Source: Akkermansia muciniphila
GTDB lineage: Bacteria; Pseudomonadota; Gammaproteobacteria; Burkholderiales; Burkholderiaceae_C
Length of the DNA stretch: 64,000 bases
NCBI GenBank assembly: GCA_943331105.2
Contig: CALQKH020000005.1
Coordinates: forward strand, 1 to 64,000
Direction: 5' to 3'
Of the stretch, positions 1 through 64,000 are shown one piece after another. The notes below the pieces were generated by a model. The model had not been told where the DNA came from. It saw only the letters and a program-made list of their open reading frames with translations, and did not search any database. Every line of letters begins with the position of its first letter. Position 1 is the first letter of the stretch. Position numbers and translations under genes: made by a program.

Positions 1-836
1 CCACCTTCACCGTCAAAGCCCCCGCTACGGCTCAGCCCACGAATGTCGCTGGCATCGAAGCCGCTGGCGTGAACTGGTGGCCGCTGCAGATGGTGCGCGA
101 ATTGGACGATGCCATCCTGCACATGCGCACCAACGAACTCGACATCGGCACTTGGGTGCTCAAAACAGCGGGTGACGCTGCAGCTGTGTTGGCCTCAGAC
201 GCCACTTTGCTGGCGCACAAAGACCACTGGCTGGTGCGTGAAACCATTGGCCACCTGCGCCGCACGCTGGCCCGCCTGGACGTGTCTTCGCGCAGCCTGT
301 TTGCCCTGATCGAAGAGGGCACCTGCTTTGCGGGCACCCTGGCCGAGTTGGCGTTCTGCGCCGACCGCGCTTACATGCTGGCGCTGCCTGACGACGCTGA
401 CAAAGCGCCCAAGCTGCAACTGAGCGAAATGAACTTCGGTTTCTTCCCCATGGTCAACGATCAGACCCGCTTGCAGCGTCGCTTCTATGAAGAAGTGCCT
501 GCCATGGAAGCCGCTCGCGGCGCCATTGGCCAAGCGCTCGATGCCGACGCCGCACTGGCGCTGGGCTTGGTGACCGCTGCCCCTGATGACATCGACTGGG
601 CTGACGAAATCCGTCTGGCCTTGGAGGAGCGCTCATCCATGTCGCCTGACGCTCTGACCGGCCTGGAAGCCAATTTGCGTTTTGCCCAAAAGGAAAACAT
701 GGCCACCCGCATTTTTGGCCGCTTGACCGCTTGGCAAAACTGGATCTTCCAGCGCCCCAATGCCGTTGGCGAAAAGGGTGCCTTGAAGGTTTATGGCAAG
801 GGCGAGAAAGTCCAGTTCGACATGAACCGCGTTTGA
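1..836 (+). CDS. boxC: Benzoyl-CoA-dihydrodiol lyase, C-terminal part (5' end outside window)
   Basis: Cytosolic crotonase-superfamily enzyme of aerobic benzoyl-CoA breakdown. It opens the ring of the BoxAB product hydrolytically, giving 3,4-dehydroadipyl-CoA semialdehyde and formate. About 277 residues are visible in an open frame running from base 3 to the TGA at 834-836; the family is near 550 residues, so roughly half is missing. Recognisable family stretches are NWWPLQMVRELDDAILHMRTN, the crotonase-like EEGTCFAGTLAELAFCADRAY and the tail ending QFDMNRV. boxB follows 93 bp downstream on the same strand, the usual boxC-boxB order. The family call rests on recognised sequence and on the box neighbours; regulation lies upstream of the window. 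Confidence 0.95.
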   Translation, partial: TFTVKAPATAQPTNVAGIEAAGVNWWPLQMVRELDDAILHMRTNELDIGTWVLKTAGDAAAVLASDATLLAHKDHWLVRETIGHLRRTLARLDVSSRSLFALIEEGTCFAGTLAELAFCADRAYMLALPDDADKAPKLQLSEMNFGFFPMVNDQTRLQRRFYEEVPAMEAARGAIGQALDADAALALGLVTAAPDDIDWADEIRLALEERSSMSPDALTGLEANLRFAQKENMATRIFGRLTAWQNWIFQRPNAVGEKGALKVYGKGEKVQFDMNRV

Positions 837-929
837 TGTTTTTGCGTTGTGCAATGGGCCTCCCGGTGGTGCCCGCTGTAACCGAAATTTGACCCCACCG
901 TTGCTTTCTTTATATTTCTGGAGACTCTC

Positions 930-2357
930 ATGTCCGGTATCAACTACAGCGAAAAGATTCCCAACAACGTCAACTTGTCGGAAGACCGCACGCTGCAACG
1001 CGCCCTCGAGCAGTGGCAGCCCAACTTCATCAACTGGTGGGACGACATGGGCCCCGAAGGCTCGACCGACATGGACGTGTACCTGCGCACGGCCGTGAGC
1101 GTGGACCCCCAAGGCTGGGCCCAGTTTGGCCACGTCAAGATGCGTGACTACCGTTGGGGCGTGTTCATGAACCCCGGCGAACAAGACCGCAAGATCCATT
1201 TCGGCGACCACATCGGCGAGAAAGCCTGGCAAGACGTGCCTGGCGAGCACCGCGCCAACCTGCGCCGCATCATCGTGACGCAAGGCGACACCGAGCCAGC
1301 GTCGGTTGAGCAGCAGCGCCACTTGGGCCTGACTGCGCCCAGCATGTACGACCTGCGCAACTTGTTCCAGATCAACGTCGAAGAAGGCCGCCACCTGTGG
1401 GCCATGGTGTACCTGTTGCACAAATATTTCGGCAAAGACGGCCGTGAAGAAGCCGATGCTTTGCTTCAGCGCAACAGCGGCAACGAAGACAACCCCCGCA
1501 TCTTGCAGGCTTTCAACGAGAAGACGCCCGATTGGCTGTCGTTCTTCATGTTCACTTACTTCACCGACCGTGACGGCAAGTTCCAGTTGTGCGCCTTGGC
1601 CGAATCCGCATTCGACCCATTGGCCCGCACCACCAAGTTCATGCTGACCGAAGAAGCGCACCACATGTTCGTGGGCGAGTCCGGTGTGAGCCGCACCATC
1701 CAGCGCACGGTGGACGTGATGAACCAGCTCAAAACCGACGACGTGGGCAAGCTGCGTGCTGCTGGCGTGATCGATCTGCCCACCATCCAGCGCTACATCA
1801 ACTTCCACTTCTCGGTGACCATCGACCTGTTTGGTGCAGACGAGTCGTCGAATGCCGCCACTTTCTACAGCTCTGGCCTCAAGGGCCGTTACGAAGAAGG
1901 CAAGCGTGGCGATGACCACATCTTGAAGGGCAACAGCTACAAGATCTTGTCGGTCGAAGACGGCAAGCTGGTCGAAAAAGAGGTGCCGATGCTCAACGCT
2001 TTGAACGAAGTGCTGCGCGACGACTACATCACCGACTCAAAAGGCGGCATCGACCGTTGGAACCGTGTGATCAGCAAGGCCGGTATTCCTTTCACCTTGA
2101 CTGCTCCTCACAAGGCGTTCCACCGCAACATCGGTTCTTTGTCCGGCTCCAAGATCACGCCCGATGGCCGTGTGGTGACCGATGCCGAGTGGATGGCCAA
2201 AGTGGGCGAGTGGTTGCCCACAAACGAAGACCGTGCCTATGTGGCCAGCCTGATGGGCCGCTGCGTCGAGCCAGGCAAGTTCGCCAACTGGATCGCACCA
2301 CCCGTCATGGGCATCAACCGTCAGCCAGTGGACTTTGATTACGTCCGGTTCAACTGA
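930..2357 (+). CDS. boxB: Benzoyl-CoA 2,3-epoxidase, di-iron subunit BoxB
   Basis: Cytosolic class I di-iron monooxygenase of 475 residues. It converts benzoyl-CoA to 2,3-epoxybenzoyl-CoA using O2 and electrons from BoxA. Both carboxylate-His iron motifs are present: E152-G-R-H155 and E242-A-H-H245, with D213 between them and E122 upstream. This spacing is what I expect for BoxB. The length is normal. The ATG at 930 follows GGAG (ctggagactctc) at good spacing. It sits between boxC and boxA, but the 331-bp gap to boxA is unusually long and carries two large hairpins, so boxB and boxA may not be expressed to the same level. Confidence 0.97.
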   Translation: MSGINYSEKIPNNVNLSEDRTLQRALEQWQPNFINWWDDMGPEGSTDMDVYLRTAVSVDPQGWAQFGHVKMRDYRWGVFMNPGEQDRKIHFGDHIGEKAWQDVPGEHRANLRRIIVTQGDTEPASVEQQRHLGLTAPSMYDLRNLFQINVEEGRHLWAMVYLLHKYFGKDGREEADALLQRNSGNEDNPRILQAFNEKTPDWLSFFMFTYFTDRDGKFQLCALAESAFDPLARTTKFMLTEEAHHMFVGESGVSRTIQRTVDVMNQLKTDDVGKLRAAGVIDLPTIQRYINFHFSVTIDLFGADESSNAATFYSSGLKGRYEEGKRGDDHILKGNSYKILSVEDGKLVEKEVPMLNALNEVLRDDYITDSKGGIDRWNRVISKAGIPFTLTAPHKAFHRNIGSLSGSKITPDGRVVTDAEWMAKVGEWLPTNEDRAYVASLMGRCVEPGKFANWIAPPVMGINRQPVDFDYVRFN

Positions 2358-2375
2358 TTGAGTTTTTGATTCGAT

Positions 2376-2405
2376 TGCTGCCTCTTCTTCGTTGTGGGGG
2401 CAGCA
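2376..2405 (+). repeat. Small hairpin just after boxB
   Basis: TGCTGCC (2376-2382) pairs with GGCAGCA (2399-2405), and about three further pairs are possible inward with wobbles, around a loop of roughly 10-16 bases. The right arm shares 2403-2405 with the left arm of the next, larger hairpin, so the two structures compete. There is no T-run after it, so it is not a classical Rho-independent terminator. It could stabilise the boxB mRNA end or be part of a switch. Confidence 0.45.
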
Positions 2406-2480
2406 GTTGACAGAGGAAGGGGCGGGTTCCTCATGACGGGGTACCGAAAATCGTCACCCGCCCCTTCCCCTGTCAACTGC
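2403..2480 (+). repeat. Large hairpin element 1 between boxB and boxA
   Basis: A 25-bp inverted repeat (2403-2427 with 2456-2480; one mismatch, A2414 against C2469) encloses a 28-base loop. The loop carries CCTCATGACGGGGTACCG (2429-2446) then AAAATCG (2447-2453). Within it CGG and CCG can pair around a four-base GGTA. The same apical core recurs on the opposite strand in element 2 at 2538-2615, while the outer stems differ in sequence. There is no T-run. It could be a structured RNA, a protein-bound DNA cruciform, or one copy of an interspersed palindromic repeat family. I do not recognise the family. Confidence 0.8.
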
Positions 2481-2537
2481 ATGGGTGCGTAAAGCGCACA
2501 AACACCGGTAGACTGCCGAGGTTAAAACTGGCACAGA

Positions 2538-2615
2538 GCGACGGTGTGGCTTGGGGCTGGGCACCGATTTTCCGGTACTCCGTATGAGGTGTCCGGCCCC
2601 AAGCCACACCGTTGC
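2538..2615 (-). repeat. Large hairpin element 2, inverted relative to element 1
   Basis: Bases 2538-2565 pair with 2588-2615 over 28 positions: 25 Watson-Crick and three G-T wobbles (2540/2613, 2558/2595, 2561/2592), around a 22-base loop. The uninterrupted core arm is ACGGTGTGGCTTGGGGC (2541-2557). Read on the minus strand, 2589-2572 is CCTCATACGGAGTACCGG followed by AAAATCG, matching the apex of element 1. The outer stem sequence is not that of element 1, but a GGGGC/GCCCC step sits at the same distance from the apex in both. It ends about 70 bp before the boxA start. Confidence 0.8.
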
Positions 2616-2688
2616 GGACCTTGCAAAGGTTGCTGACCACGCAAACCTTAGATAGACAAAGACAAAGAAGACACCTGAAAGCCAAGAC

Positions 2689-4011
2689 ATGAGCACAGAA
2701 GCGACGCTGATCAAACAACACCTGATCGACCCGGAAATCTGCATCCGCTGCAACACCTGCGAAGCGATTTGCCCGGTCGGCGCGATCACGCACGACTCGC
2801 TCAACTACGTCGTCAAGGCCGACATCTGCAACGGTTGCATGGACTGCATCTCGCCTTGCCCCACGGGCTCGATTGACAACTGGAGGATGGTGCCCAAGGC
2901 CAAGGTCTACAGCATCGAAGAACAACTCAAGTGGTATGACTTGCCCGCCGAATTGAGCGCCGAAGAACTCGCTGCCGCTGGTGGCGAGGGCAATTCTGAT
3001 GAGGCCATGGCGCAAAGTGTTGCGCAAGCCGCCGTGCAAGCTGCCGCCTCTTCGTCATCCGCCGCCACAACCGCCGTCGCTTCAGGCTTCAACTCTGCCC
3101 AGTTCGGCGCGACCATCCCCCCCTGGTCGGCAGCCCACGCATACACCAACCTTTATGGTCCCAAGGCGGCTGAGAAAACCATCACCGCCACCGTGACGGG
3201 CAACCTGCGTGTGACCGAGGTGGGTTTGCAAGAAGGCCAACAAGACTACGACACGCACCACATCGTGCTGGACTTTGGCAGCCTGCCCTTTCCTGTGCTC
3301 GAAGGCCAGTCGATCGGCATCATTCCGCCCGGTGTGGACGCCAACGGCAAACCGCACCACGCCCGCCAATACTCCATTGCCAGCCCGCGCAACGGCGAGC
3401 GCTCCGGACACAACAACCTGTCGCTGACCATCAAGCGCGTGCTCGAAGACCACGACGGAAAGCCGGTGCGCGGCGTTGGCTCCAACTTCATGTGCGATCT
3501 GAATGTGGGCGACAAGGTGCAGGTGATTGGCCCGTTTGGTGCGAGCTTTCTCATGCCCAACCACCCCAAGAGCAACATCGTCATGATCTGCACCGGCACA
3601 GGCAGCGCGCCCATGCGTGCCATGACCGAATGGCGCCGTCGCCTGCGGGCCAGTGGCAAATTCGAGGGCGGCAAACTCATGCTGTTCTTTGGCGCACGCA
3701 CACCCGCCGAGTTGCCTTACTTTGGGCCGTTGAACAACCTGCCCAAAGATTTCATCGACATTGAATTTGCCTTCTCGCGCGAAGTGGGCAAGCCCAAGCG
3801 TTATGTGCAAGACGCCATGCGCGATCGCGCTGCCGACATCGCAGCCCAACTCAAAGACCCGAACACCTGTTTTTATGTGTGCGGCTTGAAAAGCATGGAA
3901 GAGGGCGTGGTCATGGCGCTGCGCGACATCGCACAGAACGCCGGACTCGATTGGGATACCGTGGGTGCGGCGCTGAAAAAAGAAGGCCGTTTGCACCTCG
4001 AAACCTACTGA
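2689..4011 (+). CDS. boxA: Benzoyl-CoA oxygenase reductase component BoxA
   Basis: NADPH-dependent, FAD-containing reductase of 440 residues that delivers electrons to BoxB. The N terminus has two ferredoxin 4Fe-4S motifs, [14 protein letters not shown] (from residue 18) and [14 protein letters not shown]. An Ala/Ser-rich linker (about residues 97-140) follows, then a ferredoxin-NADP reductase module with the FAD motif [12 protein letters not shown] and the nucleotide motif [14 protein letters not shown]. It ends in the typical C-terminal aromatic residue (HLETY). The linker is unusually rich in alanine and serine. The stop is only 6 bases from the next ATG (formate dehydrogenase), so the two genes are very probably co-transcribed. 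Confidence 0.96.
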
Positions 4012-4017
4012 CCACGC

Positions 4018-5730
4018 ATGGCGAATACCACCCACATTGGCCTGGACCAAGTTCGCCAGCAACTGCGCCAGCCCCGAATCCAGCTCAAAGGCCGCCAGGT
4101 CACGCCAGAGGCCCGCGCCGATGTGCAAGCCCTCATCGGTCCTGTGCCGAAAGAAGGCCACCGCCGTGATCTGCTGATCGAGCACCTGCATGTGCTCAAC
4201 GACCACTTCCACGGTCTGTTCGAACGCCACATCGTGGCGCTGGCCGCCGAGATGCGGCTGCCCGTGGTCGAGGTGTTCGAGGTGGCTTCGTTCTACCACC
4301 ACTTTGAGATTCTGAAAGACGATGTGTCAGCCCCACGCATCACCGTGCGGGTGTGCGACAGCCTGAGCTGCAGCCTCGCGGGCAGCGACAGTTTGCTGCG
4401 ACAGTTGCAGCGCGAACTGGTAGGGGATGTGCAGGTCGTCCATGTGCCTTGTCTGGGCCGCTGCGAGCAGGCCCCTGCGGCGCAAGTGGGCCAGCAGGCT
4501 GTGGCGTTTGCCACGGCCCAGGATGTGAGCCGTTTGGTGGTCGAAAACAGCACGCAGCCCTTGGCCTTGCCCCAGGCACTGCGTTTCGACGATTACAAAA
4601 AAGCCGGGGGCTACCAGCTGGCCCAGCAAGTGGCAGCCGGTCTGAAAGACCACGAATCGGTCATCCAGTGTTTGGAGTCTTCTGGCCTGCGTGGCTTGGG
4701 CGGCGCGGGTTTTCCGGCCGGTCGCAAGTGGCGCATCGTGCGAAGCCAGTCCGGCCCGCGCTTGATGGCGGTGAACATCGACGAGGGCGAGCCCGGCACC
4801 TTCAAGGACCGCACTTTCCTGGAAGCCGATCCGCACCGCTTTTTGGAGGGTGTGCTGATCGCTGCCAGCGTGGTGGGCTGCGAGGCGGTGTACATCTATT
4901 TGCGTGACGAGTACCACGAAGCGCGTGTTTTGCTGACCGAAGAATTGGCTGCGCTGAAACTGAATCCGCCTTGCGCGCTGCCGCGCATCGAATTGCGCCG
5001 TGGCGCGGGGGCCTACATCTGCGGCGAAGAGTCGGCCATGATCGAAAGCATCGAAGGCAAACGGGGCGAGCCGCGCATGCGCCCGCCCTACATCGCCGAG
5101 GTCGGGCTGTTTGGCCGCCCCACGCTCGAGCACAACTTCGAGACGCTTTACTGGGTGCGCGAACTCATTGAACAAGGTGCAGAAAGTTTTGCATCGCATG
5201 GCCGCCACGGTCGCCAGGGCCTGCGCCGCTTCAGTGTGAGCGGGCGCGTCAAGCAACCTGGCGTCAAGCTCGCGCCTGCGGGGATCACGCTGCGCGAGCT
5301 GGTCGATGAATACTGCGGCGGCATGGCCGTGGGCCACACGCTCTACGCCTACCTGCCTGGCGGTGCCAGTGGCGGCATCTTGCCCGCTCGCTTGGCCGAT
5401 GTGCCGCTGGACTTTGACACACTGCAGCCCCACGGCTGCTTCATCGGCTCGGCCGCCGTGATGGTACTCAGCCAACATGACAGTGCCCGCGAAGCGGCTC
5501 TGAATGTGATGCGCTTTTTCGCGCACGAGAGCTGCGGCCAGTGCACGCCCTGCCGTGTGGGTACCGACAAGGCCGCGCAACTCATGACCGCTGAGGTCTG
5601 GGACGCCAACACCTTGGAAGACCTCGCGCAAGTCATGGGCGATGCGTCCATCTGCGGTCTGGGGCAGGCCGCGCCGAACCCAATCCGCTGCGTGTTGCAG
5701 TATTTCCCGCACGAAGTGGGGGCAGCATGA
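4018..5730 (+). CDS. fdsB: NAD-linked formate dehydrogenase, fused gamma-beta subunit (NuoE-NuoF type)
   Basis: Electron-output subunit of a soluble NAD-dependent formate dehydrogenase, 570 residues. The N-terminal half-domain is NuoE/FdsG-like, with its helical segment and the 2Fe-2S ligands C113-x4-C118 and C145-x3-C149. It is followed by a NuoF/FdsB-like module with the glycine-rich GLRGLGGAGFPAGRKW, the FMN/NADH stretch NIDEGEPGTFKDR, and a 4Fe-4S site (C506-GQ-C509-TP-C512 and C546). FdsG and FdsB are commonly separate genes. No separate fdsG lies here, so I read this as a fusion. It starts 6 bases after boxA and overlaps fdsA by ATGA. Confidence 0.92.
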   Translation: MANTTHIGLDQVRQQLRQPRIQLKGRQVTPEARADVQALIGPVPKEGHRRDLLIEHLHVLNDHFHGLFERHIVALAAEMRLPVVEVFEVASFYHHFEILKDDVSAPRITVRVCDSLSCSLAGSDSLLRQLQRELVGDVQVVHVPCLGRCEQAPAAQVGQQAVAFATAQDVSRLVVENSTQPLALPQALRFDDYKKAGGYQLAQQVAAGLKDHESVIQCLESSGLRGLGGAGFPAGRKWRIVRSQSGPRLMAVNIDEGEPGTFKDRTFLEADPHRFLEGVLIAASVVGCEAVYIYLRDEYHEARVLLTEELAALKLNPPCALPRIELRRGAGAYICGEESAMIESIEGKRGEPRMRPPYIAEVGLFGRPTLEHNFETLYWVRELIEQGAESFASHGRHGRQGLRRFSVSGRVKQPGVKLAPAGITLRELVDEYCGGMAVGHTLYAYLPGGASGGILPARLADVPLDFDTLQPHGCFIGSAAVMVLSQHDSAREAALNVMRFFAHESCGQCTPCRVGTDKAAQLMTAEVWDANTLEDLAQVMGDASICGLGQAAPNPIRCVLQYFPHEVGAA

Positions 5731-8519
5731 GCACGGTTCAATTCACTCTCAACGGCCAAAGCGTCGAAGCGCCTGCCGGTAAAAGCATTTTCAACATCGC
5801 CAAAGAATTGGGCATTGCCATCCCGCACCTGTGCCACAAGGAAGGCTTGGCACCCGACGGCAATTGCCGAGCTTGCGTGGTTGAAATTGCAGGCGAGCGC
5901 ACCCTGGCCCCGAGTTGCTGCCGCAACGCCACGCCCGGCATGCAGGTGCGCACCGACAGCGAGCGCGCGGTCAAAAGCCAGAAGATGGTGTTGGAGATGC
6001 TGCTGGCCGACTTGCCTGAGCAGGGCCACAAATGGCTGGACGATCGGGCTGAAGCGCCGCACGGCGAACTGAGTCAATGGGCCGAGCACCACGGCGTGCA
6101 AGTGCGCCCGCAATTGGCAGCCCTGCGCCGTGAAGCCGTGCCCGCCGACCTGTCGCACCCCGCCATGGCCGTGAACTTGGACGCTTGCATCCAGTGCAAC
6201 CGTTGTGAGCGCGCTTGCCGAGACCTGCAGGTCAACGACGTGATTGGTTTGGCTTTCCGGGGCGCGCACACGCAGGTGGTGTTTGACCTGGCCGATCCGA
6301 TGGGCGGCAGCAGTTGCGTGGGCTGCGGCGAATGCGTGCAGGCTTGCCCCACAGGGGCGCTCATGCCCAAGAGCCATATGGGACCGCAAACCGTTGACCG
6401 CGAAGTCGACTCGGTGTGCCCGTTTTGCGGGGTGGGTTGCCTGGTCACCTACCAAGTGCGGGATGAAAAAATCATCAGCGTCAAAGGCCGAGAAGGCCCG
6501 GCCAACGAAGGGCGTTTGTGCGTCAAAGGCCGTTTTGGCATGGACTACATCCACAGCCCAGACCGCATCACCAAGCCCTTGATCCGCAAGCCGGGCGCGG
6601 CCAAGGATGTGGGCCTCATCGATGGCCACACCGACTGGCGCGAAGTCTTCCGCGAAGCCACCTGGGAAGAAGCACTGGAAGTGGCCGCACAGCCCCTGAA
6701 CGCGATGCGTCAGAAACATGGCCCCAAGTCGCTCGCCGGTTTTGGCTCGGCCAAAGGCAGTAACGAAGAGGCTTACCTTTTCCAGAAATTGGTACGCACA
6801 GGCTTTGGCAGCAACAACGTGGACCACTGCACCCGCCTGTGCCATGCGTCCAGTGTGGCGGCCTTGCTCGAAGGTGTGGGCTCGGGTGCAGTCAGCAACC
6901 CGGTGCGCGATGTCGAACATTCCGACCTCATCCTGGTGATCGGCTCCAACCCCACCAGCAACCACCCGGTGGCCGCCACCTGGATGAAGAATGCTGCCCA
7001 GCGCGGCACACGCATTGTTCTGGCGGACCCGCGCATCACCGACATTGGGCGTCACGCTTGGCGCACTCTGCCCTTCAAGGCCGATACCGACGTGGCGCTG
7101 CTCAACGCCATGCTGTATGTGATCGTGACCGAGAACCTGTGCGACGAAGCCTTCATGCGCGAGCGTGCCGACAACGTGGCCGAACTCAAGGCCCATGTGC
7201 AGGCCTTCACGCCCGAAGCCATGAGCGCGGTCTGCGGCATCCCGGCCGAGACCATCCGCGAAGTGGCGCGGGCCTATGCCAGTGCCCAGGCCGCCATGAT
7301 TTTGTGGGGCATGGGCGTGAGCCAGCATGTGCATGGCACCGACAACGTGCGTTGCCTGATCGCGTTGGCCAGCATCACCGGCCAAATTGGCCGCCCCGGC
7401 ACGGGTCTGCATCCGCTGCGCGGCCAAAACAACGTGCAAGGCGCCAGCGACGCGGGCCTGATCCCGATGATGTACCCCAACTACCAGCGTGTGAGCGACA
7501 AGTCGGCGCACGACTGGTTCGAGAAATTTTGGGATACCTCACTGGATGACCAACCCGGTTACACCGTGGTGGAGATCATGCAAAAAGCGCTGGCCCCGGA
7601 CAGCGACCCACACAAGGTGCGCGGCATGTACATCATGGGTGAGAACCCTGCCATGAGCGATCCCGACTTGAACCACGCACGCCACGCCTTGGCCAGCTTG
7701 CAGCACTTGGTGGTGCAAGACATCTTCTTGACCGAAACCGCTTGGCTGGCCGATGTGGTGTTGCCCGCCAGCGCTTGGCCCGAAAAAACCGGCACGGTGA
7801 GTAACACCGACCGCACGGTGCAAATGGGTCGCCAGGCGGTGCAACCGCCGGATAATGCGAAACCTGACTTGTGGATCATCCAGCAGATCGCCAAGCGCAT
7901 GGGCCTGGACTGGCACTACGCGGGCGAACACGAGGGCGTGTCAGAGGTCTATGAAGAAATGCGCCAAGCCATGGCTCCGGCGATTGGCGGCATCGACTGG
8001 GCGCGGCTGGATGCGGGCTCGGTCACTTACCCTTGCTTGAGCGCCGACGACCCGGGCCAGTCCATCGTTTTCCAGGACCACTTTCCGACCCAAGACGGTC
8101 GGGTGAAATTGGTGCCTGTCGATTTGATTCCAGCAGCAGAACTGCCCGATGCCGACTTTCCCTGGGTGCTCATCACCGGTCGTCAGCTGGAACATTGGCA
8201 CACCGGCAGCATGACGCGTCGTGCCACGGTCCTGGATGCGTTGGAGCCTGCGGCCACGGCCTCCATGTGCGGCGCTGACATGGCCCGCATCGGCTTGGAG
8301 CCGGGTCAGCGCATCCGAGTGGCCTCTCGCCGTGGGGCGGTGGAGATGCAACTGCGGCAAGACGACGGCACCCCAGTTGGCGCAGTTTTCATTCCGTTTG
8401 CCTATGTCGAAGCGGCGGCCAATGAATTGACCCATGCCGCTTTAGACCCTTTTGGCAAAATTCCTGAGTTCAAGTTTTGTGCAGTGCGGATCGAAACTGT
8501 GACGGGTACAGCCGCATAA
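5727..8519 (+). CDS. fdsA: NAD-linked formate dehydrogenase, catalytic alpha subunit
   Basis: Molybdopterin (bis-MGD) subunit oxidising formate to CO2 in the cytosol, 930 residues. An N-terminal 2Fe-2S ferredoxin domain (CHKEGLAPDGNCRACVVEI) is followed by NuoG-like clusters (CIQCNRCERAC; CVGCGECVQACPTGAL), then the 4Fe-4S CPFCGVGC motif and the molybdopterin oxidoreductase domains. The metal ligand is Cys372 with the following catalytic His (TRLCHASS), i.e. the cysteine rather than selenocysteine form. The C terminus has a molydopterin-dinucleotide-binding domain with ITGRQLEHWHTGSMTRR. No Tat signal is present, consistent with a soluble enzyme. It overlaps fdsB by four bases. Confidence 0.95.
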   Translation: MSTVQFTLNGQSVEAPAGKSIFNIAKELGIAIPHLCHKEGLAPDGNCRACVVEIAGERTLAPSCCRNATPGMQVRTDSERAVKSQKMVLEMLLADLPEQGHKWLDDRAEAPHGELSQWAEHHGVQVRPQLAALRREAVPADLSHPAMAVNLDACIQCNRCERACRDLQVNDVIGLAFRGAHTQVVFDLADPMGGSSCVGCGECVQACPTGALMPKSHMGPQTVDREVDSVCPFCGVGCLVTYQVRDEKIISVKGREGPANEGRLCVKGRFGMDYIHSPDRITKPLIRKPGAAKDVGLIDGHTDWREVFREATWEEALEVAAQPLNAMRQKHGPKSLAGFGSAKGSNEEAYLFQKLVRTGFGSNNVDHCTRLCHASSVAALLEGVGSGAVSNPVRDVEHSDLILVIGSNPTSNHPVAATWMKNAAQRGTRIVLADPRITDIGRHAWRTLPFKADTDVALLNAMLYVIVTENLCDEAFMRERADNVAELKAHVQAFTPEAMSAVCGIPAETIREVARAYASAQAAMILWGMGVSQHVHGTDNVRCLIALASITGQIGRPGTGLHPLRGQNNVQGASDAGLIPMMYPNYQRVSDKSAHDWFEKFWDTSLDDQPGYTVVEIMQKALAPDSDPHKVRGMYIMGENPAMSDPDLNHARHALASLQHLVVQDIFLTETAWLADVVLPASAWPEKTGTVSNTDRTVQMGRQAVQPPDNAKPDLWIIQQIAKRMGLDWHYAGEHEGVSEVYEEMRQAMAPAIGGIDWARLDAGSVTYPCLSADDPGQSIVFQDHFPTQDGRVKLVPVDLIPAAELPDADFPWVLITGRQLEHWHTGSMTRRATVLDALEPAATASMCGADMARIGLEPGQRIRVASRRGAVEMQLRQDDGTPVGAVFIPFAYVEAAANELTHAALDPFGKIPEFKFCAVRIETVTGTAA

Positions 8520-8563
8520 TCAGCCCCTTTGGACGGTCTGGTCGGTGAAGTGATTTCAACAAC

Positions 8564-8575
8564 AGGGTCGACCCT
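8564..8575. promoter_or_regulatory. Perfect 12-bp palindrome AGGGTCGACCCT
   Basis: It lies in the 71-86 bp gap between fdsA and the DUF3305 gene, 15 bases before the GTG and 30 before the ATG candidate start. Perfect dyad symmetry could serve a dimeric regulator, but a 12-bp palindrome also arises by chance; no promoter is evident beside it. Confidence 0.25.
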
Positions 8576-8605
8576 CAGAGCTCATACAGGGTGAGAAAGT
8601 TACAA

Positions 8606-9163
8606 ATGTCAGTTCACGTTTTGTCTGAAATGGCAGTGCTGATGCGACGCGAAGCCGTTCAGGGCGCAATGGCACGCTGGCAATCGCACCGTTGGTTGTT
8701 GGCCGATGTGGTGCCCCAGGAAGAGAATTTTGGCCGCGAGCCGCGACGTTTGCGGCATACCGACGACGAGTCTCTGTGGCTTTATCCGGGTTGGCCCCTG
8801 GAACTGTTCTCGGACGATGCCGAGGGTTATTGGCTCAACGCGACTTCGCCAACGCCTTGCTATTTCGTCATGTGGCGCATGGTTGATCAGGAAGATGGGA
8901 CAGAGCTTGTGGCTGTACCGCAAGCCCTGAGCCTGAGTTACCACGATGCAGGCCGATGGCTGGATGCGCAAGAGACGGTGGAAACCGTGCCCTTGCCCAC
9001 TGAGGCGGTGGCATGGTTGCTGGACTTTGCGACCCAACACTTTGTGCCCGAAGAAAAGAAACGCCAGCGTCCACAAAGTTTCATGCGTCTGACCGACCGG
9101 TTTGGTCAGCCCGCATCGGTCAGCACGGACAGCAAGCGAAAAGGTTCCGGGGCCAAGCCATGA
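8606..9163 (+). CDS. DUF3305 domain protein of formate dehydrogenase loci
   Basis: Small soluble protein of 185 residues from the ATG at 8606; an in-frame GTG at 8591 would add five residues (MRKLQ). The GGTG stretch containing that GTG may instead serve as a ribosome binding site for the ATG. I recognise the DUF3305 family by its start (MSVHVLSEMAVLMRRE) and by its standing partnership with DUF3306 and a polyferredoxin beside molybdenum formate dehydrogenases. No catalytic motif or signal peptide is visible. The C terminus is basic and polar. Its stop overlaps the DUF3306 start by ATGA, so translation is coupled. The function is unknown; a role in assembly or maturation is inferred from context only. 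Confidence 0.8.
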   Translation: MSVHVLSEMAVLMRREAVQGAMARWQSHRWLLADVVPQEENFGREPRRLRHTDDESLWLYPGWPLELFSDDAEGYWLNATSPTPCYFVMWRMVDQEDGTELVAVPQALSLSYHDAGRWLDAQETVETVPLPTEAVAWLLDFATQHFVPEEKKRQRPQSFMRLTDRFGQPASVSTDSKRKGSGAKP

Positions 9164-9864
9164 GCGACCATTTTTTCAGCCGTTGGTCCCGCCGTAAGCA
9201 GGGCCTTGAAACGACGGAGTCCGTGCCGCCCAAAACAGACAACAGCCAAGCTATGGCGGTGGGCGGTCAGGCCCATTTGCCTTCCCAGTCTTCCGTACCG
9301 CCTGCTGCAGGCGCTGTTGACGCCACGGCGGCGCCCGATCCAGCGGCACAGCGCCCACCCTTGCCCACCTTGGAGGACGCGCGTGCTTTGACACCTTCAT
9401 CCGATTTCCAGCCGTTCATGCAGCAAGGTGTGGCCGCCGATGTGCGCAACACAGCGGTTAAAAAACTGTTCACCGACCCCCATTTCAACGTGATGGATGG
9501 TTTGGACATCTACATCGGTGACTACAACACACCAGACCCATTGCCTCCCGGCATGTTGCAAAAAATGGTCGGCGCCCAATTTTTGAATCTCTTCCCGTCC
9601 AGCAGCGATGCCACTGCAAATTCTGAAAATCCCGCTGTCCCCCTGGGTAATGCGGCTCCAATCAGTGGAAACCCTGATGAAAGTCCTGCCTTGCAAGAAG
9701 GCTCGGCCGATGTGGCACAGTCGCCGCAATCTTTAGACACGCCTGACCAGCAGCACACCGCAGCGCCAACAACACGATTAGCTCCAGAACATGACCACCC
9801 TGATTTGCAACTGCAACCAAACCATGCCCCTGCAAGCCCAAGCCCTGGGCAAAGCACTGGGTGA
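9160..9864 (+). CDS. DUF3306 domain protein
   Basis: Protein of 234 residues starting MSDHFFSRWSRRKQG, the family's usual N terminus. A conserved middle part (about residues 70-145: LTPSSDFQPFMQQGV, NVMDGLDIYIGDYNT) is flanked by long Pro/Ala/Gln-rich, probably disordered segments. There is no signal peptide or membrane segment. It is translationally coupled to DUF3305 upstream. Its last 74 bases overlap the start of the polyferredoxin gene in another frame, which is long for a bacterial overlap. The function is not known; context points to formate dehydrogenase biogenesis. Confidence 0.8.
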   Translation: MSDHFFSRWSRRKQGLETTESVPPKTDNSQAMAVGGQAHLPSQSSVPPAAGAVDATAAPDPAAQRPPLPTLEDARALTPSSDFQPFMQQGVAADVRNTAVKKLFTDPHFNVMDGLDIYIGDYNTPDPLPPGMLQKMVGAQFLNLFPSSSDATANSENPAVPLGNAAPISGNPDESPALQEGSADVAQSPQSLDTPDQQHTAAPTTRLAPEHDHPDLQLQPNHAPASPSPGQSTG

Positions 9865-11941
9865 AGACCTGACGCTGCACACCACCTTGTGCCGCCGTGA
9901 GGCGGGTCAATTTCAAAAAGCCGTGAAAACCGGCGAGACCGTGGTGGTGGCATGCACCCAAGAAAAACGCCTGTTCAGTGACCTGGCCGAGCAAACCGAA
10001 GGTGCTGTTTCGCCCATCCGCTTCGTCAACATTCGCGAAACGGGTGGCTGGGGCAAAGAAGCCGAATACGCCACGCCCAAAATGGCCGCCTTGCTGGCCG
10101 CTGCCCATTTACCCGAGCCCGAGCCGGTGGCCACGGTCACGTATAAAACGGAGGGCCGCGTGCTCATCATCGGGGCCTTGGATGCCGCCGAACGTGCCGC
10201 CAGTTTTTTGGCCGATTCCATGCAGGTCACGATCTTTGCCCAAGGCGCAGGCAGCGCAGGCGGTAGCCAAGAGCGGCGCTTCCCGGTGGTGGCGGGTCGC
10301 TTGCAAAGCCTCAAAGGGTGGCTGGGTGCTTTTGAGGTGTCTTGGGACGCCAGCAACCCGATAGACCTGGACCTGTGCACCCGCTGCAATGCTTGTGTGG
10401 CCGCCTGCCCAGAGCAGGCCATTGGTCTCGATTACCAAGTGGACTTGTCGCGCTGTAGTTCGCACCGCGACTGTCTCAAGGTCTGCGAAGCCGCAGGCGC
10501 CATCGACTTCAGCCGCGACGCCCGCCCGCAAACCGAGCGCTTTGATGTGGTGCTCGACCTGCGCGGCGACAAAGCCTCGCCCACGTTCACATCGCACGCC
10601 TTGCCCCAAGGCTTCTTCCGCTGGGACGGGCAAGACCTGCAAACCCTGCTCAAGGTGCGTGAACTGGTGGGCGAGTTTGAAAAGCCACGCTTTTTTGCCT
10701 ACAAGCAAAAGCTCTGCGCCCACAGCCGCAACGAACAAGTCGGTTGCAGCGCTTGCATCGACATCTGCTCGGCCGAAGCCGTGCGCTCAGACAAAAGCCG
10801 CCAGCAAATCGTGGTCAATCCCAACCTGTGCGTGGGCTGTGGCGCTTGCACCACGGCTTGCCCCACAGGAGCGCTCACCTACGCTTACCCGCGTCCGGCT
10901 GAGCAGGGCGCCAAGATCCGCAGTTTGCTCACGGCTTACCAGGCCGCAGGCGGGCGTGATGCCGCTTTGCTTTTGCACAGCCAAGAAAAGGGCCAAGCGC
11001 TGATCGACGAGTTGGGTCGCGCTGCACAGCTCGGTGTCATGCAGGGCGTGCCCGCCCGCGTGATGCCCGTGGCCCTGTGGCACACCGCCAGTGTCGGCAT
11101 GGAACTGTGGCTCTCGGCCGTGGCCTATGGTGCGCGCCAGGTGATGGTGCTGATCACCGCTGAAGAAGCGCCGCAATACCGGTCTGCACTCATGGAACAA
11201 ATGGCCGTGGCCCAAAGCCTGCTGAGCGGTCTGGGTTACAACGGTGTGCATTTCCAACTCATCGAAGCCAAGACCGCCACGGCTTTAGACGGCGATTTGC
11301 AGCGCTTGTGTGCCCGCGCCCTGAAGGCCAGCAATTTGCCTGCCGGACCGGCCACCGCAGCCCGCCATGCGGTGCAAGCCGAAAAGCGCAGTAATCTGGA
11401 GCTGGTGATCGACCACCTGATGGCACAGTCGCCCGTGATGGCCATGGACGAGGCCACTCGCCCCAAAGCCTTGGCTTTGCCAGAGGCCGGATCGCCCTTG
11501 GGCAGCATCACGGTGGACGGCAGCAAGTGCACGCTGTGCATGAGCTGTGTGGGCGCTTGCCCTTCATCTGCCTTGCAAGACAACCCCTTGCAGCCTGAAC
11601 TGAAGTTTGTTGAGAAAAACTGTGTGCAATGCGGCTTGTGTGCCAAAACCTGCCCAGAAAACGCCATCAGCCTGCAGCCACGCTTGTCTTTGGTGCCCGA
11701 GCGCGCCCAACCGCGGGTGGTACACAGCAGCCCGCCTTATGCCTGTATCCGCTGCGCCAAGCCCTTTGGCACGCTCAAGGCGATTGAGACCATGCTGGGT
11801 CGCCTCACAGGCCACAGCATGTTTCAGGGGCCAGCCCTTGAGCGCCTGAAAATGTGCGGTGACTGCCGAGTGATTGACATGTTCAATGACGAGAACCAGG
11901 TGCGCATCACCGATGGCCAGTTGCCCCCAAAAACCCGATAA
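9791..11941 (+). CDS. Multi-cluster 4Fe-4S ferredoxin protein (polyferredoxin) of formate dehydrogenase locus
   Basis: Cytosolic iron-sulfur protein of 716 residues. Cluster motifs include CTRCNACVAACPEQAI, CRDC/CLKVC (read as C-x6-DCLKVC), CSACIDIC, CVGCGACTTACPTGAL, CTLCMSCVGACPSSAL and CVQCGLCAKTCPENAI. C-terminal CIRCAKPFG and CGDC pairs may bind another metal. The N terminus MTTLICNCNQTMPL is a familiar family start, which supports the ATG at 9791 despite the 74-base overlap with DUF3306. Family members sit beside TorD-type chaperones and formate dehydrogenases, so an electron-transfer or cofactor-assembly role is likely but inferred. Confidence 0.88.
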   Translation: MTTLICNCNQTMPLQAQALGKALGEDLTLHTTLCRREAGQFQKAVKTGETVVVACTQEKRLFSDLAEQTEGAVSPIRFVNIRETGGWGKEAEYATPKMAALLAAAHLPEPEPVATVTYKTEGRVLIIGALDAAERAASFLADSMQVTIFAQGAGSAGGSQERRFPVVAGRLQSLKGWLGAFEVSWDASNPIDLDLCTRCNACVAACPEQAIGLDYQVDLSRCSSHRDCLKVCEAAGAIDFSRDARPQTERFDVVLDLRGDKASPTFTSHALPQGFFRWDGQDLQTLLKVRELVGEFEKPRFFAYKQKLCAHSRNEQVGCSACIDICSAEAVRSDKSRQQIVVNPNLCVGCGACTTACPTGALTYAYPRPAEQGAKIRSLLTAYQAAGGRDAALLLHSQEKGQALIDELGRAAQLGVMQGVPARVMPVALWHTASVGMELWLSAVAYGARQVMVLITAEEAPQYRSALMEQMAVAQSLLSGLGYNGVHFQLIEAKTATALDGDLQRLCARALKASNLPAGPATAARHAVQAEKRSNLELVIDHLMAQSPVMAMDEATRPKALALPEAGSPLGSITVDGSKCTLCMSCVGACPSSALQDNPLQPELKFVEKNCVQCGLCAKTCPENAISLQPRLSLVPERAQPRVVHSSPPYACIRCAKPFGTLKAIETMLGRLTGHSMFQGPALERLKMCGDCRVIDMFNDENQVRITDGQLPPKTR

Positions 11942-11950
11942 GTTGTTGCC

Positions 11951-12577
11951 ATGAGCCAAGACCTGAACCTGTCCGCCCACAGCCATGCGCTGGACGAAGA
12001 GACCGCACGCGCAGAGATTTACGGCCTGCTGTCCCAGCTTTTTTACGCGGCGCCTGCGGCTGAGCTGTTGGGCCAGCTGCAAGTGGCCGTCACTGAAGCT
12101 CCTGATGCGGGTGCTTTTCTGGAGGAGCCTTGGCGCGAATTGGTGGCCTGCGCGCGCGGTTTGACCGAATCCCAAATTGCCTCCGAGTACAACCAACTCT
12201 TTGGTGGCGTGGGCAAACCTGAGATCTACCTCTTTGGCTCACATTACATCAGTGGTTTTTTGAACGAAAAACCACTGGTCAGGTTGCGCGACGACTTGGC
12301 TGCGCTGGGTTTGGGTCGGAGCGAGGACATGTCGGAAACCGAAGACCATGCCGCCTATGTGTTTGAGGTCATGCGGTATTTGATTGCGGGTGACGATGTC
12401 ACGGTGTCCAACCTCACCCATCAGTTGGCTTTTTTCAGTCAACATGTGAAGCCTTGGCTACCGCTCATGTGTCAGGCGGTGATGGCACACCCCAAAGCTG
12501 TTTTTTATGCCCGCTTGGCCCACTTCACCGAGGGGTTTTTGAGTGTTGAGGCCCAAGGATTTGATTTGGTGACCTGA
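11951..12577 (+). CDS. TorD/DmsD-family molybdoenzyme chaperone
   Basis: All-helical cytosolic chaperone of 208 residues. This family binds Tat signal peptides or apo-molybdoenzymes and guides cofactor insertion. Family features seen are the N-terminal EETARAEIYGLLSQLFYAAP helix and the ASEYNQLFGG...IYLFGSHYISGFLNEKPL core. The gene starts 9 bases after the polyferredoxin. Its likely client is the Tat-exported formate dehydrogenase encoded from 17928, although a TRAP-amidase block lies between them. It ends the co-directional run that begins at boxA. Confidence 0.88.
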   Translation: MSQDLNLSAHSHALDEETARAEIYGLLSQLFYAAPAAELLGQLQVAVTEAPDAGAFLEEPWRELVACARGLTESQIASEYNQLFGGVGKPEIYLFGSHYISGFLNEKPLVRLRDDLAALGLGRSEDMSETEDHAAYVFEVMRYLIAGDDVTVSNLTHQLAFFSQHVKPWLPLMCQAVMAHPKAVFYARLAHFTEGFLSVEAQGFDLVT

Positions 12578-12717
12578 TTGAATTTTTTTCTTAAACCAAC
12601 TGAAAAAAATGACCAAGCATTTAAGGGTTATCACTTAGCTTTAACTCTTAGCCACCACTCATAATCCGATACTGAGCAGTAACTTTTTACGCTTGCACGT
12701 TCAACAGGAGACATCCC

Positions 12718-13881
12718 ATGACCCCAGCTCAACAAGATATTTCAACAAAATCTGCCGATGCGCCCGAAACCAGCCGTCGCCGTTTCTTCGCCAAAGCAGC
12801 GACCGCAGCCGCCGCTGTGCCGCTGGCCGGCGCGCCCATGATCGCTGTGGCCCAAGCCCCCATCGTGTTCAAGATGCAAGGTTCTTGGGGCACCAACGAA
12901 ATTTTCAGTGAGATGGCCCAGCAGTACGTCACCCGCGTCAACGAGATGTCTGGTGGCCGCCTGAGAATCGATTATTTGCCCGCAGGTGCTGTGGTCAAGC
13001 CTTTCGAAATCATCGACGCCGTGAGCAAAGGCGTGCTCGACGGTGGCCACCACGTGTCTGGCTACTGGTATGGCAAAAACAAATCGGCTTCTTTGTTCGG
13101 CACCGGCCCCGTGAGCGGCGCCACCCCCGATATTGGCTTGAGCTGGATTCAGGCCGGTGGTGGCCAACAGTTGTGGGACAAGCTGGTCGCCAAGATGAAC
13201 CTGAACGTCGTCGGCTTCTTCTCCTTCCCCATGCCTTCTCAGCCTTTGGGTTGGTTCAAGAAGTCCCCACCCAAGAAGGCGGCCGACTTGAAGGGTTTCA
13301 AGTACCGCACCATCGGTTTGGCTGCCGACATGCTGCAAGAAATGGGCATGGCTGTGGCCCAGTTGCCTGGCGGTGAAATCGTGCCCGCCATGCAGCGCGG
13401 CGTGATCGATGCCTTCGAATTCAACAACCCCACCGCCGACATGCGCTTTGGTGCACAAGACGTGGCCAAGTTCTATTCCATGGGTTCCTTCCATCAGGCT
13501 CAGGAATTCTTTGAAATCATCTTCAACAAGGACAAGTACAACGCCTTGCCTGCTGACCTGAAGGCTGTGCTCAAGTACGCCGCAGAAGCCGCTTCGACCG
13601 CTTCGACCGCTTTGGCGCACGAAAACTACTCCAAAGACTTGCAAGAGTTGATCGTCAAGCACAAGGTGCAGGTCTCTCGCACCAGCGCCGATGTCTACAA
13701 GGGCCAGCTGGCGGCTTGGGACGTGGTCACGGCCAAGTTGGAGAAAGAAGTCGACATGTTCAAGGAAGTGAACGATTCGTTCAAGGCCTGGTCACGCCGC
13801 GTGGGCTTCTACCACTTCACCAACGAAGCCAACTACCGCATGGCTTACGAGCACGTGCAGAAGACCAAACTGCCAGTCTGA
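12718..13881 (+). CDS. TRAP transporter solute-binding protein, DctP family (mannitol/chloroaromatic-type)
   Basis: Periplasmic binding protein of 387 residues with a twin-arginine signal (SRRRFFAKAATAAAAVPLAG...) cleaved near AVAQA, about residue 46. The mature part is DctP-like, with FKMQGSWGTNEIFSEMAQQYV and the ligand-region signature FEFNNPTADMRFGAQDV. It resembles the subgroup named for mannitol/chloroaromatic or 2-oxoacid uptake; I assign this by recall, and the substrate is not known. The ATG is preceded by AGGAGA. A strong hairpin terminator follows the stop, which should make this gene more highly expressed than its permeases. Confidence 0.9.
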   Translation: MTPAQQDISTKSADAPETSRRRFFAKAATAAAAVPLAGAPMIAVAQAPIVFKMQGSWGTNEIFSEMAQQYVTRVNEMSGGRLRIDYLPAGAVVKPFEIIDAVSKGVLDGGHHVSGYWYGKNKSASLFGTGPVSGATPDIGLSWIQAGGGQQLWDKLVAKMNLNVVGFFSFPMPSQPLGWFKKSPPKKAADLKGFKYRTIGLAADMLQEMGMAVAQLPGGEIVPAMQRGVIDAFEFNNPTADMRFGAQDVAKFYSMGSFHQAQEFFEIIFNKDKYNALPADLKAVLKYAAEAASTASTALAHENYSKDLQELIVKHKVQVSRTSADVYKGQLAAWDVVTAKLEKEVDMFKEVNDSFKAWSRRVGFYHFTNEANYRMAYEHVQKTKLPV

Positions 13882-13897
13882 TCACAGAGTCCCCCTG

Positions 13898-13927
13898 AAG
13901 GCTGTCGGAATTTCTTCCGACAGCCTT
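13898..13927 (+). terminator. Rho-independent terminator/attenuator after the TRAP binding protein
   Basis: AAGGCTGTCGGAA (13898-13910) pairs perfectly with TTCCGACAGCCTT (13915-13927) around TTTC, followed by TGTTTTTGT. Its place between dctP and dctQ suggests partial termination that lowers permease expression. Confidence 0.9.
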
Positions 13928-13955
13928 TGTTTTTGTCTGTCTAGAGGTAAGTTGT

Positions 13956-14531
13956 ATGGAAGTTTGGATTCGAAGGATTGACATCCTCAATAAGTCGATT
14001 GGTCACGCCTTTTCTTGGTGTGTATTGATCCTGACCGCATCCACCTGTTTTGAGGTGTTCATGCGTTATGTGCTCAACAGCCCCACGGTTTGGGCGTTTG
14101 ACATGAGCTACATGCTCTACGGTGCCATGTTCATGATGTCAGGTGCTTACGCCCTCTCGCGCAACTCCCATGTTCGCGGCGACTTCTTTTACCGCAACTG
14201 GTCCAACCGCACACAGGCCAAAGTGGATTTGGCTTTGTATTTCGTGTTTTTCTTTCCAGGCATTTTTGCCATGGTGTTCACGGGTGGCCAGTACGCCTAC
14301 GAAAGCACGCGCATTTTGGAGTCCAGCGTGAACAGCCCAGCAGGCGTGCCGGTTTGGCCCCTGAAGTCGATCATTTTTGTGGCCGGCGTCACGCTGCTGA
14401 TTGCGGGTGCCGCAGAGGTCATGCGTTGCCTGGTGTGCATCCGCACGGGCGAATGGTTGTCGCGCGGCAGCGATGTCGAAGAACTTGAACAAGTGTTGAT
14501 CCAACAACACGCTGAGAAAGCACCATCATGA
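13956..14531 (+). CDS. TRAP transporter small permease, DctQ family
   Basis: Inner-membrane protein of 191 residues with four predicted hydrophobic helices (about residues 20-40, 52-70, 90-115, 135-158). It is the small TRAP subunit that pairs with the DctM protein encoded next. The length fits DctQ members of the mannitol/chloroaromatic subgroup. The start ATG follows AGAGGTAAG, and the stop overlaps dctM by ATGA. The substrate is set by the upstream binding protein. Confidence 0.9.
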   Translation: MEVWIRRIDILNKSIGHAFSWCVLILTASTCFEVFMRYVLNSPTVWAFDMSYMLYGAMFMMSGAYALSRNSHVRGDFFYRNWSNRTQAKVDLALYFVFFFPGIFAMVFTGGQYAYESTRILESSVNSPAGVPVWPLKSIIFVAGVTLLIAGAAEVMRCLVCIRTGEWLSRGSDVEELEQVLIQQHAEKAPS

Positions 14532-15937
14532 GTGATCCGTTTGTCGCCCTCTTAATGCTGGGGCTCTTCATTGTCTTTATCTTTTTCGGTTTCCCGATCG
14601 CCTTCACGATGATGGCCATGGGCATGGGCTTTGGTTTTTACGCCTATTTCACGCCCGACCAGTTGATTTGGGACAACCGCATCTTGTACTTGTTCACGCA
14701 GAACACTTTCAGCGTGATGAACAACGATGTGCTCATATCGATCCCCTTGTTTTTGTTCATGGGTTACATCATTGAGCGCGCCAACATCCTGGACAGGTTG
14801 TTTTTGAGTTTGCAGGTCGGCTTGCGAGGCGTTCCTGGCTCGATGGCCGTGGCTGCACTGGTCACTTGTACGCTGTTTGCGACAGCCACCGGCATTGTGG
14901 GCGCGGTGGTGGCCCTGATGGGCCTGATCGCCTTGCCGGCGATGCTCAAAGCCGGTTATGACGAAAAACTGGCCAGTGGTGTGATCACGGCAGGTGGCAC
15001 TTTGGGCATCTTGATCCCACCCTCCATCTTGCTCATTGTGTATGCGGCCACAGCCAGTGTGTCGGTGGTCAAGATGTACGCTGCGGCCATCATCCCTGGC
15101 TTCACCTTGGCTCTTCTGTACCTGATCTACATCATCGTGCGCGCCACGCTGAATCCCTCTTTGTGCCCCAAGCCCAAAGATGTTTACGATTATTCCGTCT
15201 GGGAAAGCATTGTCATGGTGCTGAAGGCCTTTGTGCCTTTGGCCGTCTTGATCATGTCGGTGTTGGGCTCTATTTTGTTTGGTTTGGCAACCCCCAGCGA
15301 AGCGGCCGCCATGGGCGTGTTGGGCGGCATCATCTTGGCGATTGTCTACCGCGCCTTCACTTGGCAGCGGCTGCGCGAGTCGGTTTACCTCACGGCCCGC
15401 ACCTCGGCCATGGTGTGTTTCCTGTTTGTCGGTTCGGCCACTTTCGCCTCGGTGTTTGGTTACTTGGGCGGTGAGAATCTGGTCAAGGATTTCATGCTGG
15501 CATTGAACCTGTCGCCTTTGCAGTTCTTGCTGCTGTCCCAGTTCTTGATTTTCATCTTGGGTTGGCCTTTGGAGTGGAGCGAGATCATCATCATCTTCGT
15601 GCCCATCTTCTTGCCTTTGCTGCCCTTGTATGGCATTGACCCGATCTTGTTCGGCATCTTGATCGCCGTGAACCTGCAGACCGCTTTCTTGACCCCGCCG
15701 ATGGCGATGTCCGCCTATTACCTGAAAGGGGTTGCACCCAAGAGTCTGCAATTGAACACCATCTTCAGTGGGTGCATGCCTTTTGTGTACATCATTTTGT
15801 TCACACTGGCCATGACCTATGTCTTTCCAGCCATGGTGACCTATTTGCCTGAGGTGTTCTTCGACCAGTCGGTGGAGATGGAGCGTGACCCCAACGACGA
15901 GTCGGTGGTCAACCCTGATTTCTTCAAGCAGCAGTGA
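14528..15937 (+). CDS. TRAP transporter large permease, DctM family
   Basis: Polytopic inner-membrane protein of 469 residues, the Na+-coupled channel subunit of the TRAP system. Conserved parts include GFPIAFTMMAMGMGFGFYAYF near the N terminus and ITAGGTLGILIPPSILLIVYA, the usual DctM scissor-helix motif with Gly and Pro. About 12 membrane segments are visible. It overlaps dctQ by four bases and the amidase start by TGATG, so transporter and amidase are translationally coupled. Confidence 0.93.
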   Translation: MSDPFVALLMLGLFIVFIFFGFPIAFTMMAMGMGFGFYAYFTPDQLIWDNRILYLFTQNTFSVMNNDVLISIPLFLFMGYIIERANILDRLFLSLQVGLRGVPGSMAVAALVTCTLFATATGIVGAVVALMGLIALPAMLKAGYDEKLASGVITAGGTLGILIPPSILLIVYAATASVSVVKMYAAAIIPGFTLALLYLIYIIVRATLNPSLCPKPKDVYDYSVWESIVMVLKAFVPLAVLIMSVLGSILFGLATPSEAAAMGVLGGIILAIVYRAFTWQRLRESVYLTARTSAMVCFLFVGSATFASVFGYLGGENLVKDFMLALNLSPLQFLLLSQFLIFILGWPLEWSEIIIIFVPIFLPLLPLYGIDPILFGILIAVNLQTAFLTPPMAMSAYYLKGVAPKSLQLNTIFSGCMPFVYIILFTLAMTYVFPAMVTYLPEVFFDQSVEMERDPNDESVVNPDFFKQQ

Positions 15938-17289
15938 TGAGCGCCAGTCCCCTTAACGTATCGGAACTCACGGCACTGCAAATCCGCGAGCATTTGCTCA
16001 GAGGCCAGGAGACGGTGGAGGAATTCACCGTCAAACTGGGCCAGTTTGTAGATGCCGCCGATGACAAGATCCGCGCTTTTGTGCACCGCGATGACCGGGT
16101 GGTGGCGTTGCAGGCAGACAACCTGTTTCGCGACCGTACGGCCGGCCATTTGCCGGGTCCTTTGTATGGCGTGCCGGTGGCGGTCAAGGACATCATCGAC
16201 ACCATGGACTTCCCCACCGAATACGGCAGCCCGATCCACCAAGGCCGTTACTCGGTGGGCGATGCCACCGTGGTGTCACGCCTGCGCGCCGCGGGGGCCG
16301 TGATCTTCGGCAAAACCGTGACCACGGAATTTGCCACCACCCAAGCGGGTCCGACCTGCAACCCGCACAACACAGCCCACACGCCTGGCGGATCGTCCAG
16401 TGGTTCGGCCGCTGCCGTAGCCGCGGGCATGGTGCCCGTGGCGCTGGGCACCCAAACCAACGGCTCGGTGATCCGTCCGGCCTCGTATTGCGGGGTCTAT
16501 GCTTACAAGCCCTCACGCGGGTTGGTGCCACGCACCGGGGTGCTGGACCAATCGCCTTCGCTCGACGAAGTGGGCGTTTTTGCCCGCAACTTGGAAGACA
16601 TCGCCTGTGTGGCCGAGATCCTGACGGGCGACGACGGCCATGACGCCGCCACTGCACGACAGGCCCCGCGCCGTTTGTACGATGTGGCTGTCTCGGAGCC
16701 ACCGCTGCAGCCGAAGTTTTGCTTTGTCAAAACACCTTGGTGGGACCAGGTCGATCCCGAAGCCCGCGAAGCCTATGAGGCTTTTGTGGACCACTTGGGC
16801 GACTGCGTGACACACGCGGCCTTGCCCGACATCGTGCGCAATGTGGCGCCTTGGCTGGTCACCCTCAACGAGTCCGAGCTGGCGTTTTGTCTGCAAAAAG
16901 AATGGCTTCACAGCCGCGCGCAGTTGAGCGAACCCCTGCAAGCGCGCATCGAAAAAGCAGTGAACATCCCGGTCACCGATTACCTGGTGGCCAAAGACCG
17001 CCAGTTCCATGTCATGAGTGCTTTTGACGAGTACTTCGCCACTTATGACGCCATTTTGTGCCCGGCCGCGCTGGGCACCGCCCCTGTGGGGCTGGAATCG
17101 ACGGGCAACCCGATCATGCAAACCACCTGGAGTTTTGCAGGTCTGCCCAGCCTCAACTTGCCGCTGATGAACCTGTCCAATGGCTTGCCATTGGGTGTAC
17201 AGGCCGTTGGCGCTCACCAAAACGATGCCCGCCTGCTGCGCTCTGCGCGTTGGTTGGTGTCTGAATTTGTTAAAAGGAATCTGGCATGA
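15937..17289 (+). CDS. Amidase signature family hydrolase
   Basis: Cytosolic amidase of 450 residues. The Ser-cis-Ser-Lys triad is intact by spacing: K84 (VAVKDIIDT), S153 (GGSSSGSAAA) and the nucleophile S177 (GTQTNGSVIRPAS). I chose ATG 15937 rather than the in-frame GTG at 15934, because the TGATG overlap with dctM is a common coupling form. The family covers amides, allophanate and aryl-acyl amides; the substrate cannot be read from sequence. Coupling to the TRAP system suggests that it hydrolyses the imported compound. Formamide, yielding formate, or an aromatic amide, yielding an aromatic acid for the box route, would both fit the neighbourhood; this is speculation. Confidence 0.88.
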   Translation: MSASPLNVSELTALQIREHLLRGQETVEEFTVKLGQFVDAADDKIRAFVHRDDRVVALQADNLFRDRTAGHLPGPLYGVPVAVKDIIDTMDFPTEYGSPIHQGRYSVGDATVVSRLRAAGAVIFGKTVTTEFATTQAGPTCNPHNTAHTPGGSSSGSAAAVAAGMVPVALGTQTNGSVIRPASYCGVYAYKPSRGLVPRTGVLDQSPSLDEVGVFARNLEDIACVAEILTGDDGHDAATARQAPRRLYDVAVSEPPLQPKFCFVKTPWWDQVDPEAREAYEAFVDHLGDCVTHAALPDIVRNVAPWLVTLNESELAFCLQKEWLHSRAQLSEPLQARIEKAVNIPVTDYLVAKDRQFHVMSAFDEYFATYDAILCPAALGTAPVGLESTGNPIMQTTWSFAGLPSLNLPLMNLSNGLPLGVQAVGAHQNDARLLRSARWLVSEFVKRNLA

Positions 17290-17459
17290 AATCGCTTGAA
17301 CGCTTCACTGGCCTCTTAGGTCTGGCTTTGGTTGCAGCATTCCTGCTGCCCTATATTTACAAGTTGCCCCAGTTGGACATCACCCTCATCTTGTTGGGGG
17401 GTTTGGGTTTGGCTGTGTTTGATTATTTGTCTTCGGGCAAAGACGATAAAACCGAGTGA
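17286..17459 (+). CDS. 57-residue membrane protein, unknown
   Basis: Short gene starting ATG 17286, overlapping the amidase stop by ATGA. The product begins MKSLERFTGLLGLALVAAFL and has two hydrophobic segments (about residues 8-25 and 31-48). It ends in a charged tail, SSGKDDKTE. I do not recognise the family. The four-base overlap and intact frame support expression with the TRAP-amidase cassette. It could be a small accessory subunit of the transporter; nothing in the sequence proves this. Confidence 0.6.
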   Translation: MKSLERFTGLLGLALVAAFLLPYIYKLPQLDITLILLGGLGLAVFDYLSSGKDDKTE

Positions 17460-17484
17460 TCGCGTCACAGGCCTGAGGGTCCTG

Positions 17485-17500
17485 TGTGTGCCAGCACACA
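17485..17500. promoter_or_regulatory. Inverted repeat TGTGTGC-CA-GCACACA
   Basis: A perfect 7-bp dyad with a two-base centre lies in the 215-bp spacer ahead of the membrane-bound formate dehydrogenase genes. It has the size of a dimeric regulator site. I see no clear promoter boxes around it. The rest of the spacer shows no gene. Confidence 0.3.
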
Positions 17501-17674
17501 GCATCTTGGGCTTTGCTTGAGATTCGCGTCACCAACTTGACATGTCTTTCTAGTACCCAAGGGTTTTCACCTTGATTACTTGGACATCGGGCCCTAGCAT
17601 TCTTCCTATGCAAACATTTGCATGAGATTGCTTATTTGAGCTTGCCCTGAGTTTTCCTTTTTCCGGAGTCTTCC

Positions 17675-17881
17675 ATGTCTTCCAAAACTTCCGCTCTTTC
17701 GCGCCGCAGTCTGTTTTCCGGTGCTGCGACGGTCGGTGCTGTGGCCGCTGCAACAGCCGTTTTGCCTGGTGTGGTCAGCCATGTGGCGCCTGCTGCACCT
17801 GCCACCCCAAAGCCCACCCGCGGTGGTGGCTACACGTTGAGCGAACACGTTCAGCAGTACTACAAGACCACACGGGTCTGA
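17675..17881 (+). CDS. Small Tat-signal protein of formate dehydrogenase operon (FdhX-like)
   Basis: 68-residue protein with a twin-arginine signal (ALSRRSLFSGAATVGAVAAA) and a short mature part ending SEHVQQYYKTTRV. Tiny Tat proteins of this type commonly precede the catalytic subunit of periplasmic formate dehydrogenases in proteobacteria. It lies 46 bases before the catalytic subunit gene, with its own site TTCCGGAG. The role is unknown; a partner or assembly factor of the enzyme is inferred. Confidence 0.8.
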   Translation: MSSKTSALSRRSLFSGAATVGAVAAATAVLPGVVSHVAPAAPATPKPTRGGGYTLSEHVQQYYKTTRV

Positions 17882-17927
17882 TTCTTTTTTCGCCTTCATT
17901 CCTGTTCACTCCCAACTGGAGCCCTCC

Positions 17928-20888
17928 ATGTTGCTGACCAAAAAACAATCTGGCACCTCGGGTGCTGTTTCTTCTCCGTTCATCCACAGCTTGCGCCGTG
18001 GTTTGTCGCAGGCTTTGCCCACCTTGGACCGCCGCAGTTTCTTGCGCCGTTCGGGTTTGGGTGTGGGTGTCGGTTTGGCTGCTTCACAGCTCACGCTGGT
18101 GCAAAAAGCCCATGCCGGCAAAGGCACTTCCATCGTGGGAGCAGGCAAGGTTGAAGTCAAACGCACCATCTGCACACACTGCTCTGTCGGCTGCGCTGTC
18201 GATGCGGTGGTTGAAAACGGGGTTTGGGTTCGTCAAGAGCCTGTGTTTGATTCACCCATCAACCTGGGTGCCCATTGCGCCAAAGGTGCTGCTTTGCGTG
18301 AGCACGGCCATGGTGAGTACCGTTTGCGCTACCCCATGAAATTGGTCAAGGGCAAATACGAGCGCATCAGCTGGGACACCGCCCTCACCGAGATCAGCGC
18401 CAAGATGCTGGAGCTGCGCAAGGCCAGTGGCCCAGACAGCATTTATGTGGTCGGCTCCTCCAAGAGCAACAACGAGCAAGCTTACTTGCTGCGCAAATTT
18501 GTGAGCTTCTGGGGCAGCAACAACTGCGACCACCAAGCGCGTATTTGCCATTCAACCACGGTGGCGGGTGTGGCCAACACCTGGGGTTACGGGGCGATGA
18601 CCAACTCGTACAACGACATGCAAAACAGCAAGGTCGCTATGTACATTGGCTCCAATGCTGCTGAAGCCCACCCCGTGTCGATGCTGCACATGCTGCATGC
18701 CAAGGAAAACGGCTGCAAGATGATTGTGGTCGACCCCCGTTTCACGCGCACAGCCGCCAAGGCCGATGAGTACGTGCGCATCCGCTCCGGCACAGACATT
18801 CCTTTCTTGTTCGGTTTGATGTACCACATCTTCAAGAACGGCTGGGAAGACAAGAAATACATCAACGACCGTGTCTTTGGCATGGACGCGATCAAGACAG
18901 AAGTCATGGCCAAGTGGACGCCAGACAAGGTCGAAGAAGCTTGCGGCGTCAAAGAAGACCAAGTTTTCAAGATCGCCAAAATGCTGCACGAGAACAACCC
19001 CGGCACCATCGTTTGGTGCATGGGCCAAACGCAGCATACGATCGGCAATGCCATCGTCCGCGCCTCTTGCCTTTTGCAATTGGCTTTGGGTAACGTGGGC
19101 AAGACCGGCGGCGGCACCAACATTTTCCGTGGCCACGACAACGTACAGGGCGCAACCGATGTGGGCCCTAACCCAGATTCTTTGCCCGGCTACTACGGTT
19201 TGGCCGAAGGCTCTTGGAAGCACTTCGCCAACGCTTGGGGCGTAGACTTCGAGTGGATCAAAAAACAGTTTGCATCGCCTGCCATGATGGGCAAAAACGG
19301 CATCACCGTGTCCCGCTGGATCGATGGTGTGCTAGAGAACAACGAGTTGATCGATCAAGACAGCAACCTGCGCGGTGTGTTTTATTGGGGCCATGCCCCC
19401 AACTCTCAGACCCGCGGCTTGGACATGAAGCGCGCCATGGACAAGCTGGACTTGTTGGTGGTGGTCGATCCCTATCCATCGGCCACTGCGTCGATGGCGG
19501 CCATGCCTGGCAAACCAGAAGACCTGAACCCCAACCGAGCTGTTTATCTGCTGCCTGCTTGCACGCAGTTTGAAACCTCGGGTTCTTGCACGGCTTCCAA
19601 CCGCTCCATTCAGTGGCGTGAGAAGGTCATTGAGCCTTTGTGGGAGAGCCGTTCTGACCACATGATCATGTACCAATTGGCGCAAAAACTGGGCTTTGGT
19701 GCCGAGTTGGTCAAGAATTACAAAATGCAAAAAGTCGGCGGTATGGAAGAGCCTATGCCCGAAGACATCCTGCGTGAAATCAACAAGTGCGTTTGGACCA
19801 TTGGCTACACCGGCCAAAGCCCAGAGCGCTTGAAGGCCCACATGAAGAACATGCATGTGTTCGACGTGAAGACCTTGAAAGCCAAAGGCGGCAAAGACAA
19901 AGAAACCGGTTACGACTTCACCGGCGATTATTTCGGTTTGCCATGGCCTTGCTACGGCACCCCTGAACTCAAGCACCCTGGTTCGCCTAACCTTTACGAC
20001 ACCTCCAAGCATGTCATGGACGGCGGCGGTAACTTCCGCGCCAACTTTGGCGTTGAGCGCGATGGCAAGAGCCTGTTGGCCGAAGACGGCTCCCATTCCT
20101 TGGGCGCCGACATCACCACCGGTTACCCTGAACTCGACCACATCTTGCTGAAGAAACTGGGTTGGTGGGACGAGTTGACCGAGGCTGAAAAAGCCAAGGC
20201 CGAAGGTAAGAACTGGAAGACCGATTCATCGGGCGGCATGATCCGCGTGTTCATGAAAGGCCATGGATGCCATCCTTTTGGCAATGCGAAAGCGCGTGCA
20301 GTGGTCTGGAACTTCCCTGACCCGATTCCACAGCACCGCGAGCCTTTGTATGGCACGCGCCCAGACTTGATGGTCAAGTACCCCACGCACGACGACCGCA
20401 AAGCCTTCTGGCGTTTGCCCACCTTGTACAAAACGGTCCAAGACAAAAACATCGCCGACAAGTTGCATGAGAAGTTCCCTCTCATCATGACCTCAGGTCG
20501 ATTGGTTGAGTACGAGGGGGGTGGTGAAGAAACCCGCTCCAACCCTTGGCTGGCCGAATTGCAGCAAGAGATGTTTGTGGAGATCAATCCCAAGTCCGCT
20601 GCAGATCGTGGTATTCGAAATGGCGAGCGTGCATGGGTGACCTCACCCACAGGCGCTCGCATCAATGTGCAGGCCATGGTGACCGAGCGTGTAGCGCCCG
20701 ATACCGTGTTCTTGCCTTTCCACTTCTCAGGTCGCTGGCAAGGCGCCGACATGTTGGCTCACTACCCTAAAGGCGCTGCACCCATCGTGCGCGGTGAGGC
20801 GGTCAACACGGCCACCACCTATGGTTACGACAGCGTGACCATGATGCAAGAGTCCAAGACCACCATCTGCAACATCGAAAAAGCTTAA
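17928..20888 (+). CDS. fdhA: Membrane-bound (periplasmic) formate dehydrogenase, catalytic subunit
   Basis: Bis-MGD (Mo or W) subunit of 986 residues, exported by Tat. RRSFLRR lies at residues 35-41 after an unusually long polar N-region, and the signal ends near KAHAG. The 4Fe-4S motif CTHCSVGCAVDAVV follows. Metal ligand Cys207 and the catalytic His sit in ARICHSTT, so this is the cysteine form. The C-terminal domain has LIMTSGRLVEYEGGGEETRSNPWL. It oxidises formate on the periplasmic side and passes electrons to the Fe-S and cytochrome b subunits and then quinone. The start ATG follows GGAG (ctggagccctcc). It is distinct from the soluble FdsA at 5727. Confidence 0.94.
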   Translation: MLLTKKQSGTSGAVSSPFIHSLRRGLSQALPTLDRRSFLRRSGLGVGVGLAASQLTLVQKAHAGKGTSIVGAGKVEVKRTICTHCSVGCAVDAVVENGVWVRQEPVFDSPINLGAHCAKGAALREHGHGEYRLRYPMKLVKGKYERISWDTALTEISAKMLELRKASGPDSIYVVGSSKSNNEQAYLLRKFVSFWGSNNCDHQARICHSTTVAGVANTWGYGAMTNSYNDMQNSKVAMYIGSNAAEAHPVSMLHMLHAKENGCKMIVVDPRFTRTAAKADEYVRIRSGTDIPFLFGLMYHIFKNGWEDKKYINDRVFGMDAIKTEVMAKWTPDKVEEACGVKEDQVFKIAKMLHENNPGTIVWCMGQTQHTIGNAIVRASCLLQLALGNVGKTGGGTNIFRGHDNVQGATDVGPNPDSLPGYYGLAEGSWKHFANAWGVDFEWIKKQFASPAMMGKNGITVSRWIDGVLENNELIDQDSNLRGVFYWGHAPNSQTRGLDMKRAMDKLDLLVVVDPYPSATASMAAMPGKPEDLNPNRAVYLLPACTQFETSGSCTASNRSIQWREKVIEPLWESRSDHMIMYQLAQKLGFGAELVKNYKMQKVGGMEEPMPEDILREINKCVWTIGYTGQSPERLKAHMKNMHVFDVKTLKAKGGKDKETGYDFTGDYFGLPWPCYGTPELKHPGSPNLYDTSKHVMDGGGNFRANFGVERDGKSLLAEDGSHSLGADITTGYPELDHILLKKLGWWDELTEAEKAKAEGKNWKTDSSGGMIRVFMKGHGCHPFGNAKARAVVWNFPDPIPQHREPLYGTRPDLMVKYPTHDDRKAFWRLPTLYKTVQDKNIADKLHEKFPLIMTSGRLVEYEGGGEETRSNPWLAELQQEMFVEINPKSAADRGIRNGERAWVTSPTGARINVQAMVTERVAPDTVFLPFHFSGRWQGADMLAHYPKGAAPIVRGEAVNTATTYGYDSVTMMQESKTTICNIEKA

Positions 20889-20906
20889 TCGGCTCAGGAG
20901 AATACG

Positions 20907-21506
20907 ATGGCACGAATGAAATTTATTTGCGACGCAGAGCGTTGCATCGAGTGCAACGGCTGCGTGACCGCTTGCAAAAATGAACATGAAGTCCCATGGG
21001 GTGTGAACCGCCGCCGTGTGGTCACATTGAACGACGGCGTACCGGGCGAGAAGTCGATCTCGGTGGCTTGCATGCACTGCTCGGATGCACCTTGCATGGC
21101 CGTTTGTCCCGTGAACTGCTTTTACAAGACCGACGAAGGCGTTGTCTTGCATGACAAGGACATCTGTATTGGTTGCGGCTATTGCTCTTATGCTTGCCCG
21201 TTTGGCGCGCCCCAATTCCCGTCTACCGGCACCTTCGGTCTGCGCGGCAAGATGGACAAGTGCACGTTCTGTGCCGGTGGTCCTGAAGAGCATGGCAGCC
21301 AAGCCGAGTTCGACAAATACGGTCGCAACCGTCTGGCCGAAGGCAAATTGCCAGCCTGCGCGGAAATGTGTTCCACCAAGGCGCTGCTTGCGGGTGACGG
21401 CGATGTGGTTGCCGACATTCTGCGTGGCCGTGTGGTTCAGCGTGGCAAAGGCGCAGAAGTCTGGGGCTGGGGAACGGCTTACGGCAACCAAGCCAAAGGA
21501 GCATGA
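20907..21506 (+). CDS. fdhB: Formate dehydrogenase iron-sulfur (beta) subunit
   Basis: Electron-transfer protein of 199 residues with four 4Fe-4S sites of the DmsB/FdnH type: CIECNGCVTACKNEH; CMHCSDAPCMAVCPVNC; CIGCGYCSYACPFGAP; and CTFC...CAEMC. No separate signal is present, so it should travel with the Tat-exported catalytic subunit. A good AGGAG site precedes ATG 20907. It overlaps the lipoprotein gene by ATGA. Confidence 0.94.
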   Translation: MARMKFICDAERCIECNGCVTACKNEHEVPWGVNRRRVVTLNDGVPGEKSISVACMHCSDAPCMAVCPVNCFYKTDEGVVLHDKDICIGCGYCSYACPFGAPQFPSTGTFGLRGKMDKCTFCAGGPEEHGSQAEFDKYGRNRLAEGKLPACAEMCSTKALLAGDGDVVADILRGRVVQRGKGAEVWGWGTAYGNQAKGA

Positions 21507-21733
21507 GCATGAAAGCAGCCATCATTTTGAGCAGCCTGTTTTTGCTGGCAGCTTGTGGCGAAACTCGCCAAGACAAGGCTGGTGTTGGTTCTGATAAGCC
21601 AGCAGTTGCAGGCACGGGGGTCGCTGTTTACACCGATCCGGGCTGGAAGGCCGGTGACAAGGCTGGATGGTCTAACCACCTCAAAGCCCGTGCTCAGTAC
21701 GGTCAAGACGACCACACTCGTGCCCCCAAGTGA
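21503..21733 (+). CDS. Small lipoprotein in formate dehydrogenase operon
   Basis: 76 residues, or 74 if the second ATG (21509) is used. A short hydrophobic signal ends in the lipobox LLAAC, followed by about 55 residues with CGETRQDK at the mature start and conserved-looking aromatic/Gly motifs (YTDPGWKAGDKAGWSNH). It overlaps the Fe-S subunit stop by ATGA and lies just before the cytochrome b gene. The function is unknown. Its operon position suggests a periplasmic partner of the membrane formate dehydrogenase. Confidence 0.7.
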   Translation: MSMKAAIILSSLFLLAACGETRQDKAGVGSDKPAVAGTGVAVYTDPGWKAGDKAGWSNHLKARAQYGQDDHTRAPK

Positions 21734-21750
21734 GTGACCAGGAGAAGTTC

Positions 21751-22932
21751 ATGCGCCGCTTCTTAATGACTGTTGGGCTGGCACTGGCTGCTTTGGGCGT
21801 TTCTGCCCAAACGCAGGCTCCTGTTGCCGCGCCTGCAAACCCTGTTGCGTCGGCTCCAAACAGCCTGGGCGTGAAAAGTGCCAATATATTTCAGATTGCA
21901 CCCAGCGCGGATGCCGATCCCAAGTACAAAGACCAAACCAATGCCCAAAGGGCAGAGGTTCAGCCTGGTAACAATGCGCCTGTTTGGCGTGCGGTGGGTC
22001 AGGGCGTGACGGGTTTCACCAGCTTGCCCAAAAGCCAAGCGCCAGAGGCCGGCAATTTGATTCAGCCTTTCGTGCAGTACCCCGGATCCCGCTTGTCCTC
22101 GGCAGGCGAGTCTTGGCGTCAAGTGCGCAACAACATCATCATCCCTTATGGGGCAGCTGTGTTGTTGATCGCGGTCGGTGCGATGGCTTTGTTTTATTTC
22201 AGCAAAGGCACGATCGAATTGCACGGCAAAGAAACGGGCCGAAAGATCGAGCGTTTCACCCCCTTTGAGCGTTCCGCGCATTGGGCCAACGCCATCGCTT
22301 TTTGTGCCTTGGCCATTTCGGGCATCGTGATTGCCTACGGCAAGTATTTTTTGTTGCCGGTTCTGGGTGATACCCTGTTCGGTTGGCTTTCCTTCGCCCT
22401 GAAGAACATCCATAACTTTGCAGGACCACTTTTCGCAGTGTCTTTGGTGATCGTGTTCATCACATTCGTCAAAGACAATATGCCGAGCAAAGACGATATG
22501 GTGTGGCTGCTCAAAGGCGGCGGATTGTTTTCCGGTACCGAAGTGCCTTCGCACCGGTTCAATGCCGGTGAAAAAGTCTTGTTCTGGGCCGGTGTCTTGT
22601 TCTTGGGTGCCGTCGTCGTGGCCTCTGGTTTGGTGCTGAACATGCTCATTCCTGGCTTGATTTACGAGCGGGCCACCATGCAGATCGCCAACATGATCCA
22701 CGGTGTGGCCAGCTTGTTCATGATGGCCATGTTCATCGGTCACATTTACATGGGCACTTTGGGCATGCGCGGGGCTTACAAAGCCATGCGCACGGGCTAT
22801 GTGGATGAAACATGGGCCAAAGAGCACCATGAATTGTGGTACGACGATGTCAAGTCGGGGAAAATTCCTGCGCAACGCTCAACATCCGCTGGAGCAGCCC
22901 CTTCATCCAATACGTCAACGGCTTCGGCTTGA
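21751..22932 (+). CDS. fdhC: Formate dehydrogenase cytochrome b (gamma) subunit
   Basis: Inner-membrane di-heme b subunit of 393 residues that passes electrons to quinone. ATG 21751 is preferred because AGGAGA (21740-21745) sits five bases upstream; an in-frame GTG at 21730 would add seven residues. A cleavable signal (MRRFLMTVGLALAALGVSAQ) is followed by an extended Pro/Ala-rich periplasmic segment. Membrane helices follow from about residue 130, including RFTPFERSAHWANAIAF, HNFAGPLFAVSLVIVF and MIHGVASLFMMAMFIGHIYMG with the heme-ligand histidines. It is longer than the E. coli subunit because of the N-terminal extension. Confidence 0.92.
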   Translation: MRRFLMTVGLALAALGVSAQTQAPVAAPANPVASAPNSLGVKSANIFQIAPSADADPKYKDQTNAQRAEVQPGNNAPVWRAVGQGVTGFTSLPKSQAPEAGNLIQPFVQYPGSRLSSAGESWRQVRNNIIIPYGAAVLLIAVGAMALFYFSKGTIELHGKETGRKIERFTPFERSAHWANAIAFCALAISGIVIAYGKYFLLPVLGDTLFGWLSFALKNIHNFAGPLFAVSLVIVFITFVKDNMPSKDDMVWLLKGGGLFSGTEVPSHRFNAGEKVLFWAGVLFLGAVVVASGLVLNMLIPGLIYERATMQIANMIHGVASLFMMAMFIGHIYMGTLGMRGAYKAMRTGYVDETWAKEHHELWYDDVKSGKIPAQRSTSAGAAPSSNTSTASA

Positions 22933-22947
22933 GCCAGGAGAATTCAC

Positions 22948-23295
22948 ATGAAAAAGCATTTGTTTGTTCTGAGTGCATTGGCCATCAGCTTCGGCGCTGT
23001 GGCCAAACTGCCACCCCTGAGTGACGAGGCCAAGGCCAAGGCGGCTGAGGCAGCAGCCAAAACGGCACACGGTAACAAAGTGGCAGACTTTCAGTTGTGC
23101 AAGTCGCGGGAAAAAGTGGCAGCGCACTATTACAAAACACAGGGTAAAGGCAAGGCCGCGCCCACTGCAACACCTGCTTGTGTGGACCCTGGTGCCTATA
23201 AGCCTGCAGAAACCACGGCTGCAGCGCCTGCCGCTGCACCCGCAGCCGCTCCAGCAGGTGCCAAGCCCGCGGCTGCACCGGCCAAAAAAGGCTGA
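22948..23295 (+). CDS. Secreted Ala/Pro-rich small protein of formate dehydrogenase operon
   Basis: 115 residues with a signal peptide (MKKHLFVLSALAISFGAVA). A short helical, Lys/Ala-rich region and a conserved pair of cysteines (FQLCKSREKVAAHYYK ... CVDPGAY) follow, then a low-complexity Ala/Pro tail. The two cysteines may form a disulfide in the periplasm. It is the last gene before a strong terminator and sits 15 bases after the cytochrome b gene. I do not recognise the function. Confidence 0.7.
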   Translation: MKKHLFVLSALAISFGAVAKLPPLSDEAKAKAAEAAAKTAHGNKVADFQLCKSREKVAAHYYKTQGKGKAAPTATPACVDPGAYKPAETTAAAPAAAPAAAPAGAKPAAAPAKKG

Positions 23296-23316
23296 TCCTT
23301 TTTTGCACCCCACCGC

Positions 23317-23349
23317 AAAATCCCCCGTCGGCAACGGCGGGGGATTTTT
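23317..23349 (+). terminator. Rho-independent terminator of the membrane formate dehydrogenase operon
   Basis: AAAATCCCCCG (23317-23327) pairs with CGGGGGATTTT (23338-23348), with three more inner pairs closing a GCAA tetraloop, and a T-run follows. It separates the dehydrogenase genes from fdhD, which has its own ATG 17 bases later. Confidence 0.92.
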
Positions 23350-23365
23350 ACGTTAGGCTCAAGCC

Positions 23366-24256
23366 ATGTCTGTAGTTCTGAACGACCCTGTGGCCGCATC
23401 GGCCTCGCTCAAGCCCCATATCACCCGGGCGCGTGCACCCCTGACCCGCAGCGTGCCCGTGTGCAACGAATTCGGTGAGTCATCCGAGACGCAAATCCCT
23501 GCCGAGCGAGCGCTGACCATTTACTTGGATAAAAAAGAGCTGGTGACTTTGATGACCCTGGGGGCCGAGCCAGAGTGGCTTGTTCTGGGTTTTTTGCGCA
23601 ACCAGCGCCTGATCGATTCGGTGCAGCAGATCGAATCCATCACTGTGGATTGGACCATTGGTGAAGGCGAAGTGGGCGAGCCTGGCGTTGCCGCTGTCAA
23701 AACCCGCGCCAATGCCCAGGTCGTCATCGAGCGCAGCGCCGAGCGCGTCGTGACCACCGGCTGTGGTCAAGGCAGCGTGTTCGGCGATTTGATGAATCAC
23801 ATCGATGACATTGATTTGCCCCCAGCCCAAATCACACAATCGCAGTTGTATGGCTTGGTCAATGCCATCCGCGTACAAGAAACCACCTACAAGTCATCTG
23901 GATCCGTGCACGGTTGTGCCTTGTTTCATGGGGATGAGATGCTCATGTTTGTGGAAGATGTGGGGCGACACAACGCGGTTGACACCATCGCGGGTTGGAT
24001 GTGGATGCACGATGTGTCTGGTCATGACAAAGTCTTCTACACCACAGGTCGCTTAACCAGCGAAATGGTGATCAAGTCGGCGCAAATGGCCGTCCCTGTT
24101 GTGGTCTCGCGAAGCGGGATCACGCAAATGGGTCTGGATGTCGCCAAACGGCTGGGTCTGTGCACCATTGGCCGTGCGACCAACAAGCGATTTCTGTGTT
24201 TCAGTGCACCCGAGCGCTTGGTATGGCAACCCGAGTTGTTGACGCTACCCGGCTGA
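23366..24256 (+). CDS. fdhD: Formate dehydrogenase accessory sulfurtransferase FdhD
   Basis: Cytosolic protein of 296 residues that transfers sulfur from a cysteine desulfurase to the molybdenum cofactor, needed for formate dehydrogenase activity. Recognised stretches are EWLVLGFLRNQRLI, GSVHGCALF, VEDVGRHNAVDTIAGWM and TTGRLTSEMVIKSAQM. The sulfur-carrying loop reads TTGCGQGSVFGD. Cys133 is present, but the residue three places on, a second Cys in the E. coli C-x-x-C, is Gly136 here. The product can serve both formate dehydrogenases of the window. It has no close promoter besides the region after the terminator. Confidence 0.93.
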   Translation: MSVVLNDPVAASASLKPHITRARAPLTRSVPVCNEFGESSETQIPAERALTIYLDKKELVTLMTLGAEPEWLVLGFLRNQRLIDSVQQIESITVDWTIGEGEVGEPGVAAVKTRANAQVVIERSAERVVTTGCGQGSVFGDLMNHIDDIDLPPAQITQSQLYGLVNAIRVQETTYKSSGSVHGCALFHGDEMLMFVEDVGRHNAVDTIAGWMWMHDVSGHDKVFYTTGRLTSEMVIKSAQMAVPVVVSRSGITQMGLDVAKRLGLCTIGRATNKRFLCFSAPERLVWQPELLTLPG

Positions 24257-24292
24257 GCGCAAGCAGCGGCTTGTCGGTTCGCATGCGGCCCC

Positions 24293-25072
24293 TCAACCGT
24301 TGATGAACTGGGGCGCGCGCTTGTTCAAGAAGGCATCCATCCCTTCCTTTTGATCGGCGGTGGCGAACAATCCGTGGAAGAGGCGGCGCTCGAACATCAC
24401 GCCATCCGTCAAGCCACTTTCAAATGCGCGGTTCACACTTTCTTTGGCAGCCATGGTGGCCAGTTGGCCGTAGCCGCAAATCATCAGGGCTGCGCCCAGT
24501 GTTTCGTCCATCAGTTTGTCGAGCGGCACAACACGGCTGACCAAACCACCACGTTCTGCTTCGGCTGCGTCCATCATGCGTCCCGTCAGCACCAAGTCCA
24601 TGGCCTTGGACTTGCCCATGGCGCGGGGCAGGCGCTGCGTTCCGCCTGCGCCAGGAATGATGCCGATTTTGATTTCGGGTTGCCCAAACTTGGCGTTGTC
24701 TGCGGCGATGATGAAGTCGCACATCATGGCCAACTCGCAACCGCCGCCCAATGCAAAACCGCTCACCGCTGCGATCACAGGCTTGCGGATGCTGCGAATG
24801 GTTTCCCAATTGCGGGTGATGAAGTCGTTTTTGTAAACCTCATGGAAATTGAACTTGGCCATGGCCGCGATGTCCGCACCGGCTGCAAACGCTTTTTCGC
24901 TGCCGGTGATCACCATGCAACCAATGGCTTCGTCCGCATCAAAAGCTTTGAGGGCCAAGCCCAATTCGTCCATCAATGCGCCGTTGAGCGCATTCAGAGC
25001 CTTGGGTCGGTTGAGGGTGATGATGCCAACTTGACCGCCTTCAATGCGGACTTCGATGTTTTCGTAGCTCAA
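24293..25072 (-). CDS. Enoyl-CoA hydratase, crotonase family (PaaF-like)
   Basis: Hydratase of 259 residues acting on short enoyl-CoA in beta-oxidation or phenylacetate breakdown. Both catalytic glutamate regions are present: [14 protein letters not shown] and [17 protein letters not shown]. The oxyanion-hole segment [10 protein letters not shown] is also present. I place the start at the TTG at 25072 (MSYENIEV), because GGAG sits six bases upstream; an in-frame TTG at 25084 would add four residues. It is divergent from paaG across a 201-bp region holding a TetR-type operator. Whether it is the true PaaF of the phenylacetate pathway is inferred from position. Confidence 0.88.
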
Positions 25073-25225
25073 GTGATTCTCCAACGAGGTGTGACTGTGA
25101 AAGAAAGACTATAACCATGCGCGCTTTGTGTTGACTGTCGCTTTTTTCTGCTGGGGTGAATAAAGCATCGAATTCAGCCGGTAAAGTCGCCTTCATGCCT
25201 TCAACTCATAGGGAAAAAATTCACC

Positions 25226-25241
25226 AACCGATCGGTCGGTT
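25226..25241. promoter_or_regulatory. TetR/PaaR-like operator AACCGATCGGTCGGTT
   Basis: The 16-base imperfect palindrome has half-sites AACCGA and TCGGTT. It lies 32 bases before the paaG ATG, in the divergent region. The sequence resembles sites of the TetR-family phenylacetate repressor PaaR of Burkholderiales, as I recall them. No TetR gene lies in the window, so the regulator would act in trans. Confidence 0.6.
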
Positions 25242-25273
25242 AATGGTACATTCACATCTTCTGGAGACACGAT

Positions 25274-26074
25274 ATGACCGAAACCACCGCATCGGTGTTG
25301 TACGAGGTGCGAGGCGCTGTAGCCCTTGTCACGCTCAACCGTCCACAAGCCCTCAACAGTTTTACCCGGGAAATGCACCAGTGCTTGTGGGCTGCATTCG
25401 ATCAAGCTGAAGCCAACCCCGCCATCCGCGCCTTGGTCTTGACCGGTGCAGGCCGAGGTTTTTGTGCCGGGCTCGATTTGTCAGAACTCGATTTCACGGC
25501 AGGGGCTGGTTTGCTGGAGCGGGCAGACCCAGGTCCCGTGATCAACGATGCTTTCAACCCGACCACGCGCCGCTTGCAGACGCTTCGTATGCCTGTCATT
25601 TGCGCCGTCAACGGCGTGGCTGCGGGTGCTGGTGCATCGGTGGCCATGGCATGTGACATGGTGATTGCCGCGCCTTCCGCCAGTTTTGTCCAGGCCTTCA
25701 GCAAAATTGGTTTGATACCCGATGCGGGGGGCAGCTGGTTGCTGGTGGAACGCCTGGGTTTGCCGCGGGCCATGGCGCTGGCCATGACGGGCGAAAAGCT
25801 CATGGCGGACAAAGCCAAAGAGTGGGGGCTGATTTGGGATGTGGCAGAGGATTGTTTGGCTGCAGCCTTGGCGTTGGCAGACAAGCTGGCGGTGATGCCC
25901 ACCAAGGCCTTGGTGGCCACCCGTCATTTGTTGCGCGATGCAGGCACTCGGTCGCTCGACGCCCACCTGAATGTGGAGCGCGACACGCAATCGATGCTGG
26001 GCAAAACTCACGATTACATGGAAGGCGTCAACGCCTTCCTGCAAAAGCGCGCACCCCAATTCAAAGGCGAATGA
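25274..26074 (+). CDS. paaG: 1,2-epoxyphenylacetyl-CoA isomerase, crotonase family
   Basis: 266-residue crotonase that converts ring-1,2-epoxyphenylacetyl-CoA to the oxepin form in aerobic phenylacetate breakdown. It shows the crotonase core LTGAGRGFCAGLDLSEL and AAGAGASVAMACDMVIA, plus the PaaG-typical KIGLIPDAGGSWLL, where Asp replaces one hydratase glutamate region. It ends FLQKRAPQFKGE. GGAG lies upstream of ATG 25274. The stop overlaps paaI, and paaK follows, so a paaG-paaI-paaK unit is present. The oxygenase genes paaABCDE are not in the window. Confidence 0.88.
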   Translation: MTETTASVLYEVRGAVALVTLNRPQALNSFTREMHQCLWAAFDQAEANPAIRALVLTGAGRGFCAGLDLSELDFTAGAGLLERADPGPVINDAFNPTTRRLQTLRMPVICAVNGVAAGAGASVAMACDMVIAAPSASFVQAFSKIGLIPDAGGSWLLVERLGLPRAMALAMTGEKLMADKAKEWGLIWDVAEDCLAAALALADKLAVMPTKALVATRHLLRDAGTRSLDAHLNVERDTQSMLGKTHDYMEGVNAFLQKRAPQFKGE

Positions 26075-26505
26075 TGAGCGATCCGAAAACCATCGCCCGC
26101 CAAGTCGGCGAGACCATGTTCGCGGTCGACGTGGCATCCAAAGACACCATGGGCATGGAGCTGCTGACTTGCGAACCCGGCCGCGCCGTGATGCGCATGG
26201 CGGTCAAAGCCTTGCACCTGAATGGCCACCAAATTTGCCACGGCGGCTTCATCTTCACCTTGGCCGATTCGACCTTCGCATTTGCCTGCAACAGTTACAA
26301 CAAGAATGCGGTGGCAGCGGGTTGCAGTATCGAGTTTTTGAAGCCCGGCAAGCTGGGCGATGTGCTGACTTGTGAGGGCCTTGAGCAGACTCTGAGCGGG
26401 CGTCATGGCATCTACGACATGAAAGTCACCAATCAAAATGACGAGGTGATTGCCATGTTCCGTGGCAAGAGCGCGCAAATACAAGGCACTGTGGTGCCGG
26501 AATAA
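26071..26505 (+). CDS. paaI: Hydroxyphenylacetyl-CoA thioesterase PaaI (hotdog fold)
   Basis: 144 residues from ATG 26071 (143 from the second ATG at 26074). The thioesterase clears dead-end CoA adducts of the phenylacetate route. It has the hotdog 4HBT-type core LNGHQICHGGFIFTLADSTFAFACN, with the family Asp in the TLADS turn. The start overlaps the paaG stop (ATGATGA). The length matches PaaI. Confidence 0.92.
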   Translation: MMSDPKTIARQVGETMFAVDVASKDTMGMELLTCEPGRAVMRMAVKALHLNGHQICHGGFIFTLADSTFAFACNSYNKNAVAAGCSIEFLKPGKLGDVLTCEGLEQTLSGRHGIYDMKVTNQNDEVIAMFRGKSAQIQGTVVPE

Positions 26506-26557
26506 ATGACGCGGTGCAGTCCTCGCGCTGTCGTCAGTTGATCAAGTGGAGTTTTGA

Positions 26558-27859
26558 ATGAGCCAAAAAGCTTTCCCTCTAGAGCCCATCGAAAAGGCCA
26601 GCATCGACGAGCTGCGCAGTTTGCAGCTCAAGCGTTTGCAGCAAACGTTGCAACACGCCTACGCCAACTCCTCTGTTTATCGGGCCAAGTTCGACGCTGC
26701 TGGTGTGCATCCGAATGACTGCAAGAGCTTGGCGGATATCGCTCAATTCCCTTTCACCACCAAGGCCGACCTGCGTGACAGCTACCCGTTTGGCATGTTT
26801 GCTGTGCCGCGTGAAAACTGCGCACGCATTCACGCGTCAAGTGGCACCACCGGTAAACCCACCGTGGTGGGCTACACCCTCAAAGACATCGATACCTGGT
26901 CTACCGTGGTGGCCCGCAGCATCCGCGCGGGCGGTGCCAAGCCCGGCGACATGGTGCACGTGAGCTATGGTTACGGGTTGTTCACGGGCGGTATGGGTGC
27001 GCATTACGGGGCTGAAAAACTGGGCCTCACGGTGGTGCCCTTTGGCGGTGGTCAGACTGAGCGCCAAGTGCAGCTGATCCAAGATTTCAAACCCAACATC
27101 ATCATGGTCACGCCCAGCTACATGCTGGCCATTGCCGATGAGTTTGAACGCCAAGGCATTGACCCGAAAACATCTTCACTGCGCATCGGCATCTTTGGAG
27201 CCGAGCCTTGGACCAATGACATGCGCGCTGCCATCGAAAAGCGCATGCAAATTGACGCGGTAGACATTTACGGTTTGTCAGAAGTCATGGGCCCGGGTGT
27301 GGCCAGCGAGTGCATTGAAACCAAAGACGGCCCCACGATTTGGGAAGACCATTTTTATCCAGAGATCATCCATCCCGAAACAGGTGAGCCTATGGCCGAT
27401 GGTGAAATGGGAGAACTGGTTTTCACCAGCCTCACCAAAGAAGCCTTGCCCATCATCCGATACCGCACGCGCGATTTGACGCGACTGCTGCCGGGCACAG
27501 CTCGGAGCATGCGCCGCATGGAAAAAATCACGGGCCGAAGCGATGACATGATGATCGTTCGCGGCGTGAACGTGTTTCCCAGCCAAATCGAAGAGTTGAT
27601 TTTGAAGCGCAGCGAGTTGGCTCCGCATTACCAGTGCGTGTTGACCCGTACGGGTCCGATGGACGATTTGAGCGTGCGGGTGGAGACCAAACCCGGGGTG
27701 TCAACCGACAGCGCAGAGGCTCGCGCTGCAGCCAAGCAGCTGCAACATGACATCAAGGTGTTCATTGGCACAAGCGTGGCGATTGAGCTCAAGGCCGAAG
27801 GTGGCGTAGAGCGCAGTCAGGGCAAAGCCAAGCGCGTGTTGGATTTGCGCGGTCAGTAA
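26558..27859 (+). CDS. paaK: Phenylacetate-CoA ligase
   Basis: Adenylate-forming enzyme of 433 residues converting phenylacetate, ATP and CoA to phenylacetyl-CoA. It shows the P-loop-like HASSGTTGKPTVVGYT, YGLSEVMGPGVASEC, the RYRTRDLTRLLPG hinge region and the C-terminal GRSDDMMIVRGVNVFPSQIE. The length is typical. A GGAG lies upstream of the ATG. It is the last gene of the paa unit and ends one base from the convergent apaH stop, with no hairpin between them. Confidence 0.95.
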   Translation: MSQKAFPLEPIEKASIDELRSLQLKRLQQTLQHAYANSSVYRAKFDAAGVHPNDCKSLADIAQFPFTTKADLRDSYPFGMFAVPRENCARIHASSGTTGKPTVVGYTLKDIDTWSTVVARSIRAGGAKPGDMVHVSYGYGLFTGGMGAHYGAEKLGLTVVPFGGGQTERQVQLIQDFKPNIIMVTPSYMLAIADEFERQGIDPKTSSLRIGIFGAEPWTNDMRAAIEKRMQIDAVDIYGLSEVMGPGVASECIETKDGPTIWEDHFYPEIIHPETGEPMADGEMGELVFTSLTKEALPIIRYRTRDLTRLLPGTARSMRRMEKITGRSDDMMIVRGVNVFPSQIEELILKRSELAPHYQCVLTRTGPMDDLSVRVETKPGVSTDSAEARAAAKQLQHDIKVFIGTSVAIELKAEGGVERSQGKAKRVLDLRGQ

Positions 27860-27860
27860 A

Positions 27861-28688
27861 TTACCCGGGTGTCTGAGCTTGCGGGCAGGGCACTTGTATC
27901 CTGTCATGGCTGCCATCTTGGTTCAGCCGCATGGCACTGAGGCAGCCACCCCACACGCACCCTGTGTCCAAAGCCCAAACATCGGTGCGTGGAGGTTGCT
28001 TCAGCGTCGACCAATGACCGAAAGCCACTGTGGTGCCCTCGGTGCGGCGGCCAACAACCTCAAACCATGGCACGTAGCCTGCTGGGGCCAAGCCAGCGGC
28101 CTCTTTGGTGTTGAATTCCATCTCACCGGCTGGTGTGCAAAAGCGCAGGCGGGTCAAGGCGTTGACCACCACACGCCAACGGTCAATGCCTTTCAAGTGG
28201 TCATGCCAGACCGAGGGCTCGTTGCCGTACATCTGTTCTAAAAACGCCAGCCAATCTGGCCCACGCAAAACGGCTTCGACTTCACCCGCCAATGCCAGTG
28301 TTTGCTGGACTGTCCAAGAGGGCAAGACGCCAGCGTGGACCGACAGCACACCGTGAGACCATCGGGCCAGCGGTTGGTGCCTCAGCCATTCCAGCCATTC
28401 GCTCTTGTCGGGTGCTTGAAGCAAAGCATTCAAGGTGTCCGTGCGTCCGGCTGGTCTCAACCCGCTGGCCACGGCCAAACCGTGCAAGTCATGGTTACCC
28501 AATATGCAATGCACGCTGCCGTTTAAAGCCATCAGCCGTCGGAGCACAGTCTCGGAACCGGGCCCTCTGTTGATCAAATCACCCAATATCACCAGTTGAT
28601 CCCGGCTCGGAGAAAAATCAATTTTTTCCAGCAAATGTTCGAAAGGCTGGTTACAGCCTTGAATATCACCAATCCAATAACATGTCAT
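27861..28688 (-). CDS. apaH: Symmetrical bis(5'-nucleosyl)-tetraphosphatase
   Basis: Metallophosphatase of 275 residues hydrolysing Ap4A to ADP, limiting stress dinucleotides. Metal-binding motifs are seen in order: GDIQGC (residue 8), GDLINRGPGS (about 36) and LGNHDLH (about 62); FGHWS is near the C terminus. The length fits. It is divergent from the H-NS-like gene across 218 bp that contains A/T-rich DNA but no other gene. Confidence 0.95.
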   Translation of the reverse strand: MTCYWIGDIQGCNQPFEHLLEKIDFSPSRDQLVILGDLINRGPGSETVLRRLMALNGSVHCILGNHDLHGLAVASGLRPAGRTDTLNALLQAPDKSEWLEWLRHQPLARWSHGVLSVHAGVLPSWTVQQTLALAGEVEAVLRGPDWLAFLEQMYGNEPSVWHDHLKGIDRWRVVVNALTRLRFCTPAGEMEFNTKEAAGLAPAGYVPWFEVVGRRTEGTTVAFGHWSTLKQPPRTDVWALDTGCVWGGCLSAMRLNQDGSHDRIQVPCPQAQTPG

Positions 28689-28906
28689 AGGGGTCGTTTA
28701 ACCAATGGGCTTGAATGATTTTTGATGGTTTAAACTGCCAAGACCATTTCCTAACCGGATCAAACCCCTCTGTCAGCGAGCAGTGAAGATCCGAAAACAT
28801 TGAGTCGTGGAGTTTTTCAATTAATGCGCAAATAAGATTCAATGATGGGATGAGGGAAATTGATTTTGCGTTATATTATGATTTTTATTTTTTCAGGGGA
28901 ATTAAC

Positions 28907-29206
28907 ATGACACAGTCTTACAAAGAACTTTTACAACAACGCGAAGCGCTTGAACTGGCCATTTCACAGGCTCGCCAAAATGAAATTTCTGCCGCGGTGG
29001 CCAAAGTGCGTGAATTGGTGGCCGAGTTTGGACTCACCGCACAAGACGTCTTTCCAGGTCGCGCCAGCAAAGTCGGCGCCGCAAAAGTCGTGAGCAAAGT
29101 GGCGGCCAAGTACCGTGACCCCGCTACGGGCCAAACATGGACAGGACGTGGCAAAGCGCCGAAATGGATTGAAGGCCGTGACCGCACCCCCTTTGTGATT
29201 GGCTGA
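28907..29206 (+). CDS. H-NS family nucleoid protein
   Basis: 99 residues from ATG 28907, which follows a clear CAGGGGA site; an upstream in-frame ATG at 28850 lies in A/T-rich non-coding DNA. The N-terminal half is a coiled-coil oligomerisation helix (LLQQREALELAISQARQ). The C terminus carries the H-NS DNA-binding loop, YRDPATGQTWTGRGKAPKWI. It is a xenogeneic silencer or nucleoid organiser, and short beta-proteobacterial versions of this size are common. The upstream region is A/T-rich, as often seen for autoregulated hns-like genes. A terminator follows. Confidence 0.92.
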   Translation: MTQSYKELLQQREALELAISQARQNEISAAVAKVRELVAEFGLTAQDVFPGRASKVGAAKVVSKVAAKYRDPATGQTWTGRGKAPKWIEGRDRTPFVIG

Positions 29207-29256
29207 AGTCGATCCTTAAAGCTTAGCTGAAGGAACTGGTATTCCCAGTTTCTCTC

Positions 29257-29287
29257 AAAACCCCGCCAATGCGGGGTTTTCTTTTTT
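29257..29287 (+). terminator. Rho-independent terminator after the H-NS-like gene
   Basis: AAAACCCCGC (29257-29266) pairs with GCGGGGTTTT (29271-29280) around CAAT, followed by CTTTTTT. Confidence 0.93.
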
Positions 29288-29334
29288 GTCAGTTCAAATT
29301 GATCTGGATCAACTAAAAAACCAGAGTGTGAGCA

Positions 29335-30111
29335 TCAAATAGGTGCAGATGAACCAAAACGGCGGTCCCTCCCAGCAAACCAAACCAGTGCTCTGTTCAA
29401 TGTTTCACGATTGAAGTCAGGCCATAACTCTTCGCAAAAAAACAATTCCGCGTATGCGGCTTGCCATAACAAGAAATTACTGACACGAGATTCGCCGCCG
29501 GTTCGAATGAGTAAATCCACTTCGGGTGCATCGGCCGTGCTCAGACAGGGTGTCAATGCGGTTTCAGTCAAGGACTCAAGTCCCAAAGATGGGTTCCTGC
29601 TCTGCCAGGCTTTGACCGCTTGCAACATGTCCCAGCGACCACCATAGTTGGCACAGATATAAAGGGTAATGCCGGCGTTCCCAGCTGTTTGCTGCTCAGC
29701 ATCTGCAATCAATTCCTGCAAAGAATCCGAAAATTTGAGCTTGTCGCCCAAGACTTTGAGTCGGACGCCGTTGGCGTTCATGTCACGAATCTCTTTTTTG
29801 AGATAGGTCATGAACAGCCCCAGAAGTGCACTGACCTCGTCGGGTGGTCTTTTCCAATTTTCTGTGCTGAAAGCAAAAAGGCTCAAATGTGGAATACCAA
29901 ATTCGGCACACGATTTCACGATTTCACGAACCCTTTGTGCGCCTGCGGCATGGCCCAGCCCCGCGGGCATGAAGCGGCTCTTGGCCCAACGGCGATTGCC
30001 ATCCATGATGATGGCAATGTGCTGGGGCAAAGCAGGGGATTTGGAAGCAGCCAATTGAAAAGGGATGGGTTGGTTGGCGCTCATTTTAGGGGGCTGCCTA
30101 AGTGGTTCCAT
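29335..30111 (-). CDS. uppS: Cis-polyprenyl diphosphate synthase (UppS family)
   Basis: 258 residues (249 if the second ATG, at 30084, is the start). It condenses isopentenyl diphosphate onto farnesyl diphosphate to make the undecaprenyl carrier for cell-wall synthesis. Catalytic motifs are intact: AIIMDGNRRWAKSR (with the essential Asp), FSTENWKRP and DLLIRTGGESRVSNFLLWQ. The cell wall gene is usually found in the pyrH-frr-uppS-cdsA cluster; here it stands alone, so it may be relocated or a second copy. It is divergent from the next gene, with the two starts 25 bases apart. Confidence 0.88.
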   Translation of the reverse strand: MEPLRQPPKMSANQPIPFQLAASKSPALPQHIAIIMDGNRRWAKSRFMPAGLGHAAGAQRVREIVKSCAEFGIPHLSLFAFSTENWKRPPDEVSALLGLFMTYLKKEIRDMNANGVRLKVLGDKLKFSDSLQELIADAEQQTAGNAGITLYICANYGGRWDMLQAVKAWQSRNPSLGLESLTETALTPCLSTADAPEVDLLIRTGGESRVSNFLLWQAAYAELFFCEELWPDFNRETLNRALVWFAGRDRRFGSSAPI

Positions 30112-30136
30112 TTGTCAGCGTTTTAAGAAAGTCTGC

Positions 30137-30748
30137 ATGTCACCCCAAATTCAAGAATTCTTGGACCGGATTCAGCGGATCGAGTTGGCCATTGAGCAAG
30201 AGGCCAAGACTCGCCGCCAGCTCTGGCAAGTCGACTTTGAAGCGAATAAGGTCCGGTTTGAAAAAGAGGTGTTGGCTCAGCAAAAGCGTTTCAAGCAAGG
30301 CTTGCTGGTTTATGTGTTGACCGCCGAGTGGCGACATGTCTTGTGTGTGCCCTTTATTTATCCCGTGCTCGTGCCCATGCTGATGCTGGATTTTTTTGTT
30401 TATGTTTACCAGTGGGTGTGTTTTCCCCTGTTCAATATCCCGAGGGTTCGACGCTCAGATTTTTGGGTTTTCGACCGATCGCACTTGGCTTATCTGAATT
30501 GGCTTGAAAAAATCAACTGTGCTTATTGCGCTTACGGCAATGGTTTGATCGCTTATTGCCGTGAAGTGTTTGGTTTGACCGAACAGTATTGGTGTCCCAT
30601 CAAGCACTCGCAGCGCATCCTTCAGGCCCATCCTCACTACCATGGCTTTGCCGATTTCGGCGATGCGGAAAACTACCGCTCTGAGTTGACACGTCTGCGG
30701 GCCGAGTTGCAAGTCCTTCACAAGCCAATTAAGAAGATCAAAAATTGA
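30137..30748 (+). CDS. Conserved membrane protein, function unknown
   Basis: 203 residues from ATG 30137, with an AAGAAAG site eight bases upstream. An N-terminal amphipathic or coiled-coil stretch (about residues 1-60) precedes one or two hydrophobic segments (about 65-105: VPFIYPVLVPMLMLDFFVYVY). A Cys/Tyr-rich soluble tail follows, with NCAYCAYGNGLIAYCREV and YWCPIKHSQ. The Cys and His residues could bind metal. I recall it as widespread in beta-proteobacteria without an assigned role. Confidence 0.75.
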   Translation: MSPQIQEFLDRIQRIELAIEQEAKTRRQLWQVDFEANKVRFEKEVLAQQKRFKQGLLVYVLTAEWRHVLCVPFIYPVLVPMLMLDFFVYVYQWVCFPLFNIPRVRRSDFWVFDRSHLAYLNWLEKINCAYCAYGNGLIAYCREVFGLTEQYWCPIKHSQRILQAHPHYHGFADFGDAENYRSELTRLRAELQVLHKPIKKIKN

Positions 30749-30829
30749 AGAGGGCCTGAAAAAACGACCAATTTTTGTCTGTCACGTCATCGACACCCCT
30801 GCAGGCCGAACCCTCATAAAGTGACCGTT

Positions 30830-31285
30830 ATGAGAACATTTGAAAACTTGGCCGAATTGGCCGCCTGTGTCGGCCAAGATGTGGCTGCGACTGAGTGGGT
30901 AGAGATCACCCAACAACAGATCAACCAATTTGCCGAGGCCACGGGCGATCACCAGTGGATTCACAGTGATGTGGAGCGGGCCAAGCTGGGACCTTTTGGG
31001 GCGCCCATTGCACATGGTTTTCTGACCTTGTCTTTGTTGTCGCAGTTTTTTGACAAGACCATAGATGTCCGCAACAAGCGGATGGGGGTCAATTACGGTT
31101 TGAACAAGGTGCGTTTCATGGCGCCGGTGCCCGTGGGCAGCCGTTTGCGCGCGCATCTGCACTTGCATTCGGCTACGCCGATTGAGGGCAATGGCCTTCA
31201 GCTGCAATGGAACGTCACGGTTGAGCGTGAGGGCAGCGACAAACCCGTATGCGCAGCCGAGTCGTTGGTACGAATTTACGCCTGA
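30830..31285 (+). CDS. MaoC-like hydratase
   Basis: Hotdog-fold protein of 151 residues from ATG 30830; an in-frame GTG at 30821 is a weaker start. It carries the hydratase-2 motif FAEATGDHQWIHSD, with catalytic Asp and His, then GPFGAPIAHGFLTLSL. It probably hydrates (R)-3-hydroxyacyl-CoA type enoyl-CoA. Its 3' end overlaps the convergent trmL gene by 10 bases. It may support the nearby CoA-thioester catabolism. Confidence 0.88.
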   Translation: MRTFENLAELAACVGQDVAATEWVEITQQQINQFAEATGDHQWIHSDVERAKLGPFGAPIAHGFLTLSLLSQFFDKTIDVRNKRMGVNYGLNKVRFMAPVPVGSRLRAHLHLHSATPIEGNGLQLQWNVTVEREGSDKPVCAAESLVRIYA

Positions 31286-31773
31286 GGGGGTAAGCCTTCG
31301 TTGGCGCGCGCCACACCCCATTCGTTTTGCCGCCAGGCTTCAAACACGGTGACCGCTACCGCATTCGAGAGGTTCAAGCTGCGTTGGCCTTCACGCATGG
31401 GCAACTTGATGCGTTGGTCCGGCGCAAATTGCTCACGCAGTTCGGGCGACAAACCTCGTGTTTCTGAACCAAAGATCAGCCAGTCGCCGGGTTCAAAGCG
31501 CACGCCGAAAGCGGAACGGCTCCCTTTGGTGGTCAAAGCATACATACGGTCTGCTGCGGGCCGCGCATTCGTTAAAAATGCATCCCAGTCGGCGTAGCGA
31601 CGTAAGTCGGCATATTCGTGGTAATCGAGCCCAGCTCGCCGCATGTGTTTGTCATCCATCGAAAACCCTAGAGGCTCCACCAGATGCAAGGTGCAGCCGG
31701 TGTTGGCGGCCAAACGGATGACGTTGCCGGTGTTAGGCGGGATTTCGGGTTCAACCAAGACAATATGAAACAT
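31276..31773 (-). CDS. trmL: tRNA (cytidine(34)-2'-O)-methyltransferase
   Basis: SPOUT-knot methyltransferase of 165 residues modifying the wobble base of leucine tRNAs. The family landmarks are NIGNVIRLAANTG-like (here PNTGNVIRLAANTG), FGSETRGLSPELREQF and LPMREGQRSLNLSNAVAV. The length is slightly above the E. coli protein. It lies upstream of, but not overlapping, the comF-like gene on the same strand. Confidence 0.95.
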   Translation of the reverse strand: MFHIVLVEPEIPPNTGNVIRLAANTGCTLHLVEPLGFSMDDKHMRRAGLDYHEYADLRRYADWDAFLTNARPAADRMYALTTKGSRSAFGVRFEPGDWLIFGSETRGLSPELREQFAPDQRIKLPMREGQRSLNLSNAVAVTVFEAWRQNEWGVARANEGLPPQA

Positions 31774-31831
31774 GGCGCCTATTGTGCCTTGGTGTTTTGG
31801 TCACGTCGAAGAGCCGTCATGTGGACATGAT

Positions 31832-32563
31832 CTATTCGGTTCTGGCTAGAACCAGGGCGCTGACATGGACAGCACCAGCTTGGCGCAGCACCCGGGCTGC
31901 CATGTGCAAAGATGCGCCAGTGGTCATCACATCGTCCACCAGCACCACGCGTTTTCCTCTCAATTGTCCTGCCCGAAGGGGCTCGACAGCGAACGCATCA
32001 ACCAAATTGGCGAGTCGCTCATGGCGAGGCAATTGTCTTTGTGAGGGCGTGTCACGTGTTCTCAGCAGCATTTGAACATCTGCTTTGGAGGGGCTCAATT
32101 GTTTGGCCAGCTCCCATGATTGGTTGTAGCCACGAAAGGCCAACCGTTGTGCGGAAAGCGGAATGGGCAAAACAAGATCCGCTTTGTCCAATATGTCTTC
32201 GGCCCAAGGTGTGCTCATCATCAAAGTGGCCAAGGCATGGGACCAACCAGCTTGTTGCTGGAATTTGAATCTTGCGATCAGGTCCACCCATGGCCAAGCG
32301 TAGGTCACAGCGGCAAGGCAGATGTCCAAGGGTGACGCTTGGTCTTGGCAGACTGGACATGGCCGCCCAACATGTGGCCATGGCAATGCACATTGAGGGC
32401 AACGGTTTTGGGGCTGTGCAAAGTGGGTGATGCATCCCTCACAGACCGGCGCATGGGGCCAGTCATGGCAGATGGCGCAGCGGCTGGGTAACCAATGCCA
32501 AAGACCTGCTCTCGAATTTGCATTCGACGCAAAAGACTTTGCCTTAAAAGAAAGGGGCCACAT
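31832..32563 (-). CDS. comF: ComF-family phosphoribosyltransferase-like protein
   Basis: 243 residues from the ATG at 32563; the frame stays open upstream to a TTG at 32608, which I think less likely. The N terminus has Cys pairs of a zinc-ribbon (CAICHDWPHAPVCEGC ... CPQCALPW ... CPVC). The C terminus has a PRTase fold with the PRPP loop VVLVDDVMTTGAS. The family is linked to DNA uptake in competent species, but the biochemical role is open. It is divergent from the bioC-like gene, a typical neighbour. Confidence 0.9.
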   Translation of the reverse strand: MWPLSFKAKSFASNANSRAGLWHWLPSRCAICHDWPHAPVCEGCITHFAQPQNRCPQCALPWPHVGRPCPVCQDQASPLDICLAAVTYAWPWVDLIARFKFQQQAGWSHALATLMMSTPWAEDILDKADLVLPIPLSAQRLAFRGYNQSWELAKQLSPSKADVQMLLRTRDTPSQRQLPRHERLANLVDAFAVEPLRAGQLRGKRVVLVDDVMTTGASLHMAARVLRQAGAVHVSALVLARTE

Positions 32564-32667
32564 CGTGTCAATATACTCAAGCCACAACCCATGAGCAAGG
32601 CGGCGCAACCCTCACAGCATTCCTTGCAACCGGCGTGTCCATTGCTTGTCATTCATTTGAACCATCC

Positions 32668-33585
32668 ATGCCCTCAGTTTCTAGACCACCGTCCTTGGAC
32701 CCTGTAGCAGCTGCAAGATGGCTGGGAAGGCCCTTGTCGGCAGTGAAATCGCCTTGGTTGCACGAAGAAGTAGCCTCGCGCATGCAAGAACGGTTGGACT
32801 TCATCACATTGCAACCCCAGCAATGGGTTCATTGGGAGCCGTTGAGCGGGGGCGTGGCTGCGCACAAGTCGCTTGTCAAGCGTTACCCGAATGCCCGCGC
32901 ATGGCTGGTCTGCGAACAAGCTGAGAATGCCAAGTCGGCCCAATCCTTGATCACCCGCGACTGGTGGCAAGTGCTGGCTTTAAAGGGTCAAAGGCAGCGG
33001 TTGGGCGTGCCGACTGAGCACACGGCCGACATGCTGTGGGCCAATATGCAATTGCACGGGCACCCAGAACCTCAGGCCTTGCTGCAGTCATGGCATGGTT
33101 TTTTGTCTGTGAATGGGTTTTTGATGTTTTCCTGTCTCGGGCCCGACACGCTGCGGGAGTTGCGGCCAATTTATGAACGTGCAGGTTGGCCTCAGCCTGC
33201 CCATGAGTTCACCGACATGCACGATTGGGGCGACATGTTGGTGCAAGCGGGTTTTGCCGAACCGGTCATGGACATGGAGCGGATCACCTTGACTTTTGCC
33301 TCGCCTGAGGCTTTATTGGCCGAATTGCGCGAATTGGGGCGCAATTTGCATGTCCATCGTTTCGCAGGCCTGAGGGGGCGCTCTTGGAAGCGTTCGTTGC
33401 TGCAGGCCTTGATGGCACTGGCTCGCCCAGAAAATGATGGGCGACTCTCTTTGAGCTTTGAAATCGTTTACGGACATGCTCTAAAACCTCAACCGAGGGC
33501 CAAATTGGCATCGACAACGGAAATCGGGCTGGACCAAATGCGCCATATGCTGCGTTCGTCTGGGGGTATGCCGGACAAACTTTGA
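32668..33585 (+). CDS. BioC-like SAM-dependent methyltransferase
   Basis: 305 residues from ATG 32668; a GTG at 32635 is the alternative. The protein has the BioC-style C-terminal half (GFLMFSCLGPDTLRELRPIY, FTDMHDWGDMLVQAGFAEPVMDMERITLTF), which fits malonyl-ACP O-methyltransferase of biotin synthesis. The N-terminal SAM-binding region lacks a crisp glycine-rich motif; the stretch LEPLSGG/WEPLSGG is a poor match. I therefore leave the symbol empty: it may be BioC or a diverged relative. Confidence 0.7.
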   Translation: MPSVSRPPSLDPVAAARWLGRPLSAVKSPWLHEEVASRMQERLDFITLQPQQWVHWEPLSGGVAAHKSLVKRYPNARAWLVCEQAENAKSAQSLITRDWWQVLALKGQRQRLGVPTEHTADMLWANMQLHGHPEPQALLQSWHGFLSVNGFLMFSCLGPDTLRELRPIYERAGWPQPAHEFTDMHDWGDMLVQAGFAEPVMDMERITLTFASPEALLAELRELGRNLHVHRFAGLRGRSWKRSLLQALMALARPENDGRLSLSFEIVYGHALKPQPRAKLASTTEIGLDQMRHMLRSSGGMPDKL

Positions 33586-33680
33586 GTTTTGTCAAAAGAG
33601 GGGTGGTTCTCAGGTAAAATCCGGCCGAAATTGAACTCAGCGATTGCTTGATGGCGTGTTAGTTTATTGAAAGTTGACGG

Positions 33681-34157
33681 ATGTCAAATCAGGCTTATCA
33701 GTTTGCACAAGTCTCTGGGCCTTCCATTCATTGGCGGCTAAAGCGCAATTGCTCTTTTACACCTGTTCAGCTGGGCTGGATGTACATATTTTTGTGCACC
33801 GTTTCATTGGCCATAGGTGTCTTTTTTTGGCTGCAAGGTGCCACGCTTGTCTTGGCTTTTGCCGGTCTGGAGGTGGCTGTTGTGGGATTGGCTTTCTTGG
33901 TCTATGCCCGCCATGCAGCTGACGGAGAGCTGATTTCTTTGCAGGGCGCCAATTTGGTGGTGGAGCTTGAGACGGCGGGCAAATTGGAGAGGACTGAGTT
34001 TGAGCGTCAATGGGTGAGGGTAGAACCGAAATCCGGTGACCTGAGTTTGATCGAGTTGTCAGGCCAGGGTCGATCGATTGAAGTGGGGCGTTTTGTTCGC
34101 CCGGAGCTCCGGCAAGTGCTGGCGCGAGAAATTAGAAAGGCGTTGCGTTCAGCGTGA
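33681..34157 (+). CDS. DUF2244 membrane protein upstream of cytochrome oxidase
   Basis: 158 residues with two membrane helices (about 33-50 and 54-73), followed by a soluble C-terminal part (residues 80-158) with basic residues. DUF2244 proteins typically lie directly ahead of ctaC in beta-proteobacteria. The function is not known; association with oxidase biogenesis is inferred from position, 77 bases ahead of ctaC. Confidence 0.82.
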   Translation: MSNQAYQFAQVSGPSIHWRLKRNCSFTPVQLGWMYIFLCTVSLAIGVFFWLQGATLVLAFAGLEVAVVGLAFLVYARHAADGELISLQGANLVVELETAGKLERTEFERQWVRVEPKSGDLSLIELSGQGRSIEVGRFVRPELRQVLAREIRKALRSA

Positions 34158-34234
34158 TGCCAGGTGGCAATTTGGATCTGTTTCAGTTTGTCTAAAGTGT
34201 GAATTCAACAGTGTCTTGGAAGTTAGTGAGAACC

Positions 34235-35407
34235 ATGAAGAATATCTCCAACCAATTGGCTACGCTGCTATCGCGCGCGGGCATTTTTGCAGGTGCATGG
34301 GTTGCAACAGCAGCCCACGCTGTCAACGACTTGCCGGGTGGCCCTGCAGTCAATCAGCTCAATTTGCACCCCGCAGTCACCAAGATTGCCGAAGAGCAGC
34401 AGTGGTTGCATTGGTTCATGCTGATCCTTTGCACGGTCATCTTCATTGCCGTTTTTGCGGTCATGTTTTATTCCATTTGGAAGCACCGCAAGTCAGTGGG
34501 CCACAAACCCGCTACCTTTACCGAATCCATCACGGTCGAGGTGGTTTGGACCGCTGTACCCTTCATCATCGTGATCTTGATGGCCTTGCCGGCCACCAAG
34601 GTTTTGGTGGCTCAAAAAGACACCACCAACGCCGACTTGACCGTCAAGGTCACGGGTTACCAGTGGAAATGGGGTTACGACTACATCAATGGTCAAGGTG
34701 AAGGTCTGAGCTACATCTCTACCCTCGATTCATCGCACCGTGCCATGTCCGATGCCGGCAAGCCAGCAGGTGACAATTACCTCCTCAAAGTGGATAACCC
34801 ATTGGTGGTTCCTGTGGGTCAGAAAGTTCGCGTGATTACCACTGCCAATGATGTGATCCACGCATTTGCCGTGCCTGCCTTTGGCATCAAACAGGATGCC
34901 ATTCCAGGTTTTGTGCGCGACACTTGGTTTCGTGCTGAAAAGACAGGTGACTTCTACGGTCAATGCCAAGAGCTTTGCGGCAAAGAGCATGCCTACATGC
35001 CCATCCATGTGAAAGTTTTGTCGGCAGAAGATTACACAGCATGGGTGGCCACAGAGAAGAAGAAGCAATTGGCCAAAGCAGACGACCCGAGCAAAGTTTG
35101 GGCTTTGGACGATTTGACCAAGCGCGGTGAGAAAGTCTACGCATCCAACTGTATTGCTTGCCACCAAGCGTCTGGCAAAGTAGCCGGGTCTATCAAGGCG
35201 CTTGACGGTTCTTCCATTGTTCTGGACGCAGACAAGTCCAAGCAGATCGCTGTTTTGCTCAATGGAGCAGGCAATGGTGCCATGCCATCTTGGAAGCAGT
35301 TGTCTGATACCGATATCGCTGCTGTTATTTCTTACACCAAGAACAACTGGTCCAACAAAACCGGGCAAATCGTGCAACCAGCCGACGTCTTGGCCGCTCG
35401 CAAATAA
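34235..35407 (+). CDS. ctaC: Cytochrome c oxidase subunit II with fused cytochrome c domain
   Basis: 390 residues from ATG 34235. It has a signal peptide, two membrane helices (about 65-90 and 105-130), and a cupredoxin domain with the CuA site C244-QEL-C248-GKE-H252 and nearby Met255. A C-terminal cytochrome c domain carries the heme motif C306-IA-C309-H310. The enzyme takes electrons from cytochrome c and hands them to subunit I. The fused c domain is a caa3-like feature seen in many beta-proteobacteria. An in-frame GTG upstream (34199) is an unlikely start. Confidence 0.96.
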
Positions 35408-35439
35408 GCCCTACCGTATTCAAATCAAAGGAAATCAAG

Positions 35440-37056
35440 ATGAGTGCCGTTCTAGACCATCACGATCACGCCCATGACGACCACGGTCACGCGCCAGCTG
35501 GCTGGCGTCGCTGGGTGTACGCCACCAACCACAAAGACATCGGTACTTTGTATTTGCTGTTCAGTTTTGCCATGTTGATGGTGGGCGGTGTGCTGGCGCT
35601 GGGTATCCGTGCGGAGTTGTTCCAGCCTGGTTTACAAATCGTGAACCCTGAGTTGTTCAACCAGTTCACCACCATGCACGGCATCATCATGGTGTTCGGT
35701 GCGATCATGCCTGCTTTTGTGGGTTTTGCGAACTGGATGATCCCTTTGCAAATTGGCGCATCTGACATGGCCTTTGCCCGCATGAACAACTTCAGTTTTT
35801 GGCTGATGATTCCTGCGTCTTTGATGCTGGTAGGTTCGTTCTTCATGCCCGGTGGAGCCCCTGCCGCTGGTTGGACGCTCTATGCACCCTTGACCCTGCA
35901 AATGGGTCCTTCGATGGACGCAGCGATTTTCGCGATGCACATCTTGGGCGCTTCTTCCATCATGGGCTCGATCAACATCATCGTCACCATCTTGAACATG
36001 CGCGCGCCTGGCATGACCTTGATGAAGATGCCCATGTTCGCATGGACTTGGTTGATTACTGCTTACCTGCTGATCGCCGTGATGCCTGTGTTGGCTGGCG
36101 CGATCACCATGACCTTGACTGACCGTCACTTTGGCACCAGCTTCTTCAACCCCGCTGGCGGTGGCGACCCCGTCATGTACCAGCACATTTTCTGGTTCTT
36201 CGGTCACCCTGAGGTGTACATCATGATTTTGCCGGCCTTCGGCATCATCAGCCAGATCGTGCCCGCGTTCTCGCGCAAGAAGTTGTTTGGTTACGCCTCC
36301 ATGGTGTATGCCACATCGTCTATCGCTATTTTGTCGTTCATTGTGTGGGCGCACCACATGTTCACCACCGGTATGCCGGTGACGGGTCAGTTGTTCTTCA
36401 TGTATGCCACGATGCTGATCGCTGTGCCTACGGCCGTGAAGATTTTCAACTGGATCGCCACCATGTGGCGCGGCTCCATGACCTTTGAAACGCCCATGCT
36501 GTTTGCGGTGGGCTTCATTTTCGTGTTCACCATGGGTGGTTTCACGGGTTTGATCTTGGCCATGGCCCCAATCGACATCCAGTTGCAAGACACTTATTAC
36601 GTGGTGGCGCACTTCCACTACGTGCTGGTGGCGGGTTCCTTGTTCGCTTTGTTTGCCGGTGTTTATTACTGGATTTCCAAGTGGACCGGTGTGATGTACA
36701 ACGAAACACGCGGCAAGATCCACTTCTGGTGGTCCCTGATCTCGTTCAACGTGACCTTCTTCCCGATGCACTTTCTGGGCCTTGCCGGTATGCCCCGCCG
36801 CTACGCTGACTACCCCATGCAGTTCACTGACTTCAACATGATTGCCTCGGTAGGTGCCTTCTTCTTTGGTTTCGCGCAGGTCTATTTCTTCCTGTTCGTG
36901 GTCTTGCCTTGTATGCTGGGTAAGGGCGAAAAAGCCCCTCAGAAGCCATGGGAAGCCGCCGAAGGCCTGGAGTGGGAAGTTCCATCTCCTGCACCTTTCC
37001 ACACTTTTGAGAACCCACCCAAGCTGGACGCGTCAGCGACCCGCGTGATTGGTTGA
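35440..37056 (+). CDS. ctaD: Cytochrome c oxidase subunit I
   Basis: Twelve-helix heme-copper oxidase core of 538 residues that reduces O2 to water and pumps protons. It shows the cross-linked His-Tyr pair H256-PEV-Y260, CuB ligands H305-H306 and the heme-ligand region [15 protein letters not shown]. The N terminus is His/Asp-rich ([13 protein letters not shown]). Good Shine-Dalgarno AAAGGA precedes the ATG. Subunit II is directly upstream and the assembly genes downstream, as usual. Confidence 0.98.
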
Positions 37057-37061
37057 TCACC

Positions 37062-37178
37062 ATGTCCACGACACCTGAGCAAAGAAAAAGCAATGTTCGA
37101 TTGGGCTTGATTTTGTTATCAGTGGCCTGTGCTGTTTTGGCCGGGTTCGTGGCCAAAATCTTGTTGCTCAATACCTGA
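37062..37178 (+). CDS. Cytochrome oxidase small assembly protein (38 residues)
   Basis: Very short gene starting MSTTPEQRKSNVRLGLIL, with one membrane helix (about residues 13-35) and the ending LLLNT. Between ctaD and ctaG, Burkholderiales carry such a tiny single-helix protein, annotated as an oxidase assembly protein. It starts 5 bases after the ctaD stop and ends 10 bases before ctaG. The exact role is not known to me. Confidence 0.75.
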   Translation: MSTTPEQRKSNVRLGLILLSVACAVLAGFVAKILLLNT

Positions 37179-37188
37179 AAGACACTCG

Positions 37189-37812
37189 ATGAACTTGCGT
37201 GGTGCAAACCTGAAGATGGTCGGCAAGCTGGCAGTTGTGACTGCGGGCATGTTTTGCTTCGGGTATGCATTGGTGCCGATTTACAAGGCCATTTGCGAAA
37301 TCACCGGGATCAACGTTTTGTCGATCTCTGAAACGCAGGTGCCTGGTAACGCCAAAGCCGCTCAAGCAGCACAGGTCCTGCGCAACAGCCAAGTGGACAC
37401 CAGTCGCACCATCACCGTCGAGTTTGATGCGAATGTGCGCGGTCCTTGGCAGTTCAAGCCAGAAATGCGTTCGATGCAGGTTCACCCCGGTGAGTTGAGC
37501 ACGGTGATGTATGAGTTTCAAAACGTGCAAAACCGCCGCATGGCCGCACAAGCCATTCCCAGTTACGCCCCTAAGCAAGCTGCCAGCCATTTCAACAAGC
37601 TGGAGTGTTTTTGCTTCAACGAGTACACCTTGGAGCCGGGCGAAAAGAAAGCCTGGCCAGTGGCCTTCGTGATCGATCCCAAGTTATCCAAAGACGTGAC
37701 CACCATCACTTTGTCCTACACCTTTTTTGAGGTGGGCGGCAAAACCCCTGTGGCACCCAGTGCACCTTTGGCGGTGAAGCAAGTGACGAATTTGACGGGT
37801 TCGGGCTCATGA
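37189..37812 (+). CDS. ctaG: Cytochrome c oxidase assembly protein CtaG (Cox11-like)
   Basis: 207 residues from ATG 37189. A single N-terminal membrane anchor is followed by a periplasmic immunoglobulin-like copper chaperone domain. The copper site is the CFCF motif (KLECFCFNEY) and the domain continues with EPGEKKAWPVAFVIDP. It delivers CuB to subunit I. It overlaps the DUF2970 gene by ATGA. Confidence 0.95.
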   Translation: MNLRGANLKMVGKLAVVTAGMFCFGYALVPIYKAICEITGINVLSISETQVPGNAKAAQAAQVLRNSQVDTSRTITVEFDANVRGPWQFKPEMRSMQVHPGELSTVMYEFQNVQNRRMAAQAIPSYAPKQAASHFNKLECFCFNEYTLEPGEKKAWPVAFVIDPKLSKDVTTITLSYTFFEVGGKTPVAPSAPLAVKQVTNLTGSGS

Positions 37813-38036
37813 GCACGACAGAAACCCCATCTGTGAAGCCGTCCTCCTTTTTGAGGACAGTTCAAGCGGTACTTTGGTCTTTTGTAGGTTTGCGCAAAGG
37901 TTCCGAGTATCAACAAGACCTTGAGAAGCTGAACCCTTTTCACATCATTGGTGTGGGTATTGGTGCAGCATTGTTGTTTGTATTGGGGCTCATCGCCCTG
38001 GTCAATTGGGTGGTGGCACAGCCCTTTGTGCTGTAA
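37809..38036 (+). CDS. DUF2970 membrane protein
   Basis: 75 residues with a single C-terminal membrane helix (about 50-72) and a conserved N-terminal part containing VQAVLWSFVGLRKGSEYQQD. It is found beside ctaG and ctaE in beta-proteobacteria. Its start overlaps the ctaG stop by four bases. The function is unknown. Confidence 0.85.
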   Translation: MSTTETPSVKPSSFLRTVQAVLWSFVGLRKGSEYQQDLEKLNPFHIIGVGIGAALLFVLGLIALVNWVVAQPFVL

Positions 38037-38078
38037 CCCAACCATCAGATTTCGAATGAAGAGAGAGCAGGAGTATTC

Positions 38079-38960
38079 ATGAGTTCAGCAGCACACGGCA
38101 CCACGCCTTACTACTTCGTCCCGCACGAGTCACGTCACCCCGTGATGTCGGCCATTGGTTTGTTTTTCGTCATTTTGGGCGCAGGTCAATGGATCAATGG
38201 TTCTGAATGGGGCATGTATTGCCTGTTTTTTGGTTTGGCTTGGTGGTTGATTGTTCTGTACCAGTGGTTTTCAGAAGCTGTGCACGAAAGCGAAACGGGC
38301 ATGTATGGCCGAAAGGTTGATTTGTCTTTCCGCTGGAGCATGACTTGGTTCATCTTTTCAGAAGTCATGTTCTTCGGAGCCTTTTTCACCGCCTTGTGGT
38401 GGGCCAGGTCCCATTCAATTCCAGCGCTGGGCAGTTTGGAAAATGCTTTGCTTTGGCCAGATTTCAAAGCGGCCTGGCCCAGTGTTGTAGCGGGCGCCAC
38501 CACTTCGCCTGCAGGCATTGTGGAGCCGTTCAAAACCATGGGTCCTTTCTGGTTGCCCACCATCAACACAGCTTTGTTGTTGACGTCAGGTGTGACATTG
38601 ACCATCGCTCACCATGCTTTGCAAGTGGGCGATCGCCTCAAAACCATCAAATTCATGTGGATGACGGTTCTGTTGGGCGTCATCTTCTTGTTTGTTCAGG
38701 GCTATGAATACGCTCACGCCTGGGGTGATTTGAACCTCAAGCTGTCATCGGGCATTTACGGTTCGACTTTCTACATGTTGACGGGTTTTCACGGCTTTCA
38801 TGTGTTTGTGGGCATGTTGATGTTGTTGTTCATCACTTTGCGTTTGCAAAAAGGTCACTTCACCAAAGACCGTCATTTTGGTTTCGAAGGTGCTGCTTGG
38901 TATTGGCACTTCGTTGACGTGGTTTGGTTGGGCTTGTACATCCTGGTTTACTGGATGTAA
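38079..38960 (+). CDS. ctaE: Cytochrome c oxidase subunit III
   Basis: Seven-helix subunit of 293 residues that stabilises subunit I. Recognisable family parts are YYFVPHESRHPVMSAIG, RWSMTWFIFSEVMFFGAFF and the C-terminal GFHGFHVFVGMLMLL with FEGAAWYWHFVDVVWLGLY. A site AGGAG precedes the ATG. A strong terminator follows. Confidence 0.97.
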   Translation: MSSAAHGTTPYYFVPHESRHPVMSAIGLFFVILGAGQWINGSEWGMYCLFFGLAWWLIVLYQWFSEAVHESETGMYGRKVDLSFRWSMTWFIFSEVMFFGAFFTALWWARSHSIPALGSLENALLWPDFKAAWPSVVAGATTSPAGIVEPFKTMGPFWLPTINTALLLTSGVTLTIAHHALQVGDRLKTIKFMWMTVLLGVIFLFVQGYEYAHAWGDLNLKLSSGIYGSTFYMLTGFHGFHVFVGMLMLLFITLRLQKGHFTKDRHFGFEGAAWYWHFVDVVWLGLYILVYWM

Positions 38961-38974
38961 GGCCTTTACGGTTC

Positions 38975-39006
38975 AATAAAAAAGCGCCCTTGGGCGCTTT
39001 TTTATT
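38975..39006. terminator. Bidirectional terminator between ctaE and the twin-membrane protein
   Basis: AATAAAAAAGCGCCC (38975-38989) is the reverse complement of 38992-39006, with TT between them. Both sides carry A/T runs, so it can end the convergent transcripts of ctaE (+) and the DUF2909 gene (-). Confidence 0.95.
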
Positions 39007-39035
39007 GAGATGGATTGAGTTGACAGCTGATTGAA

Positions 39036-39269
39036 TCAAAGCCCAGGGGGAATGCCTGTGGGTTGAATCCAGCCCATCTTCCAAGAAATCAAAACGCAAA
39101 GAAACAAAACAATCGACAAACCCACCCGAAGGGCGAGTGCAGTGGCCATTTTGTTTTTGGGTGGTGCTGAACCGTCTTCAGGGGGCACACTGCCCCTCAT
39201 CATGTGAAGCAAAGCCCAGACAAGACTGGCCAAGATGGCCATAAAAGCAACGATAACCAATATTTTCAT
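39036..39269 (-). CDS. Twin transmembrane protein (DUF2909)
   Basis: 77 residues, two membrane helices (about 2-24 and 46-66) around a short Pro/Gly-rich loop. It is found with SURF1 in beta-proteobacterial oxidase loci. The frame stays open upstream, but MKILVIVAFMA is the credible start. The starts of this gene and of SURF1 are only 14 bases apart on opposite strands. The function is unknown. Confidence 0.82.
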   Translation of the reverse strand: MKILVIVAFMAILASLVWALLHMMRGSVPPEDGSAPPKNKMATALALRVGLSIVLFLCVLISWKMGWIQPTGIPPGL

Positions 39270-39283
39270 GATGGCATTATCCG

Positions 39284-40027
39284 ATGACTGAAAAAACCCC
39301 GGGGCGACAAAGATGGCTCTTGTTGGCGCTGGCTGTGTTGAGCGCAGGGCTGACCTTTTCATTGGGCCTGTGGCAACTGGGTCGCGCGGCTGAAAAAACA
39401 TCGTTGCAACAGGCAAGAACCCAACAGGCCGAAAAGCCAGTGCTGAATGGCCAAAGCCTGAAAGTGGACTCTGAACTGTCTGATGCCCGCGAAGACTTGC
39501 TGCATCGCCGCATGGTGTTGGTTGGGCATTGGCAACACCAGCACACTGTTTACTTGGAGAACCGGCAAATGAATGCCAAGCCTGGGTTCTTTGTTTTGAC
39601 ACCGCTCAAGCTTGAGGGCGCAGGCATCACGGTGTTGGTTCAGCGCGGTTGGGTTCAGCGTTCATTCACGGACCGTACCGCATTGCCGCCTGTGGGGCAG
39701 ATTCAAGAGCGCGTTGAAGTGGCAGGAAATTTGGCCCCATGGCCGTCAAGGCTCTACGATTTTGGTGGCGAGGAAAAAGGACCGATACGGCAAAATCTCG
39801 ACTGGCAAGAATTCAAGCATCAAACGGGTTTGGACTTGCCCCGGTTCACACTGCTCCAGTCCGGAGCAGCATCTGAAGGGCTGCTTCGTGAATGGCCTGT
39901 GGTGGCCAGTGGTGTTGAAAAGCACCATGGTTACGCTTTTCAATGGTTTGGCCTCAGCGCCTTGATCGCTCTACTTTATGTCTGGTTCCAAATTGTCCAA
40001 CCCCGTCGATCCCCCAAAGTCCGCTGA
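39284..40027 (+). CDS. SURF1-family oxidase assembly protein
   Basis: 247 residues, with membrane helices at the two ends (about 9-28 and 222-240) and a periplasmic domain between. It contains family parts RRMVLVGHW, YLENRQMNAKPGFFVLTPL, VLVQRGWVQRSFTDR and the C-terminal HHGYAFQWFGLSALIALLY. It helps heme A insertion into subunit I. Its last 50 bases overlap the next gene. Confidence 0.93.
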   Translation: MTEKTPGRQRWLLLALAVLSAGLTFSLGLWQLGRAAEKTSLQQARTQQAEKPVLNGQSLKVDSELSDAREDLLHRRMVLVGHWQHQHTVYLENRQMNAKPGFFVLTPLKLEGAGITVLVQRGWVQRSFTDRTALPPVGQIQERVEVAGNLAPWPSRLYDFGGEEKGPIRQNLDWQEFKHQTGLDLPRFTLLQSGAASEGLLREWPVVASGVEKHHGYAFQWFGLSALIALLYVWFQIVQPRRSPKVR

Positions 40028-40691
40028 AAGTCCCCTGGCCTTGACCATTCATGAATTGCCAAGTCCGGGTGAGCTGGTGCATGCGGATGCCCAGCGCACG
40101 CGCATGGGTCGCTGGAAAATGATCGCAATGATGCTGGTCTGCGCGTCGCCCGTTTTGGCCTCTTATTTCACCTATTACGTGCTTCGCCCTGAGGGCCGCA
40201 GTGTGTACGGCGAACTGATTCAGCCGCAAAAGGACATGCCCAGCATCACGGTCAAAAATGACCAAGCGCAAGATGTTGTTTTGCAGTCACTCAAAGGCCA
40301 GTGGTTGTTGGTGAGCGTGTCTTCTGGTGCGTGTGAAGAGCGCTGCCAGCAAAATCTTTATTTTCAAAGGCAGTTGAGGGAAATTCTGGGTCGCGAGAAA
40401 GACCGACTGGACCGAGTTTGGTTGGTGACCGATGCTGCGCCCGTTCCGTCTGCTTTGCAAGCTGCACTGCATGGCGCCCATGTGCTCCGAATGGACTCGG
40501 AAACAGTGGGCCGTTGGATCACCCCGGGAGCAGGGCAACAGGCGCAAGACCACTTGTACGTGGTGGACCCCATGGGCAACTTCATGATGCGTTTTCCAGC
40601 GAACATGGATGTCGAAGGCGCCTCCAAAGCCAAAAGAGACCTGAACCGCTTACTCAAGGCCTCATCTTCTTGGGACCAAGCGGGACGATGA
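39978..40691 (+). CDS. SCO-like membrane protein with CxxxC motif, oxidase locus
   Basis: 237 residues with one membrane helix (about 45-67) and a periplasmic thioredoxin-like part. A C119-EER-C123 motif and H192 (DHLYVVDPMGN) match the copper-ligand arrangement of SCO proteins (CxxxC and a distant His), but the overall similarity to SCO1 is low. It probably acts in copper delivery to the oxidase. The start overlaps SURF1 by 50 bases, and heme A synthase follows. A true SCO gene lies at 42728, so there are two CxxxC proteins in one locus. Confidence 0.8.
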   Translation: MSGSKLSNPVDPPKSAESPLALTIHELPSPGELVHADAQRTRMGRWKMIAMMLVCASPVLASYFTYYVLRPEGRSVYGELIQPQKDMPSITVKNDQAQDVVLQSLKGQWLLVSVSSGACEERCQQNLYFQRQLREILGREKDRLDRVWLVTDAAPVPSALQAALHGAHVLRMDSETVGRWITPGAGQQAQDHLYVVDPMGNFMMRFPANMDVEGASKAKRDLNRLLKASSSWDQAGR

Positions 40692-40694
40692 ACC

Positions 40695-41825
40695 ATGAAT
40701 GAAGTTGAGTTGTACAACCTTGAGCCATTGCTGGAACTGATGGCGGTAGGTTTGGCGGTGGCTGCATTGCCGCTGGCTTGGTGGTTTTGGAGGCAGCGCC
40801 GTGCCACCCCGACCAGTCGGTTGAAAGCACTGACGTTGATCACCTTGTTTTTGACCTTTGATTTGGTGTTGTTTGGCGCTTTCACACGATTGACCGACTC
40901 CGGATTGGGTTGTCCCGACTGGCCTGGCTGCTACGGCAGCGTCACGCCCATAGGTGCCAAAGCTGAAATCAAGGCCGCTGAAACCGCCATGCCCACGGGG
41001 CCGGTCACCAAGAGCAAAGCCTGGATCGAAATGGTTCACCGTTACCTGGCCACAGGGGTGGGGGTCTTGATCCTCACCTTGGCCAGCATGACTTGGTGGC
41101 TGCGCCGTCAAAGTCGAGAAGTCAACCCGTGGTTGTCCACTTTGACCTTGCTGTGGGTCTGCATGCAAGGGGCTTTCGGTGCCCTCACCGTCACCATGAA
41201 GCTGTTTCCGGCCATCGTCACCTTGCACCTGATGGGCGGCATTGGATTGTTGGCTTTGCTCACAGCCCAAGCCGTGCGCTACGACGGTGCGGGCCTGCGC
41301 CCAGTGCCAATGATTTTGCGCCGAGGCTTGTGGATCGGTTTTGTTCTGATCTCGGTTCAAATTGCTCTGGGTGGCTGGGTCAGTACCAACTACGCCGTGT
41401 TGGCGTGTCCAGACTTTCCAACCTGCAATGGCCAATGGGTCCCCGAAATGAATTGGGAAGGTTTCAGTGTGTGGCGAGAGTTGGGTTACACCCCCAGCGG
41501 GGAGCTTTTGCCCTTTCTGGCTTTGTCCACCATCCACTTTGTTCACCGTTCGGCTGCTTGGTTGGTTTTGGGCGCCATGGTGTGGCTGGGGTGGCGCTTG
41601 CGTCAGCACCGGGGTTTGACTTTGGCAGGACGCTGGTTGTTGGGTTTGTCTGCTTTGCAACTCATCACTGGGCTGAGCAATGTGGTGTTAGGCTGGCCTT
41701 TGTTGGCAGCCGTTTTGCATACCGGTGGCGCCGCTGCCATGGTCGTGACCTTGACCTGGGCGCTCAGTGCCAGCCGGAACGATAATCCACAGCGTATGAC
41801 GTTTTCCCCAAGGCCTGCCCCATGA
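40695..41825 (+). CDS. ctaA: Heme A synthase (COX15/CtaA)
   Basis: 376 residues, about eight membrane helices. It oxidises the C8 methyl of heme O. Heme-ligand histidines lie in [36 protein letters not shown] and [24 protein letters not shown] is the N-terminal periplasmic Cys motif. It overlaps ctaB by ATGA. Confidence 0.96.
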
Positions 41826-42718
41826 CCGCCGCGACTGCCCCTTTGCCGATGACTGCTTGGCAGCAGTATTACGCCCTGACCAAGCCGCGCGTGGTTCAGT
41901 TGATTGTGTTTTGTGCGCTGATCGGCATGGTGCTGGCTGTCCCGGGTGTGCCCAGCTGGGCTGAATTGAAGCTGGGTCTTTGGGCTTGTGTGGGCATCTG
42001 GTTGGTGGCGGGTGCGGCTGCGGCCTTCAACTGCCTGGTTGAGAAAACCATCGACGCCAAGATGAAGCGCACCGCTTGGCGACCAACCGCCAAAGGGGAA
42101 CTGAGCGACCGTCAGGCGCTGTTGTTTTCAGGGGTTCTGTGCGCTGTGGGCTCGGCCGTGCTGTACGTGTTGGTCAACCCGCTCACGATGTGGCTGACCT
42201 TTGCCACCTTTGTGGGCTACGCCATCATTTACACCGTGATCTTGAAGCCACTCACACCTCAAAACATTGTGATTGGCGGGGCCAGTGGGGCCATGCCTCC
42301 TGTACTGGGCTGGGCCGCCATGACCGGGCAGGTCGGGCCGGAAGCCTTGATCTTGTTTTTGATCATCTTCTTGTGGACGCCACCGCATTTTTGGGCGCTG
42401 GCGCTGTACCGCGTTGAGGACTACCGCAAGTCTGGTTTGCCCATGTTGCCGGTCACGCATGGCAACGAATTCACGCGCTTGCAAATCTTGTTGTACACCG
42501 TGGTGTTGATGGCCTCTTGCCTGATGCCCTTTGTCTATGGCATGAGCTCTTGGCTCTATTTGGCGGCAGCGGTGGTGCTCAGCATCGGCTTCATCGGGTA
42601 CGCAGTGGCTTTGTACCGGGAATACTCGGATGAGCTGGCCCGCAAAACCTTTCGCTTTTCATTGGTCCACCTGAGCGCCTTGTTTGCCGCTTTGCTGCTC
42701 GACCACTATCTTTTCTAA
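41822..42718 (+). CDS. ctaB: Protoheme IX farnesyltransferase (heme O synthase)
   Basis: UbiA-superfamily membrane enzyme of 298 residues that adds farnesyl to heme B. The first Asp-rich motif lies in [20 protein letters not shown] and the second in [19 protein letters not shown]. About nine helices are visible. It follows ctaA by a four-base overlap. Confidence 0.97.
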
Positions 42719-42727
42719 GGCCCAGTC

Positions 42728-43336
42728 ATGCTGCAGCGCAGAGTTGTTTCGAGAACCGTTTTGGCTTTGGGCTTGGTCAGTGCCTTGGCGGTTTTGACCG
42801 GTTGTGGCCAAGACAAGCCCGCTTTCAAGGGTGTGGACATCACGGGCGCTGATTACGCGCAGGGTTTCACGCTGAGTGACCAAGATGGCCAAGTGCGCAC
42901 TTTGAAGGACTTTGCAGGCAAAGCCGTGGTGGTGTTTTTTGGCTTCACCCAATGCCCCGATGTGTGTCCCACGGCCTTGCAAGAAATCGCCCAAGCCAAA
43001 CAGCTCTTGGGCGCGGATGGCACCAAATTGCAGGGCATTTTCATCACTGTCGACCCTGAGCGTGACACGCCCGAGTTGCTCAAGGCCTATGTGGCCAACT
43101 TTGGCGCTGATTTCGTGGCATTGCGCCCCAGCCCAGAGCAGCTTCCCAAAGTGACCAAAGACTTCAAGATCTATTACAAAAAGGTCGACGGCAAAACCCC
43201 CACCAGCTACACCCTGGACCATTCGGCTGGCAGTTTTGCATTTGATCCGCAAGGCCGTATTCGGCTGTACAACCGCCACGCCAGCGGGGCCGAGACTTTG
43301 GCTGCTGACGTGAAGATATTGCTGAGTGGCAAGTAA
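42728..43336 (+). CDS. SCO1/SenC copper chaperone
   Basis: 202 residues with a lipoprotein-like N terminus (AVLTGCGQD, Cys about 20). It has a thioredoxin fold with the copper site C76-PDV-C80 and H165 (LDHSAG). It supplies copper to the CuA site of subunit II. It starts 9 bases after ctaB and ends the oxidase locus. Confidence 0.94.
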   Translation: MLQRRVVSRTVLALGLVSALAVLTGCGQDKPAFKGVDITGADYAQGFTLSDQDGQVRTLKDFAGKAVVVFFGFTQCPDVCPTALQEIAQAKQLLGADGTKLQGIFITVDPERDTPELLKAYVANFGADFVALRPSPEQLPKVTKDFKIYYKKVDGKTPTSYTLDHSAGSFAFDPQGRIRLYNRHASGAETLAADVKILLSGK

Positions 43337-43358
43337 GGCCAGAAAGTTAAATCGGGCT

Positions 43359-44351
43359 TCAGTTCAGCTCGATCTTCTGACTGCGGATGATGGCCCCCAA
43401 GGCTTGGGTATCGGCCTCGATGCGGTTTTTCAAACCTTCTGGCGAGGAACCCACCACCTGCCAGCCTTGCTGAAACAAGCGCGCCCGCATCTCCGGTGAA
43501 CGCACGATGTCGCTCACAACGGCAGACAACTGGCTGGCAACCGCTGCTGGCATGGAAGCAGGTGCAGCCACTGCATTCCAAATTTCCAACTGGTAATCTT
43601 TGACGCCGATTTCCGCCAAGCTGGGCACTTCTGCGGCCACCGAGCTGCGGCCGCTACTGGAGGCCCCAATGGCCCGCAATTTGCCCGCACTGACTTGCGC
43701 AGCCGACATGGCCGGTGGCAACAAGGCCAACTGCACCTGACCCCCCAGCAAAGCTGTGATGATTTGCGGGTTGCCGGGGTAGGGCACATGCACGGGTGCA
43801 ATGTTGGCCTTGGTTTTGAGCAGTTCCATGCCCAAGTGCGCCACGGTGCCGACACCTGGTGACGCATAGCTGAGTTGGTTGCCTGACTTTTGGGCCCAGC
43901 TCAACCACTCTTTGGCGGTCTGCCCAGGAGCGTTCGCCGGCACGGTCAGGACCAACGGCGCTTTACCAATCAGGCTGATGGGGGCGAGGTCTTTGAGTGG
44001 GTCATAGGGCACCTTGGGGTTCAAGATGCGGGCAATGGTCATGTTGCCGTTGATCATCAGGCCCAAAGTGTGACCGTCGGTGGACTTGGCGACGAAGTCG
44101 GCAGCGATGTTGCCACCAGCGCCCACTTTGTTTTCAACGATCACGTTTTGCCCCAATGCTTTGGACAAAGGCTCGGCCAGTGCGCGTGCTGTCAGGTCGG
44201 GGCTGGAGCCGGCGGGAAAACCCACCACCAGACGCACAGTTTGCGTGGGCCATTTGGCCGCCCATGTGGGTGCTGCGGCCAGCAAGAAAACGGCGCCTAT
44301 GGCCTGGGCCAACAGGCGACGTGGAAAGCGGACGGTGGTGAGTGTGTTCAT
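43359..44351 (-). CDS. Bug-family tripartite tricarboxylate solute-binding protein
   Basis: 330 residues with a signal peptide (RRLLAQAIGAVFLLAAAPTWA). It has the Bug fold landmarks VRLVVGFPAGSSPDLTARA, VVENKVGAGGNIAADFVA and YASPGVGTVAHLGMELL. It binds a small organic acid in the periplasm. No tct permease genes are adjacent, so it is an orphan, as often seen in Burkholderiales. It ends 22 bases from the sco stop on the opposite strand. Confidence 0.92.
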   Translation of the reverse strand: MNTLTTVRFPRRLLAQAIGAVFLLAAAPTWAAKWPTQTVRLVVGFPAGSSPDLTARALAEPLSKALGQNVIVENKVGAGGNIAADFVAKSTDGHTLGLMINGNMTIARILNPKVPYDPLKDLAPISLIGKAPLVLTVPANAPGQTAKEWLSWAQKSGNQLSYASPGVGTVAHLGMELLKTKANIAPVHVPYPGNPQIITALLGGQVQLALLPPAMSAAQVSAGKLRAIGASSSGRSSVAAEVPSLAEIGVKDYQLEIWNAVAAPASMPAAVASQLSAVVSDIVRSPEMRARLFQQGWQVVGSSPEGLKNRIEADTQALGAIIRSQKIELN

Positions 44352-44400
44352 GGTAAAAAATCTTCAATAAAACAGCAAACACTGTAGCTTAAAGCGGGCG

Positions 44401-44426
44401 AAAAAATACCCGGACTGAGCCGGGTA
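44401..44426 (-). terminator. Rho-independent terminator of rpoH (minus strand)
   Basis: Read on the minus strand, TACCCGG (44426-44420) pairs with CCGGGTA (44413-44407) around a six-base loop, followed by six T. Confidence 0.88.
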
Positions 44427-44459
44427 ACTGAGCGTCAGACGCTGGGAAAGAATAAACCT

Positions 44460-45392
44460 TCAAGCGAACTCGACCAGCGCCTTTTTCATCTTTTTCATAG
44501 CGGCAACTTCGATCTGGCGAATGCGCTCGGCGCTGACGCCGTATTCGTCGGCCAAATCATGCAGTGTCATGCCACCCGAGCCGTTGTCGTTGACCTTGAG
44601 CCAACGCTCTTCGACGATGCGGCGGCTGCGTTCGTCCAGCGCATTCAAGGCACTGGCCAGGCCGTCACTGGCCATCACGTCGCGCTGGTGTGCTTCGATC
44701 ATGGCGGTGGGCTCATGGTTCACATCGGCCAGGTAGGCGATGGGGCCAAAAGCTTGCTCTCCGTCGTCAGAGGGGGCGGGGTCGAGCAGCACATCGCCGC
44801 CGGACATGCGCATTTCCATCTCACGCACATCCTCGCCCTTGACGTTCAGGCTGTGGGCCATGGACGCCACTTGGTCGGGGGTCAGGGTGTCGCGGTGCGT
44901 GCCTGCATCGGCGTCGGACTTGTAGCCTTGTTTCATGGAGCGCAGGTTGAAAAACAACTTGCGCTGTGCCTTGGTGGTGGCCACCTTGACCATGCGCCAG
45001 TTTTTCAGGATGTACTCGTGGATCTCGGCCTTGATCCAATGCAGCGCGTAGCTCACAAGGCGCACACCTTGCTCGGGGTCAAAGCGCTTGACCGCTTTCA
45101 TCAGGCCCACATTGCCTTCTTGGATCAGGTCGCCGTGCGGCAGGCCATAACCTAAATATTGGCGCGACACGGACACCACCAAACGCAGGTGCGAGAGCAC
45201 CAGCTTGCGGGCGGCCTCAAGGTCGTCGTTGGCTTTGAGTTGGCGGGCGGCTTCCTGCTCTTCCTCAAGGGTGAGCATCGGCATGCGGTTGACCGCAGAA
45301 ATATAGGCGTCGAGGTGGCCGAGCGAGGGCACCACCGCCCAAGGGTTGCTCAGCGTGATGGCAGTGGCGGGGGAACCAGTTTGAATGTTCAT
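44460..45392 (-). CDS. rpoH: RNA polymerase sigma-32 (heat-shock sigma factor)
   Basis: 310 residues. Sigma region 2 contains LRLVVSVSRQYLGYGLPHGDLIQEG and region 2.4 around SYALHWIKAEIHEY. The RpoH-box QRKLFFNLR (KAQRKLFFNLRSMK) and region 4 (RIRQIEVAAMKKMK) are present. The start MNIQTG is chosen because AAGGAG lies nine bases upstream. The promoter carries a CIRCE element, so HrcA control is likely. The gene lies next to ftsY but without ftsE/ftsX between. Confidence 0.97.
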   Translation of the reverse strand: MNIQTGSPATAITLSNPWAVVPSLGHLDAYISAVNRMPMLTLEEEQEAARQLKANDDLEAARKLVLSHLRLVVSVSRQYLGYGLPHGDLIQEGNVGLMKAVKRFDPEQGVRLVSYALHWIKAEIHEYILKNWRMVKVATTKAQRKLFFNLRSMKQGYKSDADAGTHRDTLTPDQVASMAHSLNVKGEDVREMEMRMSGGDVLLDPAPSDDGEQAFGPIAYLADVNHEPTAMIEAHQRDVMASDGLASALNALDERSRRIVEERWLKVNDNGSGGMTLHDLADEYGVSAERIRQIEVAAMKKMKKALVEFA

Positions 45393-45418
45393 ACCAGAAC
45401 TCCTTTCAGAATACCCCA

Positions 45419-45448
45419 ATATTAGCACTCTCTGGTGAGGAGTGCCAA
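45419..45448 (-). promoter_or_regulatory. Sigma-70 type promoter of rpoH
   Basis: Minus-strand TTGGCA (45448-45443) as -35 and TAATAT (45424-45419) as -10, with an 18-bp spacer. It lies 27 bases before the start codon and is fully occupied by the CIRCE repeat. Confidence 0.7.
45422..45448. promoter_or_regulatory. CIRCE element (HrcA operator) at rpoH
   Basis: TTAGCACTC (45422-45430), nine bases, then GAGTGCCAA (45440-45448). The consensus is TTAGCACTC-N9-GAGTGCTAA, so 17 of 18 positions match. CIRCE normally controls groESL and dnaK. Here it overlies the -35 and -10 of rpoH, predicting repression by HrcA and release on heat shock. No hrcA gene lies in the window. Confidence 0.9.
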
Positions 45449-45558
45449 AAGGGGGTTGCCAAATTGGCGCCGGGCGGCAGGTGGCCGAACTTCACCATTT
45501 TGGGCAATGTCTGCCCGTCAGTCTGTGTGCTGGAAGACGCGTCAAGTGCTGCAGTTGG

Positions 45559-46599
45559 TTAGCTCAGCAGGGCTTGAGCAAACTCACGGGCATTGAAAGT
45601 TTCCAGGTCTTCCAGCTTCTCACCTACGCCAATGAAGTAAACCGGAATCGGCTTTTCGCGGGCAATGGCGCACAGCACCCCGCCCTTGGCTGTACCGTCC
45701 AGTTTGGTCACGATCAGGCCTGTCAGGCCCAAGGTGTCGTCAAAAGCCTTGACCTGGGCCAAGGCGTTTTGTCCGGTGTTGCCATCGATCACCAGCAGCA
45801 CCTCGTGCGGGGCCGAGCCGTCGGCCTTTTGAACCACACGCTTGATTTTTTTCAGCTCTTCCATCAGATGGGTTTGAGTGGGCAGGCGACCGGCCGTGTC
45901 CACCAGCACCACGTCCCGGCCCCGAGCGCGGCCTGCGCTGACGGCGTCAAAGCTCACAGCTGCTGGGTCGCCGCCTTGCTGGCTGACAATCTCGACCGTG
46001 TTGCGGTCAGCCCAGACAGCCAGTTGCTCCTTGGCAGCGGCGCGGAAGGTGTCGGCGGCGGCCAGCAGCACGCTCAGCCCCTCGTCTGCCAGATGCTTGG
46101 TCAATTTGCCAATGGAGGTCGTCTTGCCCGCGCCGTTGACGCCAGCCACCATGATGACAGTGGGCTGGTGGTCGCCAATGGCCAAAGGCTTTTGCAGAGG
46201 CAGCAGCAAGTCGGTGATGGCATCGGCCAACAGGTTTTTGACCTGAGCTGGTTCGGTGGCCTTGCTGTCTTTCACGCGGCGTTTGAGGTCTTGCAGCAAA
46301 TGCTCGGTGGCTTTGACGCCTGTGTCGGCCACCAGAAGTGCTGTTTCCAGCTCTTCATACAGCTCGTCATCGATGCGTGTGCCCGTGAAGACGGTGGTGA
46401 TGCTGGAGCCGGTTTTGCGCAGGCCCGCCTTCAGGCGGTCAAGCCAGCCCTGACGGGCAATGGGGGCTGCGGGCGCTTCAGAGGGCAGGTTTGTGGGTGC
46501 CAAGGGAATGTTGGCAGCCGTTGCAACAGCCGGTAAGTCAGCAGTTGGGGTCGATGGGACCTCGGCAATTGGGGATTTTTTTTTGAAGAAACTGAACAT
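45559..46599 (-). CDS. ftsY: Signal recognition particle receptor FtsY
   Basis: 346 residues. A short acidic/Pro-Ala A-domain (about 1-50) is followed by the NG GTPase domain with GVNGAGKTTSIGKL, DTFRAAAKEQL, DTAGRLPTQ and TKLDGTAKGG. It docks ribosome-SRP complexes at the membrane. The start MFSFFKKK is chosen; the frame runs open further upstream but overlaps the divergent M16 gene. Only 28 bases separate the two start codons. Confidence 0.96.
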   Translation of the reverse strand: MFSFFKKKSPIAEVPSTPTADLPAVATAANIPLAPTNLPSEAPAAPIARQGWLDRLKAGLRKTGSSITTVFTGTRIDDELYEELETALLVADTGVKATEHLLQDLKRRVKDSKATEPAQVKNLLADAITDLLLPLQKPLAIGDHQPTVIMVAGVNGAGKTTSIGKLTKHLADEGLSVLLAAADTFRAAAKEQLAVWADRNTVEIVSQQGGDPAAVSFDAVSAGRARGRDVVLVDTAGRLPTQTHLMEELKKIKRVVQKADGSAPHEVLLVIDGNTGQNALAQVKAFDDTLGLTGLIVTKLDGTAKGGVLCAIAREKPIPVYFIGVGEKLEDLETFNAREFAQALLS

Positions 46600-46627
46600 G
46601 GCTTGGATTTCAAGGATCATGCATTCT

Positions 46628-48073
46628 ATGAAACCGAACTTTCTCTTGGCACTTTCCATGGCAACAGCCTTGTGGGGCGCTGCCGCGAGCGTTCTCGCGC
46701 AGGCTCCACAGGGGTCACAAAACTCGGCCAATGCCGCAGCCAATCCGGCCGCTGTGGCGCAAGTGCACACCTTCACATTGGCCAACGGCATGGCCTTGTG
46801 GGTCAAGCCCGACCGCCGTGCCCCGACGGCGGTGCACATGGTGTGGCTGCGTGTGGGCTCTATGGACGAGGTGGATGGCACCAGTGGCGTGGCCCATGTG
46901 CTGGAGCACATGCTGTTCAAGGGCACGCCCAACTTGGCAGCCGGTGAGTTTTCGCGCCGAGTGGCGGCTCTGGGAGGGCGCGAAAACGCGTTCACTGCCA
47001 AGGACTACACCGGCTATTTCCAGCAGATACCTTCCGCGCAACTGGAAGCCGTGATGCGCTTGGAGTCTGACCGCTTTGCCAACAACCAGTGGCCAGACAG
47101 CGAATTCATCAAGGAGCTGGAGGTGGTCAAAGAAGAGCGCCGCCTGCGCACCGATGACAACCCCCGTGCACAGCTGCACGAAATGCTGTCGGCCACCGCT
47201 TTGGTCGCTTCGCCTTACCGTCGTCCCATCGTAGGCTGGATGAGTGACCTTGAAGCCATGACAGCGCAAGATGCCCGCGACTTTTACCGCAAGTGGTACT
47301 CGCCGGCCAACGCCGTGGTGGTGGTGGCAGGCGATGTCGATCCGATGCGCGTCAAGGCCTTGGCCGACCAATACTACGGCGTGATCCCTGCCCGTGCCGT
47401 ACCCGATCGCAAGCCGCGCGATGAGCCTGCGCAGCAAGGCCTGCGTCGTTTCGAGTTCAAGGCCCCGGCCGAACAGTCTTATGTGGCGTTGGCTTTTAAA
47501 GTGCCAAGACTGGCCAGCTTGGCCCCTGCGCCCGAGCACGACGAGGCGCTGGCTCTGACCGTGTTGGCTGCGGTTCTGGACGGCTACAGCGGTGCCCGGC
47601 TAGACCGTGCCCTGACCCAAGGTGAAAATCGCTTGGCCGACAGTGCGGGGGCCTACAACGGCCTCATGGGACGCGGTCCACAGTTCTTTTATCTGGAAGG
47701 TGTGCCCGCCAAAGGCCAAACGCCAGAAGCACTGGAGGCGGCCTTGCGTGCCCAGGTGCAGCGCGTGGCCACCGAAGGCGTGACCGAAGCCGAGCTGCAG
47801 CGCGTCAAGACCCAATGGGTAGCGGGCGAAATCTACAAACTGGACTCGGTGTTCAACCAAGCCCGCGAACTGGGCGTGGCCTGGACCCTGGGCTTACCGC
47901 CAGACTACGGAACACAACTGATTGCCCGTTTGCGCCAAGTCACACCTGGCCAAGTGCAAGCCGTGGCGCAAAAGTATTTTGGCGACGACAGCCTCACGGT
48001 GGCCATTTTGCGGCCACAGCCTTTGTCGGGTCAGCCTCGTCCGCGCCGCCCATCTGCGGGTGCGCGACATTGA
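46628..48073 (+). CDS. M16 zinc peptidase, catalytic-type
   Basis: 481 residues with a signal peptide (MKPNFLLALSMATALWGAAASVLAQ). The inverted zinc motif HVLEHMLFKG (H-x-x-E-H) is intact and E at the downstream helix (about 74 residues on) completes the site. It is a periplasmic peptidase, pairing with the next gene's product. The start ATG 46628 is preferred over 46619. Divergent from ftsY with a 28-bp gap, so its promoter must lie within ftsY. Confidence 0.92.
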   Translation: MKPNFLLALSMATALWGAAASVLAQAPQGSQNSANAAANPAAVAQVHTFTLANGMALWVKPDRRAPTAVHMVWLRVGSMDEVDGTSGVAHVLEHMLFKGTPNLAAGEFSRRVAALGGRENAFTAKDYTGYFQQIPSAQLEAVMRLESDRFANNQWPDSEFIKELEVVKEERRLRTDDNPRAQLHEMLSATALVASPYRRPIVGWMSDLEAMTAQDARDFYRKWYSPANAVVVVAGDVDPMRVKALADQYYGVIPARAVPDRKPRDEPAQQGLRRFEFKAPAEQSYVALAFKVPRLASLAPAPEHDEALALTVLAAVLDGYSGARLDRALTQGENRLADSAGAYNGLMGRGPQFFYLEGVPAKGQTPEALEAALRAQVQRVATEGVTEAELQRVKTQWVAGEIYKLDSVFNQARELGVAWTLGLPPDYGTQLIARLRQVTPGQVQAVAQKYFGDDSLTVAILRPQPLSGQPRPRRPSAGARH

Positions 48074-48087
48074 ACCCGGTGAACGTC

Positions 48088-49482
48088 ATGCACAACCACA
48101 CCACCATGCGAACCAGTTTTTTTCTTCTTAAAGTCCGCAAAACCCTTGGATTTAGCAGTTTTGTGCTGGCTTGCTGGGGCTTTGGCCCTTCAGCGCAAGC
48201 CGCTTTGCCCATTCAGCATTGGACCCAAGCCAACGGGGCCCGTGTTTACCTGGTTGAGAGCCACGCCATCCCCATGGTTGATGTGCAGATCGACATCGAT
48301 GCGGGCAGCCGCCGCGACCCTGCAGCGCAGTCGGGCTTGGCTTCGGTCATGGCGGGCCAGATGGCGAACGGCACCCGTGCCGAACCCCAAGGGCAAGGTC
48401 CCTATCCCCGGGCCATGGATGAAAACCAAGTCGGTGAAGCTTGGGCCGATTTGGGCGCCAGTTTGGGCATCAGTGCCAGTGGCGACCGTTTGAGCTTTGG
48501 CCTGCGCAGCCTGAGTTTCCCGGACCTGCTGGACAAAGCCGTGGCCCTAGCGGCTCGGCAGATGGCGCACCCGGCCTTTCCTGAAGCCATGTGGTTGCGC
48601 GATCGGGAGCGTTTCAGTGCGTCCATCCGTGAATCGCTGACCAAACCGGGCACCGTGGTGCAGCACCGATTTGCCCAAGCCGTTTTCGGCACGCACCCGT
48701 ATGGCCAGCGCACCACGCCAGAGACCCTCGCGCGCATTGGCGTGCAAGATTTGCACAAGCTGCACGCGCAGAGTCTGCGCGCTTGCCGTGCCACGGTGAG
48801 TGTGGTGGGGGCTTTGACCCGTGTCCAAACCGATGCCTTGGTGCAACGCCTATTGGCGCAGTGGCCTCGCGATGCAGGTTGCCAAAGTTTGCCGCCTGTG
48901 CCGGAGGTGGCGCCTTTGACTGCCGCACAAAACCTGCAACTCCCATTCGATTCGGCACAAGCCCATGTGCTGATGGGCCAGCCGGGCTACAAGCGTTCAG
49001 ATCCCGACTTTTTCCCTCTGCTGGTGGGCAACCACATCTTGGGTGGTGGTGGCTTTGTTTCGCGCCTGACCGAGCAAGTGCGTGAAAAACGCGGTCTGAG
49101 CTACAGCGTTTACAGCGCTTTTTCGCCGGGCTTGCACGCTGGCGCTTTCACCGTGGGCTTGCAGACCCGTCCCGACCAAGCCGCACAGGCCGTGGCGGTG
49201 GCCAAAGATGTGGTTCAAGGCTTTGTGCGCGAAGGCCCGACCGAGGCCGAGTTGCAAGCGGCCAAATCCAATTTGGTGGGCGGCTTTGCGCTGCGCATCG
49301 ACAGCAACCGCAAGTTGCTGGACAACGTGGCCAACATTGCTTGGAACCGTTTGCCCTTGGACTACCTGAGCAACTGGACGCGCCAAATCGAGCGCGTCAG
49401 CGCTGCCGATGTGCAACGCGCCATGGCCCGGGTGCTGCAGCCTGAGCGCATGGTCACGGTGGTGGTGGGTGGTCAGCCCTGA
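48088..49482 (+). CDS. M16 peptidase-like protein, zinc motif lost
   Basis: 464 residues from ATG 48088 (458 from ATG 48106) with a signal peptide ending near PSAQAALP. The M16 fold is recognisable (FDSAQAHVLMGQPGYKRSDPDFFPLLVGNHILGGGGFVSRL, quoted in parts: FDSAQAHVLMGQPGYKR and NHILGGGGFVSRLTEQVRE). The place of the H-x-x-E-H motif reads SVMAGQMANGT. It is therefore the regulatory or inactive half that should pair with the catalytic M16 protein upstream. It starts 14 bases after the first gene's stop. Confidence 0.9.
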   Translation: MHNHTTMRTSFFLLKVRKTLGFSSFVLACWGFGPSAQAALPIQHWTQANGARVYLVESHAIPMVDVQIDIDAGSRRDPAAQSGLASVMAGQMANGTRAEPQGQGPYPRAMDENQVGEAWADLGASLGISASGDRLSFGLRSLSFPDLLDKAVALAARQMAHPAFPEAMWLRDRERFSASIRESLTKPGTVVQHRFAQAVFGTHPYGQRTTPETLARIGVQDLHKLHAQSLRACRATVSVVGALTRVQTDALVQRLLAQWPRDAGCQSLPPVPEVAPLTAAQNLQLPFDSAQAHVLMGQPGYKRSDPDFFPLLVGNHILGGGGFVSRLTEQVREKRGLSYSVYSAFSPGLHAGAFTVGLQTRPDQAAQAVAVAKDVVQGFVREGPTEAELQAAKSNLVGGFALRIDSNRKLLDNVANIAWNRLPLDYLSNWTRQIERVSAADVQRAMARVLQPERMVTVVVGGQP

Positions 49483-49574
49483 GTCCGCTTGAGGCGGCAC
49501 CCAATGACTGACTTGTTTCAACAGGTGACTGACTCTCAGGGGCTAACTTCGCTGCGGCCTTACACTCGCAAGCT

Positions 49575-50273
49575 ATGTCTTCAGCTCCTTCCAAACGACC
49601 ATCGCTGACCGGTGCAGCCCGTCATGCTGCGGCAAAAAAGCCCAAGAACCCGGTGCCCAAAGGTCCGTCATCGCACGAGATCCGCATCATCGGTGGGCAG
49701 TGGCGGCGCACGCGGCTCAAAGTCATCGACAAACCCGGCCTGCGCCCAACCCCTGACCGCGTGCGTGAAACCCTTTTCAACTGGCTGGGGCAGGACCTGA
49801 GCGACTGGCGTTGTGTCGATGCGTTTGCCGGCACGGGCGTGCTGGGCCTAGAGGCCGCATCGCGCGGAGCTGCCCATGTGCTGATGGTTGAGCAAGACGC
49901 TGTGTTGGCGCGCGATTTGCAAGACAACGCCACCCGCCTCAAAGCCAGCATGGTCAACGTGCAGCGCGGTGATGGCGTCGCCGCCTTGCTGCGCTTGCCT
50001 GCCGCAAGCGTGGACTTGGTTTTCATCGATCCGCCATTTGAAGGCCCTTGGTTTGAACCGGCGCTGAAGGCCGCCACCCGGGCTGTTCCTGTAGGCGGCT
50101 GGATTTACCTGGAAGCCCCGGTGGCTTGGCCTGCCGACGCGCTGAGGGCTTTGGGTTTGCAATGCGAGCGCCACCTCAAAGCGAGTGCGGTGCATGCGCA
50201 TTTGCTGCAACGGACCCACCTCGATCCAGCGCCCACCCCGACTGCCATTCCTGCTGAAGGAGACACACCATGA
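49575..50273 (+). CDS. rsmD: 16S rRNA (guanine(966)-N2)-methyltransferase
   Basis: 232 residues. The basic N-terminal tail is followed by IRIIGGQWRRTRLKV, TPDRVRETLFNWLG, the SAM motif VDAFAGTGVLGLEAASRGA and the catalytic DPPF (VFIDPPFEGPW). It modifies the small ribosomal subunit. The stop overlaps coaD by ATGA, a frequent bacterial pair. Confidence 0.96.
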   Translation: MSSAPSKRPSLTGAARHAAAKKPKNPVPKGPSSHEIRIIGGQWRRTRLKVIDKPGLRPTPDRVRETLFNWLGQDLSDWRCVDAFAGTGVLGLEAASRGAAHVLMVEQDAVLARDLQDNATRLKASMVNVQRGDGVAALLRLPAASVDLVFIDPPFEGPWFEPALKAATRAVPVGGWIYLEAPVAWPADALRALGLQCERHLKASAVHAHLLQRTHLDPAPTPTAIPAEGDTP

Positions 50274-50776
50274 GCCGAGCTGCCAACACCACCGTGACCG
50301 CTGTTTACTCCGGCACCTTTGACCCCTTGACCCTGGGCCACGAAGACGCCATCCGCCGCGCTGCGCAGATGTTTGACCAAGTCATCATCGCGGTGGCCCG
50401 TGCGCACCACAAAAACACGATGTTCACCTTGGACGAGCGTCTGTCGCTGGCCCAAGCCGCGCTGGCCGATTGCCCCAACGTGAAGGCGCTGCCGTTTGAT
50501 GGACTGATCGTTGAGTTTGTGCGTTCACAAAACGCCCAGGTGATCGTGCGAGGCCTGCGCTCGGTGACCGACTACGACTACGAAACGCAAATGTCAGGCA
50601 TGAACCGCCATCTGGCCCCAGAGGTGGACACCGTGTTTTTGCACACCAGCGCCCATGTGCAGCACATCAGCAGCACCTTGGTGCGCGAGATCGCCAAGCT
50701 CGGCGGGGATGTGTCGGGCCTGGTCTCCACCCCTGTGCTCAATGCCTTACAAGCCAAGGTCGCCACCAAACACTGA
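50270..50776 (+). CDS. coaD: Phosphopantetheine adenylyltransferase
   Basis: 168 residues. It makes dephospho-CoA from phosphopantetheine and ATP. The nucleotidyltransferase motif T-x-G-H (SGTFDPLTLGHEDAIRR) and the ISSTLVREIA motif are seen. The length is typical. It overlaps rsmD by four bases. Confidence 0.97.
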   Translation: MSRAANTTVTAVYSGTFDPLTLGHEDAIRRAAQMFDQVIIAVARAHHKNTMFTLDERLSLAQAALADCPNVKALPFDGLIVEFVRSQNAQVIVRGLRSVTDYDYETQMSGMNRHLAPEVDTVFLHTSAHVQHISSTLVREIAKLGGDVSGLVSTPVLNALQAKVATKH

Positions 50777-50788
50777 GCCAGCGGGGTT

Positions 50789-52498
50789 TTAAAGTTCCGC
50801 GCCCTCCACCAAAAAGCGCACCCGCTTTTGCCCCTGCCACTCGTCGGCGTCCAGCCGGTAAGCCAGCTTGACCCGTGCAGGCAAAGGCTCGGTGCGGCCA
50901 AACCAGATGCCATCCACCGGCTGGCCTTGGTGCTTCATCTTGAGCGACAGGTGTTTCTCGCCCACCAGGCGCTGCGACACGATCTCGATTTCTTCGCAAA
51001 ACACGGGCGGTGCAAAGCCCTGACCCCAGACCTCGTGGTGAAGCATGTCCACCAGGTCCACCCGTCGGTACTCGGCGGGTAGCGGGCCATCGGTTTCCAG
51101 GCGGCGTTGCAGCGTGGCCGCGTCCAGCCATTCCATGGCCACCTGGTTCAGCGTTTCTTCAAACACATCCAGATGCTCTTCCGCAACCGTGCAGCCCGCC
51201 GCCATCGCATGGCCGCCAAAGCGCAAAAGCACCCCCGGGGCGCGCTTGGCCACCAAATCGAGCGCGTCGCGCAAATGAAACCCCGCAATGGATCGGCCCG
51301 AGCCTTTGAGTTCATGCTCCTTGCCCGGGGCGATGCTGGCTGCGAACACAAAAGTAGGGCGGTGCAGCTTGTCCTTGATGCGCGAGGCCACGATGCCCAC
51401 CACGCCTTCGTGAAAGTCCGGGTCGAACACGCAAATGGCAGGCGGTGGTTCGTCGCCCTCGTCAAACAGCGACTCGGCCATTTCCATGGCCATCTCGCGC
51501 ATGTCGCCCTCGATCACGCGGCGTTCGCGGTTGATCGCATCCAGCTGTTTGGCCAGCGCGTCGGCGCGGCCTGCGTCGTCGGTCAGCAGGCACTCGATGC
51601 CCAGCGTCATGTCGGCCAAACGGCCTGCGGCATTGATGCGCGGCCCCAAGGCAAAGCCAAAATCAAAAGTGGTGGCCTTGGCGATTTCGCGCCCCGCTGC
51701 CCGCATCAGCGCTGCCATGCCCGGCGGTAAGGCCCCGGCCCGCACGCGGCGCAGGCCTTGGGCCACCAAGCGGCGGTTGTTGGCGTCGAGCTTGACCACA
51801 TCGGCCACGGTGCCCAGTGCCACCAGGGGCAGCAGGGCGTCTAAGCGCGGCTGGTTGCTGGCTTCAAACACGCCGCGCTGGCGCAGTTCGGCGCGCAGGG
51901 CCAGCAGCACGTAAAACATCACGCCCACACCGGCGATCGATTTGCTGGTGAAACTGCAGCCGGGTTGGTTGGGGTTGACGATGACTTCGGCGGTGGGCAG
52001 TTCGCTGCCTGGCAGGTGGTGGTCGGTGACCAGCACCTGCAGGCCCAAGGCTTGCGCGGCTTGCACGCCCGCCACACTGGCGATGCCATTGTCCACCGTG
52101 ATCAGCACATCCGCCCCTTGCGCGTGGACCCGTTCGGCAATGGGTGGGGTCAGGCCGTAGCCGTCGACCACGCGGTCGGGCACCAGATAACTCACGTGTT
52201 GTGCACCCAGCATGCGCAGGCCGCGCACGCCCACAGCGCAGGCGGTTGCGCCGTCGCAGTCGTAATCGGCCACGATGCACAGGCGCTTGTTTTGCGCCAT
52301 GGCGTCTGCCAGCAGTTGGGCCGCTTCGAGCGTTCCCAGCATGCCCGCGGGAGGCAGCAGCAGGTTCAGGGCGTCGTCGAGTTCGTCTTTGGACAACACG
52401 CCACGGGCGGCGTACAGGCGCGCTAGCAAGGGGTGGATGCCCGCTTGTTCCAGCGCCCAGGCGCTCCGGGGGGGCACATCTCGGGTGAGCAAATTCAT
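50789..52498 (-). CDS. recJ: Single-stranded-DNA exonuclease RecJ
   Basis: 569 residues. DHH phosphoesterase motifs are DYDCDGATA (about residue 79), VLITVDNG, VTDHHLPG (DHH) and the DHHA1 motif RFGGHAMAAGCTV. It degrades 5'-ended single-stranded DNA in recombination and repair. It ends the minus-strand pair beginning with the uncharacterised protein at 53465. Confidence 0.97.
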   Translation of the reverse strand: MNLLTRDVPPRSAWALEQAGIHPLLARLYAARGVLSKDELDDALNLLLPPAGMLGTLEAAQLLADAMAQNKRLCIVADYDCDGATACAVGVRGLRMLGAQHVSYLVPDRVVDGYGLTPPIAERVHAQGADVLITVDNGIASVAGVQAAQALGLQVLVTDHHLPGSELPTAEVIVNPNQPGCSFTSKSIAGVGVMFYVLLALRAELRQRGVFEASNQPRLDALLPLVALGTVADVVKLDANNRRLVAQGLRRVRAGALPPGMAALMRAAGREIAKATTFDFGFALGPRINAAGRLADMTLGIECLLTDDAGRADALAKQLDAINRERRVIEGDMREMAMEMAESLFDEGDEPPPAICVFDPDFHEGVVGIVASRIKDKLHRPTFVFAASIAPGKEHELKGSGRSIAGFHLRDALDLVAKRAPGVLLRFGGHAMAAGCTVAEEHLDVFEETLNQVAMEWLDAATLQRRLETDGPLPAEYRRVDLVDMLHHEVWGQGFAPPVFCEEIEIVSQRLVGEKHLSLKMKHQGQPVDGIWFGRTEPLPARVKLAYRLDADEWQGQKRVRFLVEGAEL

Positions 52499-52505
52499 GG
52501 GGCGA

Positions 52506-53465
52506 TCAGTTGGTGATGAGGGCTTGGAGTGCCGCTGCAGCAGAGGGTTTGTTGAACAGCCGGGTTATTTTTTGGTGCCAAGCGGCAGGCGCGGCGGTGT
52601 AGGTGTGGGCGGTGTGCTCGCTGCACAGGCTGAGGGTAACTTGGCCGGTGGCCTCCAGATGTTTCAGTGCATCGGCTAGGGCCGTGGCATCGAGCTGCTG
52701 CCAGGCTTGCCGCCAAGTCTGCATGTCGCCATGCAAAGCACTGGCCCGCAGGGCATCGGACACGGTCACTGTCTCGCTCATGGGCGGCGCAGCGGAAGCG
52801 GTGATCGCAGATAGCGTGCCTGCGCCATGCAGCCAAAAGGCGTTGACGGTGTGCTGCCTGCGGGCCTCGCGTGCGTCGTTCACCGGGTGGTTGTACAGCA
52901 GCATCTGCATTTCGCTTTGCAGGCGTTGCAGCGGCCGGGCAGCGGGGTGCTGGGGCATCCAGTCTTTCACGTTCTGACCGATCACCCGGTCGAGAGAGAC
53001 GGTGGGTAGTTCAGCCAGCAGTGTCCCCTGGACGTGCCAAAGCAAGGCGCTGTGCCAGGTCACTTGCAGGCCGTCTTCTTGCAAAAACGGTTGCATGGCT
53101 TGCAAAAGTTGCTGCGATTCTTCATCGCTCAAGCGCAAATGCGCGGGGTCGGCCATCACCACCTGGTCCATGCCGATTTGCCAGTGGCAGGGTGTCATCC
53201 AGGCTTGGGGCGCGGCGTTTTCCTGGCCTTGCTGCGCCCGGTGCCAAGCGGCCCAGGGCAGGGTGGGGGCGTCAAGCGGCCAGCCCAGGGCCTGGGCTTG
53301 CAGGCGTTCGTGGGGCAGGTGCAGTGCTGCGGTACTGGGGTCTTGCAGCACCTGCTGGCGCTGCAGCAGGCTCAGCAGGATTTGCAGATGGGGCAGCTGC
53401 CAACCGGCCCAGACCTCGGGGCCGGTGAAGGCGTGACTGGCCGCATAGGGAATGATCAGGTGCAT
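52506..53465 (-). CDS. Conserved protein beside recJ, function unknown
   Basis: 319 residues from ATG 53465 (MHLIIPYAASHAFTG). It is Gln/Leu-rich and soluble, without signal, membrane segment or catalytic motif that I recognise. Similar Burkholderiales proteins next to recJ are sometimes annotated as phosphoglycerate mutase-like (COG4255); I see no phosphoglycerate mutase motif. The start is 7 bases from recJ's start-side on the same strand, so the two are probably co-transcribed. Confidence 0.7.
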   Translation of the reverse strand: MHLIIPYAASHAFTGPEVWAGWQLPHLQILLSLLQRQQVLQDPSTAALHLPHERLQAQALGWPLDAPTLPWAAWHRAQQGQENAAPQAWMTPCHWQIGMDQVVMADPAHLRLSDEESQQLLQAMQPFLQEDGLQVTWHSALLWHVQGTLLAELPTVSLDRVIGQNVKDWMPQHPAARPLQRLQSEMQMLLYNHPVNDAREARRQHTVNAFWLHGAGTLSAITASAAPPMSETVTVSDALRASALHGDMQTWRQAWQQLDATALADALKHLEATGQVTLSLCSEHTAHTYTAAPAAWHQKITRLFNKPSAAAALQALITN

Positions 53466-53544
53466 GGGGCCTGATTGTCGCAGGCCCCATGCAAGGTGGG
53501 TTTGCCGGTTCAGCGTGCAGCGTTCAGGGCTCAACGCCCAACCC

Positions 53545-54387
53545 TCAGCGTTTCAAAGCAGCGGCTTCGGCAGTGCAGTCGGTGCGGTTGGACTTCAGGC
53601 CTTTGGACCGGGCGGCAGCAATCTCGGCCTTGGCCAGCTGCGCCTGGGCCTGGAACACCGGGTCGGCTTGCAGGCGTGCCACGGTGGCAGCGCCCACCAA
53701 GCGACCGGCTTCCAGGTCACTTTGCCAGTGCACGCCGCACACCATGCGGCTGTCGCCAAAGGCGTGGCCGCGTTGAACCAAGGCATTGGCCTTGTCGGGG
53801 GCGAGCCCAGCCAGGATCAGGCCCCAGGCCCAGCCCAGCGCTGCGTGGCCCGAGGGATAAGCGCCGTCCTTGGACAGGTGCGCTTCTTCCTTGGGCGAGC
53901 AGGTGGTTTCACCCAACTCGGCAAATGGGCGCTTGCGCTGGTAGTGGTCTTTGGCCCTGTAGGTGGCAAAGCCCGCGTCCACCAGGCTGCGGCGCAGCAG
54001 CATGTTCAGGTGGGGCGTGGCCTCTTGCGAGATCGGCATGTCCAGTGCGCACGAGAACACCCCGGTCGCTTCGGGAAACTTCAGGTTCACGTCCTTGAAG
54101 GCGTACTCCCAGCGCGGAGTGTTACGCAGGGCCCGGGTCTGCTGATGCTGCTGCACATCGGCCGCCTGGCGGGCCGAGCCGGGGGCGGGTGGGGGTGGGA
54201 CCAAGGCCAGGCTGTCAGGCAGTTCCTTGCGGTCGATGTAGCCGTTCAGGTAGCCTGAGCCTTTGCGGAATTCACCCACCACTTCGGGTGAGGTCGGGGG
54301 CATAGCGGTTTTGATCGGGGCGGTTTGGCAGGCGCTGAGCAAGGTGGCAGCAGCCAAGGTGCTCAGTGTCCCAATGCGGGTGTACAT
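53545..54387 (-). CDS. PAP2-type acid phosphatase lipoprotein (PhoN-like)
   Basis: 280 residues from ATG 54387 with an N-terminal lipobox (LLSACQTAP). Class A acid phosphatase motifs are complete: KDHYQRKRP (K-x6-RP), YPSGHA and SRMVCGVHWQSD (SR-x5-H-x3-D). It hydrolyses phosphomonoesters in the periplasm or outer face. It lies between the recJ neighbour and lolC, which are usually closer. A GGAGACACC site precedes the ATG on the minus strand. Confidence 0.93.
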   Translation of the reverse strand: MYTRIGTLSTLAAATLLSACQTAPIKTAMPPTSPEVVGEFRKGSGYLNGYIDRKELPDSLALVPPPPAPGSARQAADVQQHQQTRALRNTPRWEYAFKDVNLKFPEATGVFSCALDMPISQEATPHLNMLLRRSLVDAGFATYRAKDHYQRKRPFAELGETTCSPKEEAHLSKDGAYPSGHAALGWAWGLILAGLAPDKANALVQRGHAFGDSRMVCGVHWQSDLEAGRLVGAATVARLQADPVFQAQAQLAKAEIAAARSKGLKSNRTDCTAEAAALKR

Positions 54388-54511
54388 GGGGGTGTCTCCT
54401 TTTTTGGTCTGAAGCCCCATGCGGCTTGGGGCTTTTGGATTTCAGACCCGGGCGCAGTTTCAAAACGTCTCCGGTGCGACTTTTTAAGTAAAAACACTGG
54501 GTGGGTTGTGT

Positions 54512-54530
54512 GGGTACAGGCTTTGTACCC
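54512..54530. repeat. Short hairpin GGGTACA / TGTACCC
   Basis: A 7-bp perfect inverted repeat around GGCTT lies in the 188-bp divergent gap between the acid phosphatase and lolC. There is no T-run, so it is not a terminator; it may be an operator or chance. Confidence 0.3.
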
Positions 54531-54575
54531 GCGCCTTGGGCGGTGGCCTTTAGCGATTCGTCACAATAGCGGACT

Positions 54576-55844
54576 ATGTCTTTTTTTAAAAACATCCCCT
54601 ACGAGCTGGTGCTCGGCTGGCGCTACACGCGTGCAGGCCGCGCCACTCGGCGAAACGGCTTCATTTCCTTCATTTCTGGGGTGTCCATGATGGGCATTGG
54701 CCTGGGTGTGGCGGCGCTGATCATCGTGTTGAGCGTGATGAACGGCTTCCAAAAAGAAGTGCGAGATCGCATGCTGGGGGTGGTGTCGCACATTGAGGTG
54801 TACGCCGTGGATGCAGCGGCTGTTGCCGATATGCCAGCGCTGTTAGCGCGCCTGAAAGCGCATCCACAGGTGCTTGGCGCTGCGCCTTTTGTGACCGCGC
54901 AGGCCTTGCTGGCGCGGGGCGAGGACATGAAGGGCGTGTTGGTGCGCGGCATTGACCCCGCCCGAGAGCCCGAGGTCAGCGATCTGTCGCAGGACACGCA
55001 AGCGGGCGTTTTGGGCCGTCTTGTGCCCGGCGAATTCGGCCTGGTGCTGGGCCGAGACTTGGCCAACAACATGGGTTTGCAAGGGGGTGACCCGGTGACG
55101 CTCGTTTCGCCGTCCGGTCAGGTCACCCCTGCCGGCGTGGTGCCGCGCATGAAACAAATGGGTGTGGTGGGCACGTTTTCTTCAGGTCACTACGAATACG
55201 ACTCGGCGCTGGCGCTGATGCACGTCGAGGACGCTGTTCGCATGTTCCGGCTGGAAGGCCCAAGTGGCGTGCGCCTCAAATTGCGTGACCTGCACCAAGC
55301 GCGGGAGGTGGCACGAGACCTTCAACTGGATTTGGGGCCTGGCTTTTTTGTGCGCGACTGGACGCAGCAGAACAAGACCTGGTTTGCCGCCGTTCAGGTC
55401 GAAAAACGCATGATGTTCATCATCCTGACCCTCATCGTGGCAGTGGCGGCTTTCAATTTGGTCAGCACCTTGGTGATGACGGTGACCGACAAGCGTGCCG
55501 ACATCGCGATCTTGCGCACCCTGGGGGCCAGCCCGCGCAGCATCATGGGTATTTTTGTGGTGCAAGGCGCCACCGTGGGCGTGATCGGCACCCTGAGCGG
55601 TTTGGCGCTCGGCCTGTTGGTGGCCTTCAACATCGATGTGATCGTGCCTGCACTGGAGACACTCTTCAACGCCAGCTTTTTGCCGCGCGACATTTACCTG
55701 ATCAGCCGCATGCCCAGCGAGCCGCTGGCCAGTGACATTTGGCCGGTGGCCATCATCTCCTTGGTGCTGGCTTTTGTGGCCACGCTTTACCCCAGCTGGC
55801 GTGCCAGCCAGGTCAACCCGGCGGAGGCGCTGCGCTATGAATGA
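54576..55844 (+). CDS. lolC: Lipoprotein-releasing ABC transporter permease LolC/LolE
   Basis: 422 residues, four membrane helices (one near residue 30, three at the C terminus) and a large periplasmic MacB-like domain. Family parts are [35 protein letters not shown] and [20 protein letters not shown] ([12 protein letters not shown]). It extracts lipoproteins from the inner membrane for LolA. It overlaps lolD by eight bases. Confidence 0.95.
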
Positions 55845-56532
55845 CACGAAAAACGCCGTAGTGCTTGAGGCGCAGGGCCTGACCAAGCGCTTCACCGAGG
55901 GCCGTTTGGATGTGACCGTGTTGCAGGGCGTGGATCTGGCCGTGCACGCGGGCGAGACACTCGCCATCGTGGGCGCTTCCGGTTCAGGCAAAAGCACTTT
56001 GCTGCATTTGCTCGGTGGCCTGGACGCCCCAACCCAAGGCTCGGTGCAATTGAAGGGCCAGTTGCTGTCGGCGCTGAGTGCAGCCGAACAAGGCCAGTGG
56101 CGCAACCGTTACTTGGGCTTTGTTTATCAGTTTCACCACCTGCTGCCCGAGTTCAGTGCGCTGGACAACGTGGCCATGCCGCTTTGGATTCGACGCCAAG
56201 ACCGTGCCCAAGCCGCTGCAGTGGCCACGGGCTGGCTGCAGCGTGTGGGTTTGGCAGAGCGCCTGCACCATCGCCCATCGGAACTGTCTGGCGGCGAGCG
56301 CCAGCGCGTGGCCTTGGCCCGCGCTTTGGTCAACGACCCGGCTTGCGTGCTGGCGGACGAACCCACAGGCAACCTGGACCGCGAAACGGCCGACGGTGTG
56401 TTTGCCTTGATGCTGCAACTGGCCCGCGAGCGCGACACCGCCTTTGTGGTGGTCACCCACGACCAAGCTCTGGCCGCCCGCTGTGACCGGCAATTGCACC
56501 TGGTCAAGGGCGTGTTGGAAGCGCCTGTCTAA
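55837..56532 (+). CDS. lolD: Lipoprotein-releasing ABC transporter ATPase
   Basis: 231 residues. Walker A (GASGSGKST, about residue 43), signature [15 protein letters not shown] and Walker B ([11 protein letters not shown]) are complete. The upstream frame is open, but MNDTKNAVV at 55837 is the natural start, overlapping lolC's stop by eight bases. Confidence 0.96.
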
Positions 56533-56547
56533 ACTTTCCAAAGCTGA

Positions 56548-57372
56548 ATGTGGATCGACACGCACTGTCACCTGGACGCGGCCGAGTTTGATGCCGACCG
56601 CGACTTGGTGCGCGAAGCGGCCCGGATGGTTGGCGTGACACGCTGCGTGATCCCGGCGGTACAGCGTGCCCACTGGGCCGATGTGGCGCAGCTGGCCGAA
56701 CGACATGACGATGCCTACGCCTTGGGTATCCATCCCTTGTATGTGCCGCAGGCCCAAGCATCTGATCTGATGGAGCTGGACCAGGCCTTGCGTGAACGTG
56801 CAGGTGACCGGAGGCTGGTGGCCGTGGGCGAGATCGGGCTGGACTTTTTTGTGCCCGAACTGTGCACGCCCGAGATGCGCGAGAGGCAATGGTTTTTTTA
56901 CACTGGGCAACTGAAGCTGGCCCAAAAGCATGGCCTGCCCGTGATCTTGCATGTGCGGCGCTCGGCCGATTTGTTGCTCAAAGGCTTGCGCCTGTGCCCG
57001 GTGGCTTCTGGCATTGCGCATGCTTTCAATGGCAGCCAGCAGCAGGCACGGGCCTTTGTGGCCATGGGCTTTGCGCTGGGCTTTGGCGGTACGCTGACCT
57101 ATGAGCGCTCTTTACAGCTTCGCCGCTTGGCCTGCGAGCTGCCTTTGAGCGCTGTAGTGCTGGAGACCGATGCGCCTGACATTCCGCCGCAATGGCTTTA
57201 CCAAACCGCTGAGCAGCGGGCGCTGGGTGCTGCACAGGGGCGCAACAGTCCGGCAGAGTTGCCCCGCATTGCACAGGTCTTGGCCGAGTTGCGGGGATTG
57301 CCCTTGTCCGATTTGGCCATGGCCTGCAGCCACAACGCTTGCCGCGTGTTGCCCAAGCTGGACGCTCTGTAA
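56548..57372 (+). CDS. tatD: TatD-family metal-dependent hydrolase
   Basis: 274 residues with amidohydrolase-like TIM barrel metal motifs: DTHCHLD (H-x-H, residue 3), EIGLDF, VILHVR and HAFNG, plus ETDAPDIPP. It acts as a DNase or exonuclease-type hydrolase in the cytosol. Downstream of lolD by 15 bases; the linkage is common. Confidence 0.93.
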   Translation: MWIDTHCHLDAAEFDADRDLVREAARMVGVTRCVIPAVQRAHWADVAQLAERHDDAYALGIHPLYVPQAQASDLMELDQALRERAGDRRLVAVGEIGLDFFVPELCTPEMRERQWFFYTGQLKLAQKHGLPVILHVRRSADLLLKGLRLCPVASGIAHAFNGSQQQARAFVAMGFALGFGGTLTYERSLQLRRLACELPLSAVVLETDAPDIPPQWLYQTAEQRALGAAQGRNSPAELPRIAQVLAELRGLPLSDLAMACSHNACRVLPKLDAL

Positions 57373-57383
57373 CATCACGCACC

Positions 57384-58154
57384 ATGACCCGAAAAAAATC
57401 CTCCGTCGCCGAAAGCGAATTGCCCGAAGTCAATTTCTCCGAAGACGGCAAAATCCGTTACCTGCACTTGGGGACGGAGTGGATTCAGGGCTCCATGTTT
57501 TTGGACCGTCCTTATGACATTGAGCTGGAGTATGTGCAGCGCATGTTCGGCTGGCTCTTGTTCATGCCACCAGAGGAGGTCAAGGGCGCTCACGCCATGC
57601 AACTGGGGCTGGGGGCGGGCACCATCACCAAGTTTTGCTACAAAAAACTCAAGATGACCTGCACGGCCGTGGAACTGAATCCCGGCGTCTTGCATGCTTG
57701 TCGGGGATGGTTTCGCTTGCCGCCTGACGACGAGCGTTTGCGTGTGGTGCTGGCCGATGCGTCGCTTGAAATTCAAAAACAAGAGTGGCTGGGCACGGTG
57801 GATGCGCTTCAGGTGGACTTGTACGACGACGAGGCCGCTGCGCCTGTGTTGGACTCCTTGGATTTTTACCGAGATTGCCGAGAACTGCTGACCCCACACG
57901 GGATCATGACCGTCAACTTATTCGGTCGCTCTTCGAGTTATGCCGAGAGTTTGGCCAAAATCTCTGCGGCGTTTGGAGAAGACGCCATCTGGGCCTTCAA
58001 ACCAACCCGAGAGGGCAATGCCATCGTTTTGGCCCAACGCACCCCCAGTCGCCCCTCCCGAGATGCCCTTGAGCAAGCGGCCCGTGCCATCGAAGAAAAG
58101 TGGGGCTGGCCTGCCACCAAATGGCTCCAAGTTTTCAAACCTCTGGCCCGTTGA
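57384..58154 (+). CDS. Spermidine synthase-like protein
   Basis: 256 residues from ATG 57384. The SAM-fold core shows AMQLGLGAGTITKF (glycine-rich) and TAVELNPGVLHACRGWF, then ALQVDLYDDEAAAPVLDS in the place of the SpeE catalytic D-x-x-D/E loop. The spermidine synthase active-site Asp pattern is diverged, so aminopropyl transfer is uncertain. It follows tatD by 11 bases. Confidence 0.8.
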   Translation: MTRKKSSVAESELPEVNFSEDGKIRYLHLGTEWIQGSMFLDRPYDIELEYVQRMFGWLLFMPPEEVKGAHAMQLGLGAGTITKFCYKKLKMTCTAVELNPGVLHACRGWFRLPPDDERLRVVLADASLEIQKQEWLGTVDALQVDLYDDEAAAPVLDSLDFYRDCRELLTPHGIMTVNLFGRSSSYAESLAKISAAFGEDAIWAFKPTREGNAIVLAQRTPSRPSRDALEQAARAIEEKWGWPATKWLQVFKPLAR

Positions 58155-58298
58155 CGCGGTTTCTTCAAAGGTTTGAGAGCCTTTGAATATCAGGGTAAAC
58201 CATGGATTGGTCACGCCCGGGACATAGGTGTAACCCACATCACTTTGGCAGGTAGATTCCCCCAAAATTGCCTCAACTCAAATTAGAGGAGCGCTATC

Positions 58299-58787
58299 GT
58301 GATCATCAAGAGTCAAAAAGACTTTTTCTCCGGACTGCTGTACGCCTGCGTCGGCGGTGCGTTTGCCATCGGTGCCACCGGTTACAAAATCGGCACCAGT
58401 GCACGCATGGGCCCCGGCTTCTTCCCCTTGCTGTTGGGCGTGATTTTGGCCCTCATTGGCCTTTACATCATGTTCAAAGCCATGGTCGTCAAAACACCCG
58501 ATGGCGACAAGATTGGCTCTTGGGCTTGGAAGCCCTTGGTCTTCATCATTGCGGGCAACTTGCTGTTTGGCATTTTGCTCGGCGGTTTGCCCAGTTGGGG
58601 TGTACCGGCCATGGGTTTGGTTGTGGCCATCTTTGGTACCACTTTTGTGGTGAGCTTGGCGGGTGACACCTACAAGGTCAAGGAAGTGGCCATCTTGGCC
58701 ACCATTTTGTCCATCGGTTGCTACTGCGCGTTCGTGTTGCTCTTGAAGCTTCAGTTCCCAGTTTGGCCTACCTTCATCACCGGTTGA
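58299..58787 (+). CDS. tctB: Tripartite tricarboxylate transporter small permease TctB
   Basis: 162 residues, four membrane helices. It starts with GTG at 58299, supported by AGAGGAG ten bases upstream. TctB pairs with TctA to import a carboxylate bound by TctC. The order tctB-tctA-tctC is complete here. The family landmark KIGTSARMGPGFFPLLLGV is clear. Confidence 0.92.
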   Translation: MIIKSQKDFFSGLLYACVGGAFAIGATGYKIGTSARMGPGFFPLLLGVILALIGLYIMFKAMVVKTPDGDKIGSWAWKPLVFIIAGNLLFGILLGGLPSWGVPAMGLVVAIFGTTFVVSLAGDTYKVKEVAILATILSIGCYCAFVLLLKLQFPVWPTFITG

Positions 58788-58800
58788 GGAGAAATAATTC

Positions 58801-60312
58801 ATGGACTTGTTTGACAATCTCGCGCTCGGTTTTGGGGTGGCGTTCACCTTCCAAAACCTGATTTACGCTTTCATCGGTTGCTTGTTGGGCACCTTGATTG
58901 GTGTGTTGCCTGGCGTGGGCCCCGTGGCCACCATCGCCATGCTGTTGCCTGCCACTTATGCGCTGCCACCCATTGCGGCCTTGATCATGCTGGCCGGTAT
59001 TTATTACGGTGCCCAGTACGGCGGATCGACCACAGCCATTTTGGTGAACCTGCCGGGCGAAGCATCGTCGGTGGTGACCATGATCGACGGCTACCAAATG
59101 GCCCGCAAAGGCCGTGCGGGTCCAGCCTTGGCCGCTGCCGGTATGGGTTCGTTCTTTGCAGGTTGCGTCGGCACCTTGATCTTGGCGGCTTTTGCTGCGC
59201 CCTTGACTGAAGTGGCTTTCAAGTTCGGCCCTGCCGAGTATTTCTCTCTGATGGTCTTGGGTTTGATCGGCGCCGTTGTTTTGGCTTCGGGCTCTTTGAT
59301 CAAGGCGGTCGGCATGATCGTTTTGGGCCTGCTGATGGGTCTGATCGGCACCGATGTGAACTCCGGTGTGGCGCGCTACAGCTTTGACATCCCTGAGTTG
59401 ACCGACGGCGTTGGCTTCATCGTGATCGCCATGGGCGTGTTCGGTTACGGCGAAATCATCTCCAACTTGTCCAAGCCCGCGGAAGACCGTGAAGTCTTTA
59501 CCGCCAAGGTCACAGGCTTGATGCCCACTGCACAAGATTTCAAACGCATGGTGCCAGCCGTTTTGCGCGGTACCTCTTTGGGCTCGGCGCTGGGTATCTT
59601 GCCCGGTGGCGGTGCCTTGCTGGCGGCTTTTGCGGCTTACACCATCGAGAAGAAAACCAAAATCAAAGAGGGTGAAGTGCCTTTTGGTCAAGGCAACATC
59701 CGTGGTGTGGCAGCGCCTGAATCGGCCAACAACGCCGCTTCGCAAACCTCGTTCATTCCTTTGCTGACCTTGGGCATCCCGCCCAACGCGGTGATGGCTT
59801 TGATGGTGGGTGCGATGACCATTCACAACATCCAGCCTGGCCCTCAGGTCATGACCAGCAACCCCGAGTTGTTCTGGGGCCTGATCGCGTCGATGTGGAT
59901 CGGCAATGCCATGCTCATCATCTTGAACTTGCCCTTGATTGGCATTTGGATCAAGTTGCTGTCGGTACCTTACCGCTGGTTGTTCCCGGCCATTGTGTTG
60001 TTCTGTGCGATTGGCGTTTACTCGACCAACAACAACACCTGGGACATCTGGATGGTGGCGATGTTCGGTGTGATTGGTTACGTCTTCATCAAACTGGGCA
60101 TGGAGCCAGCGCCTTTGCTGCTGGGCTTCATCTTGGGGCCGATGATGGAAGAAAACCTGCGTCGCGCTATGCTCTTGTCGCGTGGTGACTGGAGCGTCTT
60201 TGTGACCCGTCCTTTGTCCGCCAGCTTGTTGGCGGTTGCCTTGCTGCTGTTGATCATTGTGACCTTGCCATCGATCAAGTCCAAGCGCGAAGAGGCCTTC
60301 GTCGAAGACTGA
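58801..60312 (+). CDS. tctA: Tripartite tricarboxylate transporter large permease TctA
   Basis: 503 residues, about 12 helices. The conserved GVLPGVGPVATIAMLLPATY and YGGSTTAILVNLPGEASSVVT are diagnostic. It starts 13 bases after tctB, with GAGGAG upstream of the ATG. A hairpin terminator follows, before tctC. Confidence 0.96.
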   Translation: MDLFDNLALGFGVAFTFQNLIYAFIGCLLGTLIGVLPGVGPVATIAMLLPATYALPPIAALIMLAGIYYGAQYGGSTTAILVNLPGEASSVVTMIDGYQMARKGRAGPALAAAGMGSFFAGCVGTLILAAFAAPLTEVAFKFGPAEYFSLMVLGLIGAVVLASGSLIKAVGMIVLGLLMGLIGTDVNSGVARYSFDIPELTDGVGFIVIAMGVFGYGEIISNLSKPAEDREVFTAKVTGLMPTAQDFKRMVPAVLRGTSLGSALGILPGGGALLAAFAAYTIEKKTKIKEGEVPFGQGNIRGVAAPESANNAASQTSFIPLLTLGIPPNAVMALMVGAMTIHNIQPGPQVMTSNPELFWGLIASMWIGNAMLIILNLPLIGIWIKLLSVPYRWLFPAIVLFCAIGVYSTNNNTWDIWMVAMFGVIGYVFIKLGMEPAPLLLGFILGPMMEENLRRAMLLSRGDWSVFVTRPLSASLLAVALLLLIIVTLPSIKSKREEAFVED

Positions 60313-60331
60313 TGTTTCTTTGCTCCTGAGC

Positions 60332-60363
60332 GACAACGGCCTCTTCGGAGGCCGTTGTCTTTG
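60332..60363 (+). terminator. Hairpin after tctA with a UUCG tetraloop
   Basis: GACAACGGCCTC (60332-60343) pairs with GAGGCCGTTGTC (60348-60359) around TTCG (a C-UUCG-G tetraloop), followed by TTT. The short T-run makes it a moderate terminator or attenuator ahead of the TctC gene. Confidence 0.75.
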
Positions 60364-60479
60364 GTGCGCATCATGCCGGTGCAGACCATGGTCTTGTCAC
60401 TTGGGTTCAGCGCGTGCAAATGGCCTCTGAGAGAATCATTTTCCATATGGCTGCGTCAGTCATTGTCCGGAATATCACC

Positions 60480-61454
60480 ATGAAAAAAAGACATTTGTTG
60501 CGTGCACTGTCTGCGCTCACGCTCTCTCTGACTTGCTTGGGCCTGGCCCAGGCTCAGACCTACCCCACCAAGCCCGTGCGTTTGATCGTCCCTTTCCCAG
60601 CAGGCGGCGCCACCGACTTGTTTGCCCGCACCTTGTCGCAAAAGATCAGCGAAAAATTGGGCCAAACTTTGGTGGTTGAAAATCGACCCGGTGCCGGCGG
60701 CACTTTGGGCGCCGACCTGGCTGCCAAGGCCAGCCCCGATGGCTACACCCTGCTCTTGTCCACCTCCAGCACGCACTCGATTGGCCCCAACCTGAACCCG
60801 CGCATGCCCTACGACGCGGTGCGCGACTTCACCCCCATTGCGCATTTGGGCAACGCGCCCAGCATCATGCTGGTGCCTAACAACTCGCCTGCCAAAACCG
60901 TCAAGGAATGGGTCGACTACGCCAAGAAAAATCCCGGTCGTTTGAATTACGCCTCGAGTGGCAACGGCACCATCGTGCAGTTGTCTGCCGAGCTGTTCAA
61001 GGCGCAGGCCGATGTGTTCGTGGTGCACATCCCCTACAAGGGCACAGCGCTGGCCATCCCTGACCTGATTTCGGGCAAAGTGGATGTGCTGTTTGACAGC
61101 CTGCCCACCGGCATGCCGCATGTGCGCGATGGCCGCTTGCGCGCTCTGGGCGTAACCACACTCAAGCCTACGGCGCTCGCACCGGGCATCCCCGCCATCG
61201 CCGATGTTTTGCCGGGTTACGAGTCCAACACCTGGTTTGGTTTTTTTGGTCCTAAAAATCTGCCCGCCGAGGTGGTCACCCGCATCAACACGGCGGCCAA
61301 CCAAGTGCTCAAAGACCCTGAGGTGATGGACAAGCTTTTGCGTTTTGGCATTGAGCCCATTGGCGGTACACCTGCCCAGTTCACAACCATGTTGGCCAGC
61401 GAATCAGCCAAATGGAAAAAGATCATCACCGAACGCAAGATCACCTTGGATTGA
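60480..61454 (+). CDS. tctC: Tripartite tricarboxylate solute-binding protein TctC (Bug family)
   Basis: 324 residues with a signal peptide (MKKRHLLRALSALTLSLTCL...AQA). It shows VRLIVPFPAGGATDLFAR, VVENRPGAGGTLGADLAA and YASSGNGTIVQLSAELF. ATG 60480 is chosen because the upstream frame lacks coding character. It binds the transported ligand. The gene for a gamma-glutamyltransferase follows immediately, suggesting related substrates. Confidence 0.93.
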   Translation: MKKRHLLRALSALTLSLTCLGLAQAQTYPTKPVRLIVPFPAGGATDLFARTLSQKISEKLGQTLVVENRPGAGGTLGADLAAKASPDGYTLLLSTSSTHSIGPNLNPRMPYDAVRDFTPIAHLGNAPSIMLVPNNSPAKTVKEWVDYAKKNPGRLNYASSGNGTIVQLSAELFKAQADVFVVHIPYKGTALAIPDLISGKVDVLFDSLPTGMPHVRDGRLRALGVTTLKPTALAPGIPAIADVLPGYESNTWFGFFGPKNLPAEVVTRINTAANQVLKDPEVMDKLLRFGIEPIGGTPAQFTTMLASESAKWKKIITERKITLD

Positions 61455-61455
61455 C

Positions 61456-63078
61456 ATGAAATTCGATTACCAGTTTCCCTACACCAGCACCCGCTTGCCG
61501 CTGTTTGCGCGCAATGTGGTGTCCACCTCGCACCCACTGGCCGCTCAAGCGGGCCTGCGCATGATGCTCAAAGGTGGCAATGCGGTCGACGCCGCCATTG
61601 CTGCCGCTGCAGTCATCACCCTGACCGAGCCGGTCAGCTGCGGTTTGGGCTCAGATGCGTTTGCGATTTTGTGGGACGGCAAGGAGCTGCACGGCCTCAA
61701 CTCCTCCGGCCCGGCCCCCGCGACCTGGACGCCCGATTACTTTCACCGCAAGTACGGTGCCGAGACCAAAACACCACCCAAGCGCGGTTTTGATTCGGTC
61801 ACGGTGCCTGGCGCGGTGGCCGGATGGGTCGCTTTGAGCGACCGCTTTGGCAAGCTGCCCTTTGCAGATTTGATGGAGCCCGCCATCGAGGTGGCTGAGC
61901 GTGGCTATCTCATCCCCGTGGTGGTGCAACAAAAGTGGGCCGCCGCTACGCCCGAACTGCAGTCGCAGCCCGGCTTTGCGCACAGCTTTTTGCCTTGGGG
62001 CCGTGCGCCGCAGGTGGGCGAGCTGTTCCAATTCAAAAACGCGGCGCGAGGCCTCAAAGCCATTGCGGCCACCAAAGGCCAGGCGCTTTATGGTGGTGAG
62101 ATTGCCGAAGCGATTGAGCGCTTTGCCAAGGACAACGGTGGCAGCATCACCGCCAAAGACTTGGCCGACTTCAAGCCCGAATGGGTCAAGCCCATGGCGC
62201 AAGACTACCGAGGCTACACCCTGCACGAGATCCCGCCCAACGGGCAGGGCATTGCGGCCTTGATCGCGCTGGGCATCCTGTCCCATTTTGACATGGCCAG
62301 CCACAAGGTGGACAGCGCCGACTCGCAGCACCTGCAAATCGAAGCCATGAAGCTGGCTTTTGCCGACCTGTACCGCTATGTAGCCGACCCGCGCTACATG
62401 GAGTTGCCACCTGACCAAATGCTGGATCCGGCTTATTTGGCCAGCCGCGCCAAACTCATCGACATGAAAAAAGCGCAGGACTTCAAGGCGGGTAACCCGG
62501 TCAAGGGCGGCACCATTTACCTCACGGCAGCCGATGAAAACGGCATGATGATCAGCTTCATCCAGAGCAACTACATGGGCTTTGGATCGGGCGTGGTCGA
62601 GCCCACTTATGGCATCAGCATGCAAAACCGGGGTCACGGTTTCAGTACCGACCTGCAGGGCCAAAACCCCGCCAATTTGGTGCTGCCTGGCAAGCGCCCC
62701 TTCCAGACCATCATTCCGGCCTTTGTCACCAAAGACGGCCAACCTGTGATGAGCTATGGCGTGATGGGCGGCAACATGCAGCCCCAAGGCCACATGCAAA
62801 CCCTGGTGCGTATGCTCGACTACGGCCAGAACCCGCAAGCGGCGTGCGATGCACCGCGCTGGCGCTACAACGCCGGCCTGAACATCAACGTCGAAGCCGC
62901 CATGAACGGTGGCACGGTGCAAGAGCTGATCGCACGTGGCCACCAGCTCGACATCATCAACGACTCCTACCAAGACTTTGGGGCAGGCCAGTTCATCTGG
63001 CGCATGGGCGATCCGGCGGTGCAGGGTTATCAGGTCGCCAGCGATCCACGCCGTGACGGTCAGGCGGTGGGTTTTTGA
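61456..63078 (+). CDS. Gamma-glutamyltransferase family protein, cytosolic type
   Basis: 540 residues from ATG 61456, right after the tctC stop (one base between). There is no signal peptide, unlike classic periplasmic GGT. It has the GGT fold (GGNAVDAAIAAAAVITLTEPVSCGLGSD in parts: GGNAVDAAIAAAAVITL and CGLGSDAF) and the autoprocessing nucleophile Thr353 (KGGTIYLTAADENG). It is Ntn-hydrolase type and might cleave gamma-glutamyl or other amide bonds of an imported compound. YwrD-like GGTs of this kind are common; the substrate is unknown. Confidence 0.9.
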   Translation: MKFDYQFPYTSTRLPLFARNVVSTSHPLAAQAGLRMMLKGGNAVDAAIAAAAVITLTEPVSCGLGSDAFAILWDGKELHGLNSSGPAPATWTPDYFHRKYGAETKTPPKRGFDSVTVPGAVAGWVALSDRFGKLPFADLMEPAIEVAERGYLIPVVVQQKWAAATPELQSQPGFAHSFLPWGRAPQVGELFQFKNAARGLKAIAATKGQALYGGEIAEAIERFAKDNGGSITAKDLADFKPEWVKPMAQDYRGYTLHEIPPNGQGIAALIALGILSHFDMASHKVDSADSQHLQIEAMKLAFADLYRYVADPRYMELPPDQMLDPAYLASRAKLIDMKKAQDFKAGNPVKGGTIYLTAADENGMMISFIQSNYMGFGSGVVEPTYGISMQNRGHGFSTDLQGQNPANLVLPGKRPFQTIIPAFVTKDGQPVMSYGVMGGNMQPQGHMQTLVRMLDYGQNPQAACDAPRWRYNAGLNINVEAAMNGGTVQELIARGHQLDIINDSYQDFGAGQFIWRMGDPAVQGYQVASDPRRDGQAVGF

Positions 63079-63869
63079 TGCAGCGTTGGTGGTTGCACCT
63101 TGCCATGGTGGGCATGGGCACATTGGCCTGTGCCGCCGCATCAGGTCAGCCCCTGTCATGTGGCGTGGTGCTGATGCACGGCAAGTGGGGCATGCCCCAG
63201 TCGCCTTACCTCAAACCCGTGGTTCAAAAACTCGAACCCCATTGTCAGGTCAAGCTGCTGGAGATGCCATGGTCTCGCCAACGCTTGTATGACCTGTCGT
63301 ATACCAAGGCTTTGGCACAAATTCGCGAGGCTGTGGCCGAATTCCGCAAATCTGGTGTGCAGTGGGTCGCTGTGGGGGGGCAGAGCTTTGGTGCCAATGC
63401 ATCCTTGGCTTACATGGCGCAGGTGGGCGATGCGGACGCCATATTGCCATTGGCGCCAGGCCATGTGCCCGAGGTTTTTTACCAAATCCCTGACGTCCGT
63501 CGCAGTGTGGATGCTGCTCACCAGTGGGTCGAGTCTGGCAAAGGCGATACTCAGGTCGAGATGACCGATATCAACCAAGGCCAACGCCGCTTGGTCAAAA
63601 CCTCTGCCGCATCGTTGTGGAGTTATTTCAACCCCCAAGGCTGGGGCAATATGGGATTGAGTGCTGCGGCTTCCCGCAAGTCGGTGCCGGTTTTTTGGGC
63701 CATTGGCACCTTGGATCCTTTGCATGGTTCGGGTTCGACCGAGATTTATCAAAAGTTGCCAGCGCACCCTGACAGCCGCTATTGGGTGGTGCGTGCCAAT
63801 CATGCCAATACCCCCGAAGTATCAGCAGATGAGTTGCTCGCTTGGGTGAAAGCCCGGATCGGTCGCTGA
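63078..63869 (+). CDS. Secreted alpha/beta-hydrolase-like protein
   Basis: 263 residues from ATG 63078, overlapping the GGT stop by TGATG. A signal peptide (QRWWLHLAMVGMGTLACAAASG) is followed by an alpha/beta-hydrolase-like core with HGKWGMPQSPYLKPVV and the nucleophile elbow GGQSFGANASLAYM (Ser in G-x-S-x-G). A late His (ANHAN) could complete the triad. The substrate is unknown. It might process the compound handled by the Tct system and GGT before uptake. Confidence 0.75.
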   Translation: MQRWWLHLAMVGMGTLACAAASGQPLSCGVVLMHGKWGMPQSPYLKPVVQKLEPHCQVKLLEMPWSRQRLYDLSYTKALAQIREAVAEFRKSGVQWVAVGGQSFGANASLAYMAQVGDADAILPLAPGHVPEVFYQIPDVRRSVDAAHQWVESGKGDTQVEMTDINQGQRRLVKTSAASLWSYFNPQGWGNMGLSAAASRKSVPVFWAIGTLDPLHGSGSTEIYQKLPAHPDSRYWVVRANHANTPEVSADELLAWVKARIGR

Positions 63870-63872
63870 GCG

Positions 63873-64000
63873 ATGCAGGTTGAAGCGCCTTCCAAATTGA
63901 CCACGGGTCTGTTGCTGGCGGCAGCAGGCTCCATCGCCTTCAGTGGCAAGGCCATCATCGTCAAGCTGGCTTACCGCCACGGCGTTGATGCGGTCACGCT
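63873..64000 (+). CDS. EamA/DMT-family transporter, N-terminal fragment (cut by window end)
   Basis: Only 42 codons are visible (MQVEAPSKLTTGLLLAAAGS...AFSGKAIIVKLAYRHGVDAVT). The hydrophobic first helix with AFSGKAIIVKLAYRHG matches EamA drug/metabolite exporters. It starts four bases after the hydrolase gene. The rest lies outside the window. Confidence 0.75.
   Translation, partial: MQVEAPSKLTTGLLLAAAGSIAFSGKAIIVKLAYRHGVDAVT

Follow-up and report, generated by a model that had tools for sequence, protein, structure and literature searches.

We propose that the two hairpins in the boxB-boxA gap of the window (the whole 64,000-nucleotide stretch of contig CALQKH020000005.1 that was analysed) form an outward-facing doublet of a dispersed, BIME-like palindromic DNA repeat, the core strand of which acts as a folded single strand, probably single-stranded DNA (ssDNA); we hold this reading with modest confidence as the probable one. 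Because the palindrome is dispersed, with eight of its ten copies in this genome located elsewhere, the element is not specific to the box operon.

An earlier note on this DNA had described two hairpins with different stems and with apices matching in opposite orientation, and direct reading of the sequence confirmed both the stems and the apices. When the core is oriented as CGATTT...GTAC...ATGAGG, hairpin 1 is '-' and hairpin 2 is '+', so that the doublet, written -/+, faces outward. The features are as follows (the names of the two genes are taken from the earlier note).

930..2357, plus strand: boxB, the upstream neighbour
2403..2480, core on the minus strand, antisense to the box operon: hairpin 1, with an outer stem of 25 positions
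2403-2427/2456-2480: arms of hairpin 1, with one A-C mismatch on the plus strand (G-T on the minus strand)
2429..2453, minus strand: core of hairpin 1, CGATTTTCGGTACCCCGTCATGAGG, read as CGATTT, inner stem, GTACC, inner stem, ATGAGG
2481..2537, no strand: spacer of the -/+ doublet, containing TAGACT at 2509-2514
2538..2615, core on the plus strand, sense to the box operon: hairpin 2, with an outer stem of 28 pairs
2538-2565/2588-2615: arms of hairpin 2, 28 pairs including three G-T
2565..2589, plus strand: core of hairpin 2, CGATTTTCCGGTACTCCGTATGAGG
2689..4011, plus strand: boxA, the downstream neighbour

Both strands of both hairpins fold far more stably than 200 dinucleotide shuffles, none of which was as stable as either hairpin, whether folded as RNA (z from −5.3 to −8.5) or as DNA (z from −5.8 to −7.7). 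The covariance model R1, which includes both sequences, matched hairpin 1 at 2399-2483 on the minus strand (91.1 bits, E 3.3e-17) and hairpin 2 at 2535-2619 on the plus strand (75.4 bits, E 1.4e-13); the window contains no third copy of the family. The previous opinion that plain termination is unlikely still holds, as a simple consensus scan of positions 2300-2720 returned no terminator-like site (a GC hairpin with a T-run). The same kind of scan returned no sigma-70-like site in that interval, and the 3' flank of the family copies is mildly A-rich, not T-rich. Further downstream, the translations of two ORFs following boxA (4018-8519) resemble the beta and alpha subunits of formate dehydrogenase.

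The hairpins belong to a family. A covariance model built from 112 elements, a search of the kind that the earlier note had recommended, found matches well beyond the box locus, namely ten copies in the genome of origin, where pattern searches found the strict core at three places and a looser core at nine. Two of these copies occupy the boxB-boxA gap, three lie inside a uvrA-like gene, two between recQ and queC, and one each at a GST/epimerase gene pair, beside sodB-xseA, and at dnaJ, where the core is degenerate (genes were named by reading translations). Within the genus, the core pattern is present in 82 of 90 genomes (51/56 of those with a completeness of 90% or more and a contamination of 5% or less), as compared to 0/90 for a reversed control pattern; a few of these matches are due to chance, at least that of L030, which has no stem. 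The strict pattern occurs in 2/200 genomes of the taxonomic family, both within the genus, and the model matched 54 of 299 family genomes, distributed over 32 of the 126 sampled genera, with at most 15 candidates scored per genome, so that weak matches may have been missed. In 300 genomes sampled across the order there were four model matches, all within the family (ten family members are listed in that sample), and about 290 genomes outside the family yielded none at E 1e-6, again with at most 15 candidates scored per genome. The core pattern does occur outside the family in 9/385 genomes, all nine with stem scores of 8 or less; among 201 pattern matches in the loci examined, some of them repeated, 127 have a stem score of at least 13 and 74 a score of at most 10, with none at 11-12. 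Among the matches listed, the named records bearing true elements include Limnohabitans, Rhodoferax and Polaromonas and, judged by the named records, the taxonomic family is Comamonadaceae. A true element is also carried by a MAG filed as Cryomorphaceae (L046), which we suspect to be misbinned. An origin from phages or plasmids was considered and rejected: blastn found no match to the element in either, and two patterns run on viral contigs gave 0 and 5 matches, all five without a stem.

The unit is a palindrome of about 85 nt, which comprises an outer stem of about 25 bp, a fixed asymmetric apex (CGATTT / GTAC / ATGAGG) and an inner stem that covaries. The outer stem varies freely between loci and yet stays paired, and double changes were observed in 26 of the 27 pairs predicted from the 112 distinct elements. 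For a 28-pair structure set by hand, 92.9% of the cells are paired (55.9% in shuffled alignments), 1119 cells are double-changed (335 when shuffled), and the covariation is 0.903 (0.209 when shuffled, 0.12-0.18 when slid). Double changes affect 27 pairs, a number that says little by itself (25.2 in shuffles, 12 of 500 of which reach 27); the other covariation measures are far above the shuffles. The same loop on unlike but paired stems, which had been noticed in the two hairpins, is thus a genuine covarying structure at the scale of the family alignment. Invariance of the closing C-G pair and of the unpaired GATTT and ATGAG strands comes, in the 112-element set, from the way the set was built, and most copies were found with a pattern that fixes CGATTT, GTAC and ATGAGG; conservation of the apex is accordingly established in syntenic gaps and is elsewhere partly built in by the search.

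Those syntenic gaps were provided by the box operon itself. A boxA match was obtained in 56 of the 57 genus genomes searched, the best 30 loci were taken, and the start of boxA was readable in 29. All 29 gaps contain hairpins, ordered --+ in 18, -+ in eight, ---+ in one, and as a single + in two gaps cut by a contig end, so that the -/+ arrangement is found in 27; it follows that the common ancestor of the genus members examined already had the doublet, which has mostly been kept since. The exact core is found in 69 of the 76 hairpins in these gaps, which were scanned, like the ybeY gaps described below, with up to two substitutions, such that more decayed hairpins would escape; in one more gap of the genus, L273, hairpin 1 is the only one seen. 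Across 18 aligned gaps, hand-chosen from the 29, the core hexamers are 100% identical, the arms 83-88%, the inner parts 66-79% and the spacer 65%. One orthologous pair of box gaps displays compensatory changes in both the outer and the inner stems, and the arms of adjacent same-way hairpins have apparently recombined in L155 and L162.

This constancy in 29 gaps, with mostly exact cores, is what one would expect of a dedicated regulator of the box operon setting the BoxB:BoxA ratio, as the earlier note had suggested. We give that proposal very little credence, since it fits neither the eight own-genome copies found elsewhere nor the other genera, in which 0/26 readable boxB-boxA gaps contain a hairpin (among the 27 best-scoring loci of 93 non-genus genomes with a boxA match; in 12 of the 26, fewer than 100 nt separate the boxB stop from the CIRC codon of boxA). 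The note had also stated that many identical copies with a linked transposase would argue against a box regulator: the copies are indeed many, but they are not identical and no linked transposase was found in the regions examined. No target-site duplication was seen either. A dispersed doublet might possibly set the BoxB:BoxA ratio as a putative side effect.

Close pairs of copies nearly always face outward. In the clustered set, 40 of 43 pairs are -/+ and three are same-way, with core-to-core distances of 106-370 bp; of the -/+ pairs, nine are spaced at 135-137 bp, as is usual in box gaps, and orthologues are therefore among them. Without clustering (n=92), 71 pairs are -/+, 20 are same-way, all in box gaps, and one is +/- (L121), located at a contig end and hence absent from the clustered count. 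Same-way neighbours within 450 bp were found in box gaps only, 141-160 bp apart core to core. The family therefore displays what defines a BIME, inverse-orientation palindrome pairs with a variable linker, and of the readings first offered it is the DNA hairpin, or interspersed REP/BIME-like repeat, that survives. It is also worth recording that the doublet spacer of L022 (cores at 1500 and 1870, 370 bp apart) contains a REP-like palindrome of the GTGGGAGC type, and that GTAGCGC-type palindromes, another REP-like type, stand beside doublets in the spacers of L059 (a Polaromonas MAG), L256 and L263.

Copies are rare in divergent gaps. The 101 cluster representatives comprise 61 codirectional, 22 convergent, nine coding, five divergent and four edge contexts, as compared to 49 codirectional, six convergent and six divergent among the 61 adjacent gene pairs of the window, and to 100, 14 and 31, respectively, at RAYT loci (mostly one locus repeated); these context counts, like those given below for wobbles, carry some error, as the simple gene caller missed some genes (for instance, ORFs in the 1.7-kb gap of L112). 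We considered and rejected the idea that the outward hairpins carry a gene between them: the ~600-bp gene enclosed by the two L037 copies reads as sodB, not as a transposase. By its translation, this sodB-like gene lies between xseA and an SDR gene, and a similar gene also stands beside copies in L020, L032, L009, L027 and L241.

The core strand is constrained whatever the direction of the neighbouring genes. Read on this strand, the stem wobbles of the 101 cluster representatives are G-T in 131 cases and A-C in 18, with 70 copies leaning to G-T and five to A-C, these representatives being partly dependent because orthologous box copies were in some cases split between clusters; the ratio is 145:23 in 162 copies. 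Among 225 unique copies, it is 86:6 in codirectional sense, 73:9 in codirectional antisense, 21:4 in convergent, 8:2 in divergent, 8:1 in coding sense, 23:3 in coding antisense and 12:5 in edge contexts. As the bias persists in copies antisense to operons (73:9) and to coding sequences (23:3), the strand under selection is not that of the host mRNA and, as the bias is found in all gene directions, the core strand is the one that must fold. This folded strand is more likely ssDNA than RNA. G-T pairs are tolerated in RNA and DNA alike, such that an RNA produced from the element's own promoter is a possible alternative for the core strand, and part of the bias could be mimicked by C-to-T changes falling preferentially on an exposed strand.

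A structured RNA would act either as part of the host mRNA or as a short transcript started at a promoter of its own, located in the 5' flank or the spacer, and its apex would be an internal loop to which a protein binds. Such an RNA would account for a covarying stem with fixed internal-loop and terminal-loop sequences, and for a G-T tolerance confined to one strand. The motif TAGACT, present in all 18 aligned box gaps at a near-fixed distance before hairpin 2, would also suit a short transcript. However, TAGACT is found too in L286, where no family hairpin was detected, and it is absent from most of the non-box spacers listed. It is thus probably a boxA-local signal that is not part of the element and a candidate −10 element of a boxA promoter; a spacer promoter as a general part of the element was discarded on account of this box-local appearance. 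Further evidence against RNA comes from the equally strong wobble bias of antisense copies, from the clustered single copies, which are more often antisense than sense to the gene (22 vs 8, or 14 vs 7 once coding ones are removed), and from Rfam, which gave no match at the gathering score (window, 14 loci and part of L112) and, at permissive E values up to 5, only weak generic hairpin families, mainly microRNA, at 2350-2690. We therefore regard the structured RNA as unlikely.

Knowing that REP-associated tyrosine transposases (RAYT, or TnpA-REP) reside in these genomes, one may ask whether the element is simply their REP or REPIN. Y1_Tnp matches were found in 85 of 90 genus genomes, and two of three scanned proteins pass the cut-off of the NCBIfam model REP_Tyr_transpos, the third, encoded beside gltB, scoring 78.9 for a cut-off of 80. 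The doublet organisation agrees with this idea, as do the class B elements (16 of 227 copies), in which the hairpin lies in the middle of a larger palindrome terminated by GGGGTCAGATC, a motif that flanks the RAYTs. These elements, with GGGGTCAGATCAACATTAATT ends, occur in L014, L017, L026, L033, L035, L046, L049 and others, L014 being derived from G204, which has 27 core matches.

Several lines of evidence nevertheless make a plain REP or REPIN quite improbable. First, the RAYTs have repeats of their own: at 26 of the 28 loci L186-L213 (L184 and L185, which harbour another kind of Y1_Tnp, were left out) the RAYT, mostly located beside a gltB-like gene as judged from translations, is flanked on either side by inverted GGGGTCAGATC motifs, and TGTAGGAGC-type palindromes also occur in RAYT flanks. 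Second, the element was found at 0/30 Y1_Tnp loci and in 4/20 further RAYT regions, three times beside uvrA and once more than 6 kb away. Third, GGGGTCAGAT is absent within about 110 nt on either side of the core in 199/227 copies. Fourth, the foot of the hairpin bears no conserved tag, the information content not exceeding 0.15 bits between −40 and −30 in 77 clustered class A copies (C-rich only) and 0.33 bits in 110 unclustered copies (C/A-rich). In addition, Y1_Tnp matches were obtained in all eight genus genomes devoid of a core match, and core matches in all five devoid of a Y1_Tnp match, the assemblies of which are 58-88% complete. The RAYTs may sometimes carry the element along, as in class B. 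As a mobiliser of class A they find no support, their loci being mostly devoid of the element and their flanks bearing other palindromes.

Two other loci inform on the fate of the copies. In the gap between ybeY and a convergent helicase gene (30 loci, with 44 genomes matched), 15 loci have a -/+ doublet, four have one copy each, which in one of them lies at a contig end, and nine have none, some of the nine having a different downstream gene; two were unreadable. The doublet fills this gap, which measures 1 and 3 nt in two loci without it, as if the doublet had come or gone as one unit, and L323, L326 and L335 resemble hairpin-mediated deletions. Such apparent deletions, together with the chimeric arms, indicate that the palindromes recombine, and they lend some colour to the idea of selfish or neutral palindromes kept perfect by template-switch (quasi-palindrome) correction alone, without selection. 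We consider this very improbable, as neither the retention of an asymmetric apex in syntenic gaps nor the wobble bias towards one strand follows from correction alone. The second locus is a uvrA-like gene (L115:357-6851), which encodes a 2164-residue protein matching UvrA models (1930 bits) and carries four in-frame copies in its linkers, three antisense copies reading GSSYGGGTPKSSP and one sense copy GDDFGVPPPHEE. Copies within the same kind of gene were also found in L042, L067, L077, L134, L214 and L215. The coding copies were seen in this one uvrA-like gene only, and the family is otherwise mostly intergenic.

Taking the hairpins as a dispersed palindromic DNA repeat, we propose the following mechanism. 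The outer stem of about 25 bp would need only to pair, its role being to fold the unit, and the fixed asymmetric apex would be the recognition site. The core strand, as folded ssDNA, would be read by a putative strand-specific enzyme or binding protein, which may have copied or moved the units in the past. Effects on the box mRNA (stability, processing or polarity) would be secondary. The long upkeep at fixed loci, with compensatory change, argues for a host function beyond mobility. We tentatively extend this proposal, as a doubtful option, to a chromosomal ssDNA recognition system in its own right, in which the apex of outward doublets would be read on one strand by a putative non-RAYT enzyme, and which, tolerated even inside uvrA, would be kept for a host role, such as replication restart, recombination or ssDNA uptake. 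A repeat that is spread across many genera of one family, covaries cleanly, keeps its apex fixed and bears a strand signature independent of transcription offers a concrete test of whether folded-ssDNA sites, other than those of the REP/RAYT, integron attC and IS200/IS605 systems, are kept in bacterial chromosomes. It also cautions against taking such hairpins for operon-specific regulators.

Rickettsia palindromic elements are palindromes inserted in frame in protein genes. The present element similarly has in-frame copies in a protein gene, but it is mostly intergenic and has a conserved apex and a covarying stem. The class B copies, flanked by inverted GGGGTCAGATC ends, recall REPINs; however, only 16/227 copies are so flanked, and the conserved part is here the centre. 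REP and BIME sequences, as described in PMC8266576, resemble the element in being extragenic palindromes that form inverse-orientation pairs with a variable linker and have one functional strand. They differ from it in size (20-50 nt, as compared to about 85) and in copy number, which reaches hundreds or thousands in the genomes named in that paper, as compared to ten here. Furthermore, the element has no GTAG-type tetranucleotide 5' of the palindrome, its stems are unlike between copies, no cognate RAYT (tnpA-REP) gene was found flanked by copies at close range, and its doublets are nearly always outward. Lacking both the GTAG tag and a cognate transposase, it is not assigned to the RAYT/REP group, and it is the one-strand wobble bias, by itself, that may point towards a strand-specific recognition of single strands, as in TnpA-REP. 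A search of PMC3733652 for six genus names gave no mention of any. Another close description is that of the Beta-proteobacterial repeat element (BRE), which PMC3110155 presents as a GC-rich sequence of about 90 bp and of unknown function, found by sequence similarity in Polaromonas, Rhodoferax, Delftia and Acidovorax and occurring in Bordetella, mostly intergenic with some copies wholly inside coding sequences, and forming abutting tandem arrays (VNTR). The size, the GC-richness, the mostly intergenic location, the coding copies and the overlapping genera are common to both. Unlike BRE, the present element has locus-specific stems, was not seen in abutting arrays and gave no model match in the roughly 290 genomes outside the family. 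Compared by description rather than by sequence, the element has perhaps been partly seen before as BRE (PMC3110155).
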